From assembly GCA_951813625.1 (NCBI GenBank), contig CATOTS010000022.1:1-64000 (forward strand): 64,000 nt of DNA, written 5' to 3'. This document shows positions 1 through 64,000 of the stretch, in pieces. A program made the position numbers and the translations under genes. Numbering within the stretch: position 1 is the first letter of the stretch; each line of letters begins with the position of its first letter. The notes beneath the pieces are model-generated. The model ran no database searches, had not been told where the DNA came from, and saw nothing but the letters and a program-made list of their open reading frames with translations. The DNA is from an uncultured Caldilineaceae bacterium. Lineage in GTDB: Bacteria > Chloroflexota > Anaerolineae > Caldilineales > Caldilineaceae.

Positions 1-588
1 CCAATGGCCGCCCGCGCCCGCACGCTTCGCTATCTCCCGCCCCGACCCGACTTGCAGACCGAGGTGCAGATCGGTGAGAATTCACCAGAATACTTGGCGA
101 TGGCGCGCTGCGGCCCCGGAGACGTGCTCGTCTGCGATGTTATGGGGGACGCCCGCCCCTGCATCTTCGGCGACGTGAAGGCGCTGCATCTGAAGATGAA
201 CAACGCCGACGGCGTCGTGACCGACGGCGGCATACGCGACCTCGATATTATGGTGCAGGAAGAGTACGGGCTCATCATCTACGCGCGCGAGCGAACGCCC
301 CTCGGCGGCGTGCCACACGCCATCCCGGCGGAGGAAAACGTCGACGTTCAATGCGGTGGCGCGCTTGTCCGGCCCGGCGATGTGCTGGTCGGCGACAACG
401 ACGGTGTGGTCGTCGTGCCCTCCTGGTTCGCCGAGGAGTGCGCCGAACTGACCGAAGTGCATGAGGAAGCCGAAACGATGATCAAGGAGCGCATCCTGGC
501 CGAAGGCGTCATTCCGGGCAAGTACTACCCGCCCGGACCGGAGACCTACGAGAAGGTGCGCGCCGCGCGCAGTTCGGGGCAGAAGTAG
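1..588 (+). CDS. RraA-family protein (HMG/CHA aldolase-like), 5'-truncated by window edge
   Basis: C-terminal part of an RraA-like protein, a family that includes divalent-metal aldolases/decarboxylases acting on 4-hydroxy-4-methyl-2-oxoglutarate or oxaloacetate, and also RNase E regulators. The reading frame is open to base 1. The segment [11 protein letters not shown] aligns with TLRYIPAREDL at residues 59-69 of the paralogue at 61256-61987, so about 50 N-terminal residues lie outside the window and the ATG at base 4 is probably internal. The family signature is seen as VVTDGGIRD (about residues 71-79 from base 4) with the Arg-Asp pair used for substrate and metal binding, and again as [15 protein letters not shown]. 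It is followed 43 bases later by an amidohydrolase and a Rieske protein on the same strand, so a catabolic operon is likely. The family is clear; the substrate is not. Confidence 0.85.
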
Positions 589-631
589 CCGCACAGGGCC
601 AATGCGCCCGGTGCATGATAAGGAGCGGAAG

Positions 632-1792
632 ATGGCGACTTTGGTAGCGGAACGGCCAACGACCGGGCCACCGGCGCAGACTGAAGCCGGCCCGTCAGCG
701 AAAGCAGGCGAACAGGACGCTGTGCGGCAGCGGATTATCGACTGCGACGTGCATCACCGTACGCCCAACGTGGAGGCGCTGTTCCCCTTTTTGCCGCGCC
801 AGTACATCGAGCAGATCAAGGACTTCGGCCCCATGAGTCCCTATTTGGGCTACACCAACATGCCCGGCGGGGGCGCACGCCAGGACCTGTGGGAGGGCGT
901 CGAAGACGAACCGAATCCAACCACTGTTCCAGAAGTCTGCATCGAAAAGCACCTGGACCGCTACGGCATCGACCTCGCCGTCCTGACCGGCGAGGGCGGC
1001 CCGTACAGCATGGCGGTCCACCCGACCGTCGACTACGCCGCCGCCTACTGCCGCGCCTTCAACGACTGGACGCTGGCCGAGTGGGTCGCCAAAGACGACC
1101 GCTTGCGCGCTTCGATCCACATCGCCCCCGCCGATCCACAGCAGGCCGCGGCCGAGATCGACCGCCTGGGCGATCATCCCGGCGTGGCCCAGGTCCTGAT
1201 GCCGGCCGGCAGCCTGCACCCATTCGGCAACCGCATCTACCACCCGATCTACGAAGCCTGCGAGCGCCACGGCCTGCCGATGTGTACCCATTTCGGTGGC
1301 GAGGGGGCCGGTTTTTCCGCGCCGCCGACCGCGGCCGGCTACCCAACCTACTACCTCGAGATGCGCATGGCCCGCCCGCAGATCGCGATGGCCCACACCG
1401 CCAGCCTCATCTGCGAGGGCGTTTTTGAGAAGTTCCCAAACTTCAGATTTCTCTTCATCGAACACGACGTCTTCTGGGTGCCCGGCCTGATGTGGCACAT
1501 GGATGCCGACTGGAAGAGCCTGCGCGACTACACGCCCTGGGTCAAGCGGCTGCCGAGCGAATATCTGCGCGAACACATCCGCTTCGGTTCCCAGCCTTTC
1601 CCCAACGCGCCCGACCGCCAAGCGCTCGAAACCTTCCTCGACTGGCTCCACGCCGACGAAATCCTGGTCTTCGCCAGCGACTACCCCCACTGGGACTGGG
1701 AAGAGCCGGCCGCCTTCATGCGCAGCCTCGACAAGAAGCTGCGTCCCCGCGTCATGTACGACACCGCCTCCGAGCTCTACGGCCTCGACTGA
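632..1792 (+). CDS. Amidohydrolase family 2 (TIM-barrel metal-dependent hydrolase/decarboxylase)
   Basis: 386 residues. The start is set by AAGGAG at 620-625, six bases before the ATG at 632; an upstream in-frame ATG at 602 has no ribosome site. The fold is that of the ACMSD/amidohydrolase-2 family. A D-x-H metal motif sits near the N-terminus (DCDVHH, Asp39 and His41), a metal-ligand His is at about residue 220 (THFGGEG), there is an IEHD segment after the barrel core, and a C-terminal catalytic/metal Asp is at about 350 (FASDYPHWDWE). Members hydrolyse or decarboxylate cyclic and aromatic acids. The stop overlaps the start of the Rieske gene (TGATG), so the two are translationally coupled. 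Pairing with a small Rieske protein suggests an oxidative aromatic or heterocycle pathway, but the substrate is unknown. Confidence 0.85.
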   Translation: MATLVAERPTTGPPAQTEAGPSAKAGEQDAVRQRIIDCDVHHRTPNVEALFPFLPRQYIEQIKDFGPMSPYLGYTNMPGGGARQDLWEGVEDEPNPTTVPEVCIEKHLDRYGIDLAVLTGEGGPYSMAVHPTVDYAAAYCRAFNDWTLAEWVAKDDRLRASIHIAPADPQQAAAEIDRLGDHPGVAQVLMPAGSLHPFGNRIYHPIYEACERHGLPMCTHFGGEGAGFSAPPTAAGYPTYYLEMRMARPQIAMAHTASLICEGVFEKFPNFRFLFIEHDVFWVPGLMWHMDADWKSLRDYTPWVKRLPSEYLREHIRFGSQPFPNAPDRQALETFLDWLHADEILVFASDYPHWDWEEPAAFMRSLDKKLRPRVMYDTASELYGLD

Positions 1793-2142
1793 TGCCCGCG
1801 CACGTAATCGCAACCGCCGACGAAATCCCCCCCGGCGGCCGCAAAATCGTGACCGTCAACGGCCGCGAGATCGGCGTCTTCAACCTCGACGGCGACTACT
1901 ACGCCCTCCGCAACATCTGCCCCCACAGAACGGGCCCCCTCTGCCGCGGCCGTCTGCGCCCCCTCGTCCTCCCCAATGGCATGACCGACATGACCTACAC
2001 CCGCGAGGGCGAGATCATAAAGTGCCCCTGGCACCAGTGGGAGTTCGACATCAAGACAGGCGAGGCGCTCTATGATCCGCAGCTGCGAGTGCGGACTTAC
2101 CGCGTCGAGGTGGAGGACGGGCAGGTAGTGCTGCACGCGTGA
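1792..2142 (+). CDS. Rieske [2Fe-2S] ferredoxin-like protein
   Basis: 116 residues, starting at the ATG that overlaps the amidohydrolase stop codon. The two halves of the Rieske cluster-binding site are present: C43-x-H45 (NICPHR) and C78-x2-H81 (CPWHQW). This spacing and the short length match stand-alone Rieske ferredoxins or NirD-like proteins rather than a full oxygenase alpha subunit. About 30 residues between the two halves form a slightly long insertion. It probably passes electrons to an oxygenase partner, or works with the upstream amidohydrolase in one pathway. No reductase or oxygenase is adjacent; the nearest Rieske oxygenase in the window is at 15418-16572 on the other strand. 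Confidence 0.9.
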   Translation: MPAHVIATADEIPPGGRKIVTVNGREIGVFNLDGDYYALRNICPHRTGPLCRGRLRPLVLPNGMTDMTYTREGEIIKCPWHQWEFDIKTGEALYDPQLRVRTYRVEVEDGQVVLHA

Positions 2143-2295
2143 ATGTGGGAGGTGCGTTACCGAATTCTTGAGGAAATAATCCTGCTAGACTTCCAACTTT
2201 AAGAACCTTGCATTCCTATGCATGGGTTAAGGAAACCACGATAGCCCTCTATGATTACCAGGACGTAACCACTTGGCATTTATGGGGAACTGTTT

Positions 2296-3312
2296 ATGGA
2301 CGCGAAGAGGATCGCTCTTTACAGAAGAATAGAGCAGGCAAGAAATTCAAGGGTACTCGTTTATTTCACGGGAGATCGGCCCGGCCTAGAAACCAAAATG
2401 GCCTCTGAAGTCTTGGACTATTTTGTACATCATCTCGACAGCATAAGAGTCGTCGATAGAATCACCCTAATACTGTACACGCGCGGTGGTGAGACTCTTT
2501 CGGCATGGAGCCTTGCCAATCTGCTTCGCACCTTTTGCAATACTCTTGAAATCATTATCCCCGCGAAGTGCCACAGCGCCGGAACTCTGCTCTGCCTTGG
2601 AGCCGATAACCTGGTTATGACTAAACAGGCAACTTTGGGTCCCATTGACCCAAGTGTAAATACGCCTCTCAATCCGCAACTCCCTGGTGGGCAACCGATT
2701 GCGCGAGTACCCGTTAGCGTAGAAGATGTAACCGCCTTCCTTGAACAGGCGCGCGAGGCCCTGGGTCATGAGCCTATCGGCCAGATATTTGAACGTCTAA
2801 CGCAGGAAGTTCATCCTTTAGTGCTTGGGAATACCTATCGCGCTCGTTCGCAGATCCGAATGCTCGGCCGGCGTCTTCTTTCAAATCATATGGATAGGCA
2901 AGAAAATATAGACAAAATCCTGGACTTTCTGTGCAGTGAATCCGGAAGCCATGACTATACAATTTATCGTCGGGAGGCCCGGGACCTCCTCGGGCTTCCT
3001 ATAGAAACACCTTCATGGGAATTCAACTACCTCCTAAAGGAGTTGTATGATAATATTGCTGCAGAGCTTGAACTTACAATTCCTTTCGATTTAAACTCTG
3101 TTTTGGGTGGCAGTGATCAAGCCCAATACACTTTTCGTCGTGCTCTGATTGAAAGTGTATCGGGCGGTGCACACAAATTTGTCAGTGAAGGCGTGATAAG
3201 TCGTCAAAGAGTCGAGATTCAGCCGGGAGTCACCGGCGAAACACTAGGTGATCAGCGTCTTTTCGAAGGATGGAGATTCTACGATGCCGAAGTCACAAAG
3301 CAGCCGGAATGA
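2296..3312 (+). CDS. SDH-type Clp-fold serine proteinase (serine dehydrogenase proteinase family)
   Basis: 338 residues related to SppA/ClpP-fold proteases of the SDH proteinase family. Visible features are the strand and oxyanion-hole segment TRGGE (residues 62-66), the nucleophile region KCHSAGTL with Ser94, and LGPIDPS (114-120), which is typical of the family. The rest is helical. No signal peptide or membrane anchor is seen, so it is probably cytosolic. The DNA from about 2160 to 3490 is clearly less GC-rich and uses more A/T-ending codons than the flanking genes, which suggests horizontal acquisition. A small gene overlaps its 3' end. The start at 2296 follows a weak GGGGAA site. The physiological substrate of this family is unknown; some members are found near defence or stress genes. 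Confidence 0.8.
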   Translation: MDAKRIALYRRIEQARNSRVLVYFTGDRPGLETKMASEVLDYFVHHLDSIRVVDRITLILYTRGGETLSAWSLANLLRTFCNTLEIIIPAKCHSAGTLLCLGADNLVMTKQATLGPIDPSVNTPLNPQLPGGQPIARVPVSVEDVTAFLEQAREALGHEPIGQIFERLTQEVHPLVLGNTYRARSQIRMLGRRLLSNHMDRQENIDKILDFLCSESGSHDYTIYRREARDLLGLPIETPSWEFNYLLKELYDNIAAELELTIPFDLNSVLGGSDQAQYTFRRALIESVSGGAHKFVSEGVISRQRVEIQPGVTGETLGDQRLFEGWRFYDAEVTKQPE

Positions 3313-3493
3313 GACAAAGGAAGTCCCACCGCAAACGGGACTGCCGGCGGCGATTTCACAAGGTACCGCCGCGACTGATAACCTTGCAGCGCTGATAAAG
3401 AACAATGTCATTGTTGTGAACGTGCAGAAAGTTGACCTTCCGTCCAATTTACCTGCTAACGAGGGGACACTCGACACTCAACAAGATTCCTGA
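3284..3493 (+). CDS. Small hypothetical protein coupled to the SDH proteinase
   Basis: 69 residues, starting at the ATG at 3284 after an AAGGATGGAG ribosome-like site, and overlapping the end of the proteinase gene by 29 bases in another frame. A longer reading from 3248 is possible but has no better site. The sequence is polar, with a short hydrophobic stretch ending in NNVIVVNVQKVDL. I recognise no family. Codon use is like the upstream proteinase and unlike the GC-rich flanks, so the two probably arrived together. It could be a partner, substrate or regulator of the proteinase; this rests on position alone. Confidence 0.5.
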   Translation: MPKSQSSRNETKEVPPQTGLPAAISQGTAATDNLAALIKNNVIVVNVQKVDLPSNLPANEGTLDTQQDS

Positions 3494-3551
3494 AGCATTT
3501 GGTACAGGCAATCAATCGTCGCCCGCCACCCTGAACAAAACACGTAGGAAC

Positions 3552-3618
3552 GCCGCGCCGGCCTCGTCATCCATTTCGTCAACTGTAAATTGGATGGACG
3601 CAAGGCGGCGCGGCTTTC
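3552..3618 (+). terminator. Probable terminator hairpin after the SDH proteinase pair
   Basis: An outer stem GCCGCGCC (3552-3559) pairs with GGCGCGGC (3607-3614). An inner stem CATCCA/TGGATG lies within it, and the right arm is followed by TTTCTTT. It lies between converging genes (the plus-strand pair ending at 3493 and the minus-strand gene ending at 3644) and is best read as a plus-strand terminator. Confidence 0.5.
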
Positions 3619-3643
3619 TTTCAGAATTACGACTTCCTCAGTG

Positions 3644-4621
3644 CTAGAATTCGCCCTCTCTCACATTCCCTCTACCCAGCTCCTTCACCACCTTCGGCTG
3701 CACCGGCTCGTTGTCCTTCAGAACGCCCTCACCCTTCTTCAGATTCTTGGCCGCAACGCTGTCCAGCCCCGCCAACTTCTGTCCGCCCTTCAGCGCCTTC
3801 AGGTCCCCGTCGTAGTAGTCGAACCACGGCAGCCCTGCCATAGTATAGTCCCGGGCCGTCGGCGGCTCACTCGGCGGCTGGGCGCCGGTCACGTTAACAA
3901 ACTGAACGCTGTTGAGGATGTGCACGAAACAGCGTGAGCGCACAGTTGTATCCCATGCATTGAAGCCGTAGTCGTCCTCGTAAATCTCCTGGCGCATGAG
4001 ACCACCCGGGGCCAGACCCATTTCCGGGGGTGGCGAAGAAACGCGGAGCGGAGCATACGCCATAGGCCTGTAGTCCTCCTCTATTTCCCTCTTGTAAAGC
4101 GAGGCCTTCAACGGATAAACGACGATCTGAAGACCGCCGTGCTCCGCCTCACCCGTCAACTGCTCCTCGGCCGTGTATCCTTCGCCAAGCGGCATGGCCA
4201 CGAACTGCCGGATCTTCCCTTTCATGACGCAGAACCCGTCCAGCCAAGGCTGCTCGGGAACGACCACATAGTCCTGGGGACTTTCACAGAGCTCGTTCTC
4301 CCAGCCCTCACCCGTCACCGCATTGATCTTCCCCGCCGCCACCTTCACCGCCATCGGATAGCTGCCGTCGAAATTGAGCCACATCGCTTCCGCCTGGTAC
4401 ATCGGCAGAAAGACGCCCCCGCGCGTGTTCCAGGTATCCGGTACCGTGTCGGTGTAGTCGTCGACAAGATTGAGCGGGAAGCGGCCCAGCCCCGGCGGCA
4501 GCGAGTATTCCCGGTTGTCATCGGGAATGCGCAGCGTGCGCTGGAAGGAGATGCTGCACTTTGCGTCCTTGTGCACCTCCGGGAAGCGGAAATTCAATCT
4601 ATCTCTTTTGAGTTCAATCAT
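3644..4621 (-). CDS. Conserved hypothetical protein (about 325 aa) downstream of an XRE regulator
   Basis: 325 residues, starting at the ATG at 4621 behind a strong AGGAGGAA site; a longer in-frame start at 4657 is less likely. No signal peptide or membrane helix is evident. The protein is rich in aromatic residues, with distinctive blocks such as MYQAEAMWLNF, AVKVAAGKINAVTGE, VVVPEQPWLDGF and MPLGEGYTAEEQLTG. I believe these are strongly conserved in a widespread family of unknown function, and I will not assign an activity. It lies 57 bases downstream of the XRE repressor gene in the same direction, so the two probably share the self-regulated promoter at 5039-5067. Confidence 0.7.
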   Translation of the reverse strand: MIELKRDRLNFRFPEVHKDAKCSISFQRTLRIPDDNREYSLPPGLGRFPLNLVDDYTDTVPDTWNTRGGVFLPMYQAEAMWLNFDGSYPMAVKVAAGKINAVTGEGWENELCESPQDYVVVPEQPWLDGFCVMKGKIRQFVAMPLGEGYTAEEQLTGEAEHGGLQIVVYPLKASLYKREIEEDYRPMAYAPLRVSSPPPEMGLAPGGLMRQEIYEDDYGFNAWDTTVRSRCFVHILNSVQFVNVTGAQPPSEPPTARDYTMAGLPWFDYYDGDLKALKGGQKLAGLDSVAAKNLKKGEGVLKDNEPVQPKVVKELGRGNVREGEF

Positions 4622-4678
4622 GGCTGGTTCCTCCTGGATCCTTACCTTGGAACACAATGTATGCGTGACACCCGGCCC

Positions 4679-5029
4679 TTACCAATCGCCGTCTCGGATC
4701 TCGCGGGCGACGTGCTGGATCGCACCGTCGGGCGCATCCCGCAGTTGCCGCAACAGCTCCGCGAACAGTTGCGGCCTCCGCAGAATGATATCCCGAAGGT
4801 CGCTCGAAACTTTGCCCGCCATCGCCAGCAAAAGGTCCGCATCCTCGCCCAACTCCCCGGCCAGACGGCGTATCGTCGCCTCCGAAGGCGGCGCGACCTG
4901 GTCTCGCTCGATCTTGCTCAAATACGACGGCTCCACCCCAATGCGCTGCGCAACCTGCCGCACCGAGAAGGACCGGTCTTCCTTGAACCTCTTATCGCGA
5001 ACGGAACGGATAAACTTGCCGAATGTCAT
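4679..5029 (-). CDS. XRE-family HTH transcriptional repressor
   Basis: 116 residues from the ATG at 5029. The N-terminal two thirds is a Cro/CI-type helix-turn-helix (SVRQVAQRIGVEPSYLSKIER, the recognition region around residues 22-42). The C-terminal tail may mediate dimerisation (LRDIILRRPQLFAELLRQL). A GTG start at 5047 would add six residues encoded by the operator itself. I prefer the ATG because the promoter geometry predicts a transcript that begins almost on it. A perfect inverted repeat lies immediately upstream. It most likely represses itself and the hypothetical gene at 3644-4621. Confidence 0.85.
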   Translation of the reverse strand: MTFGKFIRSVRDKRFKEDRSFSVRQVAQRIGVEPSYLSKIERDQVAPPSEATIRRLAGELGEDADLLLAMAGKVSSDLRDIILRRPQLFAELLRQLRDAPDGAIQHVAREIRDGDW

Positions 5030-5047
5030 GTGTACTACATAGTACAC
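5030..5047. promoter_or_regulatory. XRE operator: 8-bp-arm perfect inverted repeat
   Basis: GTGTACTA (5030-5037) and TAGTACAC (5040-5047) form a perfect inverted repeat with a two-base centre. It covers the -10 box and touches the start codon of the XRE gene, which is the expected place for autorepression. Confidence 0.65.
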
Positions 5048-5067
5048 AATAGTCAGACATCTGTCAA
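5039..5067 (-). promoter_or_regulatory. Sigma-70-type promoter of the XRE gene, apparently leaderless
   Basis: On the minus strand TTGACA (5062-5067) is separated by 17 bases from TACTAT (5039-5044). The expected transcription start is about seven bases further on, essentially at the ATG at 5029. No ribosome-binding site is visible, so the mRNA is probably leaderless. Confidence 0.6.
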
Positions 5068-5210
5068 GAGGGTAATTTCACATCCGGGGTATGTGATGTT
5101 TGAGCTACACCAAATGGGGAAAGAATCAAGTAAAGTGGACGGTTGCGACCATTCGTTACGGTTGTTGCACAGGGTAGACCAATGGAGCAGTTTCCAGGGA
5201 GCCTCCACCC

Positions 5211-6452
5211 TCACGCACTCTCCTCTTCCGTCCGCGCCTCATGCAGCGCCCCCAACCGCAGCAACTGCGGCGACAACGCCGCCGCCCCCGCCACCACCAG
5301 AATCGTCCCAATCCCCCCGCTCACCACCGAAATCACCGGCCCGAAATACTGCGCCACCAGACCCGACTCAAAGCCCCCAAGCTCATTCGACGCCCCGATG
5401 AATATCCCGCTCACGGCCGACACACGTCCCCGCATCCGGTCCGGCGTCAGCAGTTGTGTCAGCGTCTGACGCACCACCATGCTGATATTGTCCAGGGCCC
5501 CCGTCAGAAACAGCATCGCCCACGAGAGCCCGAAATTCTGCGAAAAGCCGAATACAATCGTCGCCACGCCGAACCCGGCCACCCCCAGCAGCAGCCCCCG
5601 CCCCGCCCGCTTCATCGGCGGCAGATAGACCATCGCCACAGCCATCAGAAATGCCCCGACCGCCGGCGCCGCCCGCAAGTACCCGAACCCCGTCGCGCCC
5701 ACGTTCAGAATATCCTCGGCAAAAATAGGCAGCAGATAGACCGCCCCGCCCAGCAGCACCGCAAACAAGTCCAGCGCCATAATCGTGAACAGAATTCGTT
5801 TGTCCCACACAAAACGGATCCCGCCCAGCAGCGTCTGCCAGTTGGCCGGTTCCGGCTTCTCGTCCGTCGGCCGAAATTGGATGCGGGTAAGGATGAACGC
5901 CAGCCACAACGAACCCGCCGCAGCCACAAAATACGCGCTCTGCGCGCTCACGGCAACCACGATGCCGCCCAGCGCCGGTCCCACCACCGACGCAATATGC
6001 ATCAGGCTCATGTTCCACGTCACCGCGTTCGGAAACACCTCCGCCGGCACCAGCTGCGGCAGCAGCGCCGTCCGTGCCGGACGCCCCGCCGTCATCATGC
6101 TGGCGTCCAGGAAGAGCAGCGCATACATCCATCCCACCGGCCCCTCCGCAATCGAGAAAGCAGCCAGCGCCAGCGACGTAACTGTCATCCCCAGCAGGCT
6201 GATGATCGACAACCGCCGCCGTTCATAGCGGTCCGCCAGCAACCCCGCCGGCAGCGCCAACACCATCAGCGGCAGCGCCTGCGCCAGCCCCACCAACCCC
6301 AGCGAGAGCGCCTCTCCCGTGCGCTGGTAGATCTCCCAGGCGATCGCGATACTCTGAATATAGGTCCCCATCCGCGCCACCACCCAGCCAATTACATACA
6401 GCCGGTAGTCGTGAATGCGAAATGCGGCGTAGGGGTCTTGCGAGCGGGACAA
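5211..6452 (-). CDS. MFS transporter (MFS_3/EntS-like exporter)
   Basis: 413 residues with about twelve hydrophobic segments. The cytoplasmic loop after helix 2 reads GLLADRYERRRL, the major facilitator signature, and a related copy follows helix 8. The N-terminus (FRIHDYRLYVIGWVVARMG) resembles the MFS_3 group, which includes enterobactin and macrolide exporters. The second half carries LTPDRMRGRVSAV, also typical of that group. It is therefore a probable proton-driven exporter of a small molecule in the inner membrane. The gene lies upstream of the XRE gene in the same direction, but a 144-base gap holding the XRE promoter separates them. The substrate cannot be told from sequence. Confidence 0.85.
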   Translation of the reverse strand: MSRSQDPYAAFRIHDYRLYVIGWVVARMGTYIQSIAIAWEIYQRTGEALSLGLVGLAQALPLMVLALPAGLLADRYERRRLSIISLLGMTVTSLALAAFSIAEGPVGWMYALLFLDASMMTAGRPARTALLPQLVPAEVFPNAVTWNMSLMHIASVVGPALGGIVVAVSAQSAYFVAAAGSLWLAFILTRIQFRPTDEKPEPANWQTLLGGIRFVWDKRILFTIMALDLFAVLLGGAVYLLPIFAEDILNVGATGFGYLRAAPAVGAFLMAVAMVYLPPMKRAGRGLLLGVAGFGVATIVFGFSQNFGLSWAMLFLTGALDNISMVVRQTLTQLLTPDRMRGRVSAVSGIFIGASNELGGFESGLVAQYFGPVISVVSGGIGTILVVAGAAALSPQLLRLGALHEARTEEESA

Positions 6453-6648
6453 AAGAAAAACTCCAGCGGACAGGTGGGCAGAACCCTATTGAACGCCAAA
6501 ACGCCCCCCTTGTCCAACCGGACAAGGGAAGGGGCTGCTCAGATTGAAAGGACACTTAATCGATGTTAAAATGTATCCTCATCCACCTCGAAACTGAGAT
6601 GCAGGTGACCTTGGATACTTTACTCACTCAAATCAGAGTCATACATGG

Positions 6649-6989
6649 ATGATGTGCCGCATCGAAGCAACTATGGCTTTTTGGCGAGGTCGTTTGAGCG
6701 ACGCAGAGTTCAATGCTGTCAACGACGAGTTGAACTCTCGTGTTGAGATGTCAGCAATCAAGACTTCAAGTTGGATTCCCGGTTCTGATTGGGACGGAAC
6801 TGTTTTACAACCGATCTTAGAAGTCGCATGCCTGAGCGACGCCGATGCCGCTGGTAGGTTTGTGGTTTGATACTTTGGCAGGTTCTATTGGACCACGACC
6901 TCGTGTGTGCATTCGATCGGTACGAGAAGTATGGCGTCCCCATATGAGGTATGACGCACTTTCGTCTCGACAACCCGCCTCTACCATAG
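6649..6989 (+). pseudogene. Decayed hypothetical gene (one frameshift, one nonsense codon)
   Basis: The open frame from 6649 encodes 73 residues (…MAFWRGRLSDAEFN… to …DADAAGRFVV) and stops at 6868. If reading shifts by -1 near the TTT at 6859-6861, the protein continues smoothly as CGLILWQVLLDHDLVCAFDR then YEKYGVPI up to a TGA at 6945. Past that TGA the same frame goes on with GMTHFRLDNPPLP to a TAG at 6987. A single lost base and a CGA-to-TGA change would thus restore a protein of about 113 residues. The composition is gene-like throughout, while the alternative frames are not. I do not recognise the family. It is adjacent to the DUF6883/DUF4926 pair in an AT-richer stretch. Confidence 0.5.
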
Positions 6990-7055
6990 ACAAGTCCTTG
7001 TTTTCCAGCAGGGCGCCCTACGTGGGTAATTCGTTCACAAGTATTCTGAGATCTG

Positions 7056-7388
7056 ATGAAGGTGCCACATGCCGAAAATGCTAGCGTAGATATCCGCAAA
7101 CTGCGCGACTACTGCCTTAGTCCGTCGCATGAACATGGGAGGCACAAGGCGCGCCTTTTCGCAGCTGCATTGGAACTGTATGCTGATGATGCTTGCGAGC
7201 TTCGCGACGTCTTGCTGGAGGCCATCAAGACGCACGACGCGCAACTGGGACGACGCGATGAGTATGGGCAGCGTTACATTATAGATTTTAGACTTGAATG
7301 GCGTGGCAAGCAGGCAATCGTCCGGAGTGCATGGATTGTCGAGAAGAATTCCGAAACTCCGAGATTGACGTCGTGTTATCCGCGGTGA
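7056..7388 (+). CDS. DUF6883-like small protein
   Basis: 110 residues matching my recollection of DUF6883: an N-terminal IRKLRDYCLSPSH segment, HKARLFAAALEL, a middle LLEAIKTHDAQLG, then YIIDFRLEW and a C-terminal VRSAWIVE…PRLTSCY. The function is unknown. Proteins of this type are often encoded beside a DUF4926 protein, as here, and have the size and two-gene arrangement of toxin-antitoxin-like modules. The stop codon directly abuts the next ATG, so the two are cotranslated. Lower GC than the neighbours suggests transfer. Confidence 0.7.
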   Translation: MKVPHAENASVDIRKLRDYCLSPSHEHGRHKARLFAAALELYADDACELRDVLLEAIKTHDAQLGRRDEYGQRYIIDFRLEWRGKQAIVRSAWIVEKNSETPRLTSCYPR

Positions 7389-7640
7389 ATGCAGTGCAGG
7401 GGGCAAGAGCGCGTGAACATCAAGCTACTTGACGTAGTCGTCCTTTTGGATGACTTGCCTGAATACAATCTAGTGCGTGGACAAGTCGGCACAGTTGTTG
7501 AGATCCTTGCAGCCGGCGAAGCGTTTGAAGTCGAATTCAGCGATCCCGACGGACGCACACTTGAGTCCATCGCTCTGCGTCCGGATCAATTCACGGTGCG
7601 CCGCACTCAATTTGTAAAAGCAAAGTCCGCCTCACCCTAA
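7389..7640 (+). CDS. DUF4926-like small protein
   Basis: 83 residues from the ATG touching the upstream stop; an internal GTG at 7413 would give a 75-residue form that begins at the conserved part. The body reads LLDVVVLLDDLPEYNLVRGQ then VGTVVEIL and FEVEFSDPDGRT. This is the DUF4926 pattern of a small SH3-like beta barrel. It probably forms a complex with the DUF6883 protein encoded just upstream; that is inferred from the tight coupling. No membrane segment or signal peptide is seen. Confidence 0.75.
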   Translation: MQCRGQERVNIKLLDVVVLLDDLPEYNLVRGQVGTVVEILAAGEAFEVEFSDPDGRTLESIALRPDQFTVRRTQFVKAKSASP

Positions 7641-7688
7641 ACCACGGGCGGCAAATGTCGCCCTAAGCCCCGCAGATACCCCTGCCGT

Positions 7689-9041
7689 TCACCCGCTCCC
7701 CCCAATCATCACCCCATCCACCCGGATCGTCGGCGACCCCAGCGCACCCATCATCGGCACAAAAGTCAGGTCGTTGCCGACCGCCTTGACATTGTGCAGC
7801 AGCTCCTGCATCGGCAGAGCGATCGTCACCTCGTTGACAGGATGGCTCAATTCCCCGTTCTCAATCCAGTAGCCCTTCGCCGAGATCGAATAGTCCCCGC
7901 TGATCGGGTTGATGCTGGCCGTGTTCATCACGCTCTCCACGTACAATCCCTGCTCCACCCCGCCAATAACTTCCTCCGGCGTCTCCTGACCCGGCTGGAA
8001 GTAGAAGTTGCTCGCGTCCAGCGTCGGCATCGCTGAGTGGGAGCGCCGGTTGGCGTTGCCCGTCGAGCTGGCCGTCCCGTCGCGGGTGGCCGTGTAATGA
8101 TCATGCAGCGCCGTCTGCAAGACCCCTTCATCGATCAGCCGCGTCGCCGCCGTCGGCACCCCCTCATCGTCAAACGGCCGCGTCGCGATCCCGCCCGGCA
8201 ACCGCCCGTTGTCCAGCACAGTGACCATATCCGCAGCCACCGTTTCCCCAATCTTGCCCTCAAGAAAAGAACGGTTGCGCTGCATCGCGTCTGCGCCCAG
8301 CGCCCGCGAAAGCGCTTCGAGAATGCTGGTGGCAGCCATCGGCGAGTAGACCACCGACGCCCGCTGCGTCGGCACCGGTTTGCCCCCCAACATTCCAACC
8401 GCCTTGCGCGCCGCGTCCTTCCCGACTTCGGTTGGCTTGAAGTCACCCAACCGCGAGCCAAAGTCGAATCCCAACGCCATCGACCGGTCATTCTCGTCTG
8501 CAGCCATCACCATCACAAAGCCGCCGATAAAGCTCTTGTCGTAACTGCCGGAGATTCCCTTTGAGTTCGCAACTGCCACTGTCCCGTGCTGGCTCATCAG
8601 CGTGCAACGGTTGGTCAGGACGACGCGTTCGTCGTAGCGCAATGCGGCCTTCTCAATCCGTCGGGCCATCTCAACTTTGCGCCCGATCGGCAACTCGACG
8701 ATCGCCTCGTCGTAGACCTCCAGATCATCCTCCGGAAGCGGCTGCGGCGCCGGCAGAGATCGATATTCGTCCCCGTCCGCGACATCGGCAAGAGTGACGG
8801 CCGCCTCGATCGTCTTCTCGATGCTGCTCGCCCCGAAGTCCGATGTGTAGGCATAGCCCATCTTTCCGTCCCGAATCACCCGTACGCCCAGCCCTTTGGA
8901 ACCCGCCTGCGAAAGTTTCTCAACTTCGCCCCGATCTACATTGACCGACGTATTCTGGCCGACATTGACAAAGGCTTCCGCCTCGACACCCCGTTCGACC
9001 GCCCTCGACACAACGTCCCGGGCAAATTTCAGATAATCCAC
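7689..9041 (-). CDS. pmbA: PmbA/TldE metalloprotease subunit
   Basis: 450 residues, the usual length for PmbA (TldE). The start is a GTG at 9041 with AGGAG seven bases upstream. It has the N-terminal TldD/PmbA domain (EKLSQAGSKGLGVRVIRDGK) and the C-terminal domain (…FYFQPGQETPEEVI… and a DYSISAKGYWIENGE segment), but no HExxxH. That fits the non-metal subunit of the TldD/TldE heterodimer. In well-studied bacteria this cytosolic complex degrades unfolded peptides and trims modified peptides such as microcin B17. It is encoded downstream of tldD in the same direction, 113 bases apart, with a short tandem repeat between them. Confidence 0.93.
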   Translation of the reverse strand: MDYLKFARDVVSRAVERGVEAEAFVNVGQNTSVNVDRGEVEKLSQAGSKGLGVRVIRDGKMGYAYTSDFGASSIEKTIEAAVTLADVADGDEYRSLPAPQPLPEDDLEVYDEAIVELPIGRKVEMARRIEKAALRYDERVVLTNRCTLMSQHGTVAVANSKGISGSYDKSFIGGFVMVMAADENDRSMALGFDFGSRLGDFKPTEVGKDAARKAVGMLGGKPVPTQRASVVYSPMAATSILEALSRALGADAMQRNRSFLEGKIGETVAADMVTVLDNGRLPGGIATRPFDDEGVPTAATRLIDEGVLQTALHDHYTATRDGTASSTGNANRRSHSAMPTLDASNFYFQPGQETPEEVIGGVEQGLYVESVMNTASINPISGDYSISAKGYWIENGELSHPVNEVTIALPMQELLHNVKAVGNDLTFVPMMGALGSPTIRVDGVMIGGSG

Positions 9042-9106
9042 GTTTAAGCTCCTACTCCCGCGCCCAAAGGCGCAGGCTGAAATCTAGCCTCAATTCACTA
9101 TCCTCT

Positions 9107-9148
9107 GACCACCGACCACCGACCACCGACCACCGACCACCGACCACT
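9107..9148. repeat. 7-bp tandem repeat (GACCACC)x6
   Basis: Five exact GACCACC units and a sixth GACCACT unit lie between tldD and pmbA. Similar looser strings (GACCACTGACC-like) occur near 14800, 31945 and 41333, all at gene boundaries. Confidence 0.85.
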
Positions 9149-9154
9149 GCCATT

Positions 9155-10543
9155 TCACTCGGTGCCGCCGACCGTCAGCTTAGGAACGCGCACCGTCGGC
9201 TGCCCGACGCTCACCCGCGCCCACTGCCCCTTGCCGCACATCCCCCGGCCGGGATCCAACGACATGTCTGTGCCGATCATGTCGATCTGGCGCAGAGTCT
9301 CCGGACCGTTGCCCACCAGCGTCGCGCCCCGCACCGGCGCGGTGAGCTTGCCGTCCTCGATCAGCCAGCCTTCGGTGACGGTGAAAACGTAGTCCCCGCG
9401 CCCGATCTCCACCTGGCCGCCGCCCAGCCGTTTCGCGTACAAACCCTTTTCTACCGAGCGGATGATCTCCTCCGGGTCGTGCGGACCGGCATCGATATAG
9501 GTATTCGTCATACGCGGCATCGGCATGGCACGGAACGACTGCCGCCGCCCATTGCCCGTCGACGCACGGCCCGCCCGCCGCGCTTCGGTCAGGTCCCACA
9601 TGTACTCCTTCAGAATGCCGTCCTCGATTAGTACAGTCCGGTTGGTCGGCACACCCTCGTCATCGAAACGCATCGTTCCCCGTCGGCCAGGGATGGTGCC
9701 GTCGTCGTAGGCGGTCAGGAAATCCGGCCCCACCTTTTCGCCCACCAGCCCCGTGTAGGCCGATGCGCCCTTGGTGATAAAGTCCGCCTCCATACAGTGG
9801 CCGCAGGCCTCGTGGAAGAGTACGCCGCCCCAACCGTTGGTGATCACGACCGGCATCTCACCGGCCGGCGCCGGCCTCGCGTCCAACATCAGCAGCGCCG
9901 TGTCAGCCGCTTCCGGCATCATCTGCACCGGGTCGCGGTCGTCGAAGAACTCCAGCCCGACCTGCCCACCGATTCCGGTCGCGCTGGACTGGCGCACGTC
10001 CCCCTTCTGCGCGGCCACCTGCCCCTGAAATTCGAGAAAGGAGCGGTCATCCTCCGCCCAGACACCCTCTGTGTTGTATACCCAGACCCGGCGCCGCGTC
10101 TCCGTATAGCCGCACTGCACGCTGACGATATGCGGACTGTGCCGGCGCGTGACCTCGTCCATCTTCCGCAGAATCCCAGCCTTGTCCTGCGTCGACATCT
10201 GCTCGAAAGGGCGCTCGATACGGGACTCGACCCGGCTTTCCCCTTTAGTCAGGTCGGCGCACACCTGCGCATTGTTTGCATTTTCGCCCGCGGCCGCTGC
10301 AACCCCCGCCGCCTCGATCAGCGACTCCTGCGTGAGATCATCGGTGTAGGCGTAGGCCGCGTTGTTCCCATAGAAGACCCGCACGCCCCCTCCGATGTCG
10401 TTGCCTTGCGTCGCCTTCTCCAGACGGCCCTCGTCCAGAATTAGGGAAAGACTTTCCTTGTTCTCCAGGTAGACTTCTGCCAGGTCGGCGCCCTTCGCCA
10501 GCCCGGCATCTAACACCCGGCGGATCGATTCAGTTGGAAGCAT
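9155..10543 (-). CDS. tldD: TldD metalloprotease
   Basis: 462 residues, the family length. The zinc site is H244-E245-x3-H249 (FHEACGH), followed by GVPTNRTVLIEDG. The protein ends with a conserved GMCGKGQ…VSVGQPTVRV block. TldD is the catalytic subunit that pairs with TldE/PmbA, whose gene follows. Start: ATG behind GAGGGGAT. The aldo/keto reductase gene ends 15 bases upstream, so akr-tldD-pmbA is probably one transcript. Confidence 0.95.
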   Translation of the reverse strand: MLPTESIRRVLDAGLAKGADLAEVYLENKESLSLILDEGRLEKATQGNDIGGGVRVFYGNNAAYAYTDDLTQESLIEAAGVAAAAGENANNAQVCADLTKGESRVESRIERPFEQMSTQDKAGILRKMDEVTRRHSPHIVSVQCGYTETRRRVWVYNTEGVWAEDDRSFLEFQGQVAAQKGDVRQSSATGIGGQVGLEFFDDRDPVQMMPEAADTALLMLDARPAPAGEMPVVITNGWGGVLFHEACGHCMEADFITKGASAYTGLVGEKVGPDFLTAYDDGTIPGRRGTMRFDDEGVPTNRTVLIEDGILKEYMWDLTEARRAGRASTGNGRRQSFRAMPMPRMTNTYIDAGPHDPEEIIRSVEKGLYAKRLGGGQVEIGRGDYVFTVTEGWLIEDGKLTAPVRGATLVGNGPETLRQIDMIGTDMSLDPGRGMCGKGQWARVSVGQPTVRVPKLTVGGTE

Positions 10544-10557
10544 AATATCCCCTCTGA

Positions 10558-11376
10558 CTAGTGGCCCGTGGCCCCGTTCAGCCGGTGCACGTCCTCATCA
10601 TCCAGCTCCAGTTTCAGGGCCTCCAGATTCTCGCGCAATCGTGTCCGCTTGCTCGACTTCGGAATCGTCACCACATTCGGCTTGAGCGTCAGCCAGCGAA
10701 TTGCCACCTGCGCCGGCGTAGCGCCGTGCTTGCGCGCCACCGCCTGTACCGTCTCGTTCTGCAACACGCCGTCCTTTATCGGCGAATAGGCCGTGAGCAC
10801 GACGTTGTTCTCCTGACAGTAGCGCAACAGCCCGTTCTGCTCCGGCGCACGCGTGTGCAGATTGTAGCGCACCTGGTCGTTCACCACCGGCGTTGCGCAC
10901 AACTCCTGCGCCTGCCGCAGCAACGGCACATCGAAATTGCTGACGCCGACCCGCCGGACCCGGCCATCCGCCGCGGCCCGGTTCAGTGCCCTGAACGACT
11001 CTTCCAGCGGCACATCTGAACTGGGCCAGTGGATCAGATAGAGATCGGCATAGTCGGTCTGCAACCGCTCCAGGCTGCCGTCCAACGCCCGCAACAGGTC
11101 ATCGTAGCGCAGGTTGTCCGGCAGAACCTTCGTCGTGACGAAGATCTCCTCTCTGTTGAACTCCTGCAGCGCGCGGCCGACAAGGTCCTCGCAATGGCCG
11201 GCGCCGTACATCTCCGCCGTGTCGATGTGGGTATACCCAATCTCGATTGCATCCCGGATCAGCGCGGTCATCTCGTCATCGTGCGAATGGTCTGGTGTCC
11301 GGCCGCCCCCTATATCCCACGTGCCCAGCCCTATCACCGGCAAGCGACCGCCGTCGCTGAGGGTTAATGTCTCCAT
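10558..11376 (-). CDS. Aldo/keto reductase
   Basis: 272 residues. The ATG at 11376 is chosen because a GAGGAGAACG ribosome site precedes it; the frame stays open upstream to 11628 but that part is not family-like. The catalytic tetrad is complete: Asp52 and Tyr57 (IDTAEMYG), Lys83 (TTKVLPDN) and His116 (LIHWP). IPKSSKRTRLRENL near the C-terminus is the NADPH-binding IPKS motif. It is a cytosolic NADPH-dependent carbonyl reductase of the AKR5/2,5-diketogluconate-reductase type; the substrate is unknown. It is the first gene of the probable akr-tldD-pmbA unit. Confidence 0.92.
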   Translation of the reverse strand: METLTLSDGGRLPVIGLGTWDIGGGRTPDHSHDDEMTALIRDAIEIGYTHIDTAEMYGAGHCEDLVGRALQEFNREEIFVTTKVLPDNLRYDDLLRALDGSLERLQTDYADLYLIHWPSSDVPLEESFRALNRAAADGRVRRVGVSNFDVPLLRQAQELCATPVVNDQVRYNLHTRAPEQNGLLRYCQENNVVLTAYSPIKDGVLQNETVQAVARKHGATPAQVAIRWLTLKPNVVTIPKSSKRTRLRENLEALKLELDDEDVHRLNGATGH

Positions 11377-11647
11377 AACTGTTCGTTCTCCTCGTGCCTC
11401 AAGTTCAACCGACCTCCCAAAGAGAAGCTCGCTCTCCAGAACCGCCGCGCCTGAATTGCTTCGGTGGCTCCAGAGCAAAGTATACGTCACAGAGTAGGAA
11501 TCCAGAATTTGCCAACCTGGCCTACGCACAGGACCGCCCTGCTTTCCATCCCATATCCTGGGCCTTCCCGCCGGCTTCGGAACACACACTATGCCTGACG
11601 AATTACCCGGTCGGCGTTTCCCTCCCATGTCAGGAAACTGTCAGGTA

Positions 11648-11683
11648 GTTCTGTTTGTTCGGTATTGACAGAACAAAAAGAAC
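11648..11683. promoter_or_regulatory. Candidate operator of the ABC-2 exporter operon
   Basis: GTTCTGTTTGTTC (11648-11660) and GAACAAAAAGAAC (11671-11683) form an inverted repeat with 13-bp arms (12 of 13 paired) and a 10-base spacer. It encloses the -35 box of the exporter promoter. The MarR/GbsR-type regulator encoded last in this operon is the natural candidate to bind it. Confidence 0.6.
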
Positions 11684-11693
11684 AAGCTACAAT
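11665..11693 (+). promoter_or_regulatory. Sigma-70-type promoter of the ABC-2 exporter operon
   Basis: TTGACA (11665-11670), a 17-base spacer and TACAAT (11688-11693). A start near 11700 gives a leader of about 65 bases before the ATPase gene. Confidence 0.7.
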
Positions 11694-11765
11694 GGATGAC
11701 ATCACTTGCAAAGGCAATGACCCGCAAACGATCGGCACATACGCCTGCATGTAAGGAGCAACAGC

Positions 11766-12632
11766 ATGGCTCAACCCGCGATCTCAGTGAAGGACCTGAG
11801 TTTCAGCTACGGCGACACCCTCGCCGTAGACGATATCTCCTTCGACGTGGCCGGAGGCGAAGTCATCGGCTTCCTCGGCCCCAACGGCGCCGGCAAATCC
11901 ACCGTCGTCAAAATGCTGACCGGTCAGCTGACGCCCCAAAATGGCTCAGCCACCCTCCTTGGCATGGACATCGTCAAGGAACGCAAACAGGTTCAGCAGG
12001 AATTCGGCATCTCCTTTGAATTCACCAACCTGTACGAGCAGATGAGCGCCGTCGAAAATCTCAATCTCTTCGCCAAACTCTACAAAGTACCCGATTTCGA
12101 CGCCATGAACCTGCTTGAAAAGGTCGGGCTCGGCGGCCGCGAAAAGGAACACGTCGCCAACTACTCCAAAGGCATGAAGCAACGTCTCATGATGGCGCGC
12201 GCCCTCGTAAGCGACCCCAAAATGCTCTTCCTCGACGAACCGACCGACGGCCTCGATCCCGTCTCCACCGAGACCATCCACACCTTGATCCGCGCCGCCA
12301 CCCAGCAAGGGACCACCGTCTTTCTGACCACCCACGATATGGTCGAAGCCGACAAGCTGTCCGACCGGGTCGCCTTCCTCAATCAGGGCAAAATCGTCGC
12401 CCTCGACACGCCGGCCCGTCTCAAACAGCGCTTCGGCATGCGCGCCCTCAAAGTAGAGGTCGAACTGCCCAACGGCGATATCGAAGTGCGCGAAGTAACG
12501 CTCGATGAAGACCAGACCCCGCAGACAGTCTTCGATCTCTTAAAGAACGAACGCATCCTCACCGTCCACAGCGAGGAAGCAACGCTGGAAGATATCTTCT
12601 TCGATATCACCGGCAGGGGGTTACAAGGATGA
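11766..12632 (+). CDS. ABC transporter ATP-binding protein (ABC-2 exporter)
   Basis: 288 residues. Walker A is GPNGAGKST (residues 38-46), the ABC signature is YSKGM (133-137), and Walker B is MLFLDEPTDGLDP (from 153). The C-terminal 80 residues form the extension seen in drug/Nod/gliding-type exporters (…VREVTLDEDQ…TLEDIFFDITGRGL). The start is preceded by AAGGAG. It is the first gene of a four-gene operon with two permeases and a regulator, and its stop overlaps the next start (ATGA). It probably powers export of a lipid or amphipathic drug across the inner membrane. Confidence 0.92.
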   Translation: MAQPAISVKDLSFSYGDTLAVDDISFDVAGGEVIGFLGPNGAGKSTVVKMLTGQLTPQNGSATLLGMDIVKERKQVQQEFGISFEFTNLYEQMSAVENLNLFAKLYKVPDFDAMNLLEKVGLGGREKEHVANYSKGMKQRLMMARALVSDPKMLFLDEPTDGLDPVSTETIHTLIRAATQQGTTVFLTTHDMVEADKLSDRVAFLNQGKIVALDTPARLKQRFGMRALKVEVELPNGDIEVREVTLDEDQTPQTVFDLLKNERILTVHSEEATLEDIFFDITGRGLQG

Positions 12633-13702
12633 TCGGCACACTCGTCGTCAATGACATCAAACTCTTTTTCCGCAACCGCTTCTTCGCCATTGTCACCGCG
12701 ATAGGCGTGGTATTCTATCTCATCATCTACTTCCTGCTCCCCAACCAAGTGGACGAAAACCTGGGCATGGCCTTCTTCATCGAGGATCGGGAGATTCCCC
12801 TCTACCAGCGCCTCATTGATGAAAATGACGAAAACCCGGGCGGCGACTATACCATCTTCGACTCCGAGGCCGAGATGCTGACCGCGCTCGAAGAGACCGG
12901 TGACTTCTTCGTCGGCCTGTCGCTTCCCGCAGACCTCTCCGCCGCCGCCGCCCGTGGGGAGCAGGTGGAGCTGAATGCCTACTACGCACCCGGTGTCCCC
13001 GCCGAAGCCAAACAGATATTCCACGATGTGCTGGTGCTCGTCGCCAACACTATCAATCCTGAAACGCTGGCCAGCTTAGCCCGTTTCAACGACACAGGGA
13101 TCGTGCTCGGCAATGACATGACCGGCGCGCCTCTCTCGATGCGCGACCGGTTCGCGCCCCTCCTTCTGATGATGATCGTGGTCATAGAGGTCTTTGGACT
13201 GGCGACGCTCCTCAACCGCGACGTCGACAATGGCACCGCACGCGCCCTCATCACCGGCCCTCTGCGCCTGCATCAGTTCTTTGTCGGCAAGGCCCTGATG
13301 GGCATGGTCTTGGCTTTCGGGCAGGTACTGCTCCTGAGCGCCGTGATGGGTATCTTGGGCACCGCGCCGCTCCTGCTCTTGACAACCCTGCTGCTGGGCA
13401 GTCTCCTGATGGTCGGCCTCGGCTTCTTTATCGCCGCAATCTCCAAGGACAATACATCGGTAATGGGGTGGGCCATCGTGTTTATCATACCCATGGTGTT
13501 CCCCGGCTTTTCGGTTCTTCTGCCCGGCCTCTCTTCCGGCTGGATGGAGCTCATCCCCTCCTATTTCTTCGTCGACTCTCTGCACCGTATCATCAACTTC
13601 GGCGCCGGCTGGGCAGATGTGGCCGGCAACCTGGCAATCCTGCTCCTGGTCGGCGCAGGTTCGATGGCGGTCGGAACGGCCGCCATATTAAGGAAATTCT
13701 GA
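12629..13702 (+). CDS. ABC-2 type permease, first subunit
   Basis: 357 residues. One N-terminal membrane helix (about 18-35) is followed by a large extracytoplasmic domain (about 36-180) and then five or six helices, the standard ABC-2 layout (PF12698-like). It overlaps the ATPase gene by four bases and the next permease gene by one. With that permease it should form a heterodimeric export channel. Nothing in the sequence identifies the substrate; MarR-type control would fit a toxic compound. Confidence 0.88.
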   Translation: MIGTLVVNDIKLFFRNRFFAIVTAIGVVFYLIIYFLLPNQVDENLGMAFFIEDREIPLYQRLIDENDENPGGDYTIFDSEAEMLTALEETGDFFVGLSLPADLSAAAARGEQVELNAYYAPGVPAEAKQIFHDVLVLVANTINPETLASLARFNDTGIVLGNDMTGAPLSMRDRFAPLLLMMIVVIEVFGLATLLNRDVDNGTARALITGPLRLHQFFVGKALMGMVLAFGQVLLLSAVMGILGTAPLLLLTTLLLGSLLMVGLGFFIAAISKDNTSVMGWAIVFIIPMVFPGFSVLLPGLSSGWMELIPSYFFVDSLHRIINFGAGWADVAGNLAILLLVGAGSMAVGTAAILRKF

Positions 13703-14787
13703 TGGATATTAGACGAATAGCAGTTCTGATGGGCAAAGACGCGCGCCTCGGCGCAGCCAACTTCATGGCCGTCTATGTACTTGTGATGCCGGTCATCATC
13801 AGCCTTCTCATCGCGCTTGTCTTCGGCGACCTATTGGCGCAGACACCGCGCCTGGGCATCTACGACCCCGACGCCAGCGAAAAGTTTACGAGGCCGCTGC
13901 TCGACCATCCCAGCATAAACACCACTGTCTACGATTCAGACGCGGCGCTGCAAAGTGCGGTCGAACGCGGTAGCGAAGAGGTGGGCCTCAGCCTGCCCGC
14001 CGGCTTCGCCGCGGCCCTCGAAGACGACAGCGCAGAGATCGCCTTCACGGCCTACCGCTGGGGAGAGGCCGGCGTCCGCAACCTCCTGCTCCTGGAATCG
14101 GCCATCGCGCACGCCATGACGGAGGGAATCGGGAGCAGCATCGACCAGCTTCCTGTAAGCGTCAACGCAGAGCAGATCGGCAGCGCCAACACACAGACCT
14201 GGTCGCAGCGTCTGTTGCCTCTGCTCCTGATCATGGCAATCGTACTCGGTGGGCTCTTTTTCCCGGCCGCATCGCTGCTCGACGAGAAAAAGAATCGCAC
14301 GCTGGTCGCCTTGACCTCTACACCCACCTCGCTGCTCGACGTCTACCTGTCAAAGACGCTGATAGGATTCATTCTGAGTGGAATCATGGGTACGATCATC
14401 TTGCTGATCAACAGCGCCTTCGCCGGCCAGGTCGCCCTCCTTCTGCTCGTGATCGCCCTCGGTGGGCTCATGTCCTCGGCCTTCGGCATCATCCTGGGCT
14501 CCGTCTCCAAGGACATGGATACTTTCTTGGGTATCGTCAAGGCCGTGGGCATCCTGCTCTACGCGCCCGGCATCCTCAAGATATTCCCACAGGTGCCCGA
14601 GTGGATTGGCCGCCTCTTCCCCACCTACTATCTGATGAATCCACTGCTGGAAGTGAGTCAGAACGGCGCGGGCATCGCCGAGATCTTTCTCGATATCGCA
14701 GTCCTGGCTCTCATCTCCGTCGCCCTGCTGGTCCTTCTCAACAGCGTCATCGGCCGCCAACAGCAGAAACTGGCCCTGGAAACATGA
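13702..14787 (+). CDS. ABC-2 type permease, second subunit
   Basis: 361 residues from the ATG at 13702, which overlaps the previous stop codon (TGATG). Like its partner it has one N-terminal helix (…MAVYVLVMPVIISLLIAL…), an extracytoplasmic domain to about residue 165, and a C-terminal block of five or six helices. The two permeases are clearly paralogous in plan but divergent in sequence. The regulator gene overlaps its end (ATGA). Confidence 0.88.
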   Translation: MDIRRIAVLMGKDARLGAANFMAVYVLVMPVIISLLIALVFGDLLAQTPRLGIYDPDASEKFTRPLLDHPSINTTVYDSDAALQSAVERGSEEVGLSLPAGFAAALEDDSAEIAFTAYRWGEAGVRNLLLLESAIAHAMTEGIGSSIDQLPVSVNAEQIGSANTQTWSQRLLPLLLIMAIVLGGLFFPAASLLDEKKNRTLVALTSTPTSLLDVYLSKTLIGFILSGIMGTIILLINSAFAGQVALLLLVIALGGLMSSAFGIILGSVSKDMDTFLGIVKAVGILLYAPGILKIFPQVPEWIGRLFPTYYLMNPLLEVSQNGAGIAEIFLDIAVLALISVALLVLLNSVIGRQQQKLALET

Positions 14788-15329
14788 GCGCCGCCAACCA
14801 CAAGCCGCCGACCACCGAAGTCACGTCGGCGATGAACAACATGCACGAATATGTCGAAAGTTTCGGGCTGTACTGGGAAGAGGCTGGCCTGCCCCGAATG
14901 GCCGGCAGGATCCTGAGTTGGCTCCTCATCTGCGATCCCCCGCATCAGACGATGCACGAACTGACCGAAGCCCTGCAGGCCAGCAAATCCTCCATCAGCA
15001 CCGGCACGCGCATGCTCATACAGATGGGGATCCTCGAGCGCCTAAGTATGCCAGGCCAGCGCCGCGATCACTATCGCGTCGTGCCAGACTCCTGGTCCCA
15101 CATGATGGAAGAGAAGGCGAAAAAGCAGTTTACCGTGTTACGGCAACTGTCTGAAAGGGGTCTCGCTCTGCTCGACGGAGCCTCCCCCGCCCGCCGCCAG
15201 CGTCTTGAAGAAATGAGGGACTACTACGTCTTTATGGAACGTGAGTTTCCCCTGATTTTGGACCACTGGCGAGCATACAGATCGGCAGGGGAAAGCCTGC
15301 AGACAACAGAGCTTCAACCTGAGGAATGA
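14784..15329 (+). CDS. GbsR/MarR-type transcriptional regulator of the exporter operon
   Basis: 181 residues starting at the ATG that overlaps the permease stop; an internal ATG at 14832 would give the compact family form. The winged-helix part (YWEEAGLPRMAGRILSWLLI, then LTEALQASKSSISTGTRMLIQ) and the following wing (GQRRDHYRVVPDSW) match the GbsR-like branch of the MarR family. The C-terminus is helical, for dimerisation. Being last in the operon, and with an inverted repeat over the operon promoter, it is probably a ligand-responsive autorepressor of the exporter. Confidence 0.85.
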   Translation: MSAANHKPPTTEVTSAMNNMHEYVESFGLYWEEAGLPRMAGRILSWLLICDPPHQTMHELTEALQASKSSISTGTRMLIQMGILERLSMPGQRRDHYRVVPDSWSHMMEEKAKKQFTVLRQLSERGLALLDGASPARRQRLEEMRDYYVFMEREFPLILDHWRAYRSAGESLQTTELQPEE

Positions 15330-15417
15330 GTCTGCAGTCGGGACGAAAGCCAGGAGTGTTCTATCCCCCGCTCTCCCCAGATCCCCCGCTCCCTCGCTGG
15401 CCTTTTCTCTCCCCTGA

Positions 15418-16572
15418 CTAAACCTCTTCTTCCACCCACAGTTTCACCAGCTCCTGGTGCTGCCGCACGCCGGCCTCACCCTCTCGGGACGATGGCCCGT
15501 GCTCGAAATACGGGCTCTTGAGCGACCGCTGCTGCTGTTCGCACGCGTAAATGTCCTCCTGCATGAAGTCGCCGGATGCCATCGGGTCTTCGGTGTTACT
15601 GCTGCCATATTTTCCGCGCACCCGCTTCGACCAGAAGTTGAAAGAACGGATCGACTGCGAAGCGAACGCCAGCGCCGAAGCGTTAGCAAGTTTCGTGCGG
15701 ACGACGACCCGGGTCCGGTCAGGCGCCAGCGGCGTCAGGTGAAACACCGACCATGAGTCCTCATTCTCTGCCAGTCCAATGCCCGGAAACAGCATCGGCA
15801 CCCACGCGCCGGCCTGGTCTGCCGGGATGACCAGCGGAGACGACGCGTTCTTCTCCACGTTCGCCGCGTATTCGGGACTGAGCGGCTCCCAGAAGTAGAA
15901 ATGTGGTCCCTCGAATCCCGACTCGATACGCCTGTGGTCGTACATCGACAGCGTGCCGGAGTGTAAATGCGCCAGGTGATAGCCGTCAATATAGTTCTCA
16001 ACCACGATCTTCCAGTTGGCGGCAATGTCATATTCAGCACGGCCGCTCTTGTACTCCACCAACTCTTCGACATTGTGGGGGCCAAGGTGGCGTTCCACGC
16101 CGCCAAACCACTCCTCCATCGGACTGGCATTCTCGTCCGGATGGACCCACAGCATACCTCGCCAGCGTGCAACTGACGCCTTCTTCAGCCCGAGACTCAC
16201 CATATCCAGGTCAGGAAACTGGTTTTTTCTGTCCGGAACGGACAGCAGACAACCCTCCAGACTGTATGTCCAATCGTGGTAGGGGCAAGTAATGACCTTT
16301 TTCGTGTTGCCGACCGCGCGCAGCAACTGCGTCCCCCGGTGACGGCAGATATTGTGAAAGGCCCGCAACCGTCCGTCCTCGCCCATCACGATAAAGATGT
16401 TGTTCAGCCCCGCCTGCACGGCAACATACTGCCCCGGTTCGCTGACATCCCCGACCAAGCCTGCAAAAGCCCAAGTTCTCGAAAATATGCACTCCTGCTC
16501 GCGGTCGAACCAGCCCTGAGAAGTGTATGCTTCGACCGGCAAGATCGGCATGGTTTCGTTACTTTTCATTCC
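15418..16572 (-). CDS. Rieske aromatic-ring-hydroxylating oxygenase, alpha subunit
   Basis: 384 residues from the ATG at 16572; the frame is open to 16626 without a better start. The N-terminal Rieske domain has C75-x-H77 (ICRHRG) and C95-x2-H98 (CPYHDW). The catalytic domain has NWK (185-187) and the mononuclear-iron ligands in DGYHLAHLH (His198, His203). The third ligand Asp should lie in the C-terminal part. Members hydroxylate or demethylate aromatics, carnitine or choline-like amines. No small subunit or reductase gene is adjacent; the small Rieske protein at 1792-2142 is too far away to assign as a partner. Confidence 0.88.
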   Translation of the reverse strand, partial: GMKSNETMPILPVEAYTSQGWFDREQECIFSRTWAFAGLVGDVSEPGQYVAVQAGLNNIFIVMGEDGRLRAFHNICRHRGTQLLRAVGNTKKVITCPYHDWTYSLEGCLLSVPDRKNQFPDLDMVSLGLKKASVARWRGMLWVHPDENASPMEEWFGGVERHLGPHNVEELVEYKSGRAEYDIAANWKIVVENYIDGYHLAHLHSGTLSMYDHRRIESGFEGPHFYFWEPLSPEYAANVEKNASSPLVIPADQAGAWVPMLFPGIGLAENEDSWSVFHLTPLAPDRTRVVVRTKLANASALAFASQSIRSFNFWSKRVRGKYGSSNTEDPMASGDFMQEDIYACEQQQRSLKSPYFEHGPSSREGEAGVRQHQELVKLWVEEEV

Positions 16573-16740
16573 AGACTGTTCCTGTCTCCGGGCTGTCCGG
16601 CGCGGAAGTTCCACAGTTGCCGGCAACGCCGGATATGGCGTTTCACCGAATCGCCGGAGAACTCACAATGATAAGAAGGCGACTCGCCTTCACTTACACG
16701 ATACGCAATGTGCAAAAGAGGGTTTCGATATGAACGAACT

Positions 16741-17952
16741 CTAGTTGCCGGCCGCTTGCCGTACCGTTTTCGCCGCCGCGTCCAGCACGTCTCCCAGCCT
16801 TTCCCCCGCCACACCACCGCCTTGCGCGAAATCCGGCCGCCCGCCGCCTCCGCCGCCGAACTCCCGCAAGGTGTCCCGCAAAAGATTGCCGGTGTGCAGC
16901 GTAAGATCCTGTGAACGGGCAAAAACAACCGTCCCCTTGCCCCCTCGCGTGCAGCCAAGCAACGCCACAACACCCGGCCCGGCCACGAGCGCGCCCGCCA
17001 GCCTCTGTACGGCCGCGGGCTCACTGTCCGCCACCTCCCGCGCCACCAGCCGCAAACCGCCCGCAGTCTCTGTCTCCGCCAGCAGCTCACGCGCCTGGTA
17101 CTCGACAAGCTCTTCCCGTAGCGCTTTCAGCTCCCGCTCCGCGGTCCGAAGCGCCTCCTGCTGTTTCGACACCAGCTCCGGCACGTCATCCACGCCGCTG
17201 TCCAGCAAGCCAGCCGTCTCCGCCAGCAGCACGCGGCGCTGCGCCCCATCTGCCAGCGCCCTCTCCCCGCACACAAAGTGCACGCGGCTCCTTCCCCTGT
17301 GCTTCTCGATCCGCAGCAGCGAGATCAGCCCGATCTCCCCCGTCCGCCGCACGTGCGTGCCGCCGCACGCCGACCAGTCGAACTTGTCGATCTCAACAAT
17401 GCGCGTCGCGCCCTCCACCACCGGCGCGCGCCGCAGCGGTACCTTCTCCCGCTCCTCTTCATCGACCCAGTAAGCGCGGATCGGCCGGTTCTGCCACACT
17501 ACTTCGTTGGCCGCCTTCTCAACATTCGCCAGCTGCGCCGTCGAAAGCGGAGAGCCCTCCAGGTCCACCGTGTTGAGCGCATCGCCAAAATGCACGCTCA
17601 CAGTCTCCAATTCCAGTTGGCGGAAGCAGACCTGCGACAGCAGATGCTGGCCCGAATGCTGTTGCATGTGATCATAGCGCCGACGCCAGTCGATCTCCCC
17701 GCTTACTCTCCCGGTCTCCTCCGGCAACGGCTCCGCCAGCAGATGCAGCACCGCGCCATTCGCCGCAACCTGCACGTCGACCACATCCTTGCCGTTCAGA
17801 AGGCCCATGTCATGGGGCTGCCCGCCGGAGGTAGGATAAAAGGCCGAACGGTCCAACCGCACCGCCGGCCGACCCTGGTGTGTGAGCTTCTCGGCCACCT
17901 TCGCGCCGAATCTGATCAGGTACGCATCATCGTAGTAGAGACGTTCGGTCAT
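16741..17952 (-). CDS. AlaX-L-type alanyl-tRNA editing protein
   Basis: 403 residues from the ATG at 17952. It is a free-standing trans-editing factor that hydrolyses Ser-tRNA(Ala) or Gly-tRNA(Ala). The zinc/active-site motifs are complete: H99-x3-H103 (QQHSGQH) and C196-x3-H200 (SACGGTH). The N-terminal AlaRS-like segment has YPTSGGQP (39-46). The C-terminal DHHA1 domain ends with a glycine run and RPDFAQGG, as in AlaRS, so this is the long form. It follows recF by 44 bases in the same direction. Confidence 0.9.
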   Translation of the reverse strand: MTERLYYDDAYLIRFGAKVAEKLTHQGRPAVRLDRSAFYPTSGGQPHDMGLLNGKDVVDVQVAANGAVLHLLAEPLPEETGRVSGEIDWRRRYDHMQQHSGQHLLSQVCFRQLELETVSVHFGDALNTVDLEGSPLSTAQLANVEKAANEVVWQNRPIRAYWVDEEEREKVPLRRAPVVEGATRIVEIDKFDWSACGGTHVRRTGEIGLISLLRIEKHRGRSRVHFVCGERALADGAQRRVLLAETAGLLDSGVDDVPELVSKQQEALRTAERELKALREELVEYQARELLAETETAGGLRLVAREVADSEPAAVQRLAGALVAGPGVVALLGCTRGGKGTVVFARSQDLTLHTGNLLRDTLREFGGGGGGRPDFAQGGGVAGERLGDVLDAAAKTVRQAAGN

Positions 17953-17996
17953 GTTGTCAGTAGTCAGAAAGTGAGGAATAAGTTGACTGTGGCATC

Positions 17997-19247
17997 TCAC
18001 GCCACAGGCCGCGGACCGCCTTCCGCCGCTGTCGCTACGCCGGCCTCGATCTGAAGCCGCTGCGCCCCTTGCTGGAATTCCGCCGAAAACTGTCCCCAGT
18101 CGGTCGTCGTCACGATTCCCTGGCGCACATCCGTCAGCGCGTCGAGTAGCGCCGCGCGCCGTTGAGCGTCCAATTCACTCATCACGTCGTCCAGCAGCAG
18201 GATCGGCTTCTCTCCGGTCGCTTCCGCCATCGCCTGCAACTCTGCCAGTTTCAGCGCCAGCGCACCGGTACGCTGCTGCCCGCGGCTGCCGTACGTGCGT
18301 AGATTCCAGCCGTTGACCGTAAAGACCAGCTCATCGCGGTGCGGCCCGTAGAGCGAGCTGCCCGCCTTCAACTCCACGCCCCGGCGGACCTCCAGCCGCT
18401 CTCGGAAGCGCTGACCGATTATCTCCGCGTCAGCCTCCGTTAGCGTCAACTCTTCAGCCCGCACCTCCTCGCTCTCGCGCAGCCGCAGATAGTCGCCGTC
18501 CGAGTAAAGACCGGTATTGAAGCTGGGCAGATAGAGCAGGCCCAGGGCCTCCTGCTGCTGCGTCAGCTCCGCATGAACGCTGCCGGCGATAGGCGCCAGG
18601 TCGGCCAGAAAACGGTGGCGGCGGGTGAGAACTCGCGTCCCGTGCTCGACCAGCTGTTCATCCCAGAAGCTGAGCCGCGCCGCCACCGACGGACTGTCGA
18701 CCTGCCCCTGTTCCTGCAGCTGCCTGAGCAGGCTATTCCGCTGCGTGACGACCTTCTGGTAGCGAGAGAGGGCCTGGCAGTAGACGCGGTCGATCTGACA
18801 GAGGGCAACGTCAATGTAACGCCGGCGTTCACTGGGACTGCCTGAGATGAGCGTAAGATCCTCCGGCAGAAAGAGTACTGCACGCAGATGCCCAATCAGG
18901 TCCATGCTGCGCCGCGGCGCCCCGTTTACCCGCGCCTGTTTCGTGAAGTTCAACCTATCGTTCCGCCGCGTGAACAGTATCTCCAGCGTCGTCGACTGTT
19001 CCGTCCGCATCACTTCGCCGCGAATGCGTCCGTAAGGGATCGGCTCGTCCGCAGCAGCCCTGTTTACGACCTCCCGCTCCGTCCGAGCATGACGCGACTT
19101 GCTCGTCGCCAGATAATAGACGGCCTCAAGCAGATTGGTCTTGCCCTGGCCGTTGCGCCCTTGCACAAGTGTAACCGGCGCGTCGAAAGAGAGGTCCAAC
19201 TTCCCGTAGTTGCGGAAGTTTTCCAGTTGCAGGCGGGAAAGGAACAT
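17997..19247 (-). CDS. recF: DNA replication and repair protein RecF
   Basis: 416 residues, slightly longer than the usual 360-380. The N-terminal SMC-like ATPase has Walker A GRNGQGKT (30-37) preceded by the typical LENFRNYGKLDL. The C-terminal part has the signature region (YGSRGQQRTGALALKLAEL) and Walker B with D-loop (PILLLDDVMSELD). RecF binds gapped DNA and helps RecOR load RecA. It is not next to dnaA/dnaN/gyrB here, so this region is not the origin. The M16 peptidase gene lies 30 bases upstream. Confidence 0.95.
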   Translation of the reverse strand: MFLSRLQLENFRNYGKLDLSFDAPVTLVQGRNGQGKTNLLEAVYYLATSKSRHARTEREVVNRAAADEPIPYGRIRGEVMRTEQSTTLEILFTRRNDRLNFTKQARVNGAPRRSMDLIGHLRAVLFLPEDLTLISGSPSERRRYIDVALCQIDRVYCQALSRYQKVVTQRNSLLRQLQEQGQVDSPSVAARLSFWDEQLVEHGTRVLTRRHRFLADLAPIAGSVHAELTQQQEALGLLYLPSFNTGLYSDGDYLRLRESEEVRAEELTLTEADAEIIGQRFRERLEVRRGVELKAGSSLYGPHRDELVFTVNGWNLRTYGSRGQQRTGALALKLAELQAMAEATGEKPILLLDDVMSELDAQRRAALLDALTDVRQGIVTTTDWGQFSAEFQQGAQRLQIEAGVATAAEGGPRPVA

Positions 19248-19277
19248 CGGTCGGTGTTCGGAAGAAGCCGACGGCCA

Positions 19278-20579
19278 TTACTCGGGCAGATACCAGCCGG
19301 CGGTCTGTTTGTCGCGGCTGAACCACGTCTGGGCAACGCGCTGCACTTCTTCGGCGGTGACAGCTTCAAGGTTGATAAGCCAGGCATCGAACCAGTCGCT
19401 GTCCGCGATCATTTCGCTGAAGCCCAACCAGTAGGCCTGGTTCGTAACGCTCTCGCTGCTGTAGGCAAACTGGGCCTTCGTCTGTTTGATCGCCTTTTCC
19501 AGTTCTTCCGCCGCGACCGGTTCCTCCTGCACACGTTCAATCTCGGCCCAGATCGCGTCCTCCACCTGCTGGTGCGTGATCCCCTGCGCCAGCGTGGCAT
19601 GGAAGCCGAACAAATAGGGATCGATCGTCGGCATAAAGGAAGAGGTGACGCCTACCGCCAGCTCCTTATCAACCAGCGCACGGTAGAGCCGGTTGCTGCG
19701 ATTCGATGAGCTGCCGCCGAACAGCCCCATTCCCTTAGCGCCGCTGAGAATACTGTCCAGCACTGTAAGCGGAAAGAAGTCGGCGTGTTGTGCGGCCGGC
19801 GCATGGAATGCCAGGCCGAAATAGGATGTCTGGTCCGCGCCCCGTAGCACGATGCGCCGTTCGGCCCTCTGCTCCGGCTCCTGCATGTGCATCTCCGGCA
19901 TGATCGGCCCGGACGCGATGCCGCCGAAAAACTGGTCGATACGCGCGGCCATCCGTTCGCCGTCGAAATCACCAACCGCCACGGCCACGGCATTTTTCGG
20001 CGTGTAATAGGTGCGGTAATGCTCGTAGAGTTCATCGCGGCCCATCGTCAGCAAATCATGCTTCCAGCCGATGACCGGATGTCGGTAAGGGTGGGTCTGA
20101 AATGCCGCAGCCTGCATCTCCGTATTCAGCAGCCAGCGGTAACTGTTCTCGCTGCCCTCCCGCTCGCTGATGATAACCGTACGTTCCGATTCGGTCTCGT
20201 CGACATCAAAGATTGCATTCGCCATCCGGTCGCTTTCCACGTCCAGCGCCAGCTCGATGCGCTCCGCCGGAAAGGTCTCGAAATAGGTTGTCCAGTCCTG
20301 CCAGGTCATGCCGTTGAAAGCCCCGCCGGCGCGCGCCACCGCCTTGTCGAAAGCGCCCTGCGGGTACCTTTCAGTCCCTTTGAACAGCATGTGCTCCACC
20401 CAATGGCTGATGCCGGTTGTGCCGGGCGTTTCATTGCGGCTCCCAACCCGATAGAAAATCCAGAAACTTGCGACCGGCGCCAAGTGGCTCTCTTTGAGAA
20501 TGAGTTGCATCCCGTTGTCGAGACTTCTCTTGTCCACCCTGCCGCCGTTCTGCGCGCGTGCTGTGCTGTCAGCTTCCAT
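19278..20579 (-). CDS. M16 family zinc peptidase (pitrilysin/insulinase-like)
   Basis: 433 residues with the inverted zinc motif H59-x2-E62-H63 ([11 protein letters not shown]) and the downstream Glu in the [10 protein letters not shown] segment (about residue 135-140). It is therefore the active subunit type, not the inactive partner. Two M16 half-domains fill the length, with an SxxxxGLF-type loop ([10 protein letters not shown]). No signal peptide is apparent, so the location is probably cytosolic. No inactive partner gene is adjacent, so it may act as a homodimer. AAGGGGAG precedes the start. Confidence 0.9.
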
Positions 20580-20636
20580 CAGTTCCGGCTCCCCTTGTTG
20601 TATGCTGTTTTGCGATGACGATTGGCCTGCTAAATG

Positions 20637-21659
20637 TCATTCTGCCGCGACCGCTTCGCTCTGCACTGCCTGGTTCGCCTGTTCCTGCGCCTTTGTGAAA
20701 TCATTCCAGCGCAGTTGCTGGCGCCAGAAGTAGTACGCGCCCAGCAGAGTCACCGGCGCCCACAGCGCTGCATGCAGCGTAAGCGTATAGCCGGCCGCCA
20801 GCTGGGCGTCGATCCCGAACGAGACGAGCGTTTCGATTGCGGGCGTATCGAAGGTGCCGATGTAACCGGGCGCAGACGGCAACATCGTCACCAGGTTGAC
20901 GATGCCATTGGTCAGCATCAGCGCCAAGAATCTGATGCTGAAGGAAAAGGCCTGCATCACAAACCAGTATTTGACCGTCTCCAACAGCCAAACAACGATA
21001 CTTGTGGCGAAAATCATGAGCAGATCGCGACCGCTGCGCAAACTGCCCAGCCCCTCCATAAACCGCTTGTAAAGTTCATCCGTACGGACACGAATCCGAG
21101 GCGGCAGCAGATGCGCCGCAAGCCAGCCATAGAGTTTATCGAACCGTCGTGGACGGACCGTGATCCAGATGAAACCGGCCGTAACGAGCAAGAGCAGGAT
21201 GGTGGCGATAACCACTATCTGCCGAAGGGCTGACGGAATCGGCGCAAACGGCAGCGCCAAAAAGACGAACAGCAGAAGCACCAACCCGTCGAAGACGCGT
21301 TCGACAATCACAGTGGCCAGACAGGAACTGATGGAGATCCCTTCACGCTGCCGCAGGACGTAGGCGCGTATCACCTCTCCGGCGCGAAATGGGTAAACGT
21401 TGTTGCCGAAATAGCCGATGCACACGACCGGGAAAAGCTTGACCAAATCGACCCGCTTCAGGTGGCGCAGCATATAGTGCCAGCGCCAGGTACGCGCCCA
21501 CAGCCCCACCATGTAGACCGCCACCCCGGGAACGATCCACCAGTAATTGGCCTGCCCCATCGTCCGCCAGACCTCCGACAGACGAAGGCCGGGTACGACC
21601 AGGTAGAGAAAGAATAGGCTGACCAGGACTCCGATCAGCAGTTGCACTGAGCGTCTCAT
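20637..21659 (-). CDS. Lysylphosphatidylglycerol synthase TM-region family protein (UPF0104/AglD-like)
   Basis: 340 residues from the ATG at 21659, chosen for its AAGAGGAA ribosome site. Eight or nine membrane helices are visible. The stretch FPVVCIGYFGNNVYPFRAGE followed by VIRAYVLRQREGIS is the hallmark of the UPF0104/LPG_synthase_TM family. A second conserved block is MLPSAPGYIGTFDTPAIETL. These membrane proteins are thought to move or modify lipids, or to act as flippases in glycolipid pathways. No fused aminoacyl-transfer domain is present. The exact substrate is unknown. Confidence 0.85.
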   Translation of the reverse strand: MRRSVQLLIGVLVSLFFLYLVVPGLRLSEVWRTMGQANYWWIVPGVAVYMVGLWARTWRWHYMLRHLKRVDLVKLFPVVCIGYFGNNVYPFRAGEVIRAYVLRQREGISISSCLATVIVERVFDGLVLLLFVFLALPFAPIPSALRQIVVIATILLLLVTAGFIWITVRPRRFDKLYGWLAAHLLPPRIRVRTDELYKRFMEGLGSLRSGRDLLMIFATSIVVWLLETVKYWFVMQAFSFSIRFLALMLTNGIVNLVTMLPSAPGYIGTFDTPAIETLVSFGIDAQLAAGYTLTLHAALWAPVTLLGAYYFWRQQLRWNDFTKAQEQANQAVQSEAVAAE

Positions 21660-21849
21660 CCGTTCCTCTTGCCGCTTTCCCTTCAGCCTGACAATCGGAA
21701 ACAACGGCGGTGGACAATCGAACCCGCCGGCAATCCTTCAATTATTCCACATGTTTCAGGAGCGCTGAAACCGGCAAGCGCACAACAGTCCGGCCAGGTT
21801 TCTCAAAGCGGTTTCATAGGCGCGTGGCCTATACCGCTCAAGTTCAGCC

Positions 21850-21880
21850 AAAAAAAATGCCAGGCCAAAAGGCCTGGCAT
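21850..21880 (-). terminator. Rho-independent terminator of the SWIM gene
   Basis: On the minus strand a perfect 10-bp stem (ATGCCAGGCC / GGCCTGGCAT, 21857-21866 with 21871-21880) with a TTTT loop is followed by eight T residues (21850-21857). It stands 37 bases after the SWIM gene stop. Confidence 0.9.
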
Positions 21881-21916
21881 TCAGAGTTATGGCTAACTGG
21901 ACCGGCAACGCCTGGG

Positions 21917-22168
21917 CTACCCGGGAATGGGGAGCATCGCAGGCTGTACTGCCTGACCGAGAATCTCTTCCATCGCCATTACGTGGGCGCAGATGCTTCT
22001 GCGCTGAAACTCTTCGCAATCACAATCCCAGTCCCCCTGATCATAGGAGACGCGGTGATCTGAGTTCTCGCCGTGAATCTTCACCTGCAGGCTGTTGACC
22101 CACAGACGTTCATCTCGTTCGGCTGCGTACTGGCGGGCTTTGATGATACGGCTGGCAATTGCGTCCAT
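21917..22168 (-). CDS. Small SWIM zinc-finger protein
   Basis: 83 residues, starting at the ATG at 22168 behind GAAAGGAAAG. The C-terminal half carries C49-x-C51 and C60-x-H62 (CDCEEFQRRSICAH), the CxCx(n)CxH pattern of the SWIM zinc finger, used for nucleic-acid or protein binding. The N-terminal half is basic and helical. No other domain fits in this length, so it may be a stand-alone adaptor. It has its own terminator and an unusually long structured leader behind a strong promoter, so it is an independent and probably regulated unit. Confidence 0.8.
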   Translation of the reverse strand: MDAIASRIIKARQYAAERDERLWVNSLQVKIHGENSDHRVSYDQGDWDCDCEEFQRRSICAHVMAMEEILGQAVQPAMLPIPG

Positions 22169-22475
22169 TCTGCTTTCCTTTCTGTGGAATGGTAAGCACT
22201 GATGAAACGAAATGGTACAGCCACTGGTTCCCGGCTGATGCGCCTACGCCAATCAACAACACCTGGGCTTAGCACGCGCCCAGGTGTCTACAGCTCTAGC
22301 CGTCTTGAAAACCAGATTATGATTCCGGCTACAACGACTTATTCGAACGGCGTTCACGCTCAACCTTGAGAGTCAACTGTTGTCTATCAGATACTACCAT
22401 GAATCCACCCGGCGAACGGCTCACCTACCGGTATTGCGTCTTCTTCTCGGAGCCGTTCGCGACTGGGGGGTAGCT
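22169..22475 (-). ncRNA. Long structured leader or independent small RNA upstream of the SWIM gene
   Basis: A strong minus-strand promoter predicts a transcript from about 22475, leaving roughly 300 bases before the SWIM start codon. That stretch holds several perfect stems: GCGAACGGCT/AGCCGTTCGC (22412-22421 with 22451-22460), ACACCTGGGC/GCCCAGGTGT (22259-22268 with 22278-22287), a 6-bp TAGCCG/CGGCTA stem, and a short CTCAA/TTGAG hairpin. No open frame on this strand looks coding. It does not match tmRNA, 6S, RNase P or SRP RNA as far as I can tell. It could be a cis-regulator or a separate RNA. Confidence 0.45.
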
Positions 22476-22481
22476 GAGTTT

Positions 22482-22510
22482 AGTATAGTCTGTTCGTACG
22501 CCACTGTCAA
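22482..22510 (-). promoter_or_regulatory. Strong sigma-70-type promoter
   Basis: On the minus strand TTGACA (22505-22510), a 17-base spacer and TATACT (22482-22487). It drives the structured leader and SWIM gene. Confidence 0.7.
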
Positions 22511-22697
22511 CCGCAGTCACGCGGTTCGCGATCCGCTGCTGGCGGTGCTTCTGGCAAGAAATGTCGCGGTTTTACTCTGGAAACCGCCTACCCGCAGGCC
22601 TCGAAACAGTTCATTTGGACACGACAATGGTCATGGGCAGAATTCATACGATTTGTCTACGATTTCCGATTCTGCAGCGATCCCCTTCCGTCCAACG

Positions 22698-23084
22698 CTA
22701 TTCGACGAAGATCTCCACCAGCTCGTCCTCATCGTGCACCTCCAGGATTTTTCCTTGAAGGCCCGTGCGCAACGCGCTGCGAATCTCCTCTACGTCCAGT
22801 TCAGCCACGTCGGGTACGAACCGTGCGCCCACGGCCAGCCCCATGTTGACCAGCCCCAGGGGGATCGTCATGTTGACGCGGGTCTTGCCGCTCCTCGTAT
22901 CGGAAACACGCAGACGCAGCCAGCGCCCCTCCTCCCCCGCTTGCGCGCCGGCCTTTCTGTCCCGTCGCCGGGCCTGTCTGTCGCTCTTTTCCAACGCCGC
23001 CAGCAGGCGCGCGCCTTCATCCGCGCTGATCTTTCCTTCTTCGATCAGTTTCAATACCCTCATCCGTTCTTCGGCCGTAGGCAA
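22698..23084 (-). CDS. Small protein with N-terminal SHOCT/YvlB-LiaX-type helical hairpin
   Basis: 128 residues. The start is a TTG at 23084 with AGGAGA upstream; the in-frame ATG at 23063 would clip seven residues. Residues 4-31 (AEERMRVLKLIEEGKISADE, then ARLLAAL) are the short helical hairpin found in YvlB/LiaX-like envelope-stress proteins. The centre is strongly basic (about 34-58). The C-terminal part (VNMTIPLGLVNMGL, then a CC-free alpha/beta segment ending ELVEIFVE) resembles the C-terminal piece of YvlB-like proteins. It is last in a five-gene operon, 69 bases after the ABC permease. Confidence 0.7.
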   Translation of the reverse strand: MPTAEERMRVLKLIEEGKISADEGARLLAALEKSDRQARRRDRKAGAQAGEEGRWLRLRVSDTRSGKTRVNMTIPLGLVNMGLAVGARFVPDVAELDVEEIRSALRTGLQGKILEVHDEDELVEIFVE

Positions 23085-23153
23085 TTTACAGTTCTCCTGA
23101 ACGCTTACGAAAATGAGAGCGCTCGCATGTACGATTTCAAAACTCGACAGCCT

Positions 23154-23942
23154 CTAATACTGTCCCAGCAAGCCCCGCGTGCGCGCCATGCGTTCACTCC
23201 AGAGGAAGACAGTCCAACCCACAAGTAGAAATAGGGCCGATTGTACAGTCAGCCATACCAGGCTGCCGTCCTGCCAGACCGCCGCCAATGGCAGTCCCTC
23301 CAGGACCACCGAGCGCAACACATCGATTCCCTGGGTCGTTGGCAGGCTGCGCGCCGCGTTCTCCAACCAGCCTGGCATCCGCTCAACGGTCAGGAAAGAC
23401 CCGTTCAAAAACAGGAGCATGTTGGATAGCAGGTTGCTCAAGGCGCTTACCTGCTTGAATATGAGAGTCGCCCCGCCCAGAAGGAAGGCAAAGCCGTAAA
23501 GACCGGTGATGGTCAACGCAAAGACCGGGAGTCCCTGCAGTCGAATGGGGATGCGGATACCCAACAATAGCATCAGGATGCCCCCGACGAGCACAACGAT
23601 CGTACTGCTGATAAGCAGCGAAGCCAGCGAACGCCCGGCCAGCAGCATACCCGACGGCAGCGGACTCATGTACATCTGCTCGAGAGTGCCCGTTTGCGTC
23701 TCTTCACGGATGCCTTGGCTCATATCCGAAATCGCGAACACGGCGTAAAACCAGGTCAGATAACCCAGCAGAGCCGGCGCCATCTGCTCAGGCGCGGGGC
23801 TACCGCCGGATACAAAAAAGCTGATGCCGATGAAGAGAAATCCGATCATGAACGTTTCCAGCAGAAAGTTGAAACGATAGGACCAGACGACGATGACTCT
23901 TTTGTAACATTCGTTCAGCAGCACAGTTCCTGCCAATACCAT
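23154..23942 (-). CDS. ABC-2 type permease of the envelope operon
   Basis: 262 residues with six membrane helices, the compact ABC-2 permease (PF01061-like) layout without a large external domain. A segment typical of the family (EETQTGTLEQMYMSPLP) follows helix 2. It starts five bases after the stop of the ATPase gene, so the two are coupled. It probably forms a homodimeric exporter with the 23947-24984 ATPase. The setting with LiaX/YvlB-like proteins suggests a role in envelope stress or resistance to membrane-active agents. Confidence 0.88.
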   Translation of the reverse strand: MVLAGTVLLNECYKRVIVVWSYRFNFLLETFMIGFLFIGISFFVSGGSPAPEQMAPALLGYLTWFYAVFAISDMSQGIREETQTGTLEQMYMSPLPSGMLLAGRSLASLLISSTIVVLVGGILMLLLGIRIPIRLQGLPVFALTITGLYGFAFLLGGATLIFKQVSALSNLLSNMLLFLNGSFLTVERMPGWLENAARSLPTTQGIDVLRSVVLEGLPLAAVWQDGSLVWLTVQSALFLLVGWTVFLWSERMARTRGLLGQY

Positions 23943-23946
23943 TGCC

Positions 23947-24984
23947 TTACCTTGTGGTTTCGCTTACGGCGCGCGCCTGGCCCGCTTGTGGCTCTTTAGC
24001 GTCGGCCGGCGGCTGCTCGGCCCGCCCCACCAGCTCGATGAATACCTCCTCCAGGTTCGGTTCAGCCGGGGAAACGCTGATCAGATCCAGGCCCGCCAGC
24101 CGCGCCCGTTCAACTAGGTCAAAGACTGAATCCTCAGGCCCAACCTCTCCGGACAGGACCGTGTGACCGTTCTCCTGGCATGCAGCGAAGCCGGGGAAGG
24201 CCTCGATCTTCTCCGCAGCAATGATCCCGCGCAGCCGCAATTGGTAGAACTCCCGCCGGAACAGGTCGAGCAACTCTCCGGTGGGACGGTGCGTCAGCAA
24301 CCGCCCCCGGCTCATGATCGCAACGCGGTCGCACAGACTCTCAGCCATGTCCAGCTGATGCGTCGTCAGCACCACGGTCTTGCCCCGCTCCTTCGCCAGC
24401 CGGGTTACCCACTCCTGCACGGTGCGCGATGCCTGCACATCCAACCCCAGCGTCGGCTCGTCCAACAGCACGATTGGCGGGTCCGCGATGAGCGCCGCTG
24501 CAATCGCCACCTTTTGCTGCATGCCGCGGCTGTATTCGCCCACAGGATCTTTGCGCCGTTCCCACAAATCCAGTTCGCGTAGCAGTTTCTCTGCCCTGGC
24601 TTTCAGCCATTTGCTGGACGAGACACCCTTGATGCGCCCGAAGTAGAGCAGATTCTGCCACGCGTTCATACGCCAATAAACGTTGCGCGTGCCTTCCAGC
24701 ACCGCGCCGATCTGCTGCATGGCCCGGCCGCGCTGCGTACGCACATCATAGCCGTTGAGGCGAACGGTTCCGGTGGTGGGGATGACCAGCCCGCAAGCCA
24801 TCTTCAGCGTCGTCGTCTTGCCGGCCCCGTTCGAGCCCAAAAAGCCGAATACCTGGCCCGCTTCTACCGCAAGATCGAGCCTGTTTACCGCCGAAATCTC
24901 ATCCCCACTGCGGCGGCGAAAGACCTTGCTCAGCGACTCGATTTCGATGGCTGCAGACCGCCTTCGGTCTTTCGAAGTCGTCAT
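23947..24984 (-). CDS. ABC transporter ATP-binding protein of the envelope operon
   Basis: 345 residues from the ATG at 24984; earlier ATGs at 25029 and 25065 are possible. Walker A is GSNGAGKT (about 50-57), the signature is YSRGMQQK, and Walker B is PPIVLLDEPTLGLD. The C-terminal extension of about 90 residues is typical of DrrA/NatA-type export ATPases. It sits between the large LiaX-like gene and the permease. Confidence 0.92.
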   Translation of the reverse strand: MTTSKDRRRSAAIEIESLSKVFRRRSGDEISAVNRLDLAVEAGQVFGFLGSNGAGKTTTLKMACGLVIPTTGTVRLNGYDVRTQRGRAMQQIGAVLEGTRNVYWRMNAWQNLLYFGRIKGVSSSKWLKARAEKLLRELDLWERRKDPVGEYSRGMQQKVAIAAALIADPPIVLLDEPTLGLDVQASRTVQEWVTRLAKERGKTVVLTTHQLDMAESLCDRVAIMSRGRLLTHRPTGELLDLFRREFYQLRLRGIIAAEKIEAFPGFAACQENGHTVLSGEVGPEDSVFDLVERARLAGLDLISVSPAEPNLEEVFIELVGRAEQPPADAKEPQAGQARAVSETTR

Positions 24985-25073
24985 TCTGCTTTCCAATTTG
25001 GGCGCACCCTGGCGCCAGTCACTCTTCATGGCCGCTTCTGTCCACGAACGGTCGTAGCAGTTCAAGCGGCGTC

Positions 25074-26609
25074 TTATGCCTGGTCCCGGCTGCCCAGGGC
25101 ATCCAACAGCTGCTCGGCCTCGACAGCCGTGATCTTGCCCTCCGACAACATCCGCAAAACAGTGAGCCGCTCCTCTTCGGTGACCGGCTCACCGTCATCT
25201 TCGCTCTCCGCATCGACGTCAAAGTCAATTTCAACATCCAGGTCCATGTCCACTTCTACGTCGTCGAATTCGGATCGAGCCGGCCCGTCACGCCTAGCAG
25301 CGCCGGACGCAGTCTCATCCGTGTCAAAACTGAAGCTCCAGCTGCGGGCATCGCCCCAATCCCCGTCGGCCGCCCTCTTGCTCGCGGCGCGCAGTTTCCT
25401 CCGCAGCTTTCTGCCCAGGGACCGGGAGATGTGCCGTTGCGCGCGCGCGGCGATCCGTGCGCCCCTGACGCCCACTTCTTCGCCAAGACCTTTCAGAATT
25501 GCGGCGGACTCGAGTTGCACGCTGCCTCCGGCAACCAGCGAATAGCTGCTCTTCCCCGCGCCGACGCGGAACGAATGCACGCCCGGCCCGCGCGCGACCA
25601 ACGTGGGGCCGCCTTCGACCGTGAGCGAACCGCCGCAGACCGCCTTGAAAGAGCCTCCTTCCGTTTCAGCCAAACGGCAGCGTATGTCGTCCCCTGCAGT
25701 CAGGCGCACGTTTCCGGTAATCGTGGACAGCTGAACGCTGCCGCCGCACTTGGCCGAGAGCGAGCCGCCGCACCCATCAACCACCAGGTCGCCGCCCACG
25801 CCGCCCAGCGAAACCGAGCCCCCTACTTGGTGGAGCGTCCCGCTTCCGTTAACCTTCTTACAGGCGAACGCGCCGCGAACGCTTTCGGCGGTCAGATCGC
25901 CCATGACCCGCCTCACAGCAACCTCTCCCACCTCACCCAGATTCAGTGTCCCGTCGACCTGGTTGCACGCGACTTTTCCCCGCACACCGCGCAGGGATAC
26001 GTTGCCCAGCGCCTTGCCGATGGCCGCGGCGCCGTCAACGTTGATCAGTTCGACGGCGCCGTCTGCCCTCTCGATAACGACGTTCCCGCCTGCATTCAGC
26101 ACGTCGACGTCGGCGCGCGCCAGCGCTACCCGTACGGCGGACACGTTCTGCAGAGTCAACCGCCCGGCAACCTCGGAGATCGAGATCTCCCCGCCGATTT
26201 GCTCAGCCGACAGATCGGCCTGCGCGCGCCGATTCACCTCTACCTCGCCGGCGATGTTTGCCAGGTTCACCCGGCCTGCAGCGTTTTCGATCGTCACCCT
26301 GCCGGCATCCTCTACCAGCAGGTCGCCGCCAGCCTTTGCAAGCTCCACGCCGCCGTGCAGATTGCTTACTATCACCTGTCCTTCCGCCGCGATCCCCACC
26401 ACTTCAACCGTCTGCGGCAGCCTCACCGTACATGAAGAATCAGCCTCGATTTCGATCTGTTCCGGCACAGCGTCTACCACCGGCCGACTTCCCTGGCCGT
26501 CCACCTCAATCAGCGCCTCTTCCCAACCCTCAACGCGCAGGTCTCCTGCGCAGCGTATACGCACGCGCCGGTTCGGAGACTCCAGTTCCACCTGAATCTG
26601 TTCACTCAT
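25074..26609 (-). CDS. DUF4097-like beta-helix protein with C-terminal SHOCT-type hairpin (LiaX/YvlB-like)
   Basis: 511 residues. Residues about 50-360 are repeated short strands with Gly/Val patterns (…GGVELAKAGGDLLVEDAGRV…), as in DUF4097/adhesin-like right-handed beta solenoids. Residues about 390-415 are strongly basic (LGRKLRRKLRAASKRAA). About 440-475 is very acidic (DDVEVDMDLDVEIDFDVDAE). Residues 477-505 (EERLTVLRMLSEGKITAVEA, then EQLLDAL) are the YvlB/LiaX-type helical hairpin. No signal peptide is seen. The same hairpin occurs in the first and last proteins of this operon. A role as an envelope-stress sensor or scaffold for the ABC exporter is inferred from context. Confidence 0.75.
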   Translation of the reverse strand: MSEQIQVELESPNRRVRIRCAGDLRVEGWEEALIEVDGQGSRPVVDAVPEQIEIEADSSCTVRLPQTVEVVGIAAEGQVIVSNLHGGVELAKAGGDLLVEDAGRVTIENAAGRVNLANIAGEVEVNRRAQADLSAEQIGGEISISEVAGRLTLQNVSAVRVALARADVDVLNAGGNVVIERADGAVELINVDGAAAIGKALGNVSLRGVRGKVACNQVDGTLNLGEVGEVAVRRVMGDLTAESVRGAFACKKVNGSGTLHQVGGSVSLGGVGGDLVVDGCGGSLSAKCGGSVQLSTITGNVRLTAGDDIRCRLAETEGGSFKAVCGGSLTVEGGPTLVARGPGVHSFRVGAGKSSYSLVAGGSVQLESAAILKGLGEEVGVRGARIAARAQRHISRSLGRKLRRKLRAASKRAADGDWGDARSWSFSFDTDETASGAARRDGPARSEFDDVEVDMDLDVEIDFDVDAESEDDGEPVTEEERLTVLRMLSEGKITAVEAEQLLDALGSRDQA

Positions 26610-26662
26610 TTCGCTCCCCTTGCATGTCTCCGCATGTCCCCGACTCGTGAGGTGCGGAGCTT

Positions 26663-27046
26663 CTATTCGCTCTGCAACTGCTCCATCGCCGCCTCATAGC
26701 TGATTTCGCCGGCCTCAAGTTGCTCAAGTATCTGACGCCGCGCCTTCTCCTCCATTGCCGGGGGCTCGTCGCGGCCCGGCTCGTATCCCATGGCTCGAAT
26801 AACCTCGCGCAACCGCCCCCGCAGCGTAGGGTAGGAGAGAGCCAACTCCTCCTCCATCCGGTTCAGCTTGCCCTCGCAGCGCACGAAGGTCGCCGCAAAC
26901 GCAAGCTGCTCCCGCGTCAGCCCTGCGAACGGCGTTTCAACCACGAAGCGCCCCTCGACCCGGCTGTCGCATTCACGGCAAAAGAAGCCGGTGACGGTCA
27001 AATCTTTCCCCTGGCAGATCGGGCAGGCAGTGGGTAAAGGATTCAT
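26663..27046 (-). CDS. DUF2089 protein: zinc ribbon, HTH-like core and C-terminal hairpin
   Basis: 127 residues. An N-terminal zinc ribbon has C8-x2-C11 and C23-x2-C26. The middle is the DUF2089 core (LTREQLAFAATFVRCEGKLN, then ALSYPTLRGRLREVIRAMGY), which reads like a sigma-region-4/HTH fold and may bind DNA. Residues 103-125 (RRQILEQLEAGEISYEAAME) are the same helical hairpin as in the two YvlB/LiaX-like proteins of the operon. It is the first gene, behind AAGGAGG, and is the likely regulator of the operon; that is inference. Confidence 0.85.
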   Translation of the reverse strand: MNPLPTACPICQGKDLTVTGFFCRECDSRVEGRFVVETPFAGLTREQLAFAATFVRCEGKLNRMEEELALSYPTLRGRLREVIRAMGYEPGRDEPPAMEEKARRQILEQLEAGEISYEAAMEQLQSE

Positions 27047-27335
27047 GCAGCCTCCTTCCTCAGGCTATGGTCTCTATGGCCGGTCCGGAGCAATCGTCCT
27101 TCCTCTCGTTGTCTATGTTGTTGAAGAGCGGTTCTCCTTGCCATCGGCCGCTTTCCTGAATGTGAGAACGACTGTGCGCGCCAGCGCGGCCCCTGCCGGG
27201 AATGGCGCCCCCGAAGATTGTTCTGCTCAACCGTGTTCGATTCCTCCCCTCGCAGCGCCTCTTCTATACTCATTCGCCACAGAAACATTCTTGAAAACCT
27301 TTAATATTTTGAAATCTCATCACATAATATTCAAC

Positions 27336-27364
27336 ACTATAAGTCAAATGTGTAAATTTGTCAA
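27336..27364 (-). promoter_or_regulatory. Strong sigma-70-type promoter of the DUF2089/LiaX operon
   Basis: On the minus strand TTGACA (27359-27364), a 17-base spacer and TATAGT (27336-27341), in an AT-rich patch. The predicted leader before DUF2089 is about 280 bases. It contains an 81-codon open frame (27043-27288) whose TGA overlaps the DUF2089 ATG. Confidence 0.7.
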
Positions 27365-27511
27365 GAATTAATTTCAATTTGGGTGCAGTCCAAGAATGAG
27401 GTGCAGATTCCCATGCCTCGGGTTGCAACGAAGTCATGGCCGGTCCACGCTCCATTCCCGGCAGAGTGGAGCAATACGTTTTCCTGCATCCCTTTGGACG
27501 GTCGGGCCTGA

Positions 27512-27735
27512 CGGCCCTCCCTTGTGCGGGGGGACTCCCCCCGCAACGCCCCCCTGACACCCCTCCACCCGCCGGTTGTGGGTTCTAATGTAGCCCTGCG
27601 AGGCCAGCGGCCCGTCGCCCCCGCCACCGTGCCTGCGCGATTCCATCGTGTCGCCAACGCGCCGCGTGCCTACACGGCCGTGTGTGCGCGTCCCCCTCCA
27701 CTCGCGCGCTCGACCGCCAGGTGCCTCCCCCCGCA
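27512..27735. repeat. 224-bp direct repeat, copy 1
   Basis: It is repeated 258 bases downstream with only about four differences. It includes a perfect GC hairpin, TGCGGGGGG-ACT-CCCCCCGCA, at 27525-27545. A shorter third copy of the hairpin end is at 59872-59925. Confidence 0.9.
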
Positions 27736-27769
27736 ATTCCTGACCCCTAACCCCTGCCCCCTGCAGTTC

Positions 27770-27993
27770 CGGCCCTCCCTTGTGCGGGGGGACTCCCCCC
27801 GCAACGCCCCCCTGACACCCCTCCACCCGCCGGTTGTGGGTTCTAATGTAGCCCTGCGAGGCCAGCGGCCCGTCGCCCCCGCCACCGTGCCTGCGCGATT
27901 CCATCGTGTCGCCAACGCGCCGCGTGCCTACACGGCCGTATGTACGCGTCCCCCGCCACTCGCGCGCTCGACCGCCAGGCGCCTCCCCCCGCA
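27770..27993. repeat. 224-bp direct repeat, copy 2
   Basis: Second copy, with its hairpin at 27783-27803. The few differences lie in the last 50 bases. The 34 bases between the copies are not repeated. Confidence 0.9.
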
Positions 27994-28763
27994 GCGTCTC
28001 CCTGATGGTCTCCCTCCGCCGAATGTGGGGGTCAAGGCAGTCCAGTGCTACCTGCGGCCCAACGCGCCGCCCCAATATCAGCGAATGCCGCGGCCTGTGC
28101 CTCTCCCAAAACCGGCAAACTACTTCAGCCGCCGCTGGCATGAATTCCCCGCCAAAGGATTCCCACCCCAAAAGTGGGCTGCTCCCTTTCAGTCCTGATC
28201 AAAAGAAGGCATGGGGTTGACAAGCGTCGCGCTCAAAGAGTCGGTCACGGCAGGCGCGCTGCACAAGTTGAAAGTACCTACTTTGAACTGAAGCATTCAG
28301 GCCTTGCAATGGCGGCGCTCGCGCCCGCATCGCGCGAAGGGGACGGAACGGGCGTAGTCTTACCTGCCGACTGTCGCTGCCGATGAGAAGCTGGCTGTCG
28401 GCCCAAGCAATGCCGCACATCCGACTGGCTCCAGCTTCGGGGTCCTCTGGTCCGCGCTATCAAGTCGCGGGACGGTAACCATTTGGGATTCCGATAAGGG
28501 TTCTTCGAACAGAGCGATGCGTCTGCGGCTTCGCCACCTTAAATGGGCGAATGGAGATGTTTCCGGTCCAAGCGCCGTTCGACCTCCGCTACGTAACCCG
28601 CGAGGGCCAGGCCTAACGGCACTGCAAACTGTCCAGCTGAGGACTTACTTCGATGAGGACAAGAAGGTGGCGGGCTTGGGGCCGGAAAGGGAAAGCAACG
28701 CCTGCTCCCGAACGGATGGGGGCGACGGTGGCCTTCGACCCGGCGCGCCAACGCGGCGCACAA

Positions 28764-29750
28764 CTATCCCAGTCGGATGCGCGGGTCGACGACGGCCAGC
28801 AGTATATCGGAGAGCAGCGTCCCGATGATGGTCAGCGCGCTGAGAAGAAAGAGGAAACTGCCGGCCAGGTACATGTCCTGAGAGGTGAGAGATCGAAGCA
28901 GCATCGGCCCTGTTGTCGGCAGGCTGAGCACCATGGCTACAAGCGTCGTGCCGGAGACGAGGCTGGCCAACGACCAGCCGACCGTGCTGAAGAATGGGTT
29001 GAGCGCAACGCGCACAGGGTACTTCCAGACGAGTCTGCCTTCTCTGACTCCTTTGGCGCGTGCGGTCTCGACATAGGGTTTGTTGATTTCGTCGAGCAGA
29101 TTGGCTCGGGTGATGCGTATGTTGCCGGCCGTACCGTTGACGGCCACGATCAACATGGGCACCCATATCCGCTTGAGCATATCGACGATCTTGGGCCAAC
29201 TCCATGGTTCAAGCATGTATTCATCGGAAAAGAGACCGCCTACGTTGAGGCCAAGCCAGGATTGAGCGAGGAAGAGAATGATCAGCGCCAGCAGAAATCC
29301 CGGCGTGCCCAGGCCGACGAAGCTGAAGGTCGTCATCACGTAGTCGAGCCACGAATACTGATGGGTCGCCGAATAAACTCCCACTGGAATCGCAATGAAC
29401 CAGCCAACCAGCAGAGCCCCAAAGGATAACGTCATCGTGAGCCCCAGCCGTTCCCAAATCAGTTCGCTGACCGGTTTCTGCCATTCAAATGATTGTCCCC
29501 AGTCGCCCTTGAACAGCACGCCGTAAATCCATTTGAGGTATTGGACATAGACCGGTTGACCCAGGCCGTAGCGTATTCGAAGCGACTCCAATTCAGCCTC
29601 GTCAACTTCGTCTCCCTCCTGTCGCAGTTGGGCGACGTACGAAGTCAGAAAGTCGCCCGGCGGGAGCTGGATGATGGCGAAGGAGAGGATAGAGATCGCG
29701 ACCAACGTCGGGATCATCAGAAAGACACGCTGAACAACGTAGGCAAGCAT
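28764..29750 (-). CDS. ABC transporter permease, DppB-like (set A)
   Basis: 328 residues with six helices. The start MLAYVVQRVFLMIPTLVAIS is the DppB/OppB N-terminus. The cytoplasmic EAA-like loop reads NKPYVETARAKGVREGRLVW, and the C-terminus ends DILLAVVDPRIRLG. An insert of about 40 residues after helix 1 is shared with the other DppB genes of this window. It pairs with the binding protein just upstream; no DppC gene follows, and 28647-28763 shows nothing coding. It needs a DppC partner from elsewhere, for example set D (56533-57723). Confidence 0.9.
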   Translation of the reverse strand: MLAYVVQRVFLMIPTLVAISILSFAIIQLPPGDFLTSYVAQLRQEGDEVDEAELESLRIRYGLGQPVYVQYLKWIYGVLFKGDWGQSFEWQKPVSELIWERLGLTMTLSFGALLVGWFIAIPVGVYSATHQYSWLDYVMTTFSFVGLGTPGFLLALIILFLAQSWLGLNVGGLFSDEYMLEPWSWPKIVDMLKRIWVPMLIVAVNGTAGNIRITRANLLDEINKPYVETARAKGVREGRLVWKYPVRVALNPFFSTVGWSLASLVSGTTLVAMVLSLPTTGPMLLRSLTSQDMYLAGSFLFLLSALTIIGTLLSDILLAVVDPRIRLG

Positions 29751-29782
29751 AAGGTCTCCCGAAGAGAAAGGAATGAGTCAGG

Positions 29783-29812
29783 AGGAATGGGATGCGTGAA
29801 CACCCCACTCCT
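29783..29812 (-). other. Stem-loop between binding-protein and permease genes (set A)
   Basis: In the minus-strand RNA, AGGAGTGGG pairs with CCCATTCCT (nine pairs, one of them G-U) around an 11-12-base loop. The non-transcribed reading would have a mismatch, so the structure is specific to this direction. Confidence 0.55.
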
Positions 29813-29848
29813 TCCCTGTCACGCCTCGCTCAATTACGTACTCATTCT

Positions 29849-31864
29849 TTACGCGTTTTCCCAGAAGTACGTCTCGGTGTGGAGCAGGTGCTCGTCACCG
29901 GTCGTATCGTCCAGCGGGAAGCCGGACAGGTAGTTGCGCACACCGTTCTTAACGATAATCGGCGCCGGGCGCTCGCCCAGGTAGCCAATCATCGGCAACT
30001 CTTCGGCCCAGATATCGAGAATCTCGTGGAACATGGCGGTCTGCTTATCGGCATCCGGTTCAATCTTGATAGCATCCCAGATTTCCCAGATCTTCCAGAC
30101 CCAATGCCCGGCGGGCGGCTCGACGCCGGCAGGATTGGTCCCGCCGCTGTTGCGCCAGTGCGCCCACCCAGCCGCCCACGGGCGGTCGGGCTGTTCACAG
30201 GTCCAGATTGTCGGGTTGACCAGAGGCACGACCGTGCGGTCGCCGCCCCACCAGGCCGCCTCGATCTCGTTGGCGCCGTGGTGCTCTTCGTATAGCGAAC
30301 GCTCAAAACCTTTGTACGCGGCCTTCACGCCGACGGCAGCAAAGTACTTGATTACTTCCTGCACCGTATCCTCGTCGGTGGTGCCGGGTTGCGCCGTACC
30401 TTCGATGATGAAACTGAGCGTTTCGCCGCTGCCGTCGTTCCAGAGGCGGAAACCGTCGCTGTCCTTTTCGGCGTAGCCGGCATCGTCGAGGAGCTGGTTG
30501 GCCAGGTCGGGGTCGTACTCAATCCAGGCGTTGGCCTGCTTGGGGTAGGCCTGCGCCGAGCTTTCGAGCGGGCTGTACTGCCGCGGCGTCATAAGACCAT
30601 CCCAGACCAGCTCGTTGATGGCGACGCGGTCAACCGCGACAGAGAGAGCGATGCGGACATCGCGGACGTTGAAAAATTCGCGCAGCCGGTCGTTCTTTGT
30701 CGACTGGTTGAGCTGGATGGCCGAGTGGCCGGAGGCGGAACCGAGGAAGACCTTGTAGTCGCCGGCATCTTCGTTTTCCTTGTAGAGCGTGAAGTTGCCG
30801 ATATTGACGTGACGTGCCTGGAAGTCGATCTCGCCGTTGATGATACGCAGGTCGAAGACGTCGTTGGTCTCGAACAGACGATGGTTGACAGTGTCGACGT
30901 AGGGCAGCTGGTTGCCATCGGAATCGACGCCGAAGAAGTAGGGGTTGCGCTCCATGAGGAAGAGCTCGTTGGAAAGCTCGTTCTTGGCAATCCAGGGGCC
31001 GATGCTGGGCAGATCGGGGTTCAGATACCACCAGCGCCGATCGGTATAGTACTCTTCCCAACTGTTGAAGCCTGCCTCTTCCACCTGTGCCTGCAAACCT
31101 TCCTGGTCGTCGGTCAGCTCCATGTGGAACTGCTCCAGGTAATGGCCGGGCAAATAGAGATTCCTGGTCTGGCGGCCAAGCCTGTAGACGTAGAGCGGAT
31201 TCGGCAAGGGAAACTTGAAGGTGACCGTCGAGTCGTCGACGATTTCGAGCTCCATCGGCGTGCGCTCGGGTCCGGAAACCCACGTGCCGCCTATGCTGGG
31301 TGAAATCGTCTTGTTCGTCTCGTCGTTCTCCCACCACCAGCGGATCGCCTCGGTCGTGAATGGCGTGCCGTCGGACCACTTCATGCCCTCGCGCAGGTGG
31401 AAGGTCCACTCGGAAGCGTCGTCGTTGATCTCCCACGACTCAGCCATTCGAGGTTGCATGTTGAGGTTCTGGTCATACCACGAAAGACCGCGGTCCTGCA
31501 TTTTGGTCGGTCCCCAGCGGTCGGAAACGCCCTTGAAGCCGCGGCGGAAGGCGCCGCCGTAGTTGCCGTTCATCTCGGCAACAGGCATGACCATGGGGTT
31601 GACAGGCAGGCGCTCGTCCACAGGGGGCAGGTCGCCGCTGGCGACCATCTCGGCCAACATTGGCGCCTCGCCGTACTGCGACGCAGGTGTCGCCGACGCC
31701 GAGTCAGATGACTCAGCCGCAGGCGCCGCGGTCGGCGCCGCTTCTTCCATCGGCTCCGGTTCGCCGTCGGCGCCGCAGGCCACAGCCACGACACCCGCGG
31801 TAGCAACGGCCGACACGCGCATGAACTCGCGTCGGGAAATCGGTGTTGGTGCTCTTCTACGCAT
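29849..31864 (-). CDS. Extracellular solute-binding protein family 5, Tat lipoprotein (set A)
   Basis: 671 residues. The N-terminus has a twin-arginine signal (ISRREFMRVSAVATAGV) ending in a lipobox with Cys30, then an Ala/Glu/Pro-rich linker. The mature part is a DppA/OppA-type binding protein (FNLREG-like segment FHLREGMKWSDGTPFTTEAI, and a VDRVAINELVWDG helix). It should sit folded on the outer face of the membrane as a lipoprotein. At 671 residues it is longer than enteric DppA (about 535), as is usual for such proteins in Chloroflexota. The ligand could be a peptide or an oligosaccharide. Confidence 0.92.
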   Translation of the reverse strand: MRRRAPTPISRREFMRVSAVATAGVVAVACGADGEPEPMEEAAPTAAPAAESSDSASATPASQYGEAPMLAEMVASGDLPPVDERLPVNPMVMPVAEMNGNYGGAFRRGFKGVSDRWGPTKMQDRGLSWYDQNLNMQPRMAESWEINDDASEWTFHLREGMKWSDGTPFTTEAIRWWWENDETNKTISPSIGGTWVSGPERTPMELEIVDDSTVTFKFPLPNPLYVYRLGRQTRNLYLPGHYLEQFHMELTDDQEGLQAQVEEAGFNSWEEYYTDRRWWYLNPDLPSIGPWIAKNELSNELFLMERNPYFFGVDSDGNQLPYVDTVNHRLFETNDVFDLRIINGEIDFQARHVNIGNFTLYKENEDAGDYKVFLGSASGHSAIQLNQSTKNDRLREFFNVRDVRIALSVAVDRVAINELVWDGLMTPRQYSPLESSAQAYPKQANAWIEYDPDLANQLLDDAGYAEKDSDGFRLWNDGSGETLSFIIEGTAQPGTTDEDTVQEVIKYFAAVGVKAAYKGFERSLYEEHHGANEIEAAWWGGDRTVVPLVNPTIWTCEQPDRPWAAGWAHWRNSGGTNPAGVEPPAGHWVWKIWEIWDAIKIEPDADKQTAMFHEILDIWAEELPMIGYLGERPAPIIVKNGVRNYLSGFPLDDTTGDEHLLHTETYFWENA

Positions 31865-31961
31865 TCGGTTCTCTCCCTTGAGTGAAGAAATTGGGTTATG
31901 TACTGCAGTGAGCAGTCGTCAGTGACCAGGGTTTGTCGAGTTGGGCACTGACCGCTGACCA

Positions 31962-33794
31962 CTACTGCACGACGCCATCCTCCGGTACAAGCCAGGGTGG
32001 ATGAGGAATCTGCCGCTCGCTCAGATGACTTGCATAGAGAAAGCGGTAAACATCACTGATATAGAACTGCGGGAAGCGCTTGCTGGGCAACGATTCCAGA
32101 AACTTGTCATGGACCATCTCCGCCATCTGTTCACTCATGCCGGCGCTAACTTCGAAGTCGAAGTAGATGGCGAGGTCTCGCGCTGGGTCTTCAATAACCT
32201 GTTTGACGCCGAATGAATCGGGATACTTGTGCGCCGGCGAGTCCCGTTCCATCAGGAATGTACCCATGGCCGCCGAATGTATGTGGGCCTTGTGTCCGTA
32301 GAGGAAGTTGACCGTCTCCTGCGCATCCTCGATCGTTTCACCCGGGAAGCCGAAAAAGAAGAAGGTATGGTTCCAGATACCCGCCGCAGAACTCTCTTTT
32401 AGGATACGGCTCATGTGGGGCAGCTGAGTGCCCTTGATCATGTGGTCGATGATGGCAGCCGACGCGCTCTCCAGCCCGAAAAGAATCATGCGGCAACCGC
32501 CAATACCCATGTCCTCCAGCAGCTGCCCTGAGATAACTTTCTCGAAGCGAACACAGCCGCCCCAATGAAGTTCCTCGGGAAGCTGGCGCAAGATTTTCGA
32601 GAGATCCCGCAGGTTGCGCGGGGTGACCGCCTCGTCTGAGAAGAATATGTGCTTTACGCCGTACTTCCTGTGCAAAGCCAGCATCTGGTCGGCCAGCTGA
32701 TGGGCGCGTAGCTGGCTGAAAGATTCAGGCTCTCCGTAGCCAACATTGCAGAAAGCGCACTTCCCGAAGTAGCAGCCGCGCGCGGTCAACAGCGGCAGCG
32801 CCAGCTCCGGGGCAAGGTAGCGGTCGAGGGGCAGCCCGTCAAAGTCGGGCAGCGGAAGGTTGGCGATCTTTTCCGGTTCCTTGCGCGCGGTCACGCGGAG
32901 CCTGCCGCCGTCTTTGTAAATGAGATTGGGAACATCTGACAGACTCCCGTCAGCCGCCACCGCCCGCGCCAGATGCAGGAGCGGCACCTCACCGTCGAAG
33001 ACGATCGCGCTGTCAATCAGTTCGAACAGTGCGGGCACTTCGGCAATCTGAGCGCGCAGCATGCTGATGTGCGGTCCGCCGACTGTCACATGGCAATCAA
33101 GGCCCTCTTCCTTGATGAGATAGGCAGCGGTCAGGCCCGGCAGCATCTGAGCCATCGAGGGGATCGAGATGCCGACAATGTCGGGCTGTGTCCGGCGAAT
33201 ATCGGGCAACAGAAGGCGCCGGTAGATGTCCAGGAACATATTGTGCCGTTCGTCCCGCACACCTTGCAGGAGAAAGCGGCTATTGTCGGTCGGTCCGGCC
33301 GCATCATAGCCTTGAAAGTTGAGCGCGGCCGGGTAGAAGGGGAGATTTGCGATTTCCAGGCAATCGAGCAGCGTGCTGAAGAGCTCAAGGCCGATTGGGC
33401 CGTCGTAAAAGGCTGAGGAGCGAATGCCCGATTTGGCGCGTTCCACTTTTTTGGCGAGACGCGGTCCTGTTTGCAGCGCCCAGTTCAGCTTTTCCGGGCT
33501 GATTCTACCCGCTTCCGTCCGTCTCAGCCTCGCCAGCGTTGCAGTCAGGTATCGTCGGGAGAGGATTTCGTCGAAAACTTCAACGTTAAGATCGCGCTGG
33601 GTTACCTCAACGCCGTTCTGACGCAGATAGGCCGCCAGCGTCGGCAGCGCCAGATGGGGCATCGTCGGCGTCCAGTTCGGCGGGAACAGCAGCATCACCT
33701 TGGGCCTGCGCCCGCTCCCGTTGCTCTCGACTCCAACCGGACCTGCGCTGTCTGCCAGCAGTCCCAGTTCCTTCAATTCGATAATCGCGCTCAT
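31962..33794 (-). CDS. B12-binding-domain radical SAM protein
   Basis: 610 residues. The N-terminal part (about 30-280) resembles a cobalamin-binding Rossmann domain (KVMLLFPPNWTPTMPHLALP, and DIVGISIPSM then VTVGGPH). The radical SAM core has cysteines at 341, 346 and 349 (GCYFGKCAFC), so the first gap is four residues rather than three, as in several B12-dependent subgroups. Members carry out methylations, ring contractions or other radical chemistry on peptides, lipids and antibiotics. It lies between a binding-protein gene and a DppF gene of a transporter set, in the same direction. Whether it is functionally tied to the transported molecule is unknown. Confidence 0.88.
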   Translation of the reverse strand: MSAIIELKELGLLADSAGPVGVESNGSGRRPKVMLLFPPNWTPTMPHLALPTLAAYLRQNGVEVTQRDLNVEVFDEILSRRYLTATLARLRRTEAGRISPEKLNWALQTGPRLAKKVERAKSGIRSSAFYDGPIGLELFSTLLDCLEIANLPFYPAALNFQGYDAAGPTDNSRFLLQGVRDERHNMFLDIYRRLLLPDIRRTQPDIVGISIPSMAQMLPGLTAAYLIKEEGLDCHVTVGGPHISMLRAQIAEVPALFELIDSAIVFDGEVPLLHLARAVAADGSLSDVPNLIYKDGGRLRVTARKEPEKIANLPLPDFDGLPLDRYLAPELALPLLTARGCYFGKCAFCNVGYGEPESFSQLRAHQLADQMLALHRKYGVKHIFFSDEAVTPRNLRDLSKILRQLPEELHWGGCVRFEKVISGQLLEDMGIGGCRMILFGLESASAAIIDHMIKGTQLPHMSRILKESSAAGIWNHTFFFFGFPGETIEDAQETVNFLYGHKAHIHSAAMGTFLMERDSPAHKYPDSFGVKQVIEDPARDLAIYFDFEVSAGMSEQMAEMVHDKFLESLPSKRFPQFYISDVYRFLYASHLSERQIPHPPWLVPEDGVVQ

Positions 33795-33911
33795 TTAGTG
33801 ATGTCCCGGTACGTCAAATGACTGAACACCGGAGGCGTTCTGCGTGTACGTCGCTATAGGCAGCCGGTTAACTGTCGGTCCCGGAGGCACGCGCGCGGGT
33901 CTAAGGATAAG

Positions 33912-34979
33912 CTAGGCGACTCCAGTCAGTTCCAGTTCGCCCGCGTAATGGCAGCGTACGAAGTGGCCCTGCTCAAGTTCGCGCAGTTCTGGTGTCTCTT
34001 CCATACAGCGGTCGTTGTCGTTATAGAAGCAACGGGGGTGGAAGTAACAACCGCTGGGCGGATTGGCCGGGTCGGCCACGTCGCCTTCCAGCACAATCGG
34101 TTCGGCCCGGTCTCGCGGGTCCGGCTTGGGTACCGATGACAGCAGCGCCTCGGTATATGGATGCAGCGGATTGCGGTAGAGCAGCTCGGTACGGGCACTC
34201 TCCACCAGCATCCCCACATACATCACCGCTACCCGGTCGCTGATATGTTCGACCACGCTCAGATCGTGGGCGATAAACAGATACGTCAGGTCGAACTCCT
34301 CCTGCAGATCTTGAAGCAGATTCAAGATCTGCGCCTGCACCGAAACGTCCAACGCAGAGACCGGCTCGTCCAGAACAATCAGCTGCGGGTTGAGCGCCAG
34401 CGCGCGCGCCACCCCGATTCGCTGACGCTGGCCGCCGCTGAAGGCATGCGGGTAGCGGTTCAGGTACTCCGGCCGCAGTCCCACCACCCGCAGCAACTCC
34501 GCCACGCGGTCTTCCAACTCCTGCCCCCTGGCAATTTCGTTCACCAGTAGCGGCTCGCCAACATTTTGCAACAGGTTCATGCGCGGATTCAGCGACGAAT
34601 AGGGGTCCTGAAAGACCATCTGCATGTTGCGCCGCAGCCGCTTCAGCTGTTGCTTATCCACCTCTGCGATATTGACCTTCCCAAGCTCCTGGTCGTCGAA
34701 CAGGATATCGCCGGCGGTGGGAGGGAAGGCGTGCATGATCAGGCGGCCGGTCGTCGTCTTGCCGCAGCCGCTCTCGCCCACTAGGCCAAGCGTCTCGCCC
34801 GGCCTCACATAGAAGCTGACCCCGTCAACGGCCTTTACCTGGCCGACCGTGCGCGAAAAGAAGCCCTTCTGAATTGGAAACCATTTCCTCAGATCGGTTA
34901 CCTCAAGAAGCGGAGGGCGTCGGGTATCTCTCGCAGTCTGCTCTGATGTAACAGCTGCCTGGGCGTCGTTCTGTGACAA
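33912..34979 (-). CDS. ABC transporter ATP-binding protein, DppF-like (set A)
   Basis: 355 residues. The start is a TTG at 34979 with AGGAGGTG six bases upstream; the longer frame begins with a GTG/ATG near 35045 that has no ribosome site. Walker A is GESGCGKT, the signature is [10 protein letters not shown], and Walker B is [13 protein letters not shown]. The C-terminal oligopeptide-transporter extension has [16 protein letters not shown]. It is second in a pair with the small membrane protein gene at 35055-35441. The set lacks a DppD gene. Confidence 0.92.
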
Positions 34980-35054
34980 GGCGCCACCTCCTGCAACAAG
35001 AAAAGACAACGGCCGCGAAAATGTGATTCCCACACGCATGCGCACGCGGAGCCG

Positions 35055-35441
35055 TCAAAAAAACAATAGAAAATCTCTGAGATTCTTCATGTAAAGCGCC
35101 CCGGCCGAAACCGCAATTAGCGACAACTCGATCGAGAGCACCTTCAGAAAGGCGCCAAAAAAGCGTCCTTCACTGCGGGAGCGGCGGAGATAGCCCTCGA
35201 TCAGGAAAATGCATACGATAAATGCTATTCCCAGGACGACGATCGACCACAGCCTGTAGGCGCGCAGGTGCCAGGGGTTGACCCGCAGGAAGAGCAATAC
35301 CTCCAGGTTTTCGTGCAACAGCAGTACAAGACCAAGCCCCAACACAAAACAGAGAAACCAGATCAGGTAGTGGGAGATCTGCTTTCCGGTCTGTTTGAAA
35401 AGATCCAAAACAGATTCAGTTTCGGAAGGTAGTCTATCCAT
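35055..35441 (-). CDS. Small three-helix membrane protein linked to DppF (set A)
   Basis: 128 residues from the ATG at 35441; a GTG at 35480 would add 13. Three hydrophobic helices are visible (about 22-45, 60-85, 103-122), with an ENLEVLLF loop and the motif LIEGYLRRSRSEG after helix 2. It is homologous to the protein at 43536-43913 ([12 protein letters not shown] at the same place, similar helix spacing). Both genes are directly attached to a dppF gene, here upstream by 75 bases and there downstream with overlap. I know no named family. A transporter accessory subunit is the simplest guess. Confidence 0.6.
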   Translation of the reverse strand: MDRLPSETESVLDLFKQTGKQISHYLIWFLCFVLGLGLVLLLHENLEVLLFLRVNPWHLRAYRLWSIVVLGIAFIVCIFLIEGYLRRSRSEGRFFGAFLKVLSIELSLIAVSAGALYMKNLRDFLLFF

Positions 35442-36428
35442 CTGGCAATTGAAGCCAATTGGTACAGTTTCCGGCCACACGACTTAGGCAGATTCGCATT
35501 GTAGCTGAACCGCGCGGAAATGCAAATTTTGGAGGCCGGGATGCTGCGGTGCGGAAAATAACGCAGCCCGAAGCCCGCGTTTTCTCAGTCGGAGCGCGGG
35601 GAGAACGTCCGCGCTCGCTGTGGCAGGTCGTGCATTTCATCTTCCGCCCAAGGCCGCGAGCCAGGATGAGCGCCGGGGGAAACACAAAGACAGTGTCGGC
35701 GAGCAAGCATCCCCGGCTTCCGGCAGGCGCCGGGTCAACTGAATGGTGTCTCGATTCAGGCATATGGCCCTGCACGAGACCCATGCAGCCATCTGCATAT
35801 GGGGTGCAGCGCGTTGAATAACACATAGAGTCAGGCCGCACACAAGAAGGAGCCGGAGGGACCCTCCGGTTCTGAACTGCTGCCCAGTGAGACCCGGATT
35901 ATCTGCCCCACGGCTGCGCCGGCGAATCGCCCATGAATCCAGGCTGCCCCTCTTCTGAGAATCCGTATTTTCAAGCGGGACCCCAATGAGAAACCAGAGA
36001 CGAACTACGAAAATTGACCAAAAAGGTGAAATCGCCTGCAAGAGCCAGCGGCCCGGTGTATAGTAGTACCATGACCGGCGCGACAATCACCATCACCTTT
36101 GGGACAGACAGCTTCACCGTCAATACTTCACCAATACTCCGGCGACTGCAGCCCGGTCCCGCCGCAGCACCGCTGGCAGAACGACCGACCAATGACGAAA
36201 TTAAAGCGAACAATAACGACATAAGGCGATTACCCGGGCAAGAGGTTTTCAAATGTGCTACGCTGGCTTCGACAGCAACAACCAGCCAAGGTAGCGAGCA
36301 GCCGGAAACCAGGAACAAAGCACGCAAAGGCCCTTACAGAAACCATCCGGACTCTATGCATTCGCGGCCAGGAGACGGCCGCTCCCGCCGTCTCCAATCG
36401 CCGGAAAAACCCAACTGACCCGACCTGA

Positions 36429-36468
36429 CCGGACTTAACCGGACTTGACCGGACTTGACCGGACTTGA
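36429..36468. repeat. 10-bp tandem repeat CCGGACTTGA x4
   Basis: Four consecutive units; the first is CCGGACTTAA and the rest are exact. A degenerate unit precedes them. Confidence 0.9.
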
Positions 36469-36650
36469 CGCGGCCCTTCGTGTGAATTCGTGTCCTTCGT
36501 GGATCGCCGGGCAATTGCAGGCTCCATCTGTCAGGACACCAGGCGACCGAGGAACGCCAATTCGAACAAGAGACTTAGCAGGTACACCAAAAACCTAAAA
36601 ACTATGAACGCCAAACTACAAAAATATCCCCTTCCCAAAAAAAATTCTTG

Positions 36651-36698
36651 GTCGACATTTGGGTATATAGCTCGACATAAGTCGACATGGGTCGACAT
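36651..36698. repeat. Helically phased GTCGACAT iterons
   Basis: GTCGACAT at 36651, 36681 and 36691 and CTCGACAT at 36671, all starting at multiples of ten bases from each other. Their position is 200-250 bases upstream of the set B promoter. Confidence 0.6.
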
Positions 36699-36899
36699 AT
36701 GTCCCCCTGTCACGCCATAGCGAGAGGACCTCGATCCCATAGGAAAAGGGTCCAGACGACCGCTATGTCGGATTCGCACACACGCAAACGATCGGGCCAA
36801 CAGCCAGAAAAACCAGGACGGATCTGAAGGGTTGAGAAGACCGAAACTTTCGGTTTCATAAGCGAAATAACGTAAGCAACATCTTTTTCTGCCCATAAA

Positions 36900-36928
36900 T
36901 TGACAGTTGGGCACACCCCGGCTATACT
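36900..36928 (+). promoter_or_regulatory. Strong sigma-70-type promoter of transporter set B
   Basis: TTGACA (36900-36905), a 17-base spacer and TATACT (36923-36928). The leader to the binding-protein ATG at 37010 is about 75 bases. Confidence 0.75.
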
Positions 36929-37009
36929 CATGCCGCCAATACCTCAGTCAAATATCCTATGGGTTTCACAACCCGTAATTTGGAATCCACAAAATTGAGG
37001 AGAGGATCA

Positions 37010-39052
37010 ATGCAACAAACGCACTTGGGAAGGAAACCGATCCGCTTTCTGGCACTCCTGCTGATCGCGGTAATGGCAGTGGGCTTGATGGCCGCCTGCG
37101 GCGCCGGTGAACCGGCAGCGCCCGCAGCAGCCGACAGCGCCGCGGCCGAAGACTCCGGCGAAGCAATGGCCGAGTCCGATGACGGTGTCAGCATGCACCA
37201 GGCCCCCGAGCTCCAGGAGATGGTCCGCAACGGCGACCTGCCGCCGCTGGCAGAGCGTCTGCCGGTCAATCCCGCCGTCGTCGAGCCGGTCGAAGGCATC
37301 GGTCAGTACGGCGGCACCTGGAATACCGCGCTCGTCGGCGGCTCCGATACCGCCTGGCTCGTCCGCACCGTCAGCTACATCCACCTGATGGCCTGGACGC
37401 CCCAGTGGGACGGCGTCGTGCCCAATGCCGTTGAAGATGTCGTCGCCAGCGAAGATGCCAGCGAGTACACCTTCATCTTCCGCGAAGGGCAGAAGTGGTC
37501 CGACGGCGCGCCGTTTACCGCCCACGACCTCGCATTCTGGTGGAATGACCAGATTCTCAATCCGGAGCTGACCCCGGGCGGAACGCCTGGCTGGATGCGC
37601 GCCGGTGAAGCGGATGCCGCCTTCGAGGCCGTCGATGACTATACCCTCAAAGTCACCTTCGACGCCCCCAACGGCCTATTCCTGCAGAACCTGGCCACGC
37701 CCAGCGGCAGCATCTTCACCCGTGTTCCCATGCACTACTGCTCCCAGTTTCACGCCGACTACAATACCGAGAACCTGGACGACCTGATCGCCGAGAACAA
37801 CGCCAACGACTGGGTCCACCTCTATCAGATGAAGTGCTCCAGCGTTCCCGGCACACCTTCCGACTCGCGCTGGTTCAACGGCGACCTGCCCACACTGATG
37901 CCCTGGAAGGTAGGGGTGGCCTACGGTGAAGGCTCCCAGATGATCCTGGAGCGCAATCCCTACTTCTGGAAAGTCGATACCGAAGGCAACCAACTGCCCT
38001 ACATCGACCGTGTCGTTTACGACATTCTCGAGGACCGCGAAGTCCTCCTGTTGAAGGTGCTCAACGGCGAGATCGACATGATGAGCCGCCACTTCAACAC
38101 CAATGACAACAAGGCCGTAATCGCCGAAAATCGCGAACCCGGCGAATACGAATTCTTCGAGACCCGCAGCATCGGCAATACCACCGGCTTCCACTTCAAC
38201 CTGACGCACAAAGACGAGCGCATGCGGGAAATCTTCAACAACAAGGACTTCCGCATCGCCATGTCCCACTGCATGAATCGCCAGGAAATCATCGATGTCC
38301 TCTACATCGGCCAGGGCGAGCCGATGCAGAGCGCCATTCCCAAGGATATGGCCGACTTCTACGATGAAGAGTGGTATACGCTGTACACCGAATTCGACCA
38401 GGATCTGGCGCATGAGTACCTGGCCAAGGCCGGTATGACCGAGCAGGACTCCGACGGTTACTTCCTCGGGCCCGATGGCGAACCGTTCTCCTTCGTCGTG
38501 CAAACGACAGAGGCCTTCGGCTTCTCCGACCGCGCCGAAATGGTCGTCAACCAGTGGCAGGCCTGCGGTGTCAACGCCCAGTTGAGCGTCGTCGATCGCA
38601 CGCTGCTCTACCAGCGCAAAGACGCCAATGAGCACGACGTGCACGTCTGGGGCGCCGCAACCGGCCCGCAGATCTTCCTCGATCCGCGCCACTTCTTCCC
38701 CTTCAGCGGTGAGTCTACCTTCGCCCAGTCTTGGGTGACGTGGCGCACCAATCCCAGCGGCGCCGGCGCCATGACGCAGCCGGAGGAACCGCCGGACATC
38801 GTCAAGCACCAGATGGATCTCTACGCACAGATTCTCGCCTCTGGTGACCAGGCGAAGCAGATCGAACTGATGAACGAAATCCTCGCGATTGCCAAGGATC
38901 AGTTCTACGTCATCGGCACCTCCTCCAGTCCTCCGGGCTACGGTATCGTGAAGAACAACTTCCATAACGTGCCCACCTCCATGCCGGGTTCATGGCAGTA
39001 TCCGACACCGGCCCCGACACAGCCCGAACAGTTCTGGATCAGTGAAGAGTAA
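37010..39052 (+). CDS. Extracellular solute-binding protein family 5, Sec lipoprotein (set B)
   Basis: 680 residues from the ATG at 37010, behind GAGGAGAGGA; an in-frame ATG at 36959 has no site. The signal peptide is of Sec type (RKPIRFLALLLIAVMAVGL) with lipobox Cys30, unlike the three Tat-type paralogues in the window. It has the Ala/Glu linker, then the DppA-type fold (FREGQKWSDGAPFTAHDLAF; NRQEIIDVLYIGQGEPMQS). It is the first gene of the complete set B (binding protein, B, C, D, F, small membrane protein). Confidence 0.92.
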   Translation: MQQTHLGRKPIRFLALLLIAVMAVGLMAACGAGEPAAPAAADSAAAEDSGEAMAESDDGVSMHQAPELQEMVRNGDLPPLAERLPVNPAVVEPVEGIGQYGGTWNTALVGGSDTAWLVRTVSYIHLMAWTPQWDGVVPNAVEDVVASEDASEYTFIFREGQKWSDGAPFTAHDLAFWWNDQILNPELTPGGTPGWMRAGEADAAFEAVDDYTLKVTFDAPNGLFLQNLATPSGSIFTRVPMHYCSQFHADYNTENLDDLIAENNANDWVHLYQMKCSSVPGTPSDSRWFNGDLPTLMPWKVGVAYGEGSQMILERNPYFWKVDTEGNQLPYIDRVVYDILEDREVLLLKVLNGEIDMMSRHFNTNDNKAVIAENREPGEYEFFETRSIGNTTGFHFNLTHKDERMREIFNNKDFRIAMSHCMNRQEIIDVLYIGQGEPMQSAIPKDMADFYDEEWYTLYTEFDQDLAHEYLAKAGMTEQDSDGYFLGPDGEPFSFVVQTTEAFGFSDRAEMVVNQWQACGVNAQLSVVDRTLLYQRKDANEHDVHVWGAATGPQIFLDPRHFFPFSGESTFAQSWVTWRTNPSGAGAMTQPEEPPDIVKHQMDLYAQILASGDQAKQIELMNEILAIAKDQFYVIGTSSSPPGYGIVKNNFHNVPTSMPGSWQYPTPAPTQPEQFWISEE

Positions 39053-39069
39053 CGAGAATTAAGCACTCT

Positions 39070-39101
39070 GGAGTGGGGAGCATTGACTCGCTCCCCACTC
39101 C
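39070..39101 (+). other. Stem-loop between binding-protein and permease genes (set B)
   Basis: GGAGTGGGGAGC pairs perfectly with GCTCCCCACTCC (12 bp) around an 8-base loop, 18 bases after the binding-protein stop. There is no U-run, so it is more likely an mRNA stabiliser or attenuator than a full terminator. Confidence 0.8.
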
Positions 39102-39135
39102 TCTATTGAATCTCCGCGTTCGATAGGGCCTCACC

Positions 39136-40122
39136 ATGTTTCAGTTTCTTCTGCGCCGCCTGCTCTACATGATCCCCACCCTGATCGCGATCTCCATCGT
39201 CGCCTTCGTCATCATTCAACTGCCGCCGGGCGACTTTCTGACCACCATGGTTGCCTCGATGGCCGCGCAAGGCGAAGACGTCGATCAAACAGCGCTCCAG
39301 GCGCTGAAGGATCAGTACGGGCTCGGGCAGCCCGTCCACATCCAGTATCTGAAATGGATGCAGGGGATCATCCTCAGGGGCGATTTTGGCGACTCATTCG
39401 GCTGGAATAAGGCGGTCTCAGATCTGGTGTGGAGCCGCCTGGCGCTGACCTTTGTCCTTTCACTGGCCAGCCTGCTCTTCGTCTGGGTCGTGGCTTTCCC
39501 TATCGGCATCTATTCGGCTGTCAAGCAGTATTCTGTCGGCGACTATGTCGCTACCTTCTTTGGATTCCTTGGCCTGGCAATCCCCAACTTCCTGTTGGCG
39601 CTGATCCTGATGTACATCGCCTTCAGATATTTCAATCAGAGCGTGGGCGGTCTGTTTTCGCCCGAATACCAGGAAGCGCCCTGGACTTGGGGAAAGGTGG
39701 CCGACCTCTTCGCCCATCTGTGGGTGCCGGTGGTGATTATCGGAACCGCCGGAACAGCCAGCCTAATTCGCATTATGCGCGCCAATCTGCTCGACGAGCT
39801 CCGTAAGCCATACGTCGTGACCGCGCGCGCCAAGGGTCTGCCAGAATGGCGGCTCCTGTTCAAATATCCCGTCCGCGTCGCCCTCAATCCTTTCGTCAGT
39901 ACCGTTGGCTGGGTCCTGCCTACCCTGGTTTCGGGCGCGGCCATCGTCTCTATCGTCCTGAGTCTGCCCACCACAGGCCCTCTGTTGATTCGCGCACTCC
40001 AGCAGCAGGACATGTACCTGGCGGCCAGCTTTATCATGTTGCTGAGCATCCTGACCGTGATTGGTACCTTGGTGTCCGATCTGCTGCTCGCCTGGTTGGA
40101 TCCCCGCATCCGCATGGAGTAA
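39136..40122 (+). CDS. ABC transporter permease, DppB-like (set B)
   Basis: 328 residues with six helices, starting MFQFLLRRLLYMIPTLIAIS. The EAA-like loop is RKPYVVTARAKGLPEWRLLF and the C-terminus is DLLLAWLDPRIRME. It carries the same external insert after helix 1 (about residues 45-70) as the set A and set C homologues. It forms the channel with the DppC-like protein encoded 30 bases downstream. Confidence 0.93.
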   Translation: MFQFLLRRLLYMIPTLIAISIVAFVIIQLPPGDFLTTMVASMAAQGEDVDQTALQALKDQYGLGQPVHIQYLKWMQGIILRGDFGDSFGWNKAVSDLVWSRLALTFVLSLASLLFVWVVAFPIGIYSAVKQYSVGDYVATFFGFLGLAIPNFLLALILMYIAFRYFNQSVGGLFSPEYQEAPWTWGKVADLFAHLWVPVVIIGTAGTASLIRIMRANLLDELRKPYVVTARAKGLPEWRLLFKYPVRVALNPFVSTVGWVLPTLVSGAAIVSIVLSLPTTGPLLIRALQQQDMYLAASFIMLLSILTVIGTLVSDLLLAWLDPRIRME

Positions 40123-40151
40123 TACGGGAGTAAGAGAAGAGGAAAGGCTCA

Positions 40152-41315
40152 ATGGCCGTAACTGATGCAAAGACGCTGCCCCCGGAGACGGTCTCTCCGG
40201 GAGCCGTGCAGGCCGAAGTAGAGAGCAGTGTCTCCGTCGCCTCGCAATGGCAGCTTATGTGGTGGAAGTTCCGCAAACATCGCATGGCGATGGCCGGCGG
40301 GATTGTCACGCTGCTTATCTACGCCATTGCCCTCTTCGTCGAGTTTCTCTCGCCCTCAAGCCCCGGTGTTATCCGCGCCGACTACACCTGGGCGCCACCG
40401 CAGCGGCTTCATTTCCTGCGGCAGACCGAAGAGGGGCGCCGTTGGGATCCCTACGTCAACGGCTATAAGGTTGAGATCGACCCCGAAGCCCTCAAGCGGA
40501 CATTCGTCATCGACGAGGAACAGGTCGTCGACATCGGCTTCTTTGTGCGCGGCGAACCCTACAAAATGTGGGGGATTTGGGAGACCGACCTCCACCTCGT
40601 CGGCTCTACCGATGTCGAGATCCCAGTCTACTTCCTCGGCGCCGACCGCATGGGCCGCGACCTGCTGAGCAGCATGATCTACGGCACGCGCATCTCAATG
40701 TCCATCGGACTTCTCGGCGTCTTCCTCAGCTTCTTTCTCGGTATCCTGCTCGGCGGCATCTCCGGTTTCTTCGGAGGAACGGTCGACAATCTGATCCAAC
40801 GTGTTATCGAATTCATCCGCTCGATTCCCACCATCCCGCTCTGGATGGGGCTCGCCGCAGCCCTGCCCACAGACTGGCCGCCACTGCGCATCTACTTCGG
40901 CATCACCATCATACTCTCCTTCATCGGCTGGACCGGGCTGGCTCGCGTCGTGCGCGGCCGCTTTCTCTCCCTGCGCACCGAAGATTTCGTAATGTCCGCC
41001 CGCCTGGACGGGGCCAGCGAGCTGACCACCATCTGGCGCCATATGGTCCCCTCATTCTTCAGCCACATCATCGCCTCCCTCACGCTTTCCATACCAGGCA
41101 TGATTCTGGCAGAAACCTCGCTCAGCTTTCTGGGCCTCGGTCTGCGCCGTCCGGTCGTCAGCTGGGGTGTCCTCTTGCAAGAAGCGCAGAACATCCGCTC
41201 GGTCGCAACCGCTCCCTGGCTCCTGATTCCGGGACTGGCAGTGCTCGTCGCCGTTCTCGCACTGAATTTCCTGGGCGACGGCCTCCGCGACGCGGCAGAT
41301 CCGTATAACCGCTAG
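40152..41315 (+). CDS. ABC transporter permease, DppC-like with large insertion (set B)
   Basis: 387 residues against about 300 for enteric DppC. The N-terminal helix (about 47-67) is followed by an extracytoplasmic insert of roughly 90 residues (GVIRADYTWAPPQRLHFLRQ … VPVYFLG-like end) before the conserved LGADRMGRDLLSSMIYGTRI. The EAA loop is TEDFVMSARLDGASELTTIW. The C-terminus has FLGLGLRRPVVSWGVLLQEA and LGDGLRDAADPYNR, both typical of the family. The insert may contact the large binding protein. Confidence 0.92.
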   Translation: MAVTDAKTLPPETVSPGAVQAEVESSVSVASQWQLMWWKFRKHRMAMAGGIVTLLIYAIALFVEFLSPSSPGVIRADYTWAPPQRLHFLRQTEEGRRWDPYVNGYKVEIDPEALKRTFVIDEEQVVDIGFFVRGEPYKMWGIWETDLHLVGSTDVEIPVYFLGADRMGRDLLSSMIYGTRISMSIGLLGVFLSFFLGILLGGISGFFGGTVDNLIQRVIEFIRSIPTIPLWMGLAAALPTDWPPLRIYFGITIILSFIGWTGLARVVRGRFLSLRTEDFVMSARLDGASELTTIWRHMVPSFFSHIIASLTLSIPGMILAETSLSFLGLGLRRPVVSWGVLLQEAQNIRSVATAPWLLIPGLAVLVAVLALNFLGDGLRDAADPYNR

Positions 41316-41359
41316 AAATAACTATCCACTGACCATTGACCACTTACCACTGACGTTCC

Positions 41360-42388
41360 ATGGAATCGCCCGCACTTATCGAAATTAAGAATCTTAAGAC
41401 GCACTTCTTCCTTGACGAAGGTACTGTCCAGGCTGTCAATGGCGTTGATTTTTCGATCCATCAGCATAAGACCCTGTGCGTGGTCGGAGAAAGCGGCTGC
41501 GGCAAGAGTGTGACAGCCCGCTCGATCCTGCAGATCGTGGACCAGCCCGGCCGCATTGTCGAAGGCGAGATCCTCTTCCACCGCCCTTCGCGCAGCGACA
41601 ACGGCAGCGAGACAACCGAAACCATCGACCTGGCCGCGCTCAACCCGCGCGGTAGAGAAATCCGGGCGATCCGCGGCCAGGATATCTCGATGATCTTCCA
41701 GGAGCCGATGACATCTCTTAGCCCTATTCATACAGTCGGCAACCAGGTCACGGAAGCAATCAAGCTGCACACCGACATGTTGGACGATGAGGCAAAGGAA
41801 CACTCAATCGAACTGCTCCGCCGCGTCGGTATTCCCAGGCCGGAGGAGCGATTCGACACCTACCCCTTCGAGCTCAGCGGCGGTATGCGTCAGCGCGTTA
41901 TGATCGCGATGGCGCTGTCCTGCAACCCGGCCCTGCTGATCGCCGACGAACCGACCACTGCCGTCGATGTCACAACGCAGGCGCAGATTCTCGAACTGTT
42001 GGAAGAGCTGCAGGACGAATTCGGCATGGCGATCATGCTGATCACCCACGATCTGGGCGTGGTCGCGGAGATGGCTGATGACGTTGTCGTGATGTATCTG
42101 GGGCAGGTGGCAGAGCGAGGCGACGTGGACTCAATTTTCCATGATCCCAAACATCCCTATACCCAGTCTCTGCTTAAATCAATTCCGCGGCTTGGCGTCA
42201 GCCGCAACCGGCAACGGTTGGACTCAATTCGAGGGATGGTGCCCGACCCCTACAACCGGCCGACCGGCTGCATGTTCGGTCCGCGCTGCGACCACTTCAT
42301 GCCAGGCCGTTGCGACGCAATCAACCCGCCTGCCATTCCACTGGGGCCGGGGCGAGAAGTCCATTGCCTCTTATACGAAGAGGAGTGA
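41360..42388 (+). CDS. ABC transporter ATP-binding protein, DppD-like (set B)
   Basis: 342 residues. Walker A is GESGCGKS (43-50), the signature is [10 protein letters not shown], and Walker B is [13 protein letters not shown]. The C-terminal oligopeptide extension includes [18 protein letters not shown] short GACCA-type repeat string (41333-41353) lies just before the start. It follows permease C by 44 bases. Confidence 0.93.
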
Positions 42389-42447
42389 GAGGAGTGGTCC
42401 GGACTGCCTCCTGCTCGCGGTAATGTAACGGAGTATCACGAGAATTC

Positions 42448-43539
42448 ATGAGCGCGCAATCGACAAACGGTTTCGAGCACGCGACGGAGACGAACGGCAG
42501 CGCGGCAGCGAAAGACGTGCTGCTTGACGTCCGGAATCTGAGGAAGTGGTTTCCCATAACCTCGGGGTTTTTCCGGCGCACAGTCGGTCAAGTTAAGGCA
42601 GTCGATGATATCTCCTTCCAGGTCCTCGAAGGCGAGACGGTGGGGCTGGTGGGAGAGAGCGGCTGTGGCAAAACGACGGCCGGCCGCTGCATTCTGCGCG
42701 CCTACGACCTCACCGCAGGCCAGATACTGTATCGAGACCACGATAGAAAGATGGTCGACTTGGCGCCGTTGACCAACAATGAGATGAAGCCGTACCGTCA
42801 ACAGGTGCGCATGATCTTTCAGGACCCGTTTAACTCTCTCAATCCCCGTATGCCCGTCATCGATATCGTCGGCGACCCGCTCAGAATCAACAAGGTGGCA
42901 GCCGGGAAGGAGTTGGAAGACCGCGTTGCCTCGCTGCTGGCCAGAGTCGGACTGCGCCCCGAATATATGCGCCGCTATCCTCACGCCTTCAGCGGCGGCG
43001 AGCGCCAGCGCATCGGCATCGCACGCGCGCTCGCACTGGACCCGCGCCTGGTCGTTGCCGACGAGGCCGTCTCCGCGTTGGATGTCTCGGTACGCGCGCA
43101 AATCTTGAACCTGATCAAGGACCTGCAGGAAGACTTCAATCTGACCTACCTTTTCGTTTCCCATGACCTGAGCGTGATCGAGTACATATGCGACCGCGTT
43201 GTCGTCATGTACGTCGGCAAAATCGTTGAGGTCGCTGAGACCGAAGAGCTGTTTGCGCAGCCGCTCCACCCCTATACCGAGGCCCTGCTCTCAGCAGTGC
43301 CGAACCCGGATCCGCGCATGAGGCGGCAGAAAGCCCGCATCGTGCTCGAAGGCGATGTCGCCGACCCCGCCAACCCGCCCAGTGGCTGCTATTTCCACCC
43401 GCGTTGCCGCTATGTGCAGGAGCGCTGTAGCCAGGAGACGCCGGCATTGCGCGAGATTTCTCCCGGTCATTTAGCCGCCTGCCACTACGCCGAAGAGCTG
43501 ACCCTGGCAGGCGTAACCGCGAGTGGGGAATTGGGATGA
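42448..43539 (+). CDS. ABC transporter ATP-binding protein, DppF-like (set B)
   Basis: 363 residues. Walker A is GESGCGKT (69-76), the signature is [10 protein letters not shown], and Walker B is [13 protein letters not shown]. The Walker B glutamate is present but the usual EP is EA, a small departure. The C-terminal [15 protein letters not shown] motif is conserved. It overlaps the following small membrane protein gene by four bases (ATGA). Confidence 0.93.
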
Positions 43540-43913
43540 TGTCTGTGCACGAAGACTTCGATGCTCAGTCCCCCTGGGAAACCAGAGCAAAATACCTTGC
43601 CTATTTCGTCAGTTGGGTCGCCTTTTTTGCCCTGACCTTCTATCTGGTTACCAGGATTTCTCCACTCCTCCGCCTCCTGATGGACGTTCTCAATGTCAAC
43701 CGCTGGGCACAGTCGGCAGTTCATAACTTCAGCTTCTTTGTTTTGGGTCTTATTGGCTTGAGCATGGTCATCATTGTCGAGAACTATCTCCGCACGGCGG
43801 TACCGAAGAACCTCCTCTTCCGCCGCATCGTGATTGCACTCGGCCCTTTACTTATTCTGACGGTTGCATCGCACGCCCTTCCTCAGTTTCTGTTTTATCT
43901 ATTGAGGACATAA
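43536..43913 (+). CDS. Small three-helix membrane protein linked to DppF (set B)
   Basis: 125 residues with three hydrophobic helices (about 20-45, 62-85, 100-120). After the second comes [12 protein letters not shown], matching IEGYLRRSRSEG in the protein at 35055-35441. Its start overlaps the dppF stop, so translation is coupled. Its recurrence beside two divergent dppF genes points to a transporter-associated role; the activity is unknown. Confidence 0.7.
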
Positions 43914-43988
43914 AGGATCCGCCACCGGCCAACCGTTCTAACCGACTGTACCACTGGAACTCTCGCCCATTGAAGCTGCAAAAAGATT

Positions 43989-44017
43989 TGGGTTTTGTAC
44001 TGCTAGCGAGTATACTC
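43989..44017 (+). promoter_or_regulatory. Probable promoter of transporter set C
   Basis: TTGGGT (43989-43994), a 17-base spacer and TATACT (44012-44017). The leader to the ATG at 44152 would be about 128 bases. Confidence 0.45.
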
Positions 44018-44151
44018 TTGCCCACGTTGGAGTTTCTCCTCCTTTCTGGCGGTCCGCGAAGAATCAGGTCTCAACTGTCGATAAAGAGTCTGTCATTTCA
44101 GGCAATGAGGTAGCGCCTTCTTTAGCCGTACCCACTCAAGGAGACGATTCT

Positions 44152-46176
44152 ATGAAAAGACTGAAGTCAATCAGGACCGATGTAACGCGTAGGGAATTCG
44201 TGCGCCTGTCAGCGATGGCTGGCGCCGGCACGATTCTCGCCGCTTGCGGTGCAGGCGAAGCGCCCGCAGCCGAGGCGCCGATGGAAGAGGCGCCGGCCGA
44301 ATCTGCTGCCGATGCCGCTCCCGCTTCAGGCTCCATGTACAACGAAGCCCCGCGGTTGGCCGAGATGGTCGCTAACGGCGACCTGCCGCCCGTAGACGAG
44401 CGTCTGCCCGTCGCCCCGCTCGTGCTCAAAGGGCTGGACGGGGTCGGTAACTACGGCGGCCTCTGGCGCGCCGGCCGTCGCGGCCAGGCCGATCATTTCG
44501 CCGTGAACCAGGTCATCATTCGCGGCGCATTGTCGATCAACCAGGAGTTGACGATCAATCCCATGATCGCCGAATCCTGGTCCGTCAGCGACGACGCCAC
44601 CGAATTCACCTTCAATCTGCGCGAAGGCATGAAATGGTCGGACGGCGCTCCCTTCACCTCGGCCGATATCAGGTTCTGGTACGACGAAGAGGTCAACAAC
44701 GAGGAGCTCACCCCGGTCTTCCCGGCTTGGCTGACTGCCAACGTCGACGGCACAAATGTGCCCGCGGAGGTGTCTACGCCCGATGACACGACCGTCATCT
44801 TCAAGTTCGCCAGCCCCAATGCGCTTTTCCACTACAGCGGCGGCATCCTTCTCTCGTTCCCGGTCCGCTCCGCCGAGTACATGAAGCAGTTCCACCCCGA
44901 CCACACCGACGACATCGACGCTTTGAACCAGATGATCGCCGATGCCGACCTGGAACTGTGGACCGACCTCTACAACGACAAGCGCAGCGGGCGCCACGAG
45001 AATCCCGAATCACCGATGCTGTGGCCCTGGACAGTAGAGACCGACTTCACCGAGCCGCTTGTTACCGCCGTTCGCAACCCCTACTTCTGGGCCGTAGACG
45101 TTGATGGCAACCAGCTCCCCTACATCGACGACCTCACCTTCCGCCAGTTCACCGACCCGGACGTCTACGCGCTCTGGTGCATTAACGGCGAAATCGACTG
45201 CCAGTCCCGTCATGTGCGCAACACCGACATCACCGTCCTCAAAGAGAACGAAGAGGCCGGCGACTACAAGCTCCAGATCTGGCGTCGCACCGCGGTCTAC
45301 GGTCTGCACCTCAACATGACCGCCAAAGAACCCCGCCTGCGCGAACTCTTCCAGGCGCGCGACTTCCGCATCGCCTGCTCGATCGGCGTCGACCGCGACG
45401 CCATCAACGAACTGGTTTTCGACGGCACCGCCACCAACATGCAGTACGGCCCGCCCGTCGAATCACCCCTGTACGTCGAAGAACTGAACAACGCCCACCT
45501 CGAATATGACCCTGACAGAGCCAACGCCCTCATCGACGGCCTCGGCTACACCGAACGCGACGACGAAGGTTATCGACTCTGGAAGGACGGCAGCGGCGAG
45601 CGCATCCGCTGGACCATGCTGGGCGGCCCCACAGTCACCGACAATGACCAGTTGCTCATAGATTACATCACTGAAATGGGCTTCGAAATCAACTACCGCG
45701 GCGCCGAACGCGCGCTCGCCCAGGAGCTCGACCGCAACAACGACATCGAGGCCAGGACCACCTTCATGGACCGCAACCTCATCCCCCTCGCAGACCCCGT
45801 CATCTGGATCAACCGCGCCAACACCGAGCGCCCCTGGGGCAACGCCTGGCAGATGTGGTCCGTCAACCCCGACAACCCCATCGGCGAGCCGCCGCCCGAC
45901 GGTCACTGGCAGTGGGACCTCTGGAACCTTTGGGACGAGATCCGCGTCACCGCCGACGGCGATAAGCAGAACGAACTGTTCAAAGAGATCCTCCGCATCT
46001 GGGGCAGAGAGCTGCCCACCGTCGGCTACTTCGGCGAACTGCCGCGGCCGGTCGTCGTCCGCAACGGCTTCAAGGGCATCCACGCCGGCTATCCGTGGGA
46101 CTGCTGCCGCGGCGTCTATGAGCACATCATCGACAACGCCACCTGGTATTGGGAAGACCCCGAAAATCACATGTAG
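44152..46176 (+). CDS. Extracellular solute-binding protein family 5, Tat lipoprotein (set C, first copy)
   Basis: 674 residues. Twin-arginine signal VTRREFVRLSAMAGAGTI with lipobox Cys32, then an Ala/Glu/Pro linker (EAPMEEAPAESAADAAPA). It has the DppA-type mature domain (FNLREGMKWSDGAPFTSADI) and ends with a conserved CCRGVYEHIIDNATWYWEDP block. It is a tandem paralogue of the next gene, by eye about three quarters identical, with the linker almost the same. The duplication probably gives two ligand specificities for one permease. Confidence 0.92.
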   Translation: MKRLKSIRTDVTRREFVRLSAMAGAGTILAACGAGEAPAAEAPMEEAPAESAADAAPASGSMYNEAPRLAEMVANGDLPPVDERLPVAPLVLKGLDGVGNYGGLWRAGRRGQADHFAVNQVIIRGALSINQELTINPMIAESWSVSDDATEFTFNLREGMKWSDGAPFTSADIRFWYDEEVNNEELTPVFPAWLTANVDGTNVPAEVSTPDDTTVIFKFASPNALFHYSGGILLSFPVRSAEYMKQFHPDHTDDIDALNQMIADADLELWTDLYNDKRSGRHENPESPMLWPWTVETDFTEPLVTAVRNPYFWAVDVDGNQLPYIDDLTFRQFTDPDVYALWCINGEIDCQSRHVRNTDITVLKENEEAGDYKLQIWRRTAVYGLHLNMTAKEPRLRELFQARDFRIACSIGVDRDAINELVFDGTATNMQYGPPVESPLYVEELNNAHLEYDPDRANALIDGLGYTERDDEGYRLWKDGSGERIRWTMLGGPTVTDNDQLLIDYITEMGFEINYRGAERALAQELDRNNDIEARTTFMDRNLIPLADPVIWINRANTERPWGNAWQMWSVNPDNPIGEPPPDGHWQWDLWNLWDEIRVTADGDKQNELFKEILRIWGRELPTVGYFGELPRPVVVRNGFKGIHAGYPWDCCRGVYEHIIDNATWYWEDPENHM

Positions 46177-46183
46177 CGCCCTC

Positions 46184-46213
46184 CGGCGAGTGGCCGCAAC
46201 CGGCCACTCGCCG
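46184..46213 (+). other. Stem-loop after the first set C binding-protein gene
   Basis: CGGCGAGTGGCC pairs perfectly with GGCCACTCGCCG (12 bp; a 13th pair closes a 4-base loop), beginning eight bases after the stop. There is no U-run. Confidence 0.8.
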
Positions 46214-46252
46214 CTCTCTTGTATTCTTCACAGCACAAAAGGAGTAGAACGG

Positions 46253-48280
46253 ATGAAAAGTTTGAAGATGCCGAGAACGAACGTGACGCGACGCGAGTTT
46301 ATGCGCGTCTCAGCGATGGCGACGGCGGGCACCGTCCTCGTGGCCTGCGGCGCCGGTGGAGAACCCGCAGCCGAGGCGCCGATGGAAGAGGCGCCGGCCG
46401 AATCTGCTGCCGAAGCCGCCCCCGATTCGGGGTCCATGTACAACGAGGCGCCCCGACTGGCCGAGATGGTAGCCAACGGCGAACTACCGCCAGTCGATGA
46501 GCGTGTGCCCGTCAACCCGCTCGTGCTGGAGGGGCTGGATGGAATCGGGAACTATGGCGGCCTATGGCGCGCCGGCTTCCGCGGCCAGGCCGACCACTTT
46601 GCCCTTAACCAGGTGATCATCCGCGGCATCCTGTCGATTAACCAGGAACTCACCATCAACCCGATGATTGCTGATTCCTGGTCGGTCAGCGACGATGCCA
46701 CCGAATACGTCTTCAACTTGCGAGAAGGCATGAAGTGGTCCAGCGGCGAACCCTTCACCAGTGCCGATTTCGTCTTCTGGTTCGAGGAAGAGATGAAGAA
46801 CGAAACGCTCACACCGGTCTTCCCCGGCTGGCTCACCAGCCCCGTCGAAGGCGAAAATGTTCCCGTGGAGATGACCGCCCCCGACGACACGACCGTCGTA
46901 TTCAAGTTCGCCGGGCCCAACGCCCTCTTCCACCTGGAAGGCGGTGTTGTCCTAAGCAGTCCAGTGCGCTCTGCCGCCTACATGAGTCAGTTCCACCCGG
47001 ACCACACCGACGACCAGGCCGCGCTCGACCAGAAAATCGCCGATGCCGGCCTCGACAACTGGACCGAACTCTACACCGACATGCGCAGCGGACGCCACGA
47101 AAACCCCGACAGCCCCATGCTGTATCCGTGGATTCTGCAGAGCGACTACACCGAAGAGATTGTCAACTGCACCCGCAACCCCTACTTCTGGGCAGTGGAT
47201 ACGGCTGGCAACCAGCTTCCCTACATTGACGACCTCTCCTTCCGTCTCTTCAACGACTCCGATGTCCACGCGCTGCGGCTTGTCAATGGCGAGATCGACT
47301 GCCAGTCCCGCCATATTCGCAACACCGACCTCACCGTGCTCAAGGAGAATGAGGATAGCGGCGATTACAAGATCCAGTTCTGGCGATGGACCGCCGTCTA
47401 CGGTGTCCATTTCAACATGACCACCAACGACGACCGCCGCCGCGAACTCTTCCAGGAACGCGACTTCCGCATCGCCGTCTCCCTCGGCTTCAACCGCGAC
47501 GAAGTCAGGGAACTGATCTACGATGGGTTCGGAAAGAATATGCAGTACGGACCCCCCGCCGAGTCGCCCGTGCACCACGCAAAGCTCAGCAACGCCTACC
47601 TCGACTACGACCCCGACGCGGCCAATGCTCTGCTCGACGGGCTTGGTTACACGGACAAGGACGACGACGGCTACCGCCTCTGGAAAGATGGCAGTGGCGA
47701 ACGCATCAGCTGGACCATGTTGGGTGGCGCCGAAATCACTGACCTCAGCCAGACCTTTATCGACTACCTTGTCGACCTGGGATTCGAAGTCAACTATCGA
47801 GGCGTTGACCGCTCGCTCAGCATCGAGCTCCACCAGTCTAACGACGTCGAATGTACTACGTCCTTCATGGACCGTAACCTTGTGCCACTTGCTGATCCCC
47901 AAGTCTGGGTCAAGCACCGCAACATCAACGACCGGCCCTGGTGCAACGCCTGGACCGCCTGGAAGCTCGATCCCACCAATCCCATCGCCCAGGAGCCGCC
48001 CGCCGGCCACTGGATCTGGACCATCTGGGACCTGTGGGACGAGATCCGCGCCACCCCCGGCGAGGTAGCGCAGGCCGACCTATTCAAGCAGATTCTCGAA
48101 ATCTGGTCCGAAGAACTGCCATCCGTCGGCTTCTTCGGCGAGTTGCCCCGCCTCGTCATGGTCAAGAACGGCTTCAAGGGCATCCATGCCAACAACCCGT
48201 GGGACTGCTGCCGCGGCGTCTACGAGCACATCATCGACAATGCCACCTGGTATTGGGATGATCCTTCAATGCATATGTAA
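46253..48280 (+). CDS. Extracellular solute-binding protein family 5, Tat lipoprotein (set C, second copy)
   Basis: 675 residues from the ATG at 46253, behind AAAGGAG; the open frame extends upstream into the previous gene. Tat signal VTRREFMRVSAMATAGTVLV with lipobox Cys32. Most of its length is collinear with the preceding paralogue, including FNLREGMKWSSGEPFTSADF and the C-terminal CCRGVYEHIIDNATWYW block. Differences concentrate in the ligand-facing middle region, in line with divergence of specificity. Confidence 0.92.
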   Translation: MKSLKMPRTNVTRREFMRVSAMATAGTVLVACGAGGEPAAEAPMEEAPAESAAEAAPDSGSMYNEAPRLAEMVANGELPPVDERVPVNPLVLEGLDGIGNYGGLWRAGFRGQADHFALNQVIIRGILSINQELTINPMIADSWSVSDDATEYVFNLREGMKWSSGEPFTSADFVFWFEEEMKNETLTPVFPGWLTSPVEGENVPVEMTAPDDTTVVFKFAGPNALFHLEGGVVLSSPVRSAAYMSQFHPDHTDDQAALDQKIADAGLDNWTELYTDMRSGRHENPDSPMLYPWILQSDYTEEIVNCTRNPYFWAVDTAGNQLPYIDDLSFRLFNDSDVHALRLVNGEIDCQSRHIRNTDLTVLKENEDSGDYKIQFWRWTAVYGVHFNMTTNDDRRRELFQERDFRIAVSLGFNRDEVRELIYDGFGKNMQYGPPAESPVHHAKLSNAYLDYDPDAANALLDGLGYTDKDDDGYRLWKDGSGERISWTMLGGAEITDLSQTFIDYLVDLGFEVNYRGVDRSLSIELHQSNDVECTTSFMDRNLVPLADPQVWVKHRNINDRPWCNAWTAWKLDPTNPIAQEPPAGHWIWTIWDLWDEIRATPGEVAQADLFKQILEIWSEELPSVGFFGELPRLVMVKNGFKGIHANNPWDCCRGVYEHIIDNATWYWDDPSMHM

Positions 48281-48301
48281 AGCTAAGTTGTGAAGAAATA
48301 A

Positions 48302-48333
48302 GAGTGAGGAGGGACGCATCTCTCTCCTCACTC
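48302..48333 (+). other. Stem-loop between second set C binding protein and permease
   Basis: GAGTGAGGAG pairs perfectly with CTCCTCACTC (10 bp) around a 12-base loop, 21 bases after the stop. The right arm is followed by CTCTTTGC, so partial termination is possible. Confidence 0.75.
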
Positions 48334-48360
48334 CTCTTTGCTCTCTTCTAGAGGTTCGTC

Positions 48361-49356
48361 ATGTTCTCATACATCCTGGGCCGGTTTGCCGTGATGATTC
48401 CGACCCTCTTCGTGATCTCGATTGTCACCTTTATCATCATCCAGCTCCCCCCCGGCGACTACCTGACCACCTATGCCGCGCAGTTGCGCGAACAGGGTGA
48501 TGAGGTCGACGAAGTGTTGATGGCAAGGTTGGAGAGACGATACGGCCTGGGCCAGCCTCAGCACATTCAGTACCTGAAGTGGGTCTCCGGCATCCTCCTG
48601 CGCGGCGACTGGGGCGAGTCAATGTTGTTCCAGAGACCGGTCGAAGACCTGATCTGGAACAGGATCGGCCTCACCTTCATTCTCTCCTTTACGACCCTGC
48701 TGTTCGGCTGGCTCGTTTCGATTCCATTAGGGGTCTATTCGGCGACCCACCAGTACTCGGTGATCGACTATGTCGTCACCGCGCTCAATTTTATCGGCAA
48801 GGGCCTGCCGGAGTTCATGCTGGCGCTCGTGATTATGTGGCTTGTGACCAGCTATTCCGACATGAGCGTCGGCGGCCTCTTCAGCCCCGAATATATGGAC
48901 GCGCCCTGGACCGTCGACCGTCTTCTCGATTTGCTGGCCCATGTCTGGATCCCAATCGTGATCCTGGCGGTCGGCAGCACCGCCAACGGCATCCGCATCA
49001 CCCGCGCCAATCTGTTGGACGAACTCAACAAACCGTATGTCGAGACGGCGCGTGCCAAGGGAGTCAAGGAGACGAGGCTCATCTGGAAGTACCCGACGCG
49101 CGTCGCCCTCAACCCCTTCTTCAGCACAGTCGGCTGGTCGCTGGCCGATCTGATTTCAGGAACGACCATCGTGGCGATCGTGCTGAGCCTCCAGACGACC
49201 GGCCCGATGCTCTTTACGGCCCTGATCAACCAGGATATGTTCTTGGCCGGCAGCTTTATCATGATGCTCAGTGTCCTCACTGTAATCGGTACACTGCTCT
49301 CCGATCTCCTGCTGGCTTGGGTCGATCCCCGCATCCGCCTCGAAGAGATGGCATAG
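48361..49356 (+). CDS. ABC transporter permease, DppB-like (set C)
   Basis: 331 residues with six helices, starting MFSYILGRFAVMIPTLFVIS. The EAA-like loop is NKPYVETARAKGVKETRLIW, very close to that of set A (28764-29750) and less so to set B, so A and C are sister systems. The C-terminus is DLLLAWVDPRIRLEEMA. It pairs with the DppC-like protein 95 bases downstream. Confidence 0.93.
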   Translation: MFSYILGRFAVMIPTLFVISIVTFIIIQLPPGDYLTTYAAQLREQGDEVDEVLMARLERRYGLGQPQHIQYLKWVSGILLRGDWGESMLFQRPVEDLIWNRIGLTFILSFTTLLFGWLVSIPLGVYSATHQYSVIDYVVTALNFIGKGLPEFMLALVIMWLVTSYSDMSVGGLFSPEYMDAPWTVDRLLDLLAHVWIPIVILAVGSTANGIRITRANLLDELNKPYVETARAKGVKETRLIWKYPTRVALNPFFSTVGWSLADLISGTTIVAIVLSLQTTGPMLFTALINQDMFLAGSFIMMLSVLTVIGTLLSDLLLAWVDPRIRLEEMA

Positions 49357-49451
49357 CCGCCGGATTTGCTACCGTTTCGCTGTTCGAATGCAACTCTCAA
49401 ATGTGAACAACAACAGCAGTTTGAGCGTTACCAAGAGGGACTGAACGAACG

Positions 49452-50630
49452 ATGACGAACGAGGACCAAAGACCGGCTGCCTTTGAAGAGGACCCCGAGG
49501 AAGAGCGCTATCTGGACGTCAATGAGGACGAAACACAGGTTGCCGTCGCTTCATTCTGGCAGTTGATCTGGTGGCGTTACCGCCGCCATCGCGTGGCTGT
49601 ATTCAGTACCTTTGTCGTAATTGTCTTCTATCTGATCGCGGCCTTCAGCGAATTTGTCGCGCCTTACGACCCGGAAGCCAAATTCGTCAAGTATAAGTTA
49701 CATCCGCCCACACCAATTCACATCGTCGATGCCGAAGGTAACTGGCATTTGCCCTTCATATACCAGACAGTACGCGAGCGAGACCCGGAGACCTTCCGCA
49801 ACAACTACCACGAAGATACTGAGATTCGCCATCCGATACGCTTCTTCCCCAAGGGCGCAGAATATAAGTTGTGGGGTGAAATCGCTGTAACCACGAAACT
49901 ATTCGGTCTGGACGTTCCCCACGAAGAGCAGGGCTTCTTCCTGCTGGGTACCGACCGCCTTGGACGCGATATGTTCTCCCGCGTCTCCTATGGAGCTCGC
50001 CTCTCACTTTCCATCGGCCTCATCGGCGTGGTCATCAGCCTGGTCCTCGGCATTCTGTTGGGCGGCCTGTCAGGCTACTACGGCGGCACCATCGACAATA
50101 TCATCCAGCGCATTATCGAATTCCTGCGTTCAATCCCGTCCATTCCACTGTGGATGGGCCTGAGCGCGGCTCTGCCGCCCGGATGGCCGATACTCTATGT
50201 CTACTTCAGCATTACCGTGATTCTCTCCTTTATCGGCTGGACTGGCATGGCCCGTGTCGTGCGCGGCAAGTTCCTGCAGCTGCGCGAGGAAGAGTTCGTC
50301 ATGGCCGCGCGCTTCTCCGGCAGCGGCGAACTGCGCATCATCCTGCGTCATATGCTTCCCTCTTTCCTCAGCCACATCATCGCCACCATGACCTTGGCGA
50401 TCCCGACTATGATTCTCAGCGAAACCGCACTCAGCTTTCTCGGGCTCGGCCTGCGTCCGCCCGCCATCAGCTGGGGCGTACTGTTGCAGGAGGCGCAAAA
50501 CATCAGCGCCGTCGCCATCGCTCCCTGGACGATGGTTGCGCCCGCCATCATGGTGGTGATCTCGGTGACCGCATTCAACTTCATGGGCGACGGCATGCGC
50601 GACGCCGCCGACCCGTACGCAAGCCTCTAA
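49452..50630 (+). CDS. ABC transporter permease, DppC-like with large insertion (set C)
   Basis: 392 residues. An acidic cytoplasmic N-terminus (EEDPEEERYLDVNEDE) precedes helix 1. An external insert of about 100 residues (PHEEQG near its end) comes before LLGTDRLGRDMFSRVSYGAR. The insert is strongly similar to that of 56533-57723 (shared FIY…RERDPETxRN and HPIRF) and unlike set B. No ATPase gene follows; the next gene is a cupin. Confidence 0.92.
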   Translation: MTNEDQRPAAFEEDPEEERYLDVNEDETQVAVASFWQLIWWRYRRHRVAVFSTFVVIVFYLIAAFSEFVAPYDPEAKFVKYKLHPPTPIHIVDAEGNWHLPFIYQTVRERDPETFRNNYHEDTEIRHPIRFFPKGAEYKLWGEIAVTTKLFGLDVPHEEQGFFLLGTDRLGRDMFSRVSYGARLSLSIGLIGVVISLVLGILLGGLSGYYGGTIDNIIQRIIEFLRSIPSIPLWMGLSAALPPGWPILYVYFSITVILSFIGWTGMARVVRGKFLQLREEEFVMAARFSGSGELRIILRHMLPSFLSHIIATMTLAIPTMILSETALSFLGLGLRPPAISWGVLLQEAQNISAVAIAPWTMVAPAIMVVISVTAFNFMGDGMRDAADPYASL

Positions 50631-50691
50631 CCCTGAATCCGGGAGCGGCTCTCCGTCTCGCAGCCGCCCCGCCCTGCGCGCAAGGAATTCT

Positions 50692-50985
50692 ATGATCATC
50701 AAAGGCAGCGCAATCCCCGAAGTCAACTTCCGCAAAGGCTACGAGATCAGTGAAGCGCAGGAACAGATCGACCACTTCGCTGAACGCATCACCACCCCGG
50801 CCAACCCGTTCGAACCGGAAAAGCACGGCGAACAGCGCTTCTGGTATATCCTCGAGGGCGAGGCCAACGTAACCATCAATGGTGAATGCACGACCGTCGG
50901 CCCGTCCGACCTGATTCTGATCGAGCCGTGGACCGACCACAGCCTGCGCGCCGACGATTGGGTGCGTTGGATCTGCTTCGGATAA
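50692..50985 (+). CDS. Small cupin-domain protein
   Basis: 97 residues forming one cupin barrel. Motif 1 is KHGEQRFWYILEGEANVTIN and motif 2 is DLILIEPWTDHSLRADD. Metal-ligand candidates are the His and Glu of motif 1 and the His of motif 2. A role in sugar-acid isomerisation or sensing is common for such small cupins. It is the first of three genes (cupin, oxidoreductase, cupin) downstream of transporter set C. Confidence 0.8.
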   Translation: MIIKGSAIPEVNFRKGYEISEAQEQIDHFAERITTPANPFEPEKHGEQRFWYILEGEANVTINGECTTVGPSDLILIEPWTDHSLRADDWVRWICFG

Positions 50986-51010
50986 TCAAGCCACAAGGAA
51001 ATCCCAACCA

Positions 51011-52213
51011 ATGTCACGCAAACTGAAACTGGCCCTGATCGGTCTGGGCCGCCGCGGCCGCGGCGGGCACCTGCCCGTCTACCCCAAACTGAAAGATGTG
51101 TTTGAATTTGTCGCCGTCTGCGATAAGGATGAAGAGGTCCTGCGCGAAGTGGCTGCAGATTACGGTGTCAACGCCTACACCAGCGTGCGCGATCTGGTGG
51201 CCCGCGAGGAGCTGGATATCGTCGACGTCGTCGTTCCCGGCGATGCCCACCACCCCATCTGCTGCTATCTGGCCGAAAACGGCATCCATTTCATCGTCGA
51301 AACGCCCGTCTCCGTTACCCGCCCCATGACCGATCTAATGGTCGAGGCCGCCAAACGCAATAACGTCAAGCTGGAAGTGGCGGAGAACTACCACCGTGTT
51401 CCCATGGCCCGCTTCCAGTTCGAGGTGATTGACAGCGGCGTCATCGGCGAGGTGGGCCGCATCTACCGCATCTTCTACGAGGGCGGCTATCACGGCATGA
51501 GCATGTTGCGCCTGCTCGCCGGCAGCCCGCCCAAGTCGATCCTCGGCATCACCCACGTGACCGGCGTCGTCCCCATCATCGACCGCATGAAACGCCACCA
51601 TTCGCAGGAAAACTGCACCACCAGCTTTCTCGAATTCGAGAACGGCGCCGCCGCGACAATGATCTACTCCAACGTGATCCACGCCCGCTCGCTCGGCCGC
51701 AAGAATGCCGGCATTTCCCAGATTGACGGTACGCGCGGCGCCATCGTCGGCAACACCGTCTACTTCACCGACCCCGCCGACTACCAGAGCGGCGCCATCG
51801 CCAACGCTTATGAACCCCGTATCTCGACCATCGACGTCGAAGGGCGAGAGGTCCTGCAGCGCATCAGCCTCGAACTGCCCGACCGCGAAATCGCCTGGGA
51901 GAACCCTTACGCCCATCTCGGCGTCGGCGAGAACAACGGCCGCGGTGTCGACATGGCAGACCAGCTCATGAGCATCGCCCGCGCAGTTCTGGACGACATC
52001 GAGCCGACCTACGGCGCGCAGGAAGCCCGGCTCGACCAGGAGATGTCCCTGGCGGCCTCTGAATCGGCGCTCATGAACAAGCAGCCGCTGGCGTTCCCTC
52101 TGCGTTCGCCCTCCGAAGCCGAGCAGAGGATCCTGACGAAATTCAAAGAGACCTACGGCTACGATTACACGGAAACCGAGCCGTTGCTCGACGTCTTCTA
52201 TCCCCGACGATAA
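51011..52213 (+). CDS. Gfo/Idh/MocA-family oxidoreductase
   Basis: 400 residues. The N-terminal Rossmann motif is GLGRRGRGGH (11-20), followed by VCDKD for cofactor binding. The usual catalytic EKP motif is ETP here (VETPVSV, Glu97-Thr98-Pro99), so the lysine that normally contacts substrate is missing. Downstream, EVAENYHRVPMARFQFEVID and the mid-domain YEGGYH are family-like. The family oxidises sugars, inositols and sugar acids with NAD(P). Without the lysine it may use another base or be a non-redox paralogue. Confidence 0.88.
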   Translation: MSRKLKLALIGLGRRGRGGHLPVYPKLKDVFEFVAVCDKDEEVLREVAADYGVNAYTSVRDLVAREELDIVDVVVPGDAHHPICCYLAENGIHFIVETPVSVTRPMTDLMVEAAKRNNVKLEVAENYHRVPMARFQFEVIDSGVIGEVGRIYRIFYEGGYHGMSMLRLLAGSPPKSILGITHVTGVVPIIDRMKRHHSQENCTTSFLEFENGAAATMIYSNVIHARSLGRKNAGISQIDGTRGAIVGNTVYFTDPADYQSGAIANAYEPRISTIDVEGREVLQRISLELPDREIAWENPYAHLGVGENNGRGVDMADQLMSIARAVLDDIEPTYGAQEARLDQEMSLAASESALMNKQPLAFPLRSPSEAEQRILTKFKETYGYDYTETEPLLDVFYPRR

Positions 52214-52273
52214 GCAGTGCCTGGAGAGCGGGCGCCCGCAGGCGACCCGCGCAACGCGGAAAGGACGTGTACA

Positions 52274-52591
52274 GTGGAGTTCTTAAACGTAGAAAAGAAG
52301 GGGATTTCCCGCTATCTCCTCGACGCCGACGTGGAGGGCGAGCCGCTTCGCGTCCATATTTCGGAGGTCGACGCCGGCCAGCGCTCCCACCCACCCCACC
52401 GGCACGGCGGCTTTGAGGCCTTCTATATGATCGAAGGCGAGGGCACGCTCGAGATAGACGCCGAGCGCCATCCGCTGCGCGCCAACGAGGCGGTCGTATT
52501 CGACCCGCACAAGCTGCATGGGTTGATCAACACCAGCAATGCGCCGATGCGCTATATGGTGATCATCCGGCCTGAGGAGGGTGGAGCGTAG
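52274..52591 (+). CDS. Cupin-domain protein
   Basis: 105 residues starting at a GTG at 52274, nine bases after AAGGA; the ATG at 52217 lies in a stretch without family character. The cupin motifs are clear: HPPHRHGGFEAFYMIEGEGT with three histidines and a Glu, then VVFDPHKLHGLINTSNAPMR. It is a probable metal-binding isomerase, dioxygenase or sugar-binding barrel. It lies 60 bases after the Gfo/Idh/MocA gene and converges with the large minus-strand gene. Confidence 0.82.
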   Translation: MEFLNVEKKGISRYLLDADVEGEPLRVHISEVDAGQRSHPPHRHGGFEAFYMIEGEGTLEIDAERHPLRANEAVVFDPHKLHGLINTSNAPMRYMVIIRPEEGGA

Positions 52592-52594
52592 AAG

Positions 52595-55276
52595 CTACGA
52601 AAAGTCGAGCTGCATCAGCAGGTCCATGAACTGGATGCCCATGCTTCGAGCCCCGAGTTCAGTGCTTGAGTAGGGATTGTCATAGTGCAGATAGCCGTCG
52701 ATCGGCTGCTCCTGCTCGTTGACGAGCAGGGGGCCCTGCCAGCCGAAATCGATGCTCTCGCTTCGCAGGCTGGTCATGTGCACGCTGTCCTCGCCGTAGG
52801 TGATGTCCAGGCCAACTACCTTTTCCACGAAGTCGGCAAAGTTTCCGTCTACATCCTCCCGACCCATCTGCACGACCCAGATATTGTTCTGCCCGTATGA
52901 GCGCAACTCCCGAAACGCGCTCCTGCCGGTTTCGCTGAGCGTCAGTCCCGCCGAGGCCGTTATCGCCAGATAACCTTCGCCGACGCGGGCACAGGCCCAG
53001 CCGTCCCGGATCTCGTGTTCGTCGAATGCGTAGATCGGGAAATAGGCATGGGTAAATCCCAGCCAGTCATCCGCCGGCAGCCGGTGAATCGCCACCAGCA
53101 GGTCCTTCCATTGCGCCACCCGCGGCAGCACAACGTTGCCGTGCCAGAAGTTAGGCCGGTGGGAGCCGTCTTCGCTAACGCAGGGTGGATGGGAAACGAA
53201 TACGACAGCCTCCGGCGCAAGGGTCGCCTGCCAGATGTGTTGTTGGTAGCCGAATTCGCCGGGCCGGTAGTCCTGCGCCGAACACAACATGTAGTCCGGC
53301 GTTTTGTAGGTGACCTTGTTCACCTCCCAACTGCCCTTTTCCCGGTCGCACCATTCTTCCAGTTGGCCGGCGTGCCGCTCCCGGCTCCAAATCTCATCAG
53401 CCGGGTCAATTGCAATCGCCTCGATAACCGGCGGCAGCTGATAGTTGGCGGCGCACGCCAGGCTGACAATGCCGCGAATGCTGCGATTGAAGATACCCTT
53501 GCCCCACAGCAGACGCGAAATGCCCGAAGTCGGCTCGCGAAAACCACTCTTAATGAAAGGAGAATAGGTGCGCCCGTGGCTGGAACCGAATACCCCCTTG
53601 AACGAGCTGACCGCCAGCCCGAAGAACATCTTGTCCAGCACGACCGCGGCCAGTTCCCGCACATTGTCGTCTTCGGCCAGGTCGACCAGGTGGGAGAGGG
53701 CCAGCACGTCCTCCTCGAAGTAGGTGTTGGAATCCCACTCGCGGAAGCCGCCCGCGGCCCGCTTCCGCAGCCACGAAAGCGCCCGTTTCTCCCCTTTGGC
53801 GCGGTGCTGGCTGCCTGTTAGCCCGGCATTGGGGAAAGTCTCGTCCGGCAGCAACTGACCTGCGAGGATTTCGCACGTATGGAACAGTATCTGGTGGTTT
53901 TCTGACCAAAAGCACATCGCATCCGCGCCCGGTTCGTCCATCCAGTAGCGGAAGTTGAGGAAGCAGTTCTGCAACGGCTCGACCAGCGATTGTGGAAACG
54001 CCGGCTCATCGATATAGCGTCCCGCCATGCCCAGCAGGCCGACCAAATCGAAGTCGCTGCAATCCGCCCGCCGGTTGATCGACGCGACGCAGTCGAGGAA
54101 CACCTGCTCGTTGAGCTGATCCCACATCCCCAGTTCCATCGCCGCAATTTCGGCGAAGACGCCTCCCTCAGCCCCAAGACGGGCCGCATGCAGCAACGCT
54201 TCCCGGCGGCGCCCCTGGTACGTGCCGTACCGCTCGGTCGAATACTCACTGTTGCCAACGATATGAACATCAAGACGACGTTCGACTCGCATGCCTTGGA
54301 CGTAGTAATGTTCTGGGTTGGGAAAGAGCATCACCTCGTAGTCGTCCTGCGGGAACTGGAAAGCGCTGCCCAACATCACCTCGTCCCGTGCTTCGCCCTT
54401 GGTGTGGTGTTCGCTGTAGATGCGCCCGCCTTTGCGCACCAGGCGTATGGCAAAGTCATCCTCCGCCGCTTCGCCCTCGGGCCAGCGCACGGCAATCTTC
54501 GCATGTCGGCTGAACAGGTCCCGGTCCAGGTAGGCCTTCTCGAAAACCGTCTCCAGCTTCTGCCGCCGCTCCTCAGGTCGAATCGACGAGGGCAGGAAAA
54601 CGCTGAGGTCGCCCGCGGCCTCCCCATCCTCCAGCTGCAGCGCCATCACATAGGGGCATTCCCGCAGCGCCACGCCCTCAAAGCAGACCCCGATCTCGTT
54701 ACGCCCCTGCTTCAGTTGCACCGGAAACGAAACGGTGTGGGGCAGCTGATGATGGAAATGCTCCACCCGCCGGCACTGTTCCCGGTTGAGCCAGACCTCG
54801 GCCGGACCATTGGTCGTCAGGGCCATGGTCGTCTCAAACGCTGCGGGGCTCTCCAGTACGCAGAAGGCCCAGGCCTGCAGATAGTGGGGCGTATGCTGAA
54901 AAGTTGACAGATCGACAAAGTGGTCATCGAGGCAGCGCACAACGCGCCACATTGTCTCGTCGCGGCCGGAGATAAACTTGTGACGCTCCAGCGCGCTGGC
55001 GAAGATCTCCGCCGTCGCGGGCAGTCCATGCTCCTCCGCCTGTCCGCTCGCCGCGGCCGCCGCCTTGAAATCGTCCGCTATCCGTTGTTTGTATTCCGGC
55101 TCTTCGCCGCTGCCGACATCCGCGACAGGCGTTGCCACCGGCCCCGCAACCAGCCAGCTGTCGATAAAGCCGTCTCTCAGTCTGTGTTCCAGCCAGACCG
55201 GCGCGGTTTCTTTCTGGTCCTCAGCCCCTGTGTTTTCCGGTTGTCCGGAGGGCTGAGCGCCAACCTCAGTGCTCAT
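52595..55276 (-). CDS. Uncharacterised 893-residue protein, toroid-plus-beta plan
   Basis: I do not recognise a named family. No signal peptide or membrane helix is seen. Residues about 1-370 are mixed with many short strands, with a region like a carbohydrate-binding or sandwich domain (about 150-240, FETTMALTTNGPAEVWLNRE). Residues about 385-660 are helical with paired aromatic helices (MCFWSENHQILFHTCEILAG; FREWDSNTYFEEDVLALSHL; FGSSHGRTYSPF), recalling the alpha/alpha toroid of polysaccharide lyases and heparinase-like enzymes. Residues about 690-893 are again strand-rich (WHGNVVLPRVAQWKDLLVAI). Conserved-looking Asn/His/Tyr/Arg residues in the toroid could be catalytic. The position between sugar-type cupin and oxidoreductase genes and ABC transporter genes supports a glycan-processing role, by inference only. 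Confidence 0.65.
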   Translation of the reverse strand: MSTEVGAQPSGQPENTGAEDQKETAPVWLEHRLRDGFIDSWLVAGPVATPVADVGSGEEPEYKQRIADDFKAAAAASGQAEEHGLPATAEIFASALERHKFISGRDETMWRVVRCLDDHFVDLSTFQHTPHYLQAWAFCVLESPAAFETTMALTTNGPAEVWLNREQCRRVEHFHHQLPHTVSFPVQLKQGRNEIGVCFEGVALRECPYVMALQLEDGEAAGDLSVFLPSSIRPEERRQKLETVFEKAYLDRDLFSRHAKIAVRWPEGEAAEDDFAIRLVRKGGRIYSEHHTKGEARDEVMLGSAFQFPQDDYEVMLFPNPEHYYVQGMRVERRLDVHIVGNSEYSTERYGTYQGRRREALLHAARLGAEGGVFAEIAAMELGMWDQLNEQVFLDCVASINRRADCSDFDLVGLLGMAGRYIDEPAFPQSLVEPLQNCFLNFRYWMDEPGADAMCFWSENHQILFHTCEILAGQLLPDETFPNAGLTGSQHRAKGEKRALSWLRKRAAGGFREWDSNTYFEEDVLALSHLVDLAEDDNVRELAAVVLDKMFFGLAVSSFKGVFGSSHGRTYSPFIKSGFREPTSGISRLLWGKGIFNRSIRGIVSLACAANYQLPPVIEAIAIDPADEIWSRERHAGQLEEWCDREKGSWEVNKVTYKTPDYMLCSAQDYRPGEFGYQQHIWQATLAPEAVVFVSHPPCVSEDGSHRPNFWHGNVVLPRVAQWKDLLVAIHRLPADDWLGFTHAYFPIYAFDEHEIRDGWACARVGEGYLAITASAGLTLSETGRSAFRELRSYGQNNIWVVQMGREDVDGNFADFVEKVVGLDITYGEDSVHMTSLRSESIDFGWQGPLLVNEQEQPIDGYLHYDNPYSSTELGARSMGIQFMDLLMQLDFS

Positions 55277-55384
55277 CGATTGACAACTCCGATTGGAATA
55301 TGGTTTGGGAAAGAAGAGGTGTTCTTCAAGCAGGCCGCAAAAAACGGCCCGTACGAAGAGTTGAGCGCAGCGACCGACCTCCCC

Positions 55385-56467
55385 CTATTCGTACAGCACA
55401 CAGCGTACCTTGTGGCCGCCTTCCAGCTCCAGCAGAGGAGGGTTGCGGGTATCGCAAACGCCGGCAATCGCATTGCGGCAACGCGGGTGGAATGGGCAGC
55501 CTTCAGGGATCGAATACGGGTCCGGCACCGAACCGCGAATCGCGGTCAACTGGCTGGTGATGCCCTGCGACGACTTTCGCCCCAACAGGGGGATCGAACG
55601 CAACAGCGCCTGCGTGTAGGGATGCTTGGGATCGTAGAAAATCGTATCGACATCGGCCATCTCCACCACTTCACCCAGATACATGACCACGACGTAGTCC
55701 ACCATCTGCGCGATGACGCCCAGGTCGTGCGTGATGAATATGATGGCCATCCCCAGTTCATCCTGCAGATCGCGCATGAGTGTCAGAATCTGGGCCTGCG
55801 TTGTTACGTCCAGGGCCGTCGTCGGCTCGTCGGCGATCAGCAGACTGGGACGGCAGGAAAGCGCCATTGCGATCATGGCGCGCTGGCGCATACCGCCGCT
55901 CAGCTGATGGGGAAAGCGGTCGATCGTCCGTTCAGGCTGGGGCATGCCAACCTTGTTCAGTACATCGATCGCCTGCGCCCGCGCGTCCTCCTTATTGACA
56001 TCCTGGTGCAGCAGAATCGCTTCAATGATCTGATTGCCAATCGTATGCACGGGGCTGAGCGACGTCATCGGCTCCTGAAAGACCATCGAGATTTCGCCGC
56101 CGCGAATGGAGCGCGCCTGCGTGCCCATGGCGTCGATCTTGGTCATGTCAACGACCTGCTCGGTGACGCTGCCGTTCTCTTGACTTTGCAAGTGAAACAG
56201 GACTTCACCCTCCACCACCCGCCCGGGCGACGGCACAATTGCCATGATCGAACGCGCCGTAATCGACTTGCCGCAACCGCTCTCCCCGACCAGACCAACG
56301 GTCTGACCGCGCTCTACCGTAAAATCTACGCCCTCCAGCGCCCGCACAATCCCCTGGGCCAGGAAAAAATGTGTCTTCAACCCCCGCACTTCCAGCAGCG
56401 CATCGGGGGACCCCGCGGATTCGCCGGCTGCCGGCACGTTCTCGATCTGCGTAGCTGTATTGGTCAT
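55385..56467 (-). CDS. ABC transporter ATP-binding protein, DppD-like (set D)
   Basis: 360 residues. Walker A is GESGCGKS, the signature is [10 protein letters not shown], and Walker B is [13 protein letters not shown]. The C-terminal oligopeptide motif has [16 protein letters not shown]. It follows the DppC-like gene by 65 bases. The pair forms half of a transporter; set A on the same strand lacks exactly these two subunits. Confidence 0.92.
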
Positions 56468-56532
56468 TTGGGAAATCCGTCTTCTCTATTGCTCTGCGAA
56501 ACTGCAGCTCTTACGCGACCCGGATCGGTCGT

Positions 56533-57723
56533 CTACCTGGCATATGGATCGGCGGCGTCACGGATGCCATCGCCGAGAAAGTTGAAGGCCAATACCGCCA
56601 GCACCACCGCCAAACCGGGGGTCAATACCCAAGGGGCCAGGGCGACAGAGCGCAGGTTCTGCGCCTCCTGTAACAGCACGCCCCAACTGATGGCCGGCGC
56701 GCGCAGGCCCAGACCGATAAAACTCAGACCCGTTTCGGACAGAATAATGCCGGGAATCGCCAATGTCAAGGAAGCAATGATGTGGCTGAGGAATGAGGGC
56801 ACCATGTGGCGCAGAATGATCCGCATTTCGCCGGAGCCGCAGAAGCGGGCCGCCATCACAAAGTCCTCTTCTCTCATGCTCAAAAAGCGCCCCCGTATTA
56901 CCCGGGCCAGCCCCGTCCAACCGACAAAGGAGAGAAGGATGGTCACTCCGAAATAGAGGCGTACCACCGGCCAGTCTGCGGGCAGCGCGGCGGCCAAAGC
57001 CATGATCAGAGGAATCTCGGGGATCGAGCGGATAAACTCGATCAGGCGCTGGATGGCGTTGTCGAGCGACCCGCCGTAAAAGCCGGAAACGCCGCCAAGC
57101 AAAATCCCGATGGCCAGGCTGATGACGACACTGACCAGTCCGATTGTCAGCGAGATACGCGCGCCATAACAGAGACGCGAGAAGAGGTCGCGCCCCAGGC
57201 GGTCTGCACCGAGAAGAAAGACACCTTGCTCCTCATGCGGAACGTCCAACCCGAAGAGATGCCACGAGGTCGGAAACTGACCCCAAAGTTCATACTCCGT
57301 TCCCCGCACCAGGAAACGGATCGGATGGATTACGGTTGTGTCCTCTAAGTAAGTATTGCGAAGCGTTTCGGGGTCCCGTTCACGTATGATTTTGTAAATG
57401 AAAGGACGGTGAATTTGACCTTCTGCATCGAAGATATGAATCTTCATAGGCGGCACAAACTTGTACTGCACAAATGACTGTTCCGGGTCGTATGGGGCCA
57501 CAAACTCGGCAAAGGCGGCAATCAGATAGAGAATGATCACCAGACCACCAGAGAGGAGCGCCATCCGGTGCTTGCGAAAGCGCCACCACATCAACTGCGA
57601 ATACGAGGCTACAAAGATTTCCTCATCTTTTTCGGCATCTATGTCGACATCGAGGTCCTGAACACGTTCTTGGTGTTCTTCCTCGTCAGACCTTTCAATC
57701 CAGGAACGTTGGCGGTTCTCCAT
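56533..57723 (-). CDS. ABC transporter permease, DppC-like with large insertion (set D)
   Basis: 396 residues from the ATG at 57723, behind GGAGAA; the frame continues open to 57888 without family character. It has an acidic N-terminus (ERSDEEEHQERVQDLDVDID), helix 1, an external insert of about 100 residues, then LLGADRLGRDLFSRLCYGAR. The EAA loop is EEDFVMAARFCGSGEMRIIL and the end is LGDGIRDAADPYAR. It is the closest relative in the window of the set C permease. No DppB or binding-protein gene is adjacent. Confidence 0.92.
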   Translation of the reverse strand: MENRQRSWIERSDEEEHQERVQDLDVDIDAEKDEEIFVASYSQLMWWRFRKHRMALLSGGLVIILYLIAAFAEFVAPYDPEQSFVQYKFVPPMKIHIFDAEGQIHRPFIYKIIRERDPETLRNTYLEDTTVIHPIRFLVRGTEYELWGQFPTSWHLFGLDVPHEEQGVFLLGADRLGRDLFSRLCYGARISLTIGLVSVVISLAIGILLGGVSGFYGGSLDNAIQRLIEFIRSIPEIPLIMALAAALPADWPVVRLYFGVTILLSFVGWTGLARVIRGRFLSMREEDFVMAARFCGSGEMRIILRHMVPSFLSHIIASLTLAIPGIILSETGLSFIGLGLRAPAISWGVLLQEAQNLRSVALAPWVLTPGLAVVLAVLAFNFLGDGIRDAADPYAR

Positions 57724-57922
57724 CAATGGTTCTCCGATAACAAAGGCATCTCCGGAAACAGACAAATGCCTGCAAATCTTGGCTATGGCTAAGCCGGCCC
57801 TGACCACCGATGGGCAGCGACGGGCAGGTTGATGGCCTGAGGGTCCCCGCCTGTGAGCGGCGCGCCCAACTGGGCCGCGCTGCGCCAAGTCCAGGCAGCA
57901 CCATTCGCCTCCAACCGTCTTC

Positions 57923-58873
<951 letters not shown>

Positions 58874-58913
58874 AACCGCTCTCTGCCGTTATGTGATGCA
58901 GGCCAGTAAACTG

Positions 58914-58942
58914 TTGGTCTCTCAGTTTGCCGGGTCTATGAT
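58914..58942 (+). promoter_or_regulatory. Probable promoter of the XTP/dITP pyrophosphatase gene
   Basis: TTGGTC (58914-58919), a 17-base spacer and TATGAT (58937-58942), in the divergent prs/rdgB region. The leader is about 135 bases. Confidence 0.45.
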
Positions 58943-59083
58943 AGCTTCATAAGGAATAATTGGCAAGAGATGGACCCATCGCAATTCGACGAGGCCCGGC
59001 CCCGTTTCCTTTGACAGGACGGCGCGTCCGCATCTTTGAGGAGGGCGCACGCCGGCCGGCCGCGGCCGCCAAGGAGTTCTCAC

Positions 59084-59683
59084 ATGAAACGAAAACTCTT
59101 GATTGCAACACACAATCAAGGCAAGCTGCACGAGTATCGCAAGCTCTTGCAAGACCTGCCGTTGTCTCTCACCTACCTGGATGAAATCGGCATCGTAGAG
59201 GAGGTCGCGGAAACGGGAAGCACCTTCGCCGCCAACGCTGTACTGAAAGCGCGACACTACGCCGCTCTGACCGGCTTGTGGACGTGGGCCGATGACAGCG
59301 GCCTCGAGGTCGATGCGCTGCAGGGCGCGCCGGGCGTGCATTCCGCCCGCTACGCCGGCTCCGACGCAACAGACCGGGACAGATTCGAGAAGCTGCTAAT
59401 GGAGCTGGATCCATATCCGCGTCCGTGGACGGCCCGCTTCCAATGTGTCGTGGCCATTGCCCGGCCGGATGCCGGCGTCGAGTGCCGCTCCGGGACCCTG
59501 GAGGGACTCATCACCGAAGTACCCCGGGGCGCGAATGGTTTCGGTTATGATCCAGTGTTTTTTGTCCCGCAAATGGGGCGAACGCTGGCCGAACTGGAGA
59601 CTACAGTCAAGAACGGTATCAGCCATCGTGGACAGGCGTCAAGGGAGGCGAAGGCGCTATTGACCAACCTGCTGAAGGGCTAG
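59084..59683 (+). CDS. rdgB: XTP/dITP diphosphatase (RdgB/HAM1)
   Basis: 199 residues from the ATG at 59084, behind AAGGAG. It hydrolyses dITP, XTP and related non-canonical nucleotides to monophosphates, keeping them out of DNA. The phosphate loop THNQGK (9-14), the acidic metal site ADDSGLEVDAL (about 69-79), GFGYDPVF and the C-terminal SHRGQAS are all present. The divergent prs gene is a purine-metabolism neighbour. Confidence 0.94.
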   Translation: MKRKLLIATHNQGKLHEYRKLLQDLPLSLTYLDEIGIVEEVAETGSTFAANAVLKARHYAALTGLWTWADDSGLEVDALQGAPGVHSARYAGSDATDRDRFEKLLMELDPYPRPWTARFQCVVAIARPDAGVECRSGTLEGLITEVPRGANGFGYDPVFFVPQMGRTLAELETTVKNGISHRGQASREAKALLTNLLKG

Positions 59684-60155
59684 AGGCGTGCCGATTACCC
59701 GGTAATTGAAAGGAAAGGACTTCTGCCTCTTCCCTGACGAACGGCGATTCGAAATGAATTGGAGAAAGGGGGTAACCACTCAGCCGCAATCAGTCTGTTA
59801 CCCTGAATGAGGTGGGCTAAGGTGTTTTCTCTCTCCTCACTCCGCTTTACTTTCTCCCTGCTTTTGGGAAGGTCGGGCCTGCGGCCCTCCCTTGTGCGGG
59901 GGGACTCCCCCCGCAACGCCCCCCTCCAAAACCATCGCTCACCGACAGTACGGCGTCATTCCTGCAGTCCGGCTTATCCAACGCGGTGGCGGCCAACCGA
60001 ATACGCAATCAGATAATCTGAATGGCGGCGGGGATGATGCACTGGTCGAGACAGACGCTGTATTTGGCTTAGTCGTTACGAAAATGGAATGTTTTTGTGA
60101 CGGGGATCCGAGATCAGACGTCGGCCTGACGCTGCGATTCTGTCCCATGACGAGA
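59684..60155. other. Non-coding region with repeat-family hairpin
   Basis: It contains a third copy of the GC-hairpin repeat (59872-59925) and a GGGTAAC/GTTACCC inverted repeat (59770-59776 with 59797-59803). No credible gene was seen. Confidence 0.6.
59872..59925. repeat. Dispersed GC-hairpin repeat, short third copy
   Basis: It shares GTCGGGCCTG(A)CGGCCCTCCC and the perfect hairpin TGCGGGGGG-ACT-CCCCCCGCA (59895-59915) with 27501-27560, 32 kb away. The match ends just after the hairpin. Confidence 0.85.
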
Positions 60156-60184
60156 TTGCACATCCATGATAATCTTTCTATATA
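60156..60184 (+). promoter_or_regulatory. Sigma-70-type promoter of the small membrane protein gene
   Basis: TTGCAC (60156-60161), a 17-base spacer and TATATA (60179-60184), followed about 60 bases later by the AGGAGG and GTG of the gene at 60246. Confidence 0.55.
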
Positions 60185-60245
60185 TTGAACTAAATCTGGG
60201 GCCAGATCTGAGTGTGCGAGCTTACCGGCAAAAGGAGGAGGAAGA

Positions 60246-60602
60246 GTGACAAGCGTAATACGCCTTCCCGTAGTGTTCAATGTCCTTACGATTGTGGCAA
60301 TGCTTTTTGCCATGTTTCAGGTGATTGCCGGCGCCTCGGGACCCGGGACCAGGACCGCCGAGGTCATTCAGTTACTTGAGGGGCTGGCAAATGACGGCGT
60401 CCTGGAGGATGACACTTTGGTTCCGGGACTCTACTCTGACCAGGAGATGCGTTCGCAGCTAGACAATTACCTGATGGTGACGATGGCTATTGCGATTGTA
60501 GCCAATTTCATCGCCAACTATCTTGGCAGAGGGAGACACCATAGCAATCTTTCCAGGATTCGCGAGCTGGAGGCAGAACTGCGCGTGCTGCGAGAGGGTT
60601 AG
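60246..60602 (+). CDS. Small two-helix membrane protein with C-terminal coiled coil
   Basis: 118 residues. The start is a GTG at 60246 directly after AAAGGAGGAGGAAGA, which decides it. One helix spans about 8-30 (VFNVLTIVAMLFAMFQVIAG) and a second about 76-93 (MVTMAIAIVANFIANYLG). The short C-terminal RIRELEAELRVLRE is a probable coiled coil. The segment between the helices is polar and probably external. I do not recognise the family; the promoter and ribosome site support expression. Confidence 0.65.
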   Translation: MTSVIRLPVVFNVLTIVAMLFAMFQVIAGASGPGTRTAEVIQLLEGLANDGVLEDDTLVPGLYSDQEMRSQLDNYLMVTMAIAIVANFIANYLGRGRHHSNLSRIRELEAELRVLREG

Positions 60603-60859
60603 CGCCGCCAGCTTCGTCAAGCAGTCCCTTTCATTTGGTTCTGGCCGCGAACCAGAATTCTTTGAGTTGCAAGCGGGTCGAATACCGGCGGAACTTTCGA
60701 CCTTGGTCAACGGTCGGATCATGCAATGGGCGTGTTTAGCAAGGAGGCCAAACGAGATGCTGACGAACAAGCTAGGAGACTGGGCGTGCGCATTCATTCC
60801 GGTGGTTTCGAGACAGACTTGGTAGACTTACCGTGTAGAAGGTGAATGCCTATCCTGTA

Positions 60860-61108
60860 CTAGGCGACGTCGTCGTCTCCGTTTCTCGCCTGAGGCGAAC
60901 CGGCTTTCATCTCCTCTTGCAGCAATTGCAGTAAAGCACGGCGTTCCGAGGGAGTCATTCCTTCCAGTCTCTCCTCAAGGGAAGCGCTCTCAAGGATGCG
61001 TTTGCGCAATGACTGGTCGAGTTCCTCTGGCGAGGCAGATTCAATGGCGCGCCTACGCACCTGTTCTCCAATCTCCCTAACTTTCTCCGGAGTCAGAGCC
61101 TCCGCCAT
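60860..61108 (-). CDS. Small charged helical protein, unknown
   Basis: 82 residues from the ATG at 61108, behind AAAGGAG; the ATG at 61132 lacks a ribosome site. The sequence is almost entirely amphipathic helix with many Glu/Arg (VREIGEQVRRRAIES; LEERLEGMTPSERRALLQLL) and an acidic tail. No cysteines or membrane segment. I recognise no family. It may be a small oligomeric adaptor; there is no contextual clue. Confidence 0.55.
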   Translation of the reverse strand: MAEALTPEKVREIGEQVRRRAIESASPEELDQSLRKRILESASLEERLEGMTPSERRALLQLLQEEMKAGSPQARNGDDDVA

Positions 61109-61255
61109 TTCATAGTCTCCTTTCTTTCCCAATACTTGTCTCAGGCCAAAGATATAATCCTGAAGGCTGGGTCGCTCTGCGAGAGAGAGTACGTCCAGCG
61201 CGGCGAAGGCCGCCTCTCGTTCCTCTGGGAGCGGGGAAAGGCCATTGGTCGCCTG

Positions 61256-61987
61256 TTATGCGCCCCGATTCCTGCGCCACTCCTCATACTCGGCCAGCGT
61301 CTCGTCGTTGGGCGGATAGACGCCGACAATGCTCGCTCCACCCGCCACCCGCTCCTGGAAAAATTCCTCTCGGATCTCCTGCTCGAAGGCCCCGTGGGCA
61401 ATCTCCTCCGCCATACGGGCCGGGACGATCACGACACCTTCGCCGTCGCCTACAACCACGTCGCCCGGTGTCACGGCCACACCGGCACAGGCGATGGGAA
61501 GTTGCATATCAACGGGGTGGTGGGCCACGAAGGAGGTGGTGGCGTGCGGCGCCCGAATGTAGCTGGGCAGTTCCAGCTGGCGAAAAAGGGGCGTGTCGCG
61601 CAGCGCGCCGTCCGTGACGAGACCGGCCGCGCCGCGCTGGTTGATACGCGTCCCCAAAATGTGGCCAAAAGAGGCCGCGCTGACGTCCCCGCGGGCGTCA
61701 ATGACCAATACATCTTCCGGCCCGACAGCCTCTACAGCCAATCTTTGCACGTTACGCGTATTGTCGTAAATCTCATCGGCCAGGTCTTCACGGGCCGGGA
61801 TATAGCGCAGGGTGAAGGCATAGCCGACCATGCGCAGATCGGGCCGCAGTGGGTAAAGCCCGGCCAGGAAGGTGTTGCGAAGCCCCTGTTTCTGCAACTG
61901 GCTGGTGAGGGTGGCGGTCGAAACAGAGCGCAGTTTCGTCTTGGCCTCTTGTGAGAGTTCGCAACTGCGAACTGATTTTGCTGTCAT
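61256..61987 (-). CDS. RraA-family protein (HMG/CHA aldolase-like)
   Basis: 243 residues, full length for the family. The signature region is GLVTDGALRD (122-131) with Arg130-Asp131, preceded by VLVIDARGDVSAASFGHIL. It ends with GDVVVGDGEGVVIVPARMAEE. It is a probable divalent-metal-dependent aldolase or decarboxylase acting on a hydroxy-oxo-acid. It is paralogous to the truncated gene at 1-588. It lies downstream of the enolase-superfamily dehydratase on the same strand, an arrangement that suits sugar-acid breakdown: dehydration followed by aldol cleavage or decarboxylation. Confidence 0.88.
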   Translation of the reverse strand: MTAKSVRSCELSQEAKTKLRSVSTATLTSQLQKQGLRNTFLAGLYPLRPDLRMVGYAFTLRYIPAREDLADEIYDNTRNVQRLAVEAVGPEDVLVIDARGDVSAASFGHILGTRINQRGAAGLVTDGALRDTPLFRQLELPSYIRAPHATTSFVAHHPVDMQLPIACAGVAVTPGDVVVGDGEGVVIVPARMAEEIAHGAFEQEIREEFFQERVAGGASIVGVYPPNDETLAEYEEWRRNRGA

Positions 61988-62062
61988 TCTATTCCTCGTG
62001 TGCCTGTAAATCGAGCGGGGAATCCGGCAGGTTATCCTGCGTCTTGCTTCCGGCTCCTTCGG

Positions 62063-63199
62063 TCACTGTTCAAGCCACTTGGCGCGACCGTACTTGGCCT
62101 GGAAATAGACGTATTCCTCTTGCCGGGGCACGGCAACGTTGCCGGTGGAAGGGCAACGGGCGATCGCGTCTTCGACGATATCCACGCCCAGGCCCGGCGC
62201 ATCCGGCACAACGATCGCGCCGTCGACAATCTCAGGCTGCGGCTGCATCACCTCGTACCGCTGGGGCGCGTCGTCTTCCAGGTGCTCCAGGATCAGGAAG
62301 TTGGGCAGCGTCGCCAGCAGATGCACTGCCGCCATCTCCGCCACCGGCCCCAATGAGCCGTCGTGGGGCGCAAAGCCGATCCCGTGCGCTTCGGCCATCG
62401 CCGCCATCTTCTTCATTTGCATCAGGCCGCCGGCCCGGCCCGTGTCCGGCTGGATTACATCCACGATCTCCCGTTCGATCAGCTCACGCACACCGTAGAT
62501 CTGCGCATGGCGCTCCCCCGCCGCGATCGGCAGATTGACATGACGGGCGACTTTGGCCAGGTTCTCGACGTGCTCGGGCGGTACAGGGTCCTCGTAGAAG
62601 AGCAGGTCGAACTCCTCCAGCGCCTGGCCGACGCGGATCGCATCGCGCACGCTGAACCAGGGCGGGCCGTGAACATCGGCCATCAGATCGATCTGCGGGC
62701 CGACCGCTGCGCGCAGCGCGCGTATCTTCGCAATCGGGTTGTCCACCCCGCCGGTCTTGAGGCCGCTGAAGCCGCGGTCAACCAGCTCCTGCGCCCGTTC
62801 CGGCGTGTGAGCGTGCGCGTAGAGCCTTATCCGGTCGCGAATCTTGCCTCCCAGCAGATTCCAGACCGGCACGCCCAGCGCCTTACCTTTGATGTCCCAC
62901 AGCGCCATTTCGATGCCGGTCAGTGCGCCGCCGCCCACGATCCCGGTCATGCCGTGACCCATCATCGCCAGGTAGAGCTTCTGCCAAATCCGCTCAATCT
63001 GAAATGGGTCCTCGCCAACCACGACATCGCGCAGATCGCGGATCGCAGTCTCCACCACACGCGGCCAGCCGGACGCCTCGCCGACGCCGTGGATACCCTC
63101 GTCGGTGATGACCTTGACGAAGAGCCAGTTCCGCTTGGTCCAGCCGCCGCCGGGCACCCCGGCATGCATGAGGTAGGTCTTGATGTCGCTTATCTTCAT
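62063..63199 (-). CDS. Mandelate racemase/muconate lactonizing family (sugar-acid dehydratase-like)
   Basis: 378 residues of the enolase superfamily. Metal ligands are Asp175 (MADVHG), Glu203 (YEDPVP) and Glu229 (AAGERH). Catalytic residues are probably His177 and His279 (FAPHDGS), with Asp252. The D-x-H arrangement and PHDGSLGP resemble galactonate/mannonate-type acid-sugar dehydratases rather than muconate cycloisomerase. It is a cytosolic Mg-dependent enzyme. It lies between the PhyH-like gene (12 bases upstream) and the RraA-like gene, all on the minus strand. Confidence 0.9.
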   Translation of the reverse strand: MKISDIKTYLMHAGVPGGGWTKRNWLFVKVITDEGIHGVGEASGWPRVVETAIRDLRDVVVGEDPFQIERIWQKLYLAMMGHGMTGIVGGGALTGIEMALWDIKGKALGVPVWNLLGGKIRDRIRLYAHAHTPERAQELVDRGFSGLKTGGVDNPIAKIRALRAAVGPQIDLMADVHGPPWFSVRDAIRVGQALEEFDLLFYEDPVPPEHVENLAKVARHVNLPIAAGERHAQIYGVRELIEREIVDVIQPDTGRAGGLMQMKKMAAMAEAHGIGFAPHDGSLGPVAEMAAVHLLATLPNFLILEHLEDDAPQRYEVMQPQPEIVDGAIVVPDAPGLGVDIVEDAIARCPSTGNVAVPRQEEYVYFQAKYGRAKWLEQ

Positions 63200-63211
63200 C
63201 GAAATTCTGCC

Positions 63212-63976
63212 TTACTTTTCGCTGATTCCGGGCCAGTGCTTCCACATATCTGCCGGCGGCGGCTCGTCCTGTATGTCGTCGAGGTCGGCGCGGCAGAAGT
63301 CGTACAGAACGGCTTGGCGCACCCGGCGCGAGCGGTTGTGCCCGGCGCCGTGGCCGATGCGGTGGTGCCAGAGCACGACATCGCCGGCCGAGCCGTATGT
63401 GTGCACGGGGTCGATCTGCAACACGTTACGGTAGGTATCGGTGTCCCAGAACTCCCTCTCCTCTTCGAGCGGATTGAAGGTGTAGGCGGTCTTGAAGGTA
63501 TGATAGAAATGCTTGTGGCTGCCGGGCCAGATGGTGAAGCCGCCGCCGTCGGGCGGGACGTCGTCGACGTAGCCGACGACGCCGAGGTGGAAGGCGTGCG
63601 CGTCTACGTGGAAGTGGGCCGGTTTCGGCGTCGTGTCCGTATCCGGGAAGACGCAGTAGATGCCGCGGATCCTTTCCGGAGTCTTCAGGTTGGAGCCAAG
63701 CAGCTGCTTTGCCACGGCCTGTAGCTTGGGATTGCCGTAAAGGAGCTCGACCATCCACGGCTCGCGGCTGCGGTCGCGGTACTTCCAGGTGAAGCGCGAG
63801 TCGGGGAACGCGCCCACCCAGCTCCCCGGATCGTCGCGCTTCACCTCAGACGGCGCCGCATCCCACCAGGCATCCCTGGTCTGCGCCATCAGCGCAGGAT
63901 CCAGCACATCATGCAGGACCAGGTATCCGTTGTCTCGAAAGAAATCCACCTGCTCGACCGTCAATGTCTGACCCAT
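63212..63976 (-). CDS. Phytanoyl-CoA dioxygenase (PhyH)-family Fe(II)/2-oxoglutarate oxygenase
   Basis: 254 residues. The iron site is His123-x-Asp125 (HFHVDAH) and a distal His at about 209 in HHRIGHGAGHNRS, with the following Arg for 2-oxoglutarate. The family hydroxylates lipids, small acids, ectoine or natural products; the substrate is unknown here. It is probably the first gene of the PhyH-dehydratase-RraA cluster, whose upstream region runs off the window edge. Such PhyH genes are frequent in catabolic islands of marine and host-associated Chloroflexota (from memory). Confidence 0.88.
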   Translation of the reverse strand: MGQTLTVEQVDFFRDNGYLVLHDVLDPALMAQTRDAWWDAAPSEVKRDDPGSWVGAFPDSRFTWKYRDRSREPWMVELLYGNPKLQAVAKQLLGSNLKTPERIRGIYCVFPDTDTTPKPAHFHVDAHAFHLGVVGYVDDVPPDGGGFTIWPGSHKHFYHTFKTAYTFNPLEEEREFWDTDTYRNVLQIDPVHTYGSAGDVVLWHHRIGHGAGHNRSRRVRQAVLYDFCRADLDDIQDEPPPADMWKHWPGISEK

Positions 63977-64000
63977 AGTGACTCTTTCCTTCTCCCCTAA

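Follow-up and report, generated by a model that had tools for sequence, protein, structure and literature searches.

A SHOCT-like helical hairpin shared by a DUF2089 protein, a Toastrack-fold solenoid and a small protein in an ABC-2 exporter operon of Caldilineaceae

One helical hairpin is common to three proteins of a single operon in an uncultured Caldilineaceae bacterium, namely a DUF2089 protein, a 511-residue beta-solenoid protein and a 128-residue protein, and it corresponds to a catalogued Pfam domain, PF22746 (SHOCT-like_DUF2089-C). The operon lies in a window of 64,000 nucleotides (the whole stretch of DNA analysed here), in a genome of 5.4 Mb that is 96% complete. The five genes named in a first-pass annotation were all found on the minus strand (22698-27364), together with a leading 81-codon gene absent from that description (Table 1). 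We hold with about even confidence that the operon encodes a cytoplasmic, membrane-proximal module for signalling and scaffolding, made of Toastrack, SHOCT-like and DUF2089 proteins and linked with an ABC-2 exporter. It appears to be a variant of a family that was described only recently and has a putative, inferred role in membrane stress.

Table 1. Features of the operon, listed in the direction of transcription (positions in the window).
Feature	Position	Strand	Basis or remark
Sigma-70-type promoter, TTGACA-17-TATAGT	27336..27364	-	11/12 consensus matches
Leading gene U, 81 codons	27043..27288	-	Stop overlaps DUF2089 start (ATGA)
DUF2089 protein, 127 aa	26663..27046	-	Zinc ribbon, HTH and C-terminal SHOCT-like hairpin
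SHOCT-like hairpin of DUF2089, residues 103-124	26675..26740	-	PF22746 and profile-profile alignment
Toastrack-fold beta-solenoid protein, 511 aa, C-terminal hairpin	25074..26609	-	AlphaFold pLDDT 83.6, strands 2-368
Basic amphipathic helix, solenoid residues 382-414	25368..25466	-	AlphaFold model
Disordered acidic linker, solenoid residues 416-472	25194..25364	-	pLDDT <50
SHOCT-like hairpin of solenoid protein, residues 479-509	25083..25175	-	PF22746 and profile-profile alignment
ABC ATPase, DrrA-like	23947..25065	-	PF00005 103 bits; internal ATG is a possible true start
ABC-2 permease	23154..23942	-	PF01061 46.5 bits, PF12698 36.2 bits
128-aa protein	22698..23084	-	PF22746 45.3 bits; TTG start, AGGAG upstream
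SHOCT-like hairpin of 128-aa protein, residues 5-34	22983..23072	-	PF22746 and profile-profile alignment
Terminator-like hairpin (weak)	22566..22587	-	7 pairs, loop 8; ~110 nt past last stop codon

The shared hairpin

The proposal that three proteins of the operon share a hairpin module was borne out by PF22746 matches within a few residues of the segments marked in the first-pass annotation. Measured against the curated cut-off of 27 bits, the match in the 128-residue protein is the strongest (Table 1), that in the solenoid protein scores 30.8 bits, and that in the DUF2089 protein falls under the cut-off at 21.3 bits (E 1.9e-4). The motif that had been printed for these segments does not hold literally, since its 'EA' reads 'EG' in the 128-residue protein and 'AA' in the DUF2089 protein, where its 'LL' reads 'QL'. 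AlphaFold models of two single proteins show a helix-turn-helix hairpin at residues 4-15/21-41 of the 128-residue protein and 478-489/495-510 of the solenoid protein. A sequence search of the PDB with the three hairpin proteins returned nothing notable.

A 28-residue helical hairpin holds little information, and the DUF2089 copy is weak in pairwise tests as well as under the Pfam cut-off, so the likeness might reflect convergence upon a short helix-turn-helix whose association with the operon is incidental. The pair of the solenoid and 128-residue proteins was the sole obvious one (SW 78, reached by 0/2000 shuffles), and the scores of the two pairs with DUF2089 were reached by 170/2000 and 28/2000 shuffles. 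When the three family profiles, each built independently, were aligned with one another, the hairpins nevertheless aligned in every combination: DUF2089 with the 128-residue family (94.6%, E 6.9e-8), DUF2089 with the solenoid family (95.3%, E 2.1e-8) and the 128-residue with the solenoid family (98.0%, E 1.7e-13). A search of the whole genome at E≤1 gave three PF22746 matches and no more, all inside the operon, and the hairpin is retained across ~150 operons. Convergence is thereby close to refuted.

The hairpin also follows the DUF2089 gene among relatives. PF22746 was matched by 60/60 and 57/57 relatives in two sets, both chosen to carry the hairpin, and across 157 non-redundant Chloroflexota DUF2089 loci it occurs in 147/157 DUF2089 proteins, 113/126 solenoids, 96/101 small proteins and 39/39 copies of a membrane paralogue described below. 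Among 61 related genomes, 47 have both DUF2089 and PF22746, ten have neither and four have one only (Fisher 4e-8); of the 136 PF22746 matches, 115 fall inside a DUF2089 gene or no more than 10 kb from one. Hairpins of the solenoid and the small protein are slightly more alike within than between operons (0.560 vs 0.541), a tiny effect confounded by relatedness, and for the pair of DUF2089 and the small protein the equally confounded comparison gave no within-operon excess. The DUF2089 hairpin lacks the hydrophobic positions 11 and 25, both conserved in the other three hairpin types, and may therefore dock differently.

Predicted architecture of the operon proteins

The DUF2089 protein combines its hairpin with a zinc ribbon and an HTH core, both above cut-off (PF09862 67.4 bits, PF22747 29.5 bits), and its translation holds four cysteines (CPIC...CREC). 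The gene is single-copy in this genome and present in 160 of the 251 Chloroflexota genomes sampled. No experimentally established function of DUF2089 was found in the literature.

The predicted model of the 511-residue protein aligned by VIA with 3lyc (Z 14.9), 4opw (Z 13.4, rmsd 3.4, 201 residues aligned) and 4qrk (Z 10.6, rmsd 2.6, 142 residues aligned), and other beta-helices score too (3p4g, Z 14.6). Judged from this model, the protein is of the right-handed beta-helix fold class of 4QRK/4OPW, aligned from residue 1, a likeness that does not by itself show descent; the large beta solenoid proposed earlier is thus placed in the Toastrack fold. Toastrack proteins comprise the families DUF4097, DUF2154 and DUF2807; the Pfam model of DUF4097 (PF13349) scored 14.7 bits against a cut-off of 22.9 (E 0.02) in this copy and matched 27/60 solenoid relatives at E≤0.1 (best 3.4e-15), so our claim concerns the Toastrack fold and not a pass of the Pfam model. 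Beyond the solenoid, residues 380-415 contain 13 K/R and 1 D/E with a hydrophobic moment of 0.68-0.78, and this region is net positive in 58/60 relatives; residues 416-477 contain 22 D/E and 4 K/R. Five columns of the 60-sequence alignment are invariant (E480, R481, L485, A498 and L501), and every one of them falls within the hairpin. Neither a signal peptide nor a transmembrane segment was found in the solenoid protein, which makes the earlier 'envelope' label misleading; the protein is most likely cytoplasmic and close to the membrane.

The 128-residue protein is built of an N-terminal SHOCT-like hairpin and an unnamed beta-beta-alpha-alpha-alpha-beta-beta domain ('SCT'; AlphaFold pLDDT 81). 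Foldseek found no PDB match for the protein at E≤0.001, and the best VIA match of the C-terminal domain was at about Z 3.9; we did not take this lack of matches as evidence of a new fold.

Between the genes for the solenoid and the 128-residue protein lie the ATPase (PF00005) and the permease (PF01061), so the hairpin proteins do flank a transporter as had been noted, and on sequence grounds it is an ABC-2 exporter. Placement in the DrrAB-type subfamily was not supported: the ATPase scored 236.6 bits against TIGR01188 (drrA; cut-off 312.45) and TIGR01247, the DrrAB-type permease model, gave 17.7 against a cut-off of 223. Outside the family, homologues of the permease at E≤1e-20 were found in three other genomes of the 251, none on a contig shared with a DUF2089 gene.

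Promoter, leading gene and gene order in relatives

The strong promoter claimed ahead of the operon is a real match; the leading gene begins 48 nt downstream of it, and DUF2089 ~290 nt downstream. It is kept in 14 sister genomes, and in the alignment of these 14 sister loci TTGAC is invariant, as is the initial TAT in the -10 element. At the other end, the terminator scan found six hairpins overall, not above shuffled sequence (mean 4.1).

The leading gene, U, is an open reading frame with an identical DUF2089 overlap in 15/15 aligned loci and with 81 codons in 13/15. Across these 15 loci the third codon position varies most (1860/1573/2934 for positions 1/2/3), and synonymous single changes exceed non-synonymous ones (1750 vs 990). 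Its product has a W/R-rich amphipathic stretch in the sisters that is partly eroded in the copy studied here, and a Pfam search gave no match above cut-off. Other ABC-bearing Caldilineaceae operons begin with weaker U homologues. That U might encode a fourth hairpin protein was ruled out (hhalign probability 1%).

Writing D for DUF2089, H for the solenoid, A for the ATPase, P for the permease, S for the small protein and M for the membrane paralogue, the order seen here, D-H-A-P-S, recurs in 26/157 loci; the order is thus conserved in relatives, and its loss there would have spoken against the first-pass reading. The commonest alternative is D-H-M-S (29/157). M is a paralogue of the last gene, with the hairpin, two hydrophobic (transmembrane) helices and the same C-terminal domain as S, and it occupies the slot held here by the exporter, which makes the core of the operon four hairpin-tagged proteins. 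This positional exchange was missing from the first account. ABC genes and M occur together in only 1/157 loci (p 9e-4 for exclusion, confounded by phylogeny), and several Caldilineaceae loci have neither. Caldilineaceae thus appear to have exchanged a membrane-anchored hairpin protein for an ABC-2 exporter. Two or more lineages can be told apart among the operon ABC ATPases, the order D-H-S-A-P-P is seen in two loci (L188, L191), and a second ABC lineage has joined such operons elsewhere.

Relation to known systems and possible role

Ravi et al. 2024 (mSystems, PMC11237479) describe SHOCT-like domains at the termini of Toastrack proteins and, across bacteria, DUF2089 proteins of the architecture ZnR-HTH-SHOCT-like in a PspA-free, four-gene Toastrack context; they propose the Toastrack as a sub-membrane signalling platform and the SHOCT-like domain as a membrane-localising tag. 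The operon studied here has this context, with a DUF2089 gene beside a Toastrack protein and SHOCT-like partners. A module shared by a putative regulator, a solenoid and a small protein stands as an observation of the first-pass annotation, but the idea is not new. Compared with the context as described by Ravi et al., an ABC-2 ATPase and permease here take the slot of the SHOCT-like paralogue with two transmembrane helices of many other Anaerolineae, and a leading gene is added. The other Toastrack-ABC operons in the main text of that paper have GntR or RHH regulators, whereas the regulator here would be DUF2089.

The suggested likeness to LiaX (Enterococcus) and YvlB (Bacillus subtilis) extends to the pairing of a SHOCT-like hairpin with a Toastrack or beta-rich domain and to a proposed role in membrane stress, and not to membership. 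Unlike those proteins, the solenoid carries its hairpin at the C-terminus, and the hairpin is repeated on the putative regulator and the small protein. The operon has no LiaFSR or PspC genes (a Pfam search of its proteins found no PspC, holin-like or LiaFSR partner), and the NCBIfam LiaX model NF038025 (cut-off 350 bits) matched only residues 5-45 of the 128-residue protein, with a score of 13.4 bits. With the classical Psp response (PspA/PspBC) it shares only the idea of membrane-linked signalling: PspA (PF04012) has no match in the genome, and the two PspC matches fall in one frame on another contig (C1).

In the reading that we hold with about even confidence, the hairpin would be a docking element shared by these proteins, and the 128-residue protein would be an adaptor. 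The solenoid, with a basic amphipathic helix beside its own hairpin, would form an assembly platform below the membrane, and the DUF2089 protein, through its zinc ribbon and HTH, would provide a DNA- or RNA-polymerase-binding output. The complex would be anchored in many Anaerolineae by the two-helix adaptor paralogue, in place of which Caldilineaceae would use the ABC-2 exporter. The state of the membrane or exporter (a load of drug, peptide or lipid) might then alter the sub-membrane assembly and free or sequester DUF2089, by which transcription of its own operon would be adjusted. The genome's lack of PspA and the distant PspC gene run counter to this reading, and no experiments on any member of such a build were found in the literature. 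In a bolder form, which we think unlikely, the hairpin would be a common plug that assembles the regulator, the Toastrack scaffold, the soluble adaptor and an exchangeable membrane module, and transcription would report exporter state directly, with no histidine kinase involved.

It is possible, though doubtful, that the hairpin is a localisation tag only and that the putative hetero-oligomerisation does not occur, each protein being brought separately to the inner leaflet of the membrane or to some shared third protein. Ravi et al. predict that SHOCT-like domains anchor in the inner leaflet, the hairpins of one operon carry no specific covariation signal, and Eberhardt et al. saw no self-oligomerisation of a canonical SHOCT domain in one homotypic test and proposed localisation or other binding (PMC3581485). 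Yet the membrane paralogue always keeps its hairpin despite transmembrane helices of its own, although a tag that did no more than target the membrane would be superfluous there, and the hairpin is largely confined to proteins of one operon type. Distinctly less probable, in our judgement, is that the exporter is the effector of self-protection or of export, its substrate an antimicrobial peptide, an antibiotic or a lipid; DUF2089 and the Toastrack proteins would then be its local regulators, with no general role in envelope stress. The ATPase and permease resemble drug-resistance exporters, albeit under the drrA/drrB cut-offs, ABC genes of two or more lineages have entered such operons, and annotations of the leaderless bacteriocin clusters of bawcin and enterocin DD14 place a DUF2089-family protein next to ABC exporters (PMC10707071, PMC7332713). 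Those DUF2089 proteins are short, however (98 and 89 aa), their exporters are of another type with HlyD or periplasmic-type partners, and the tables of those reports list no Toastrack protein. No biosynthetic genes were noted adjoining the operon, and 126/157 loci lack an exporter, which argues against export as the core function of the module.

For a Toastrack, SHOCT-like and DUF2089 module joined to an exporter, this operon offers a compact and testable case, in which the shared hairpin predicts contacts between regulator, scaffold and small adaptor. The natural replacement of a membrane anchor by an exporter hints at the point where membrane input may enter, and the SHOCT-like tag would gain a concrete role to test, the SHOCT domain having been named in 2013.

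Operon layout and leading gene

The genes at 22698-27364 on the minus strand are packed as a compact operon (see table). In an alignment of the operon promoter, which the first-pass annotation had called strong, with sister loci, TTGAC and the first TAT of the -10 element were invariant. A short way upstream of this promoter lies a 224-nt direct repeat, with two copies 98% identical at 27512-27735 and 27770-27993. The repeat family is dispersed (68 genome matches, most full-length ones 84-91% identical) and its members are often paired, 250-290 nt apart. On the 3' side of the operon (window 20637-22168), nearly all sister loci keep two genes, one for a flippase-like membrane protein and the other for an 83-aa SWIM-like protein.

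Features of the operon, in order of transcription
Feature	Position	Strand	Remark
Promoter TTGACA-17-TATAGT	27364-27336	-	ahead of all operon genes
Leading 81-codon gene	27043-27288	-	absent from the first-pass annotation
DUF2089	26663-27046	-	second gene
511-aa beta-solenoid protein	25074-26609	-	after DUF2089
ABC ATPase	23947-25065	-	after solenoid gene
ABC-2 permease	23154-23942	-	after ATPase
128-aa protein	22698-23084	-	last gene; TTG start, AGGAG upstream

An ORF ending in an ATGA overlap with DUF2089 was found in 14/14 sister loci aligned, and is 81 codons long in 12 of these 14 and in the window. It is shown to be coding by the differences at the three codon positions (1860, 1573 and 2934) and the excess of synonymous over non-synonymous differences (1750 v 990) in the alignment with sister loci. 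Sister genomes conserve the gene well. The window copy, in contrast, has lost much of its conserved W/R-rich amphipathic stretch and has diverged in this segment as if under relaxed constraint.

A hairpin module common to three proteins

The proposal that DUF2089, the 511-aa and the 128-aa proteins share one module was borne out, all three segments matching PF22746 (SHOCT-like_DUF2089-C), a domain already listed in Pfam. Its cut-off was passed by the 128-aa and 511-aa proteins whereas the DUF2089 copy fell below it (21.3 of 27 bits), and the three operon segments were the only matches at E<=1 in the whole 5.4 Mb genome. The families were aligned separately (DUF2089, n=16; 128-aa, n=57; 511-aa, n=60) and their profiles then compared. 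In every pair the reported alignment was the hairpin: DUF2089 with 128-aa (94.6%, E 6.9e-8), DUF2089 with 511-aa (95.3%, E 2.1e-8) and 128-aa with 511-aa (98.0%, E 1.7e-13). PF22746 was matched by 57/57 128-aa and 60/60 511-aa relatives, a figure partly by construction as these sets were picked for the hairpin. All five invariant columns of the solenoid alignment (n=60) lie inside it. The consensus across roles is approximately xEERxxILxMIxEGKISAEEAxxLLxAL; at positions 11 and 25 the other roles retain hydrophobic residues and the DUF2089 hairpin does not.

Gene order and the membrane component

Across 61 related genomes, DUF2089 and PF22746 co-occur: 47 genomes have both, 10 have neither and 4 have just one of them (Fisher p 4e-8). 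Of the 136 PF22746 matches, 115 lie in, or <=10 kb from, a DUF2089 gene. Two sister genomes each have a 119-codon stand-alone frame with a strong PF22746 hairpin (37.8 bits) at a long distance from any DUF2089 gene (L185:7054-7410, L186:7210-7566).

Gene order was surveyed in 157 non-redundant Chloroflexota DUF2089 loci, with genes labelled using profiles built here. The window's array of DUF2089 (D), solenoid (H), ABC ATPase (A), permease (P) and 128-aa protein (S), in which the exporter is flanked as first described, recurs as D-H-A-P-S in 26/157 loci. The commonest arrays were D-H-M-S (29/157) and D alone (29/157, a class that also takes in loci at contig ends and DUF2089 of a divergent type), alongside D-H (22), D-S (11), D-H-S (11) and D-S-H (9). 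M is a paralogue of S of ~210 residues; it shares the hairpin and C-terminal domain with S and has two hydrophobic helices besides. The four- and five-gene orders place the ABC pair in the slot of M, and M and the ABC pair occur together in one locus only, L136 (Fisher p 9e-4, relatedness ignored). In a quick ATPase tree with several open forks, the window's sequence groups with other Caldilineaceae and L139. L188, L191 and L078 form a separate group with a different gene order, which suggests that ABC genes probably joined DUF2089-Toastrack-type operons at least twice.

Several sister genomes (L067, L083, L086, L089, L090 and others) have, in addition, a more divergent DUF2089 gene; the protein encoded 3' of it begins with a SHOCT-like hairpin and matches no further Pfam domain above cut-off. 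In some Caldilineaceae genera (L038, L041, L042, L052) the DUF2089 zinc-ribbon cysteines are partly gone (e.g. TSPFDGG...YCPGSD) while HTH and hairpin are retained, a sign that these genera can dispense with zinc binding.

Predicted folds and a possible assembly

In the AlphaFold model of the 511-aa protein, strands from residue 2 to 368 build a beta-solenoid, for the most part at pLDDT >90; residues 382-414 form a helix, 416-472 are disordered and 478-489/495-510 make up the hairpin. Residues 380-415 hold 13 K/R and one D/E (hydrophobic moment 0.68-0.78) and are net positive in 58/60 relatives; the linker that follows has 22 acidic residues. VIA-align, starting at residue 1, gave Z 14.9 to 3lyc, 13.4 to 4opw and 10.6 to 4qrk, the latter two being Toastrack structures named by Ravi et al. 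2024 (PMC11237479). The predicted fold class, a beta-helix, is clear. Since the unrelated beta-helix 3p4g also scores Z 14.6, the case for Toastrack descent draws as well on 27/60 relatives that match Pfam DUF4097. The 128-aa protein consists of the hairpin and a small alpha/beta domain, and comparison of its predicted structure with the PDB gave no match.

Ravi et al. 2024 (PMC11237479) define SHOCT-like domains at Toastrack protein ends, divide DUF2089 into ZnR, HTH and SHOCT-like parts, and describe a Toastrack four-gene context containing DUF2089 as well as other operons that combine Toastrack and ABC genes with a GntR or RHH regulator. DUF2089-family genes also adjoin ABC exporters in the bawcin and enterocin DD14 bacteriocin clusters (PMC10707071, PMC7332713). 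The first-pass annotation had suggested a possible LiaX/YvlB-like envelope-stress system of a different build; in LiaX-bearing enterococci the LiaX C-terminal part restrains the LiaFSR response (PMC11601895). Tested for membership, the operon fell within neither the LiaX/YvlB nor the Psp systems.

A hetero-oligomerising adaptor had also been proposed. Most likely, the proteins would assemble in the cytoplasm close to the membrane, with the Toastrack solenoid as platform, the hairpins as docking tags and DUF2089 as transcriptional output. The membrane component would be the two-helix anchor in many relatives and the ABC-2 exporter in the window's operon. The analysis shows the domains, predicted folds, gene order, positional exchange and promoter; for such an assembly we infer from them protein contacts, DNA binding, nearness to the membrane, a signal and a substrate. 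The main rival explanation is that the hairpin does no more than localise each protein separately; Ravi et al. 2024 (PMC11237479) propose the SHOCT-like tag as a membrane anchor, and a self-oligomerisation test of canonical SHOCT was negative (Eberhardt et al. 2013, PMC3581485).

The operon feature is real, conserved and interpretable, and largely anticipated by published comparative genomics. It differs from the DUF2089-Toastrack core, as described in the main text of Ravi et al., in having an ABC-2 exporter in the membrane paralogue's place. This exchange of exporter for anchor is a modest new element, and offers a clear experiment.
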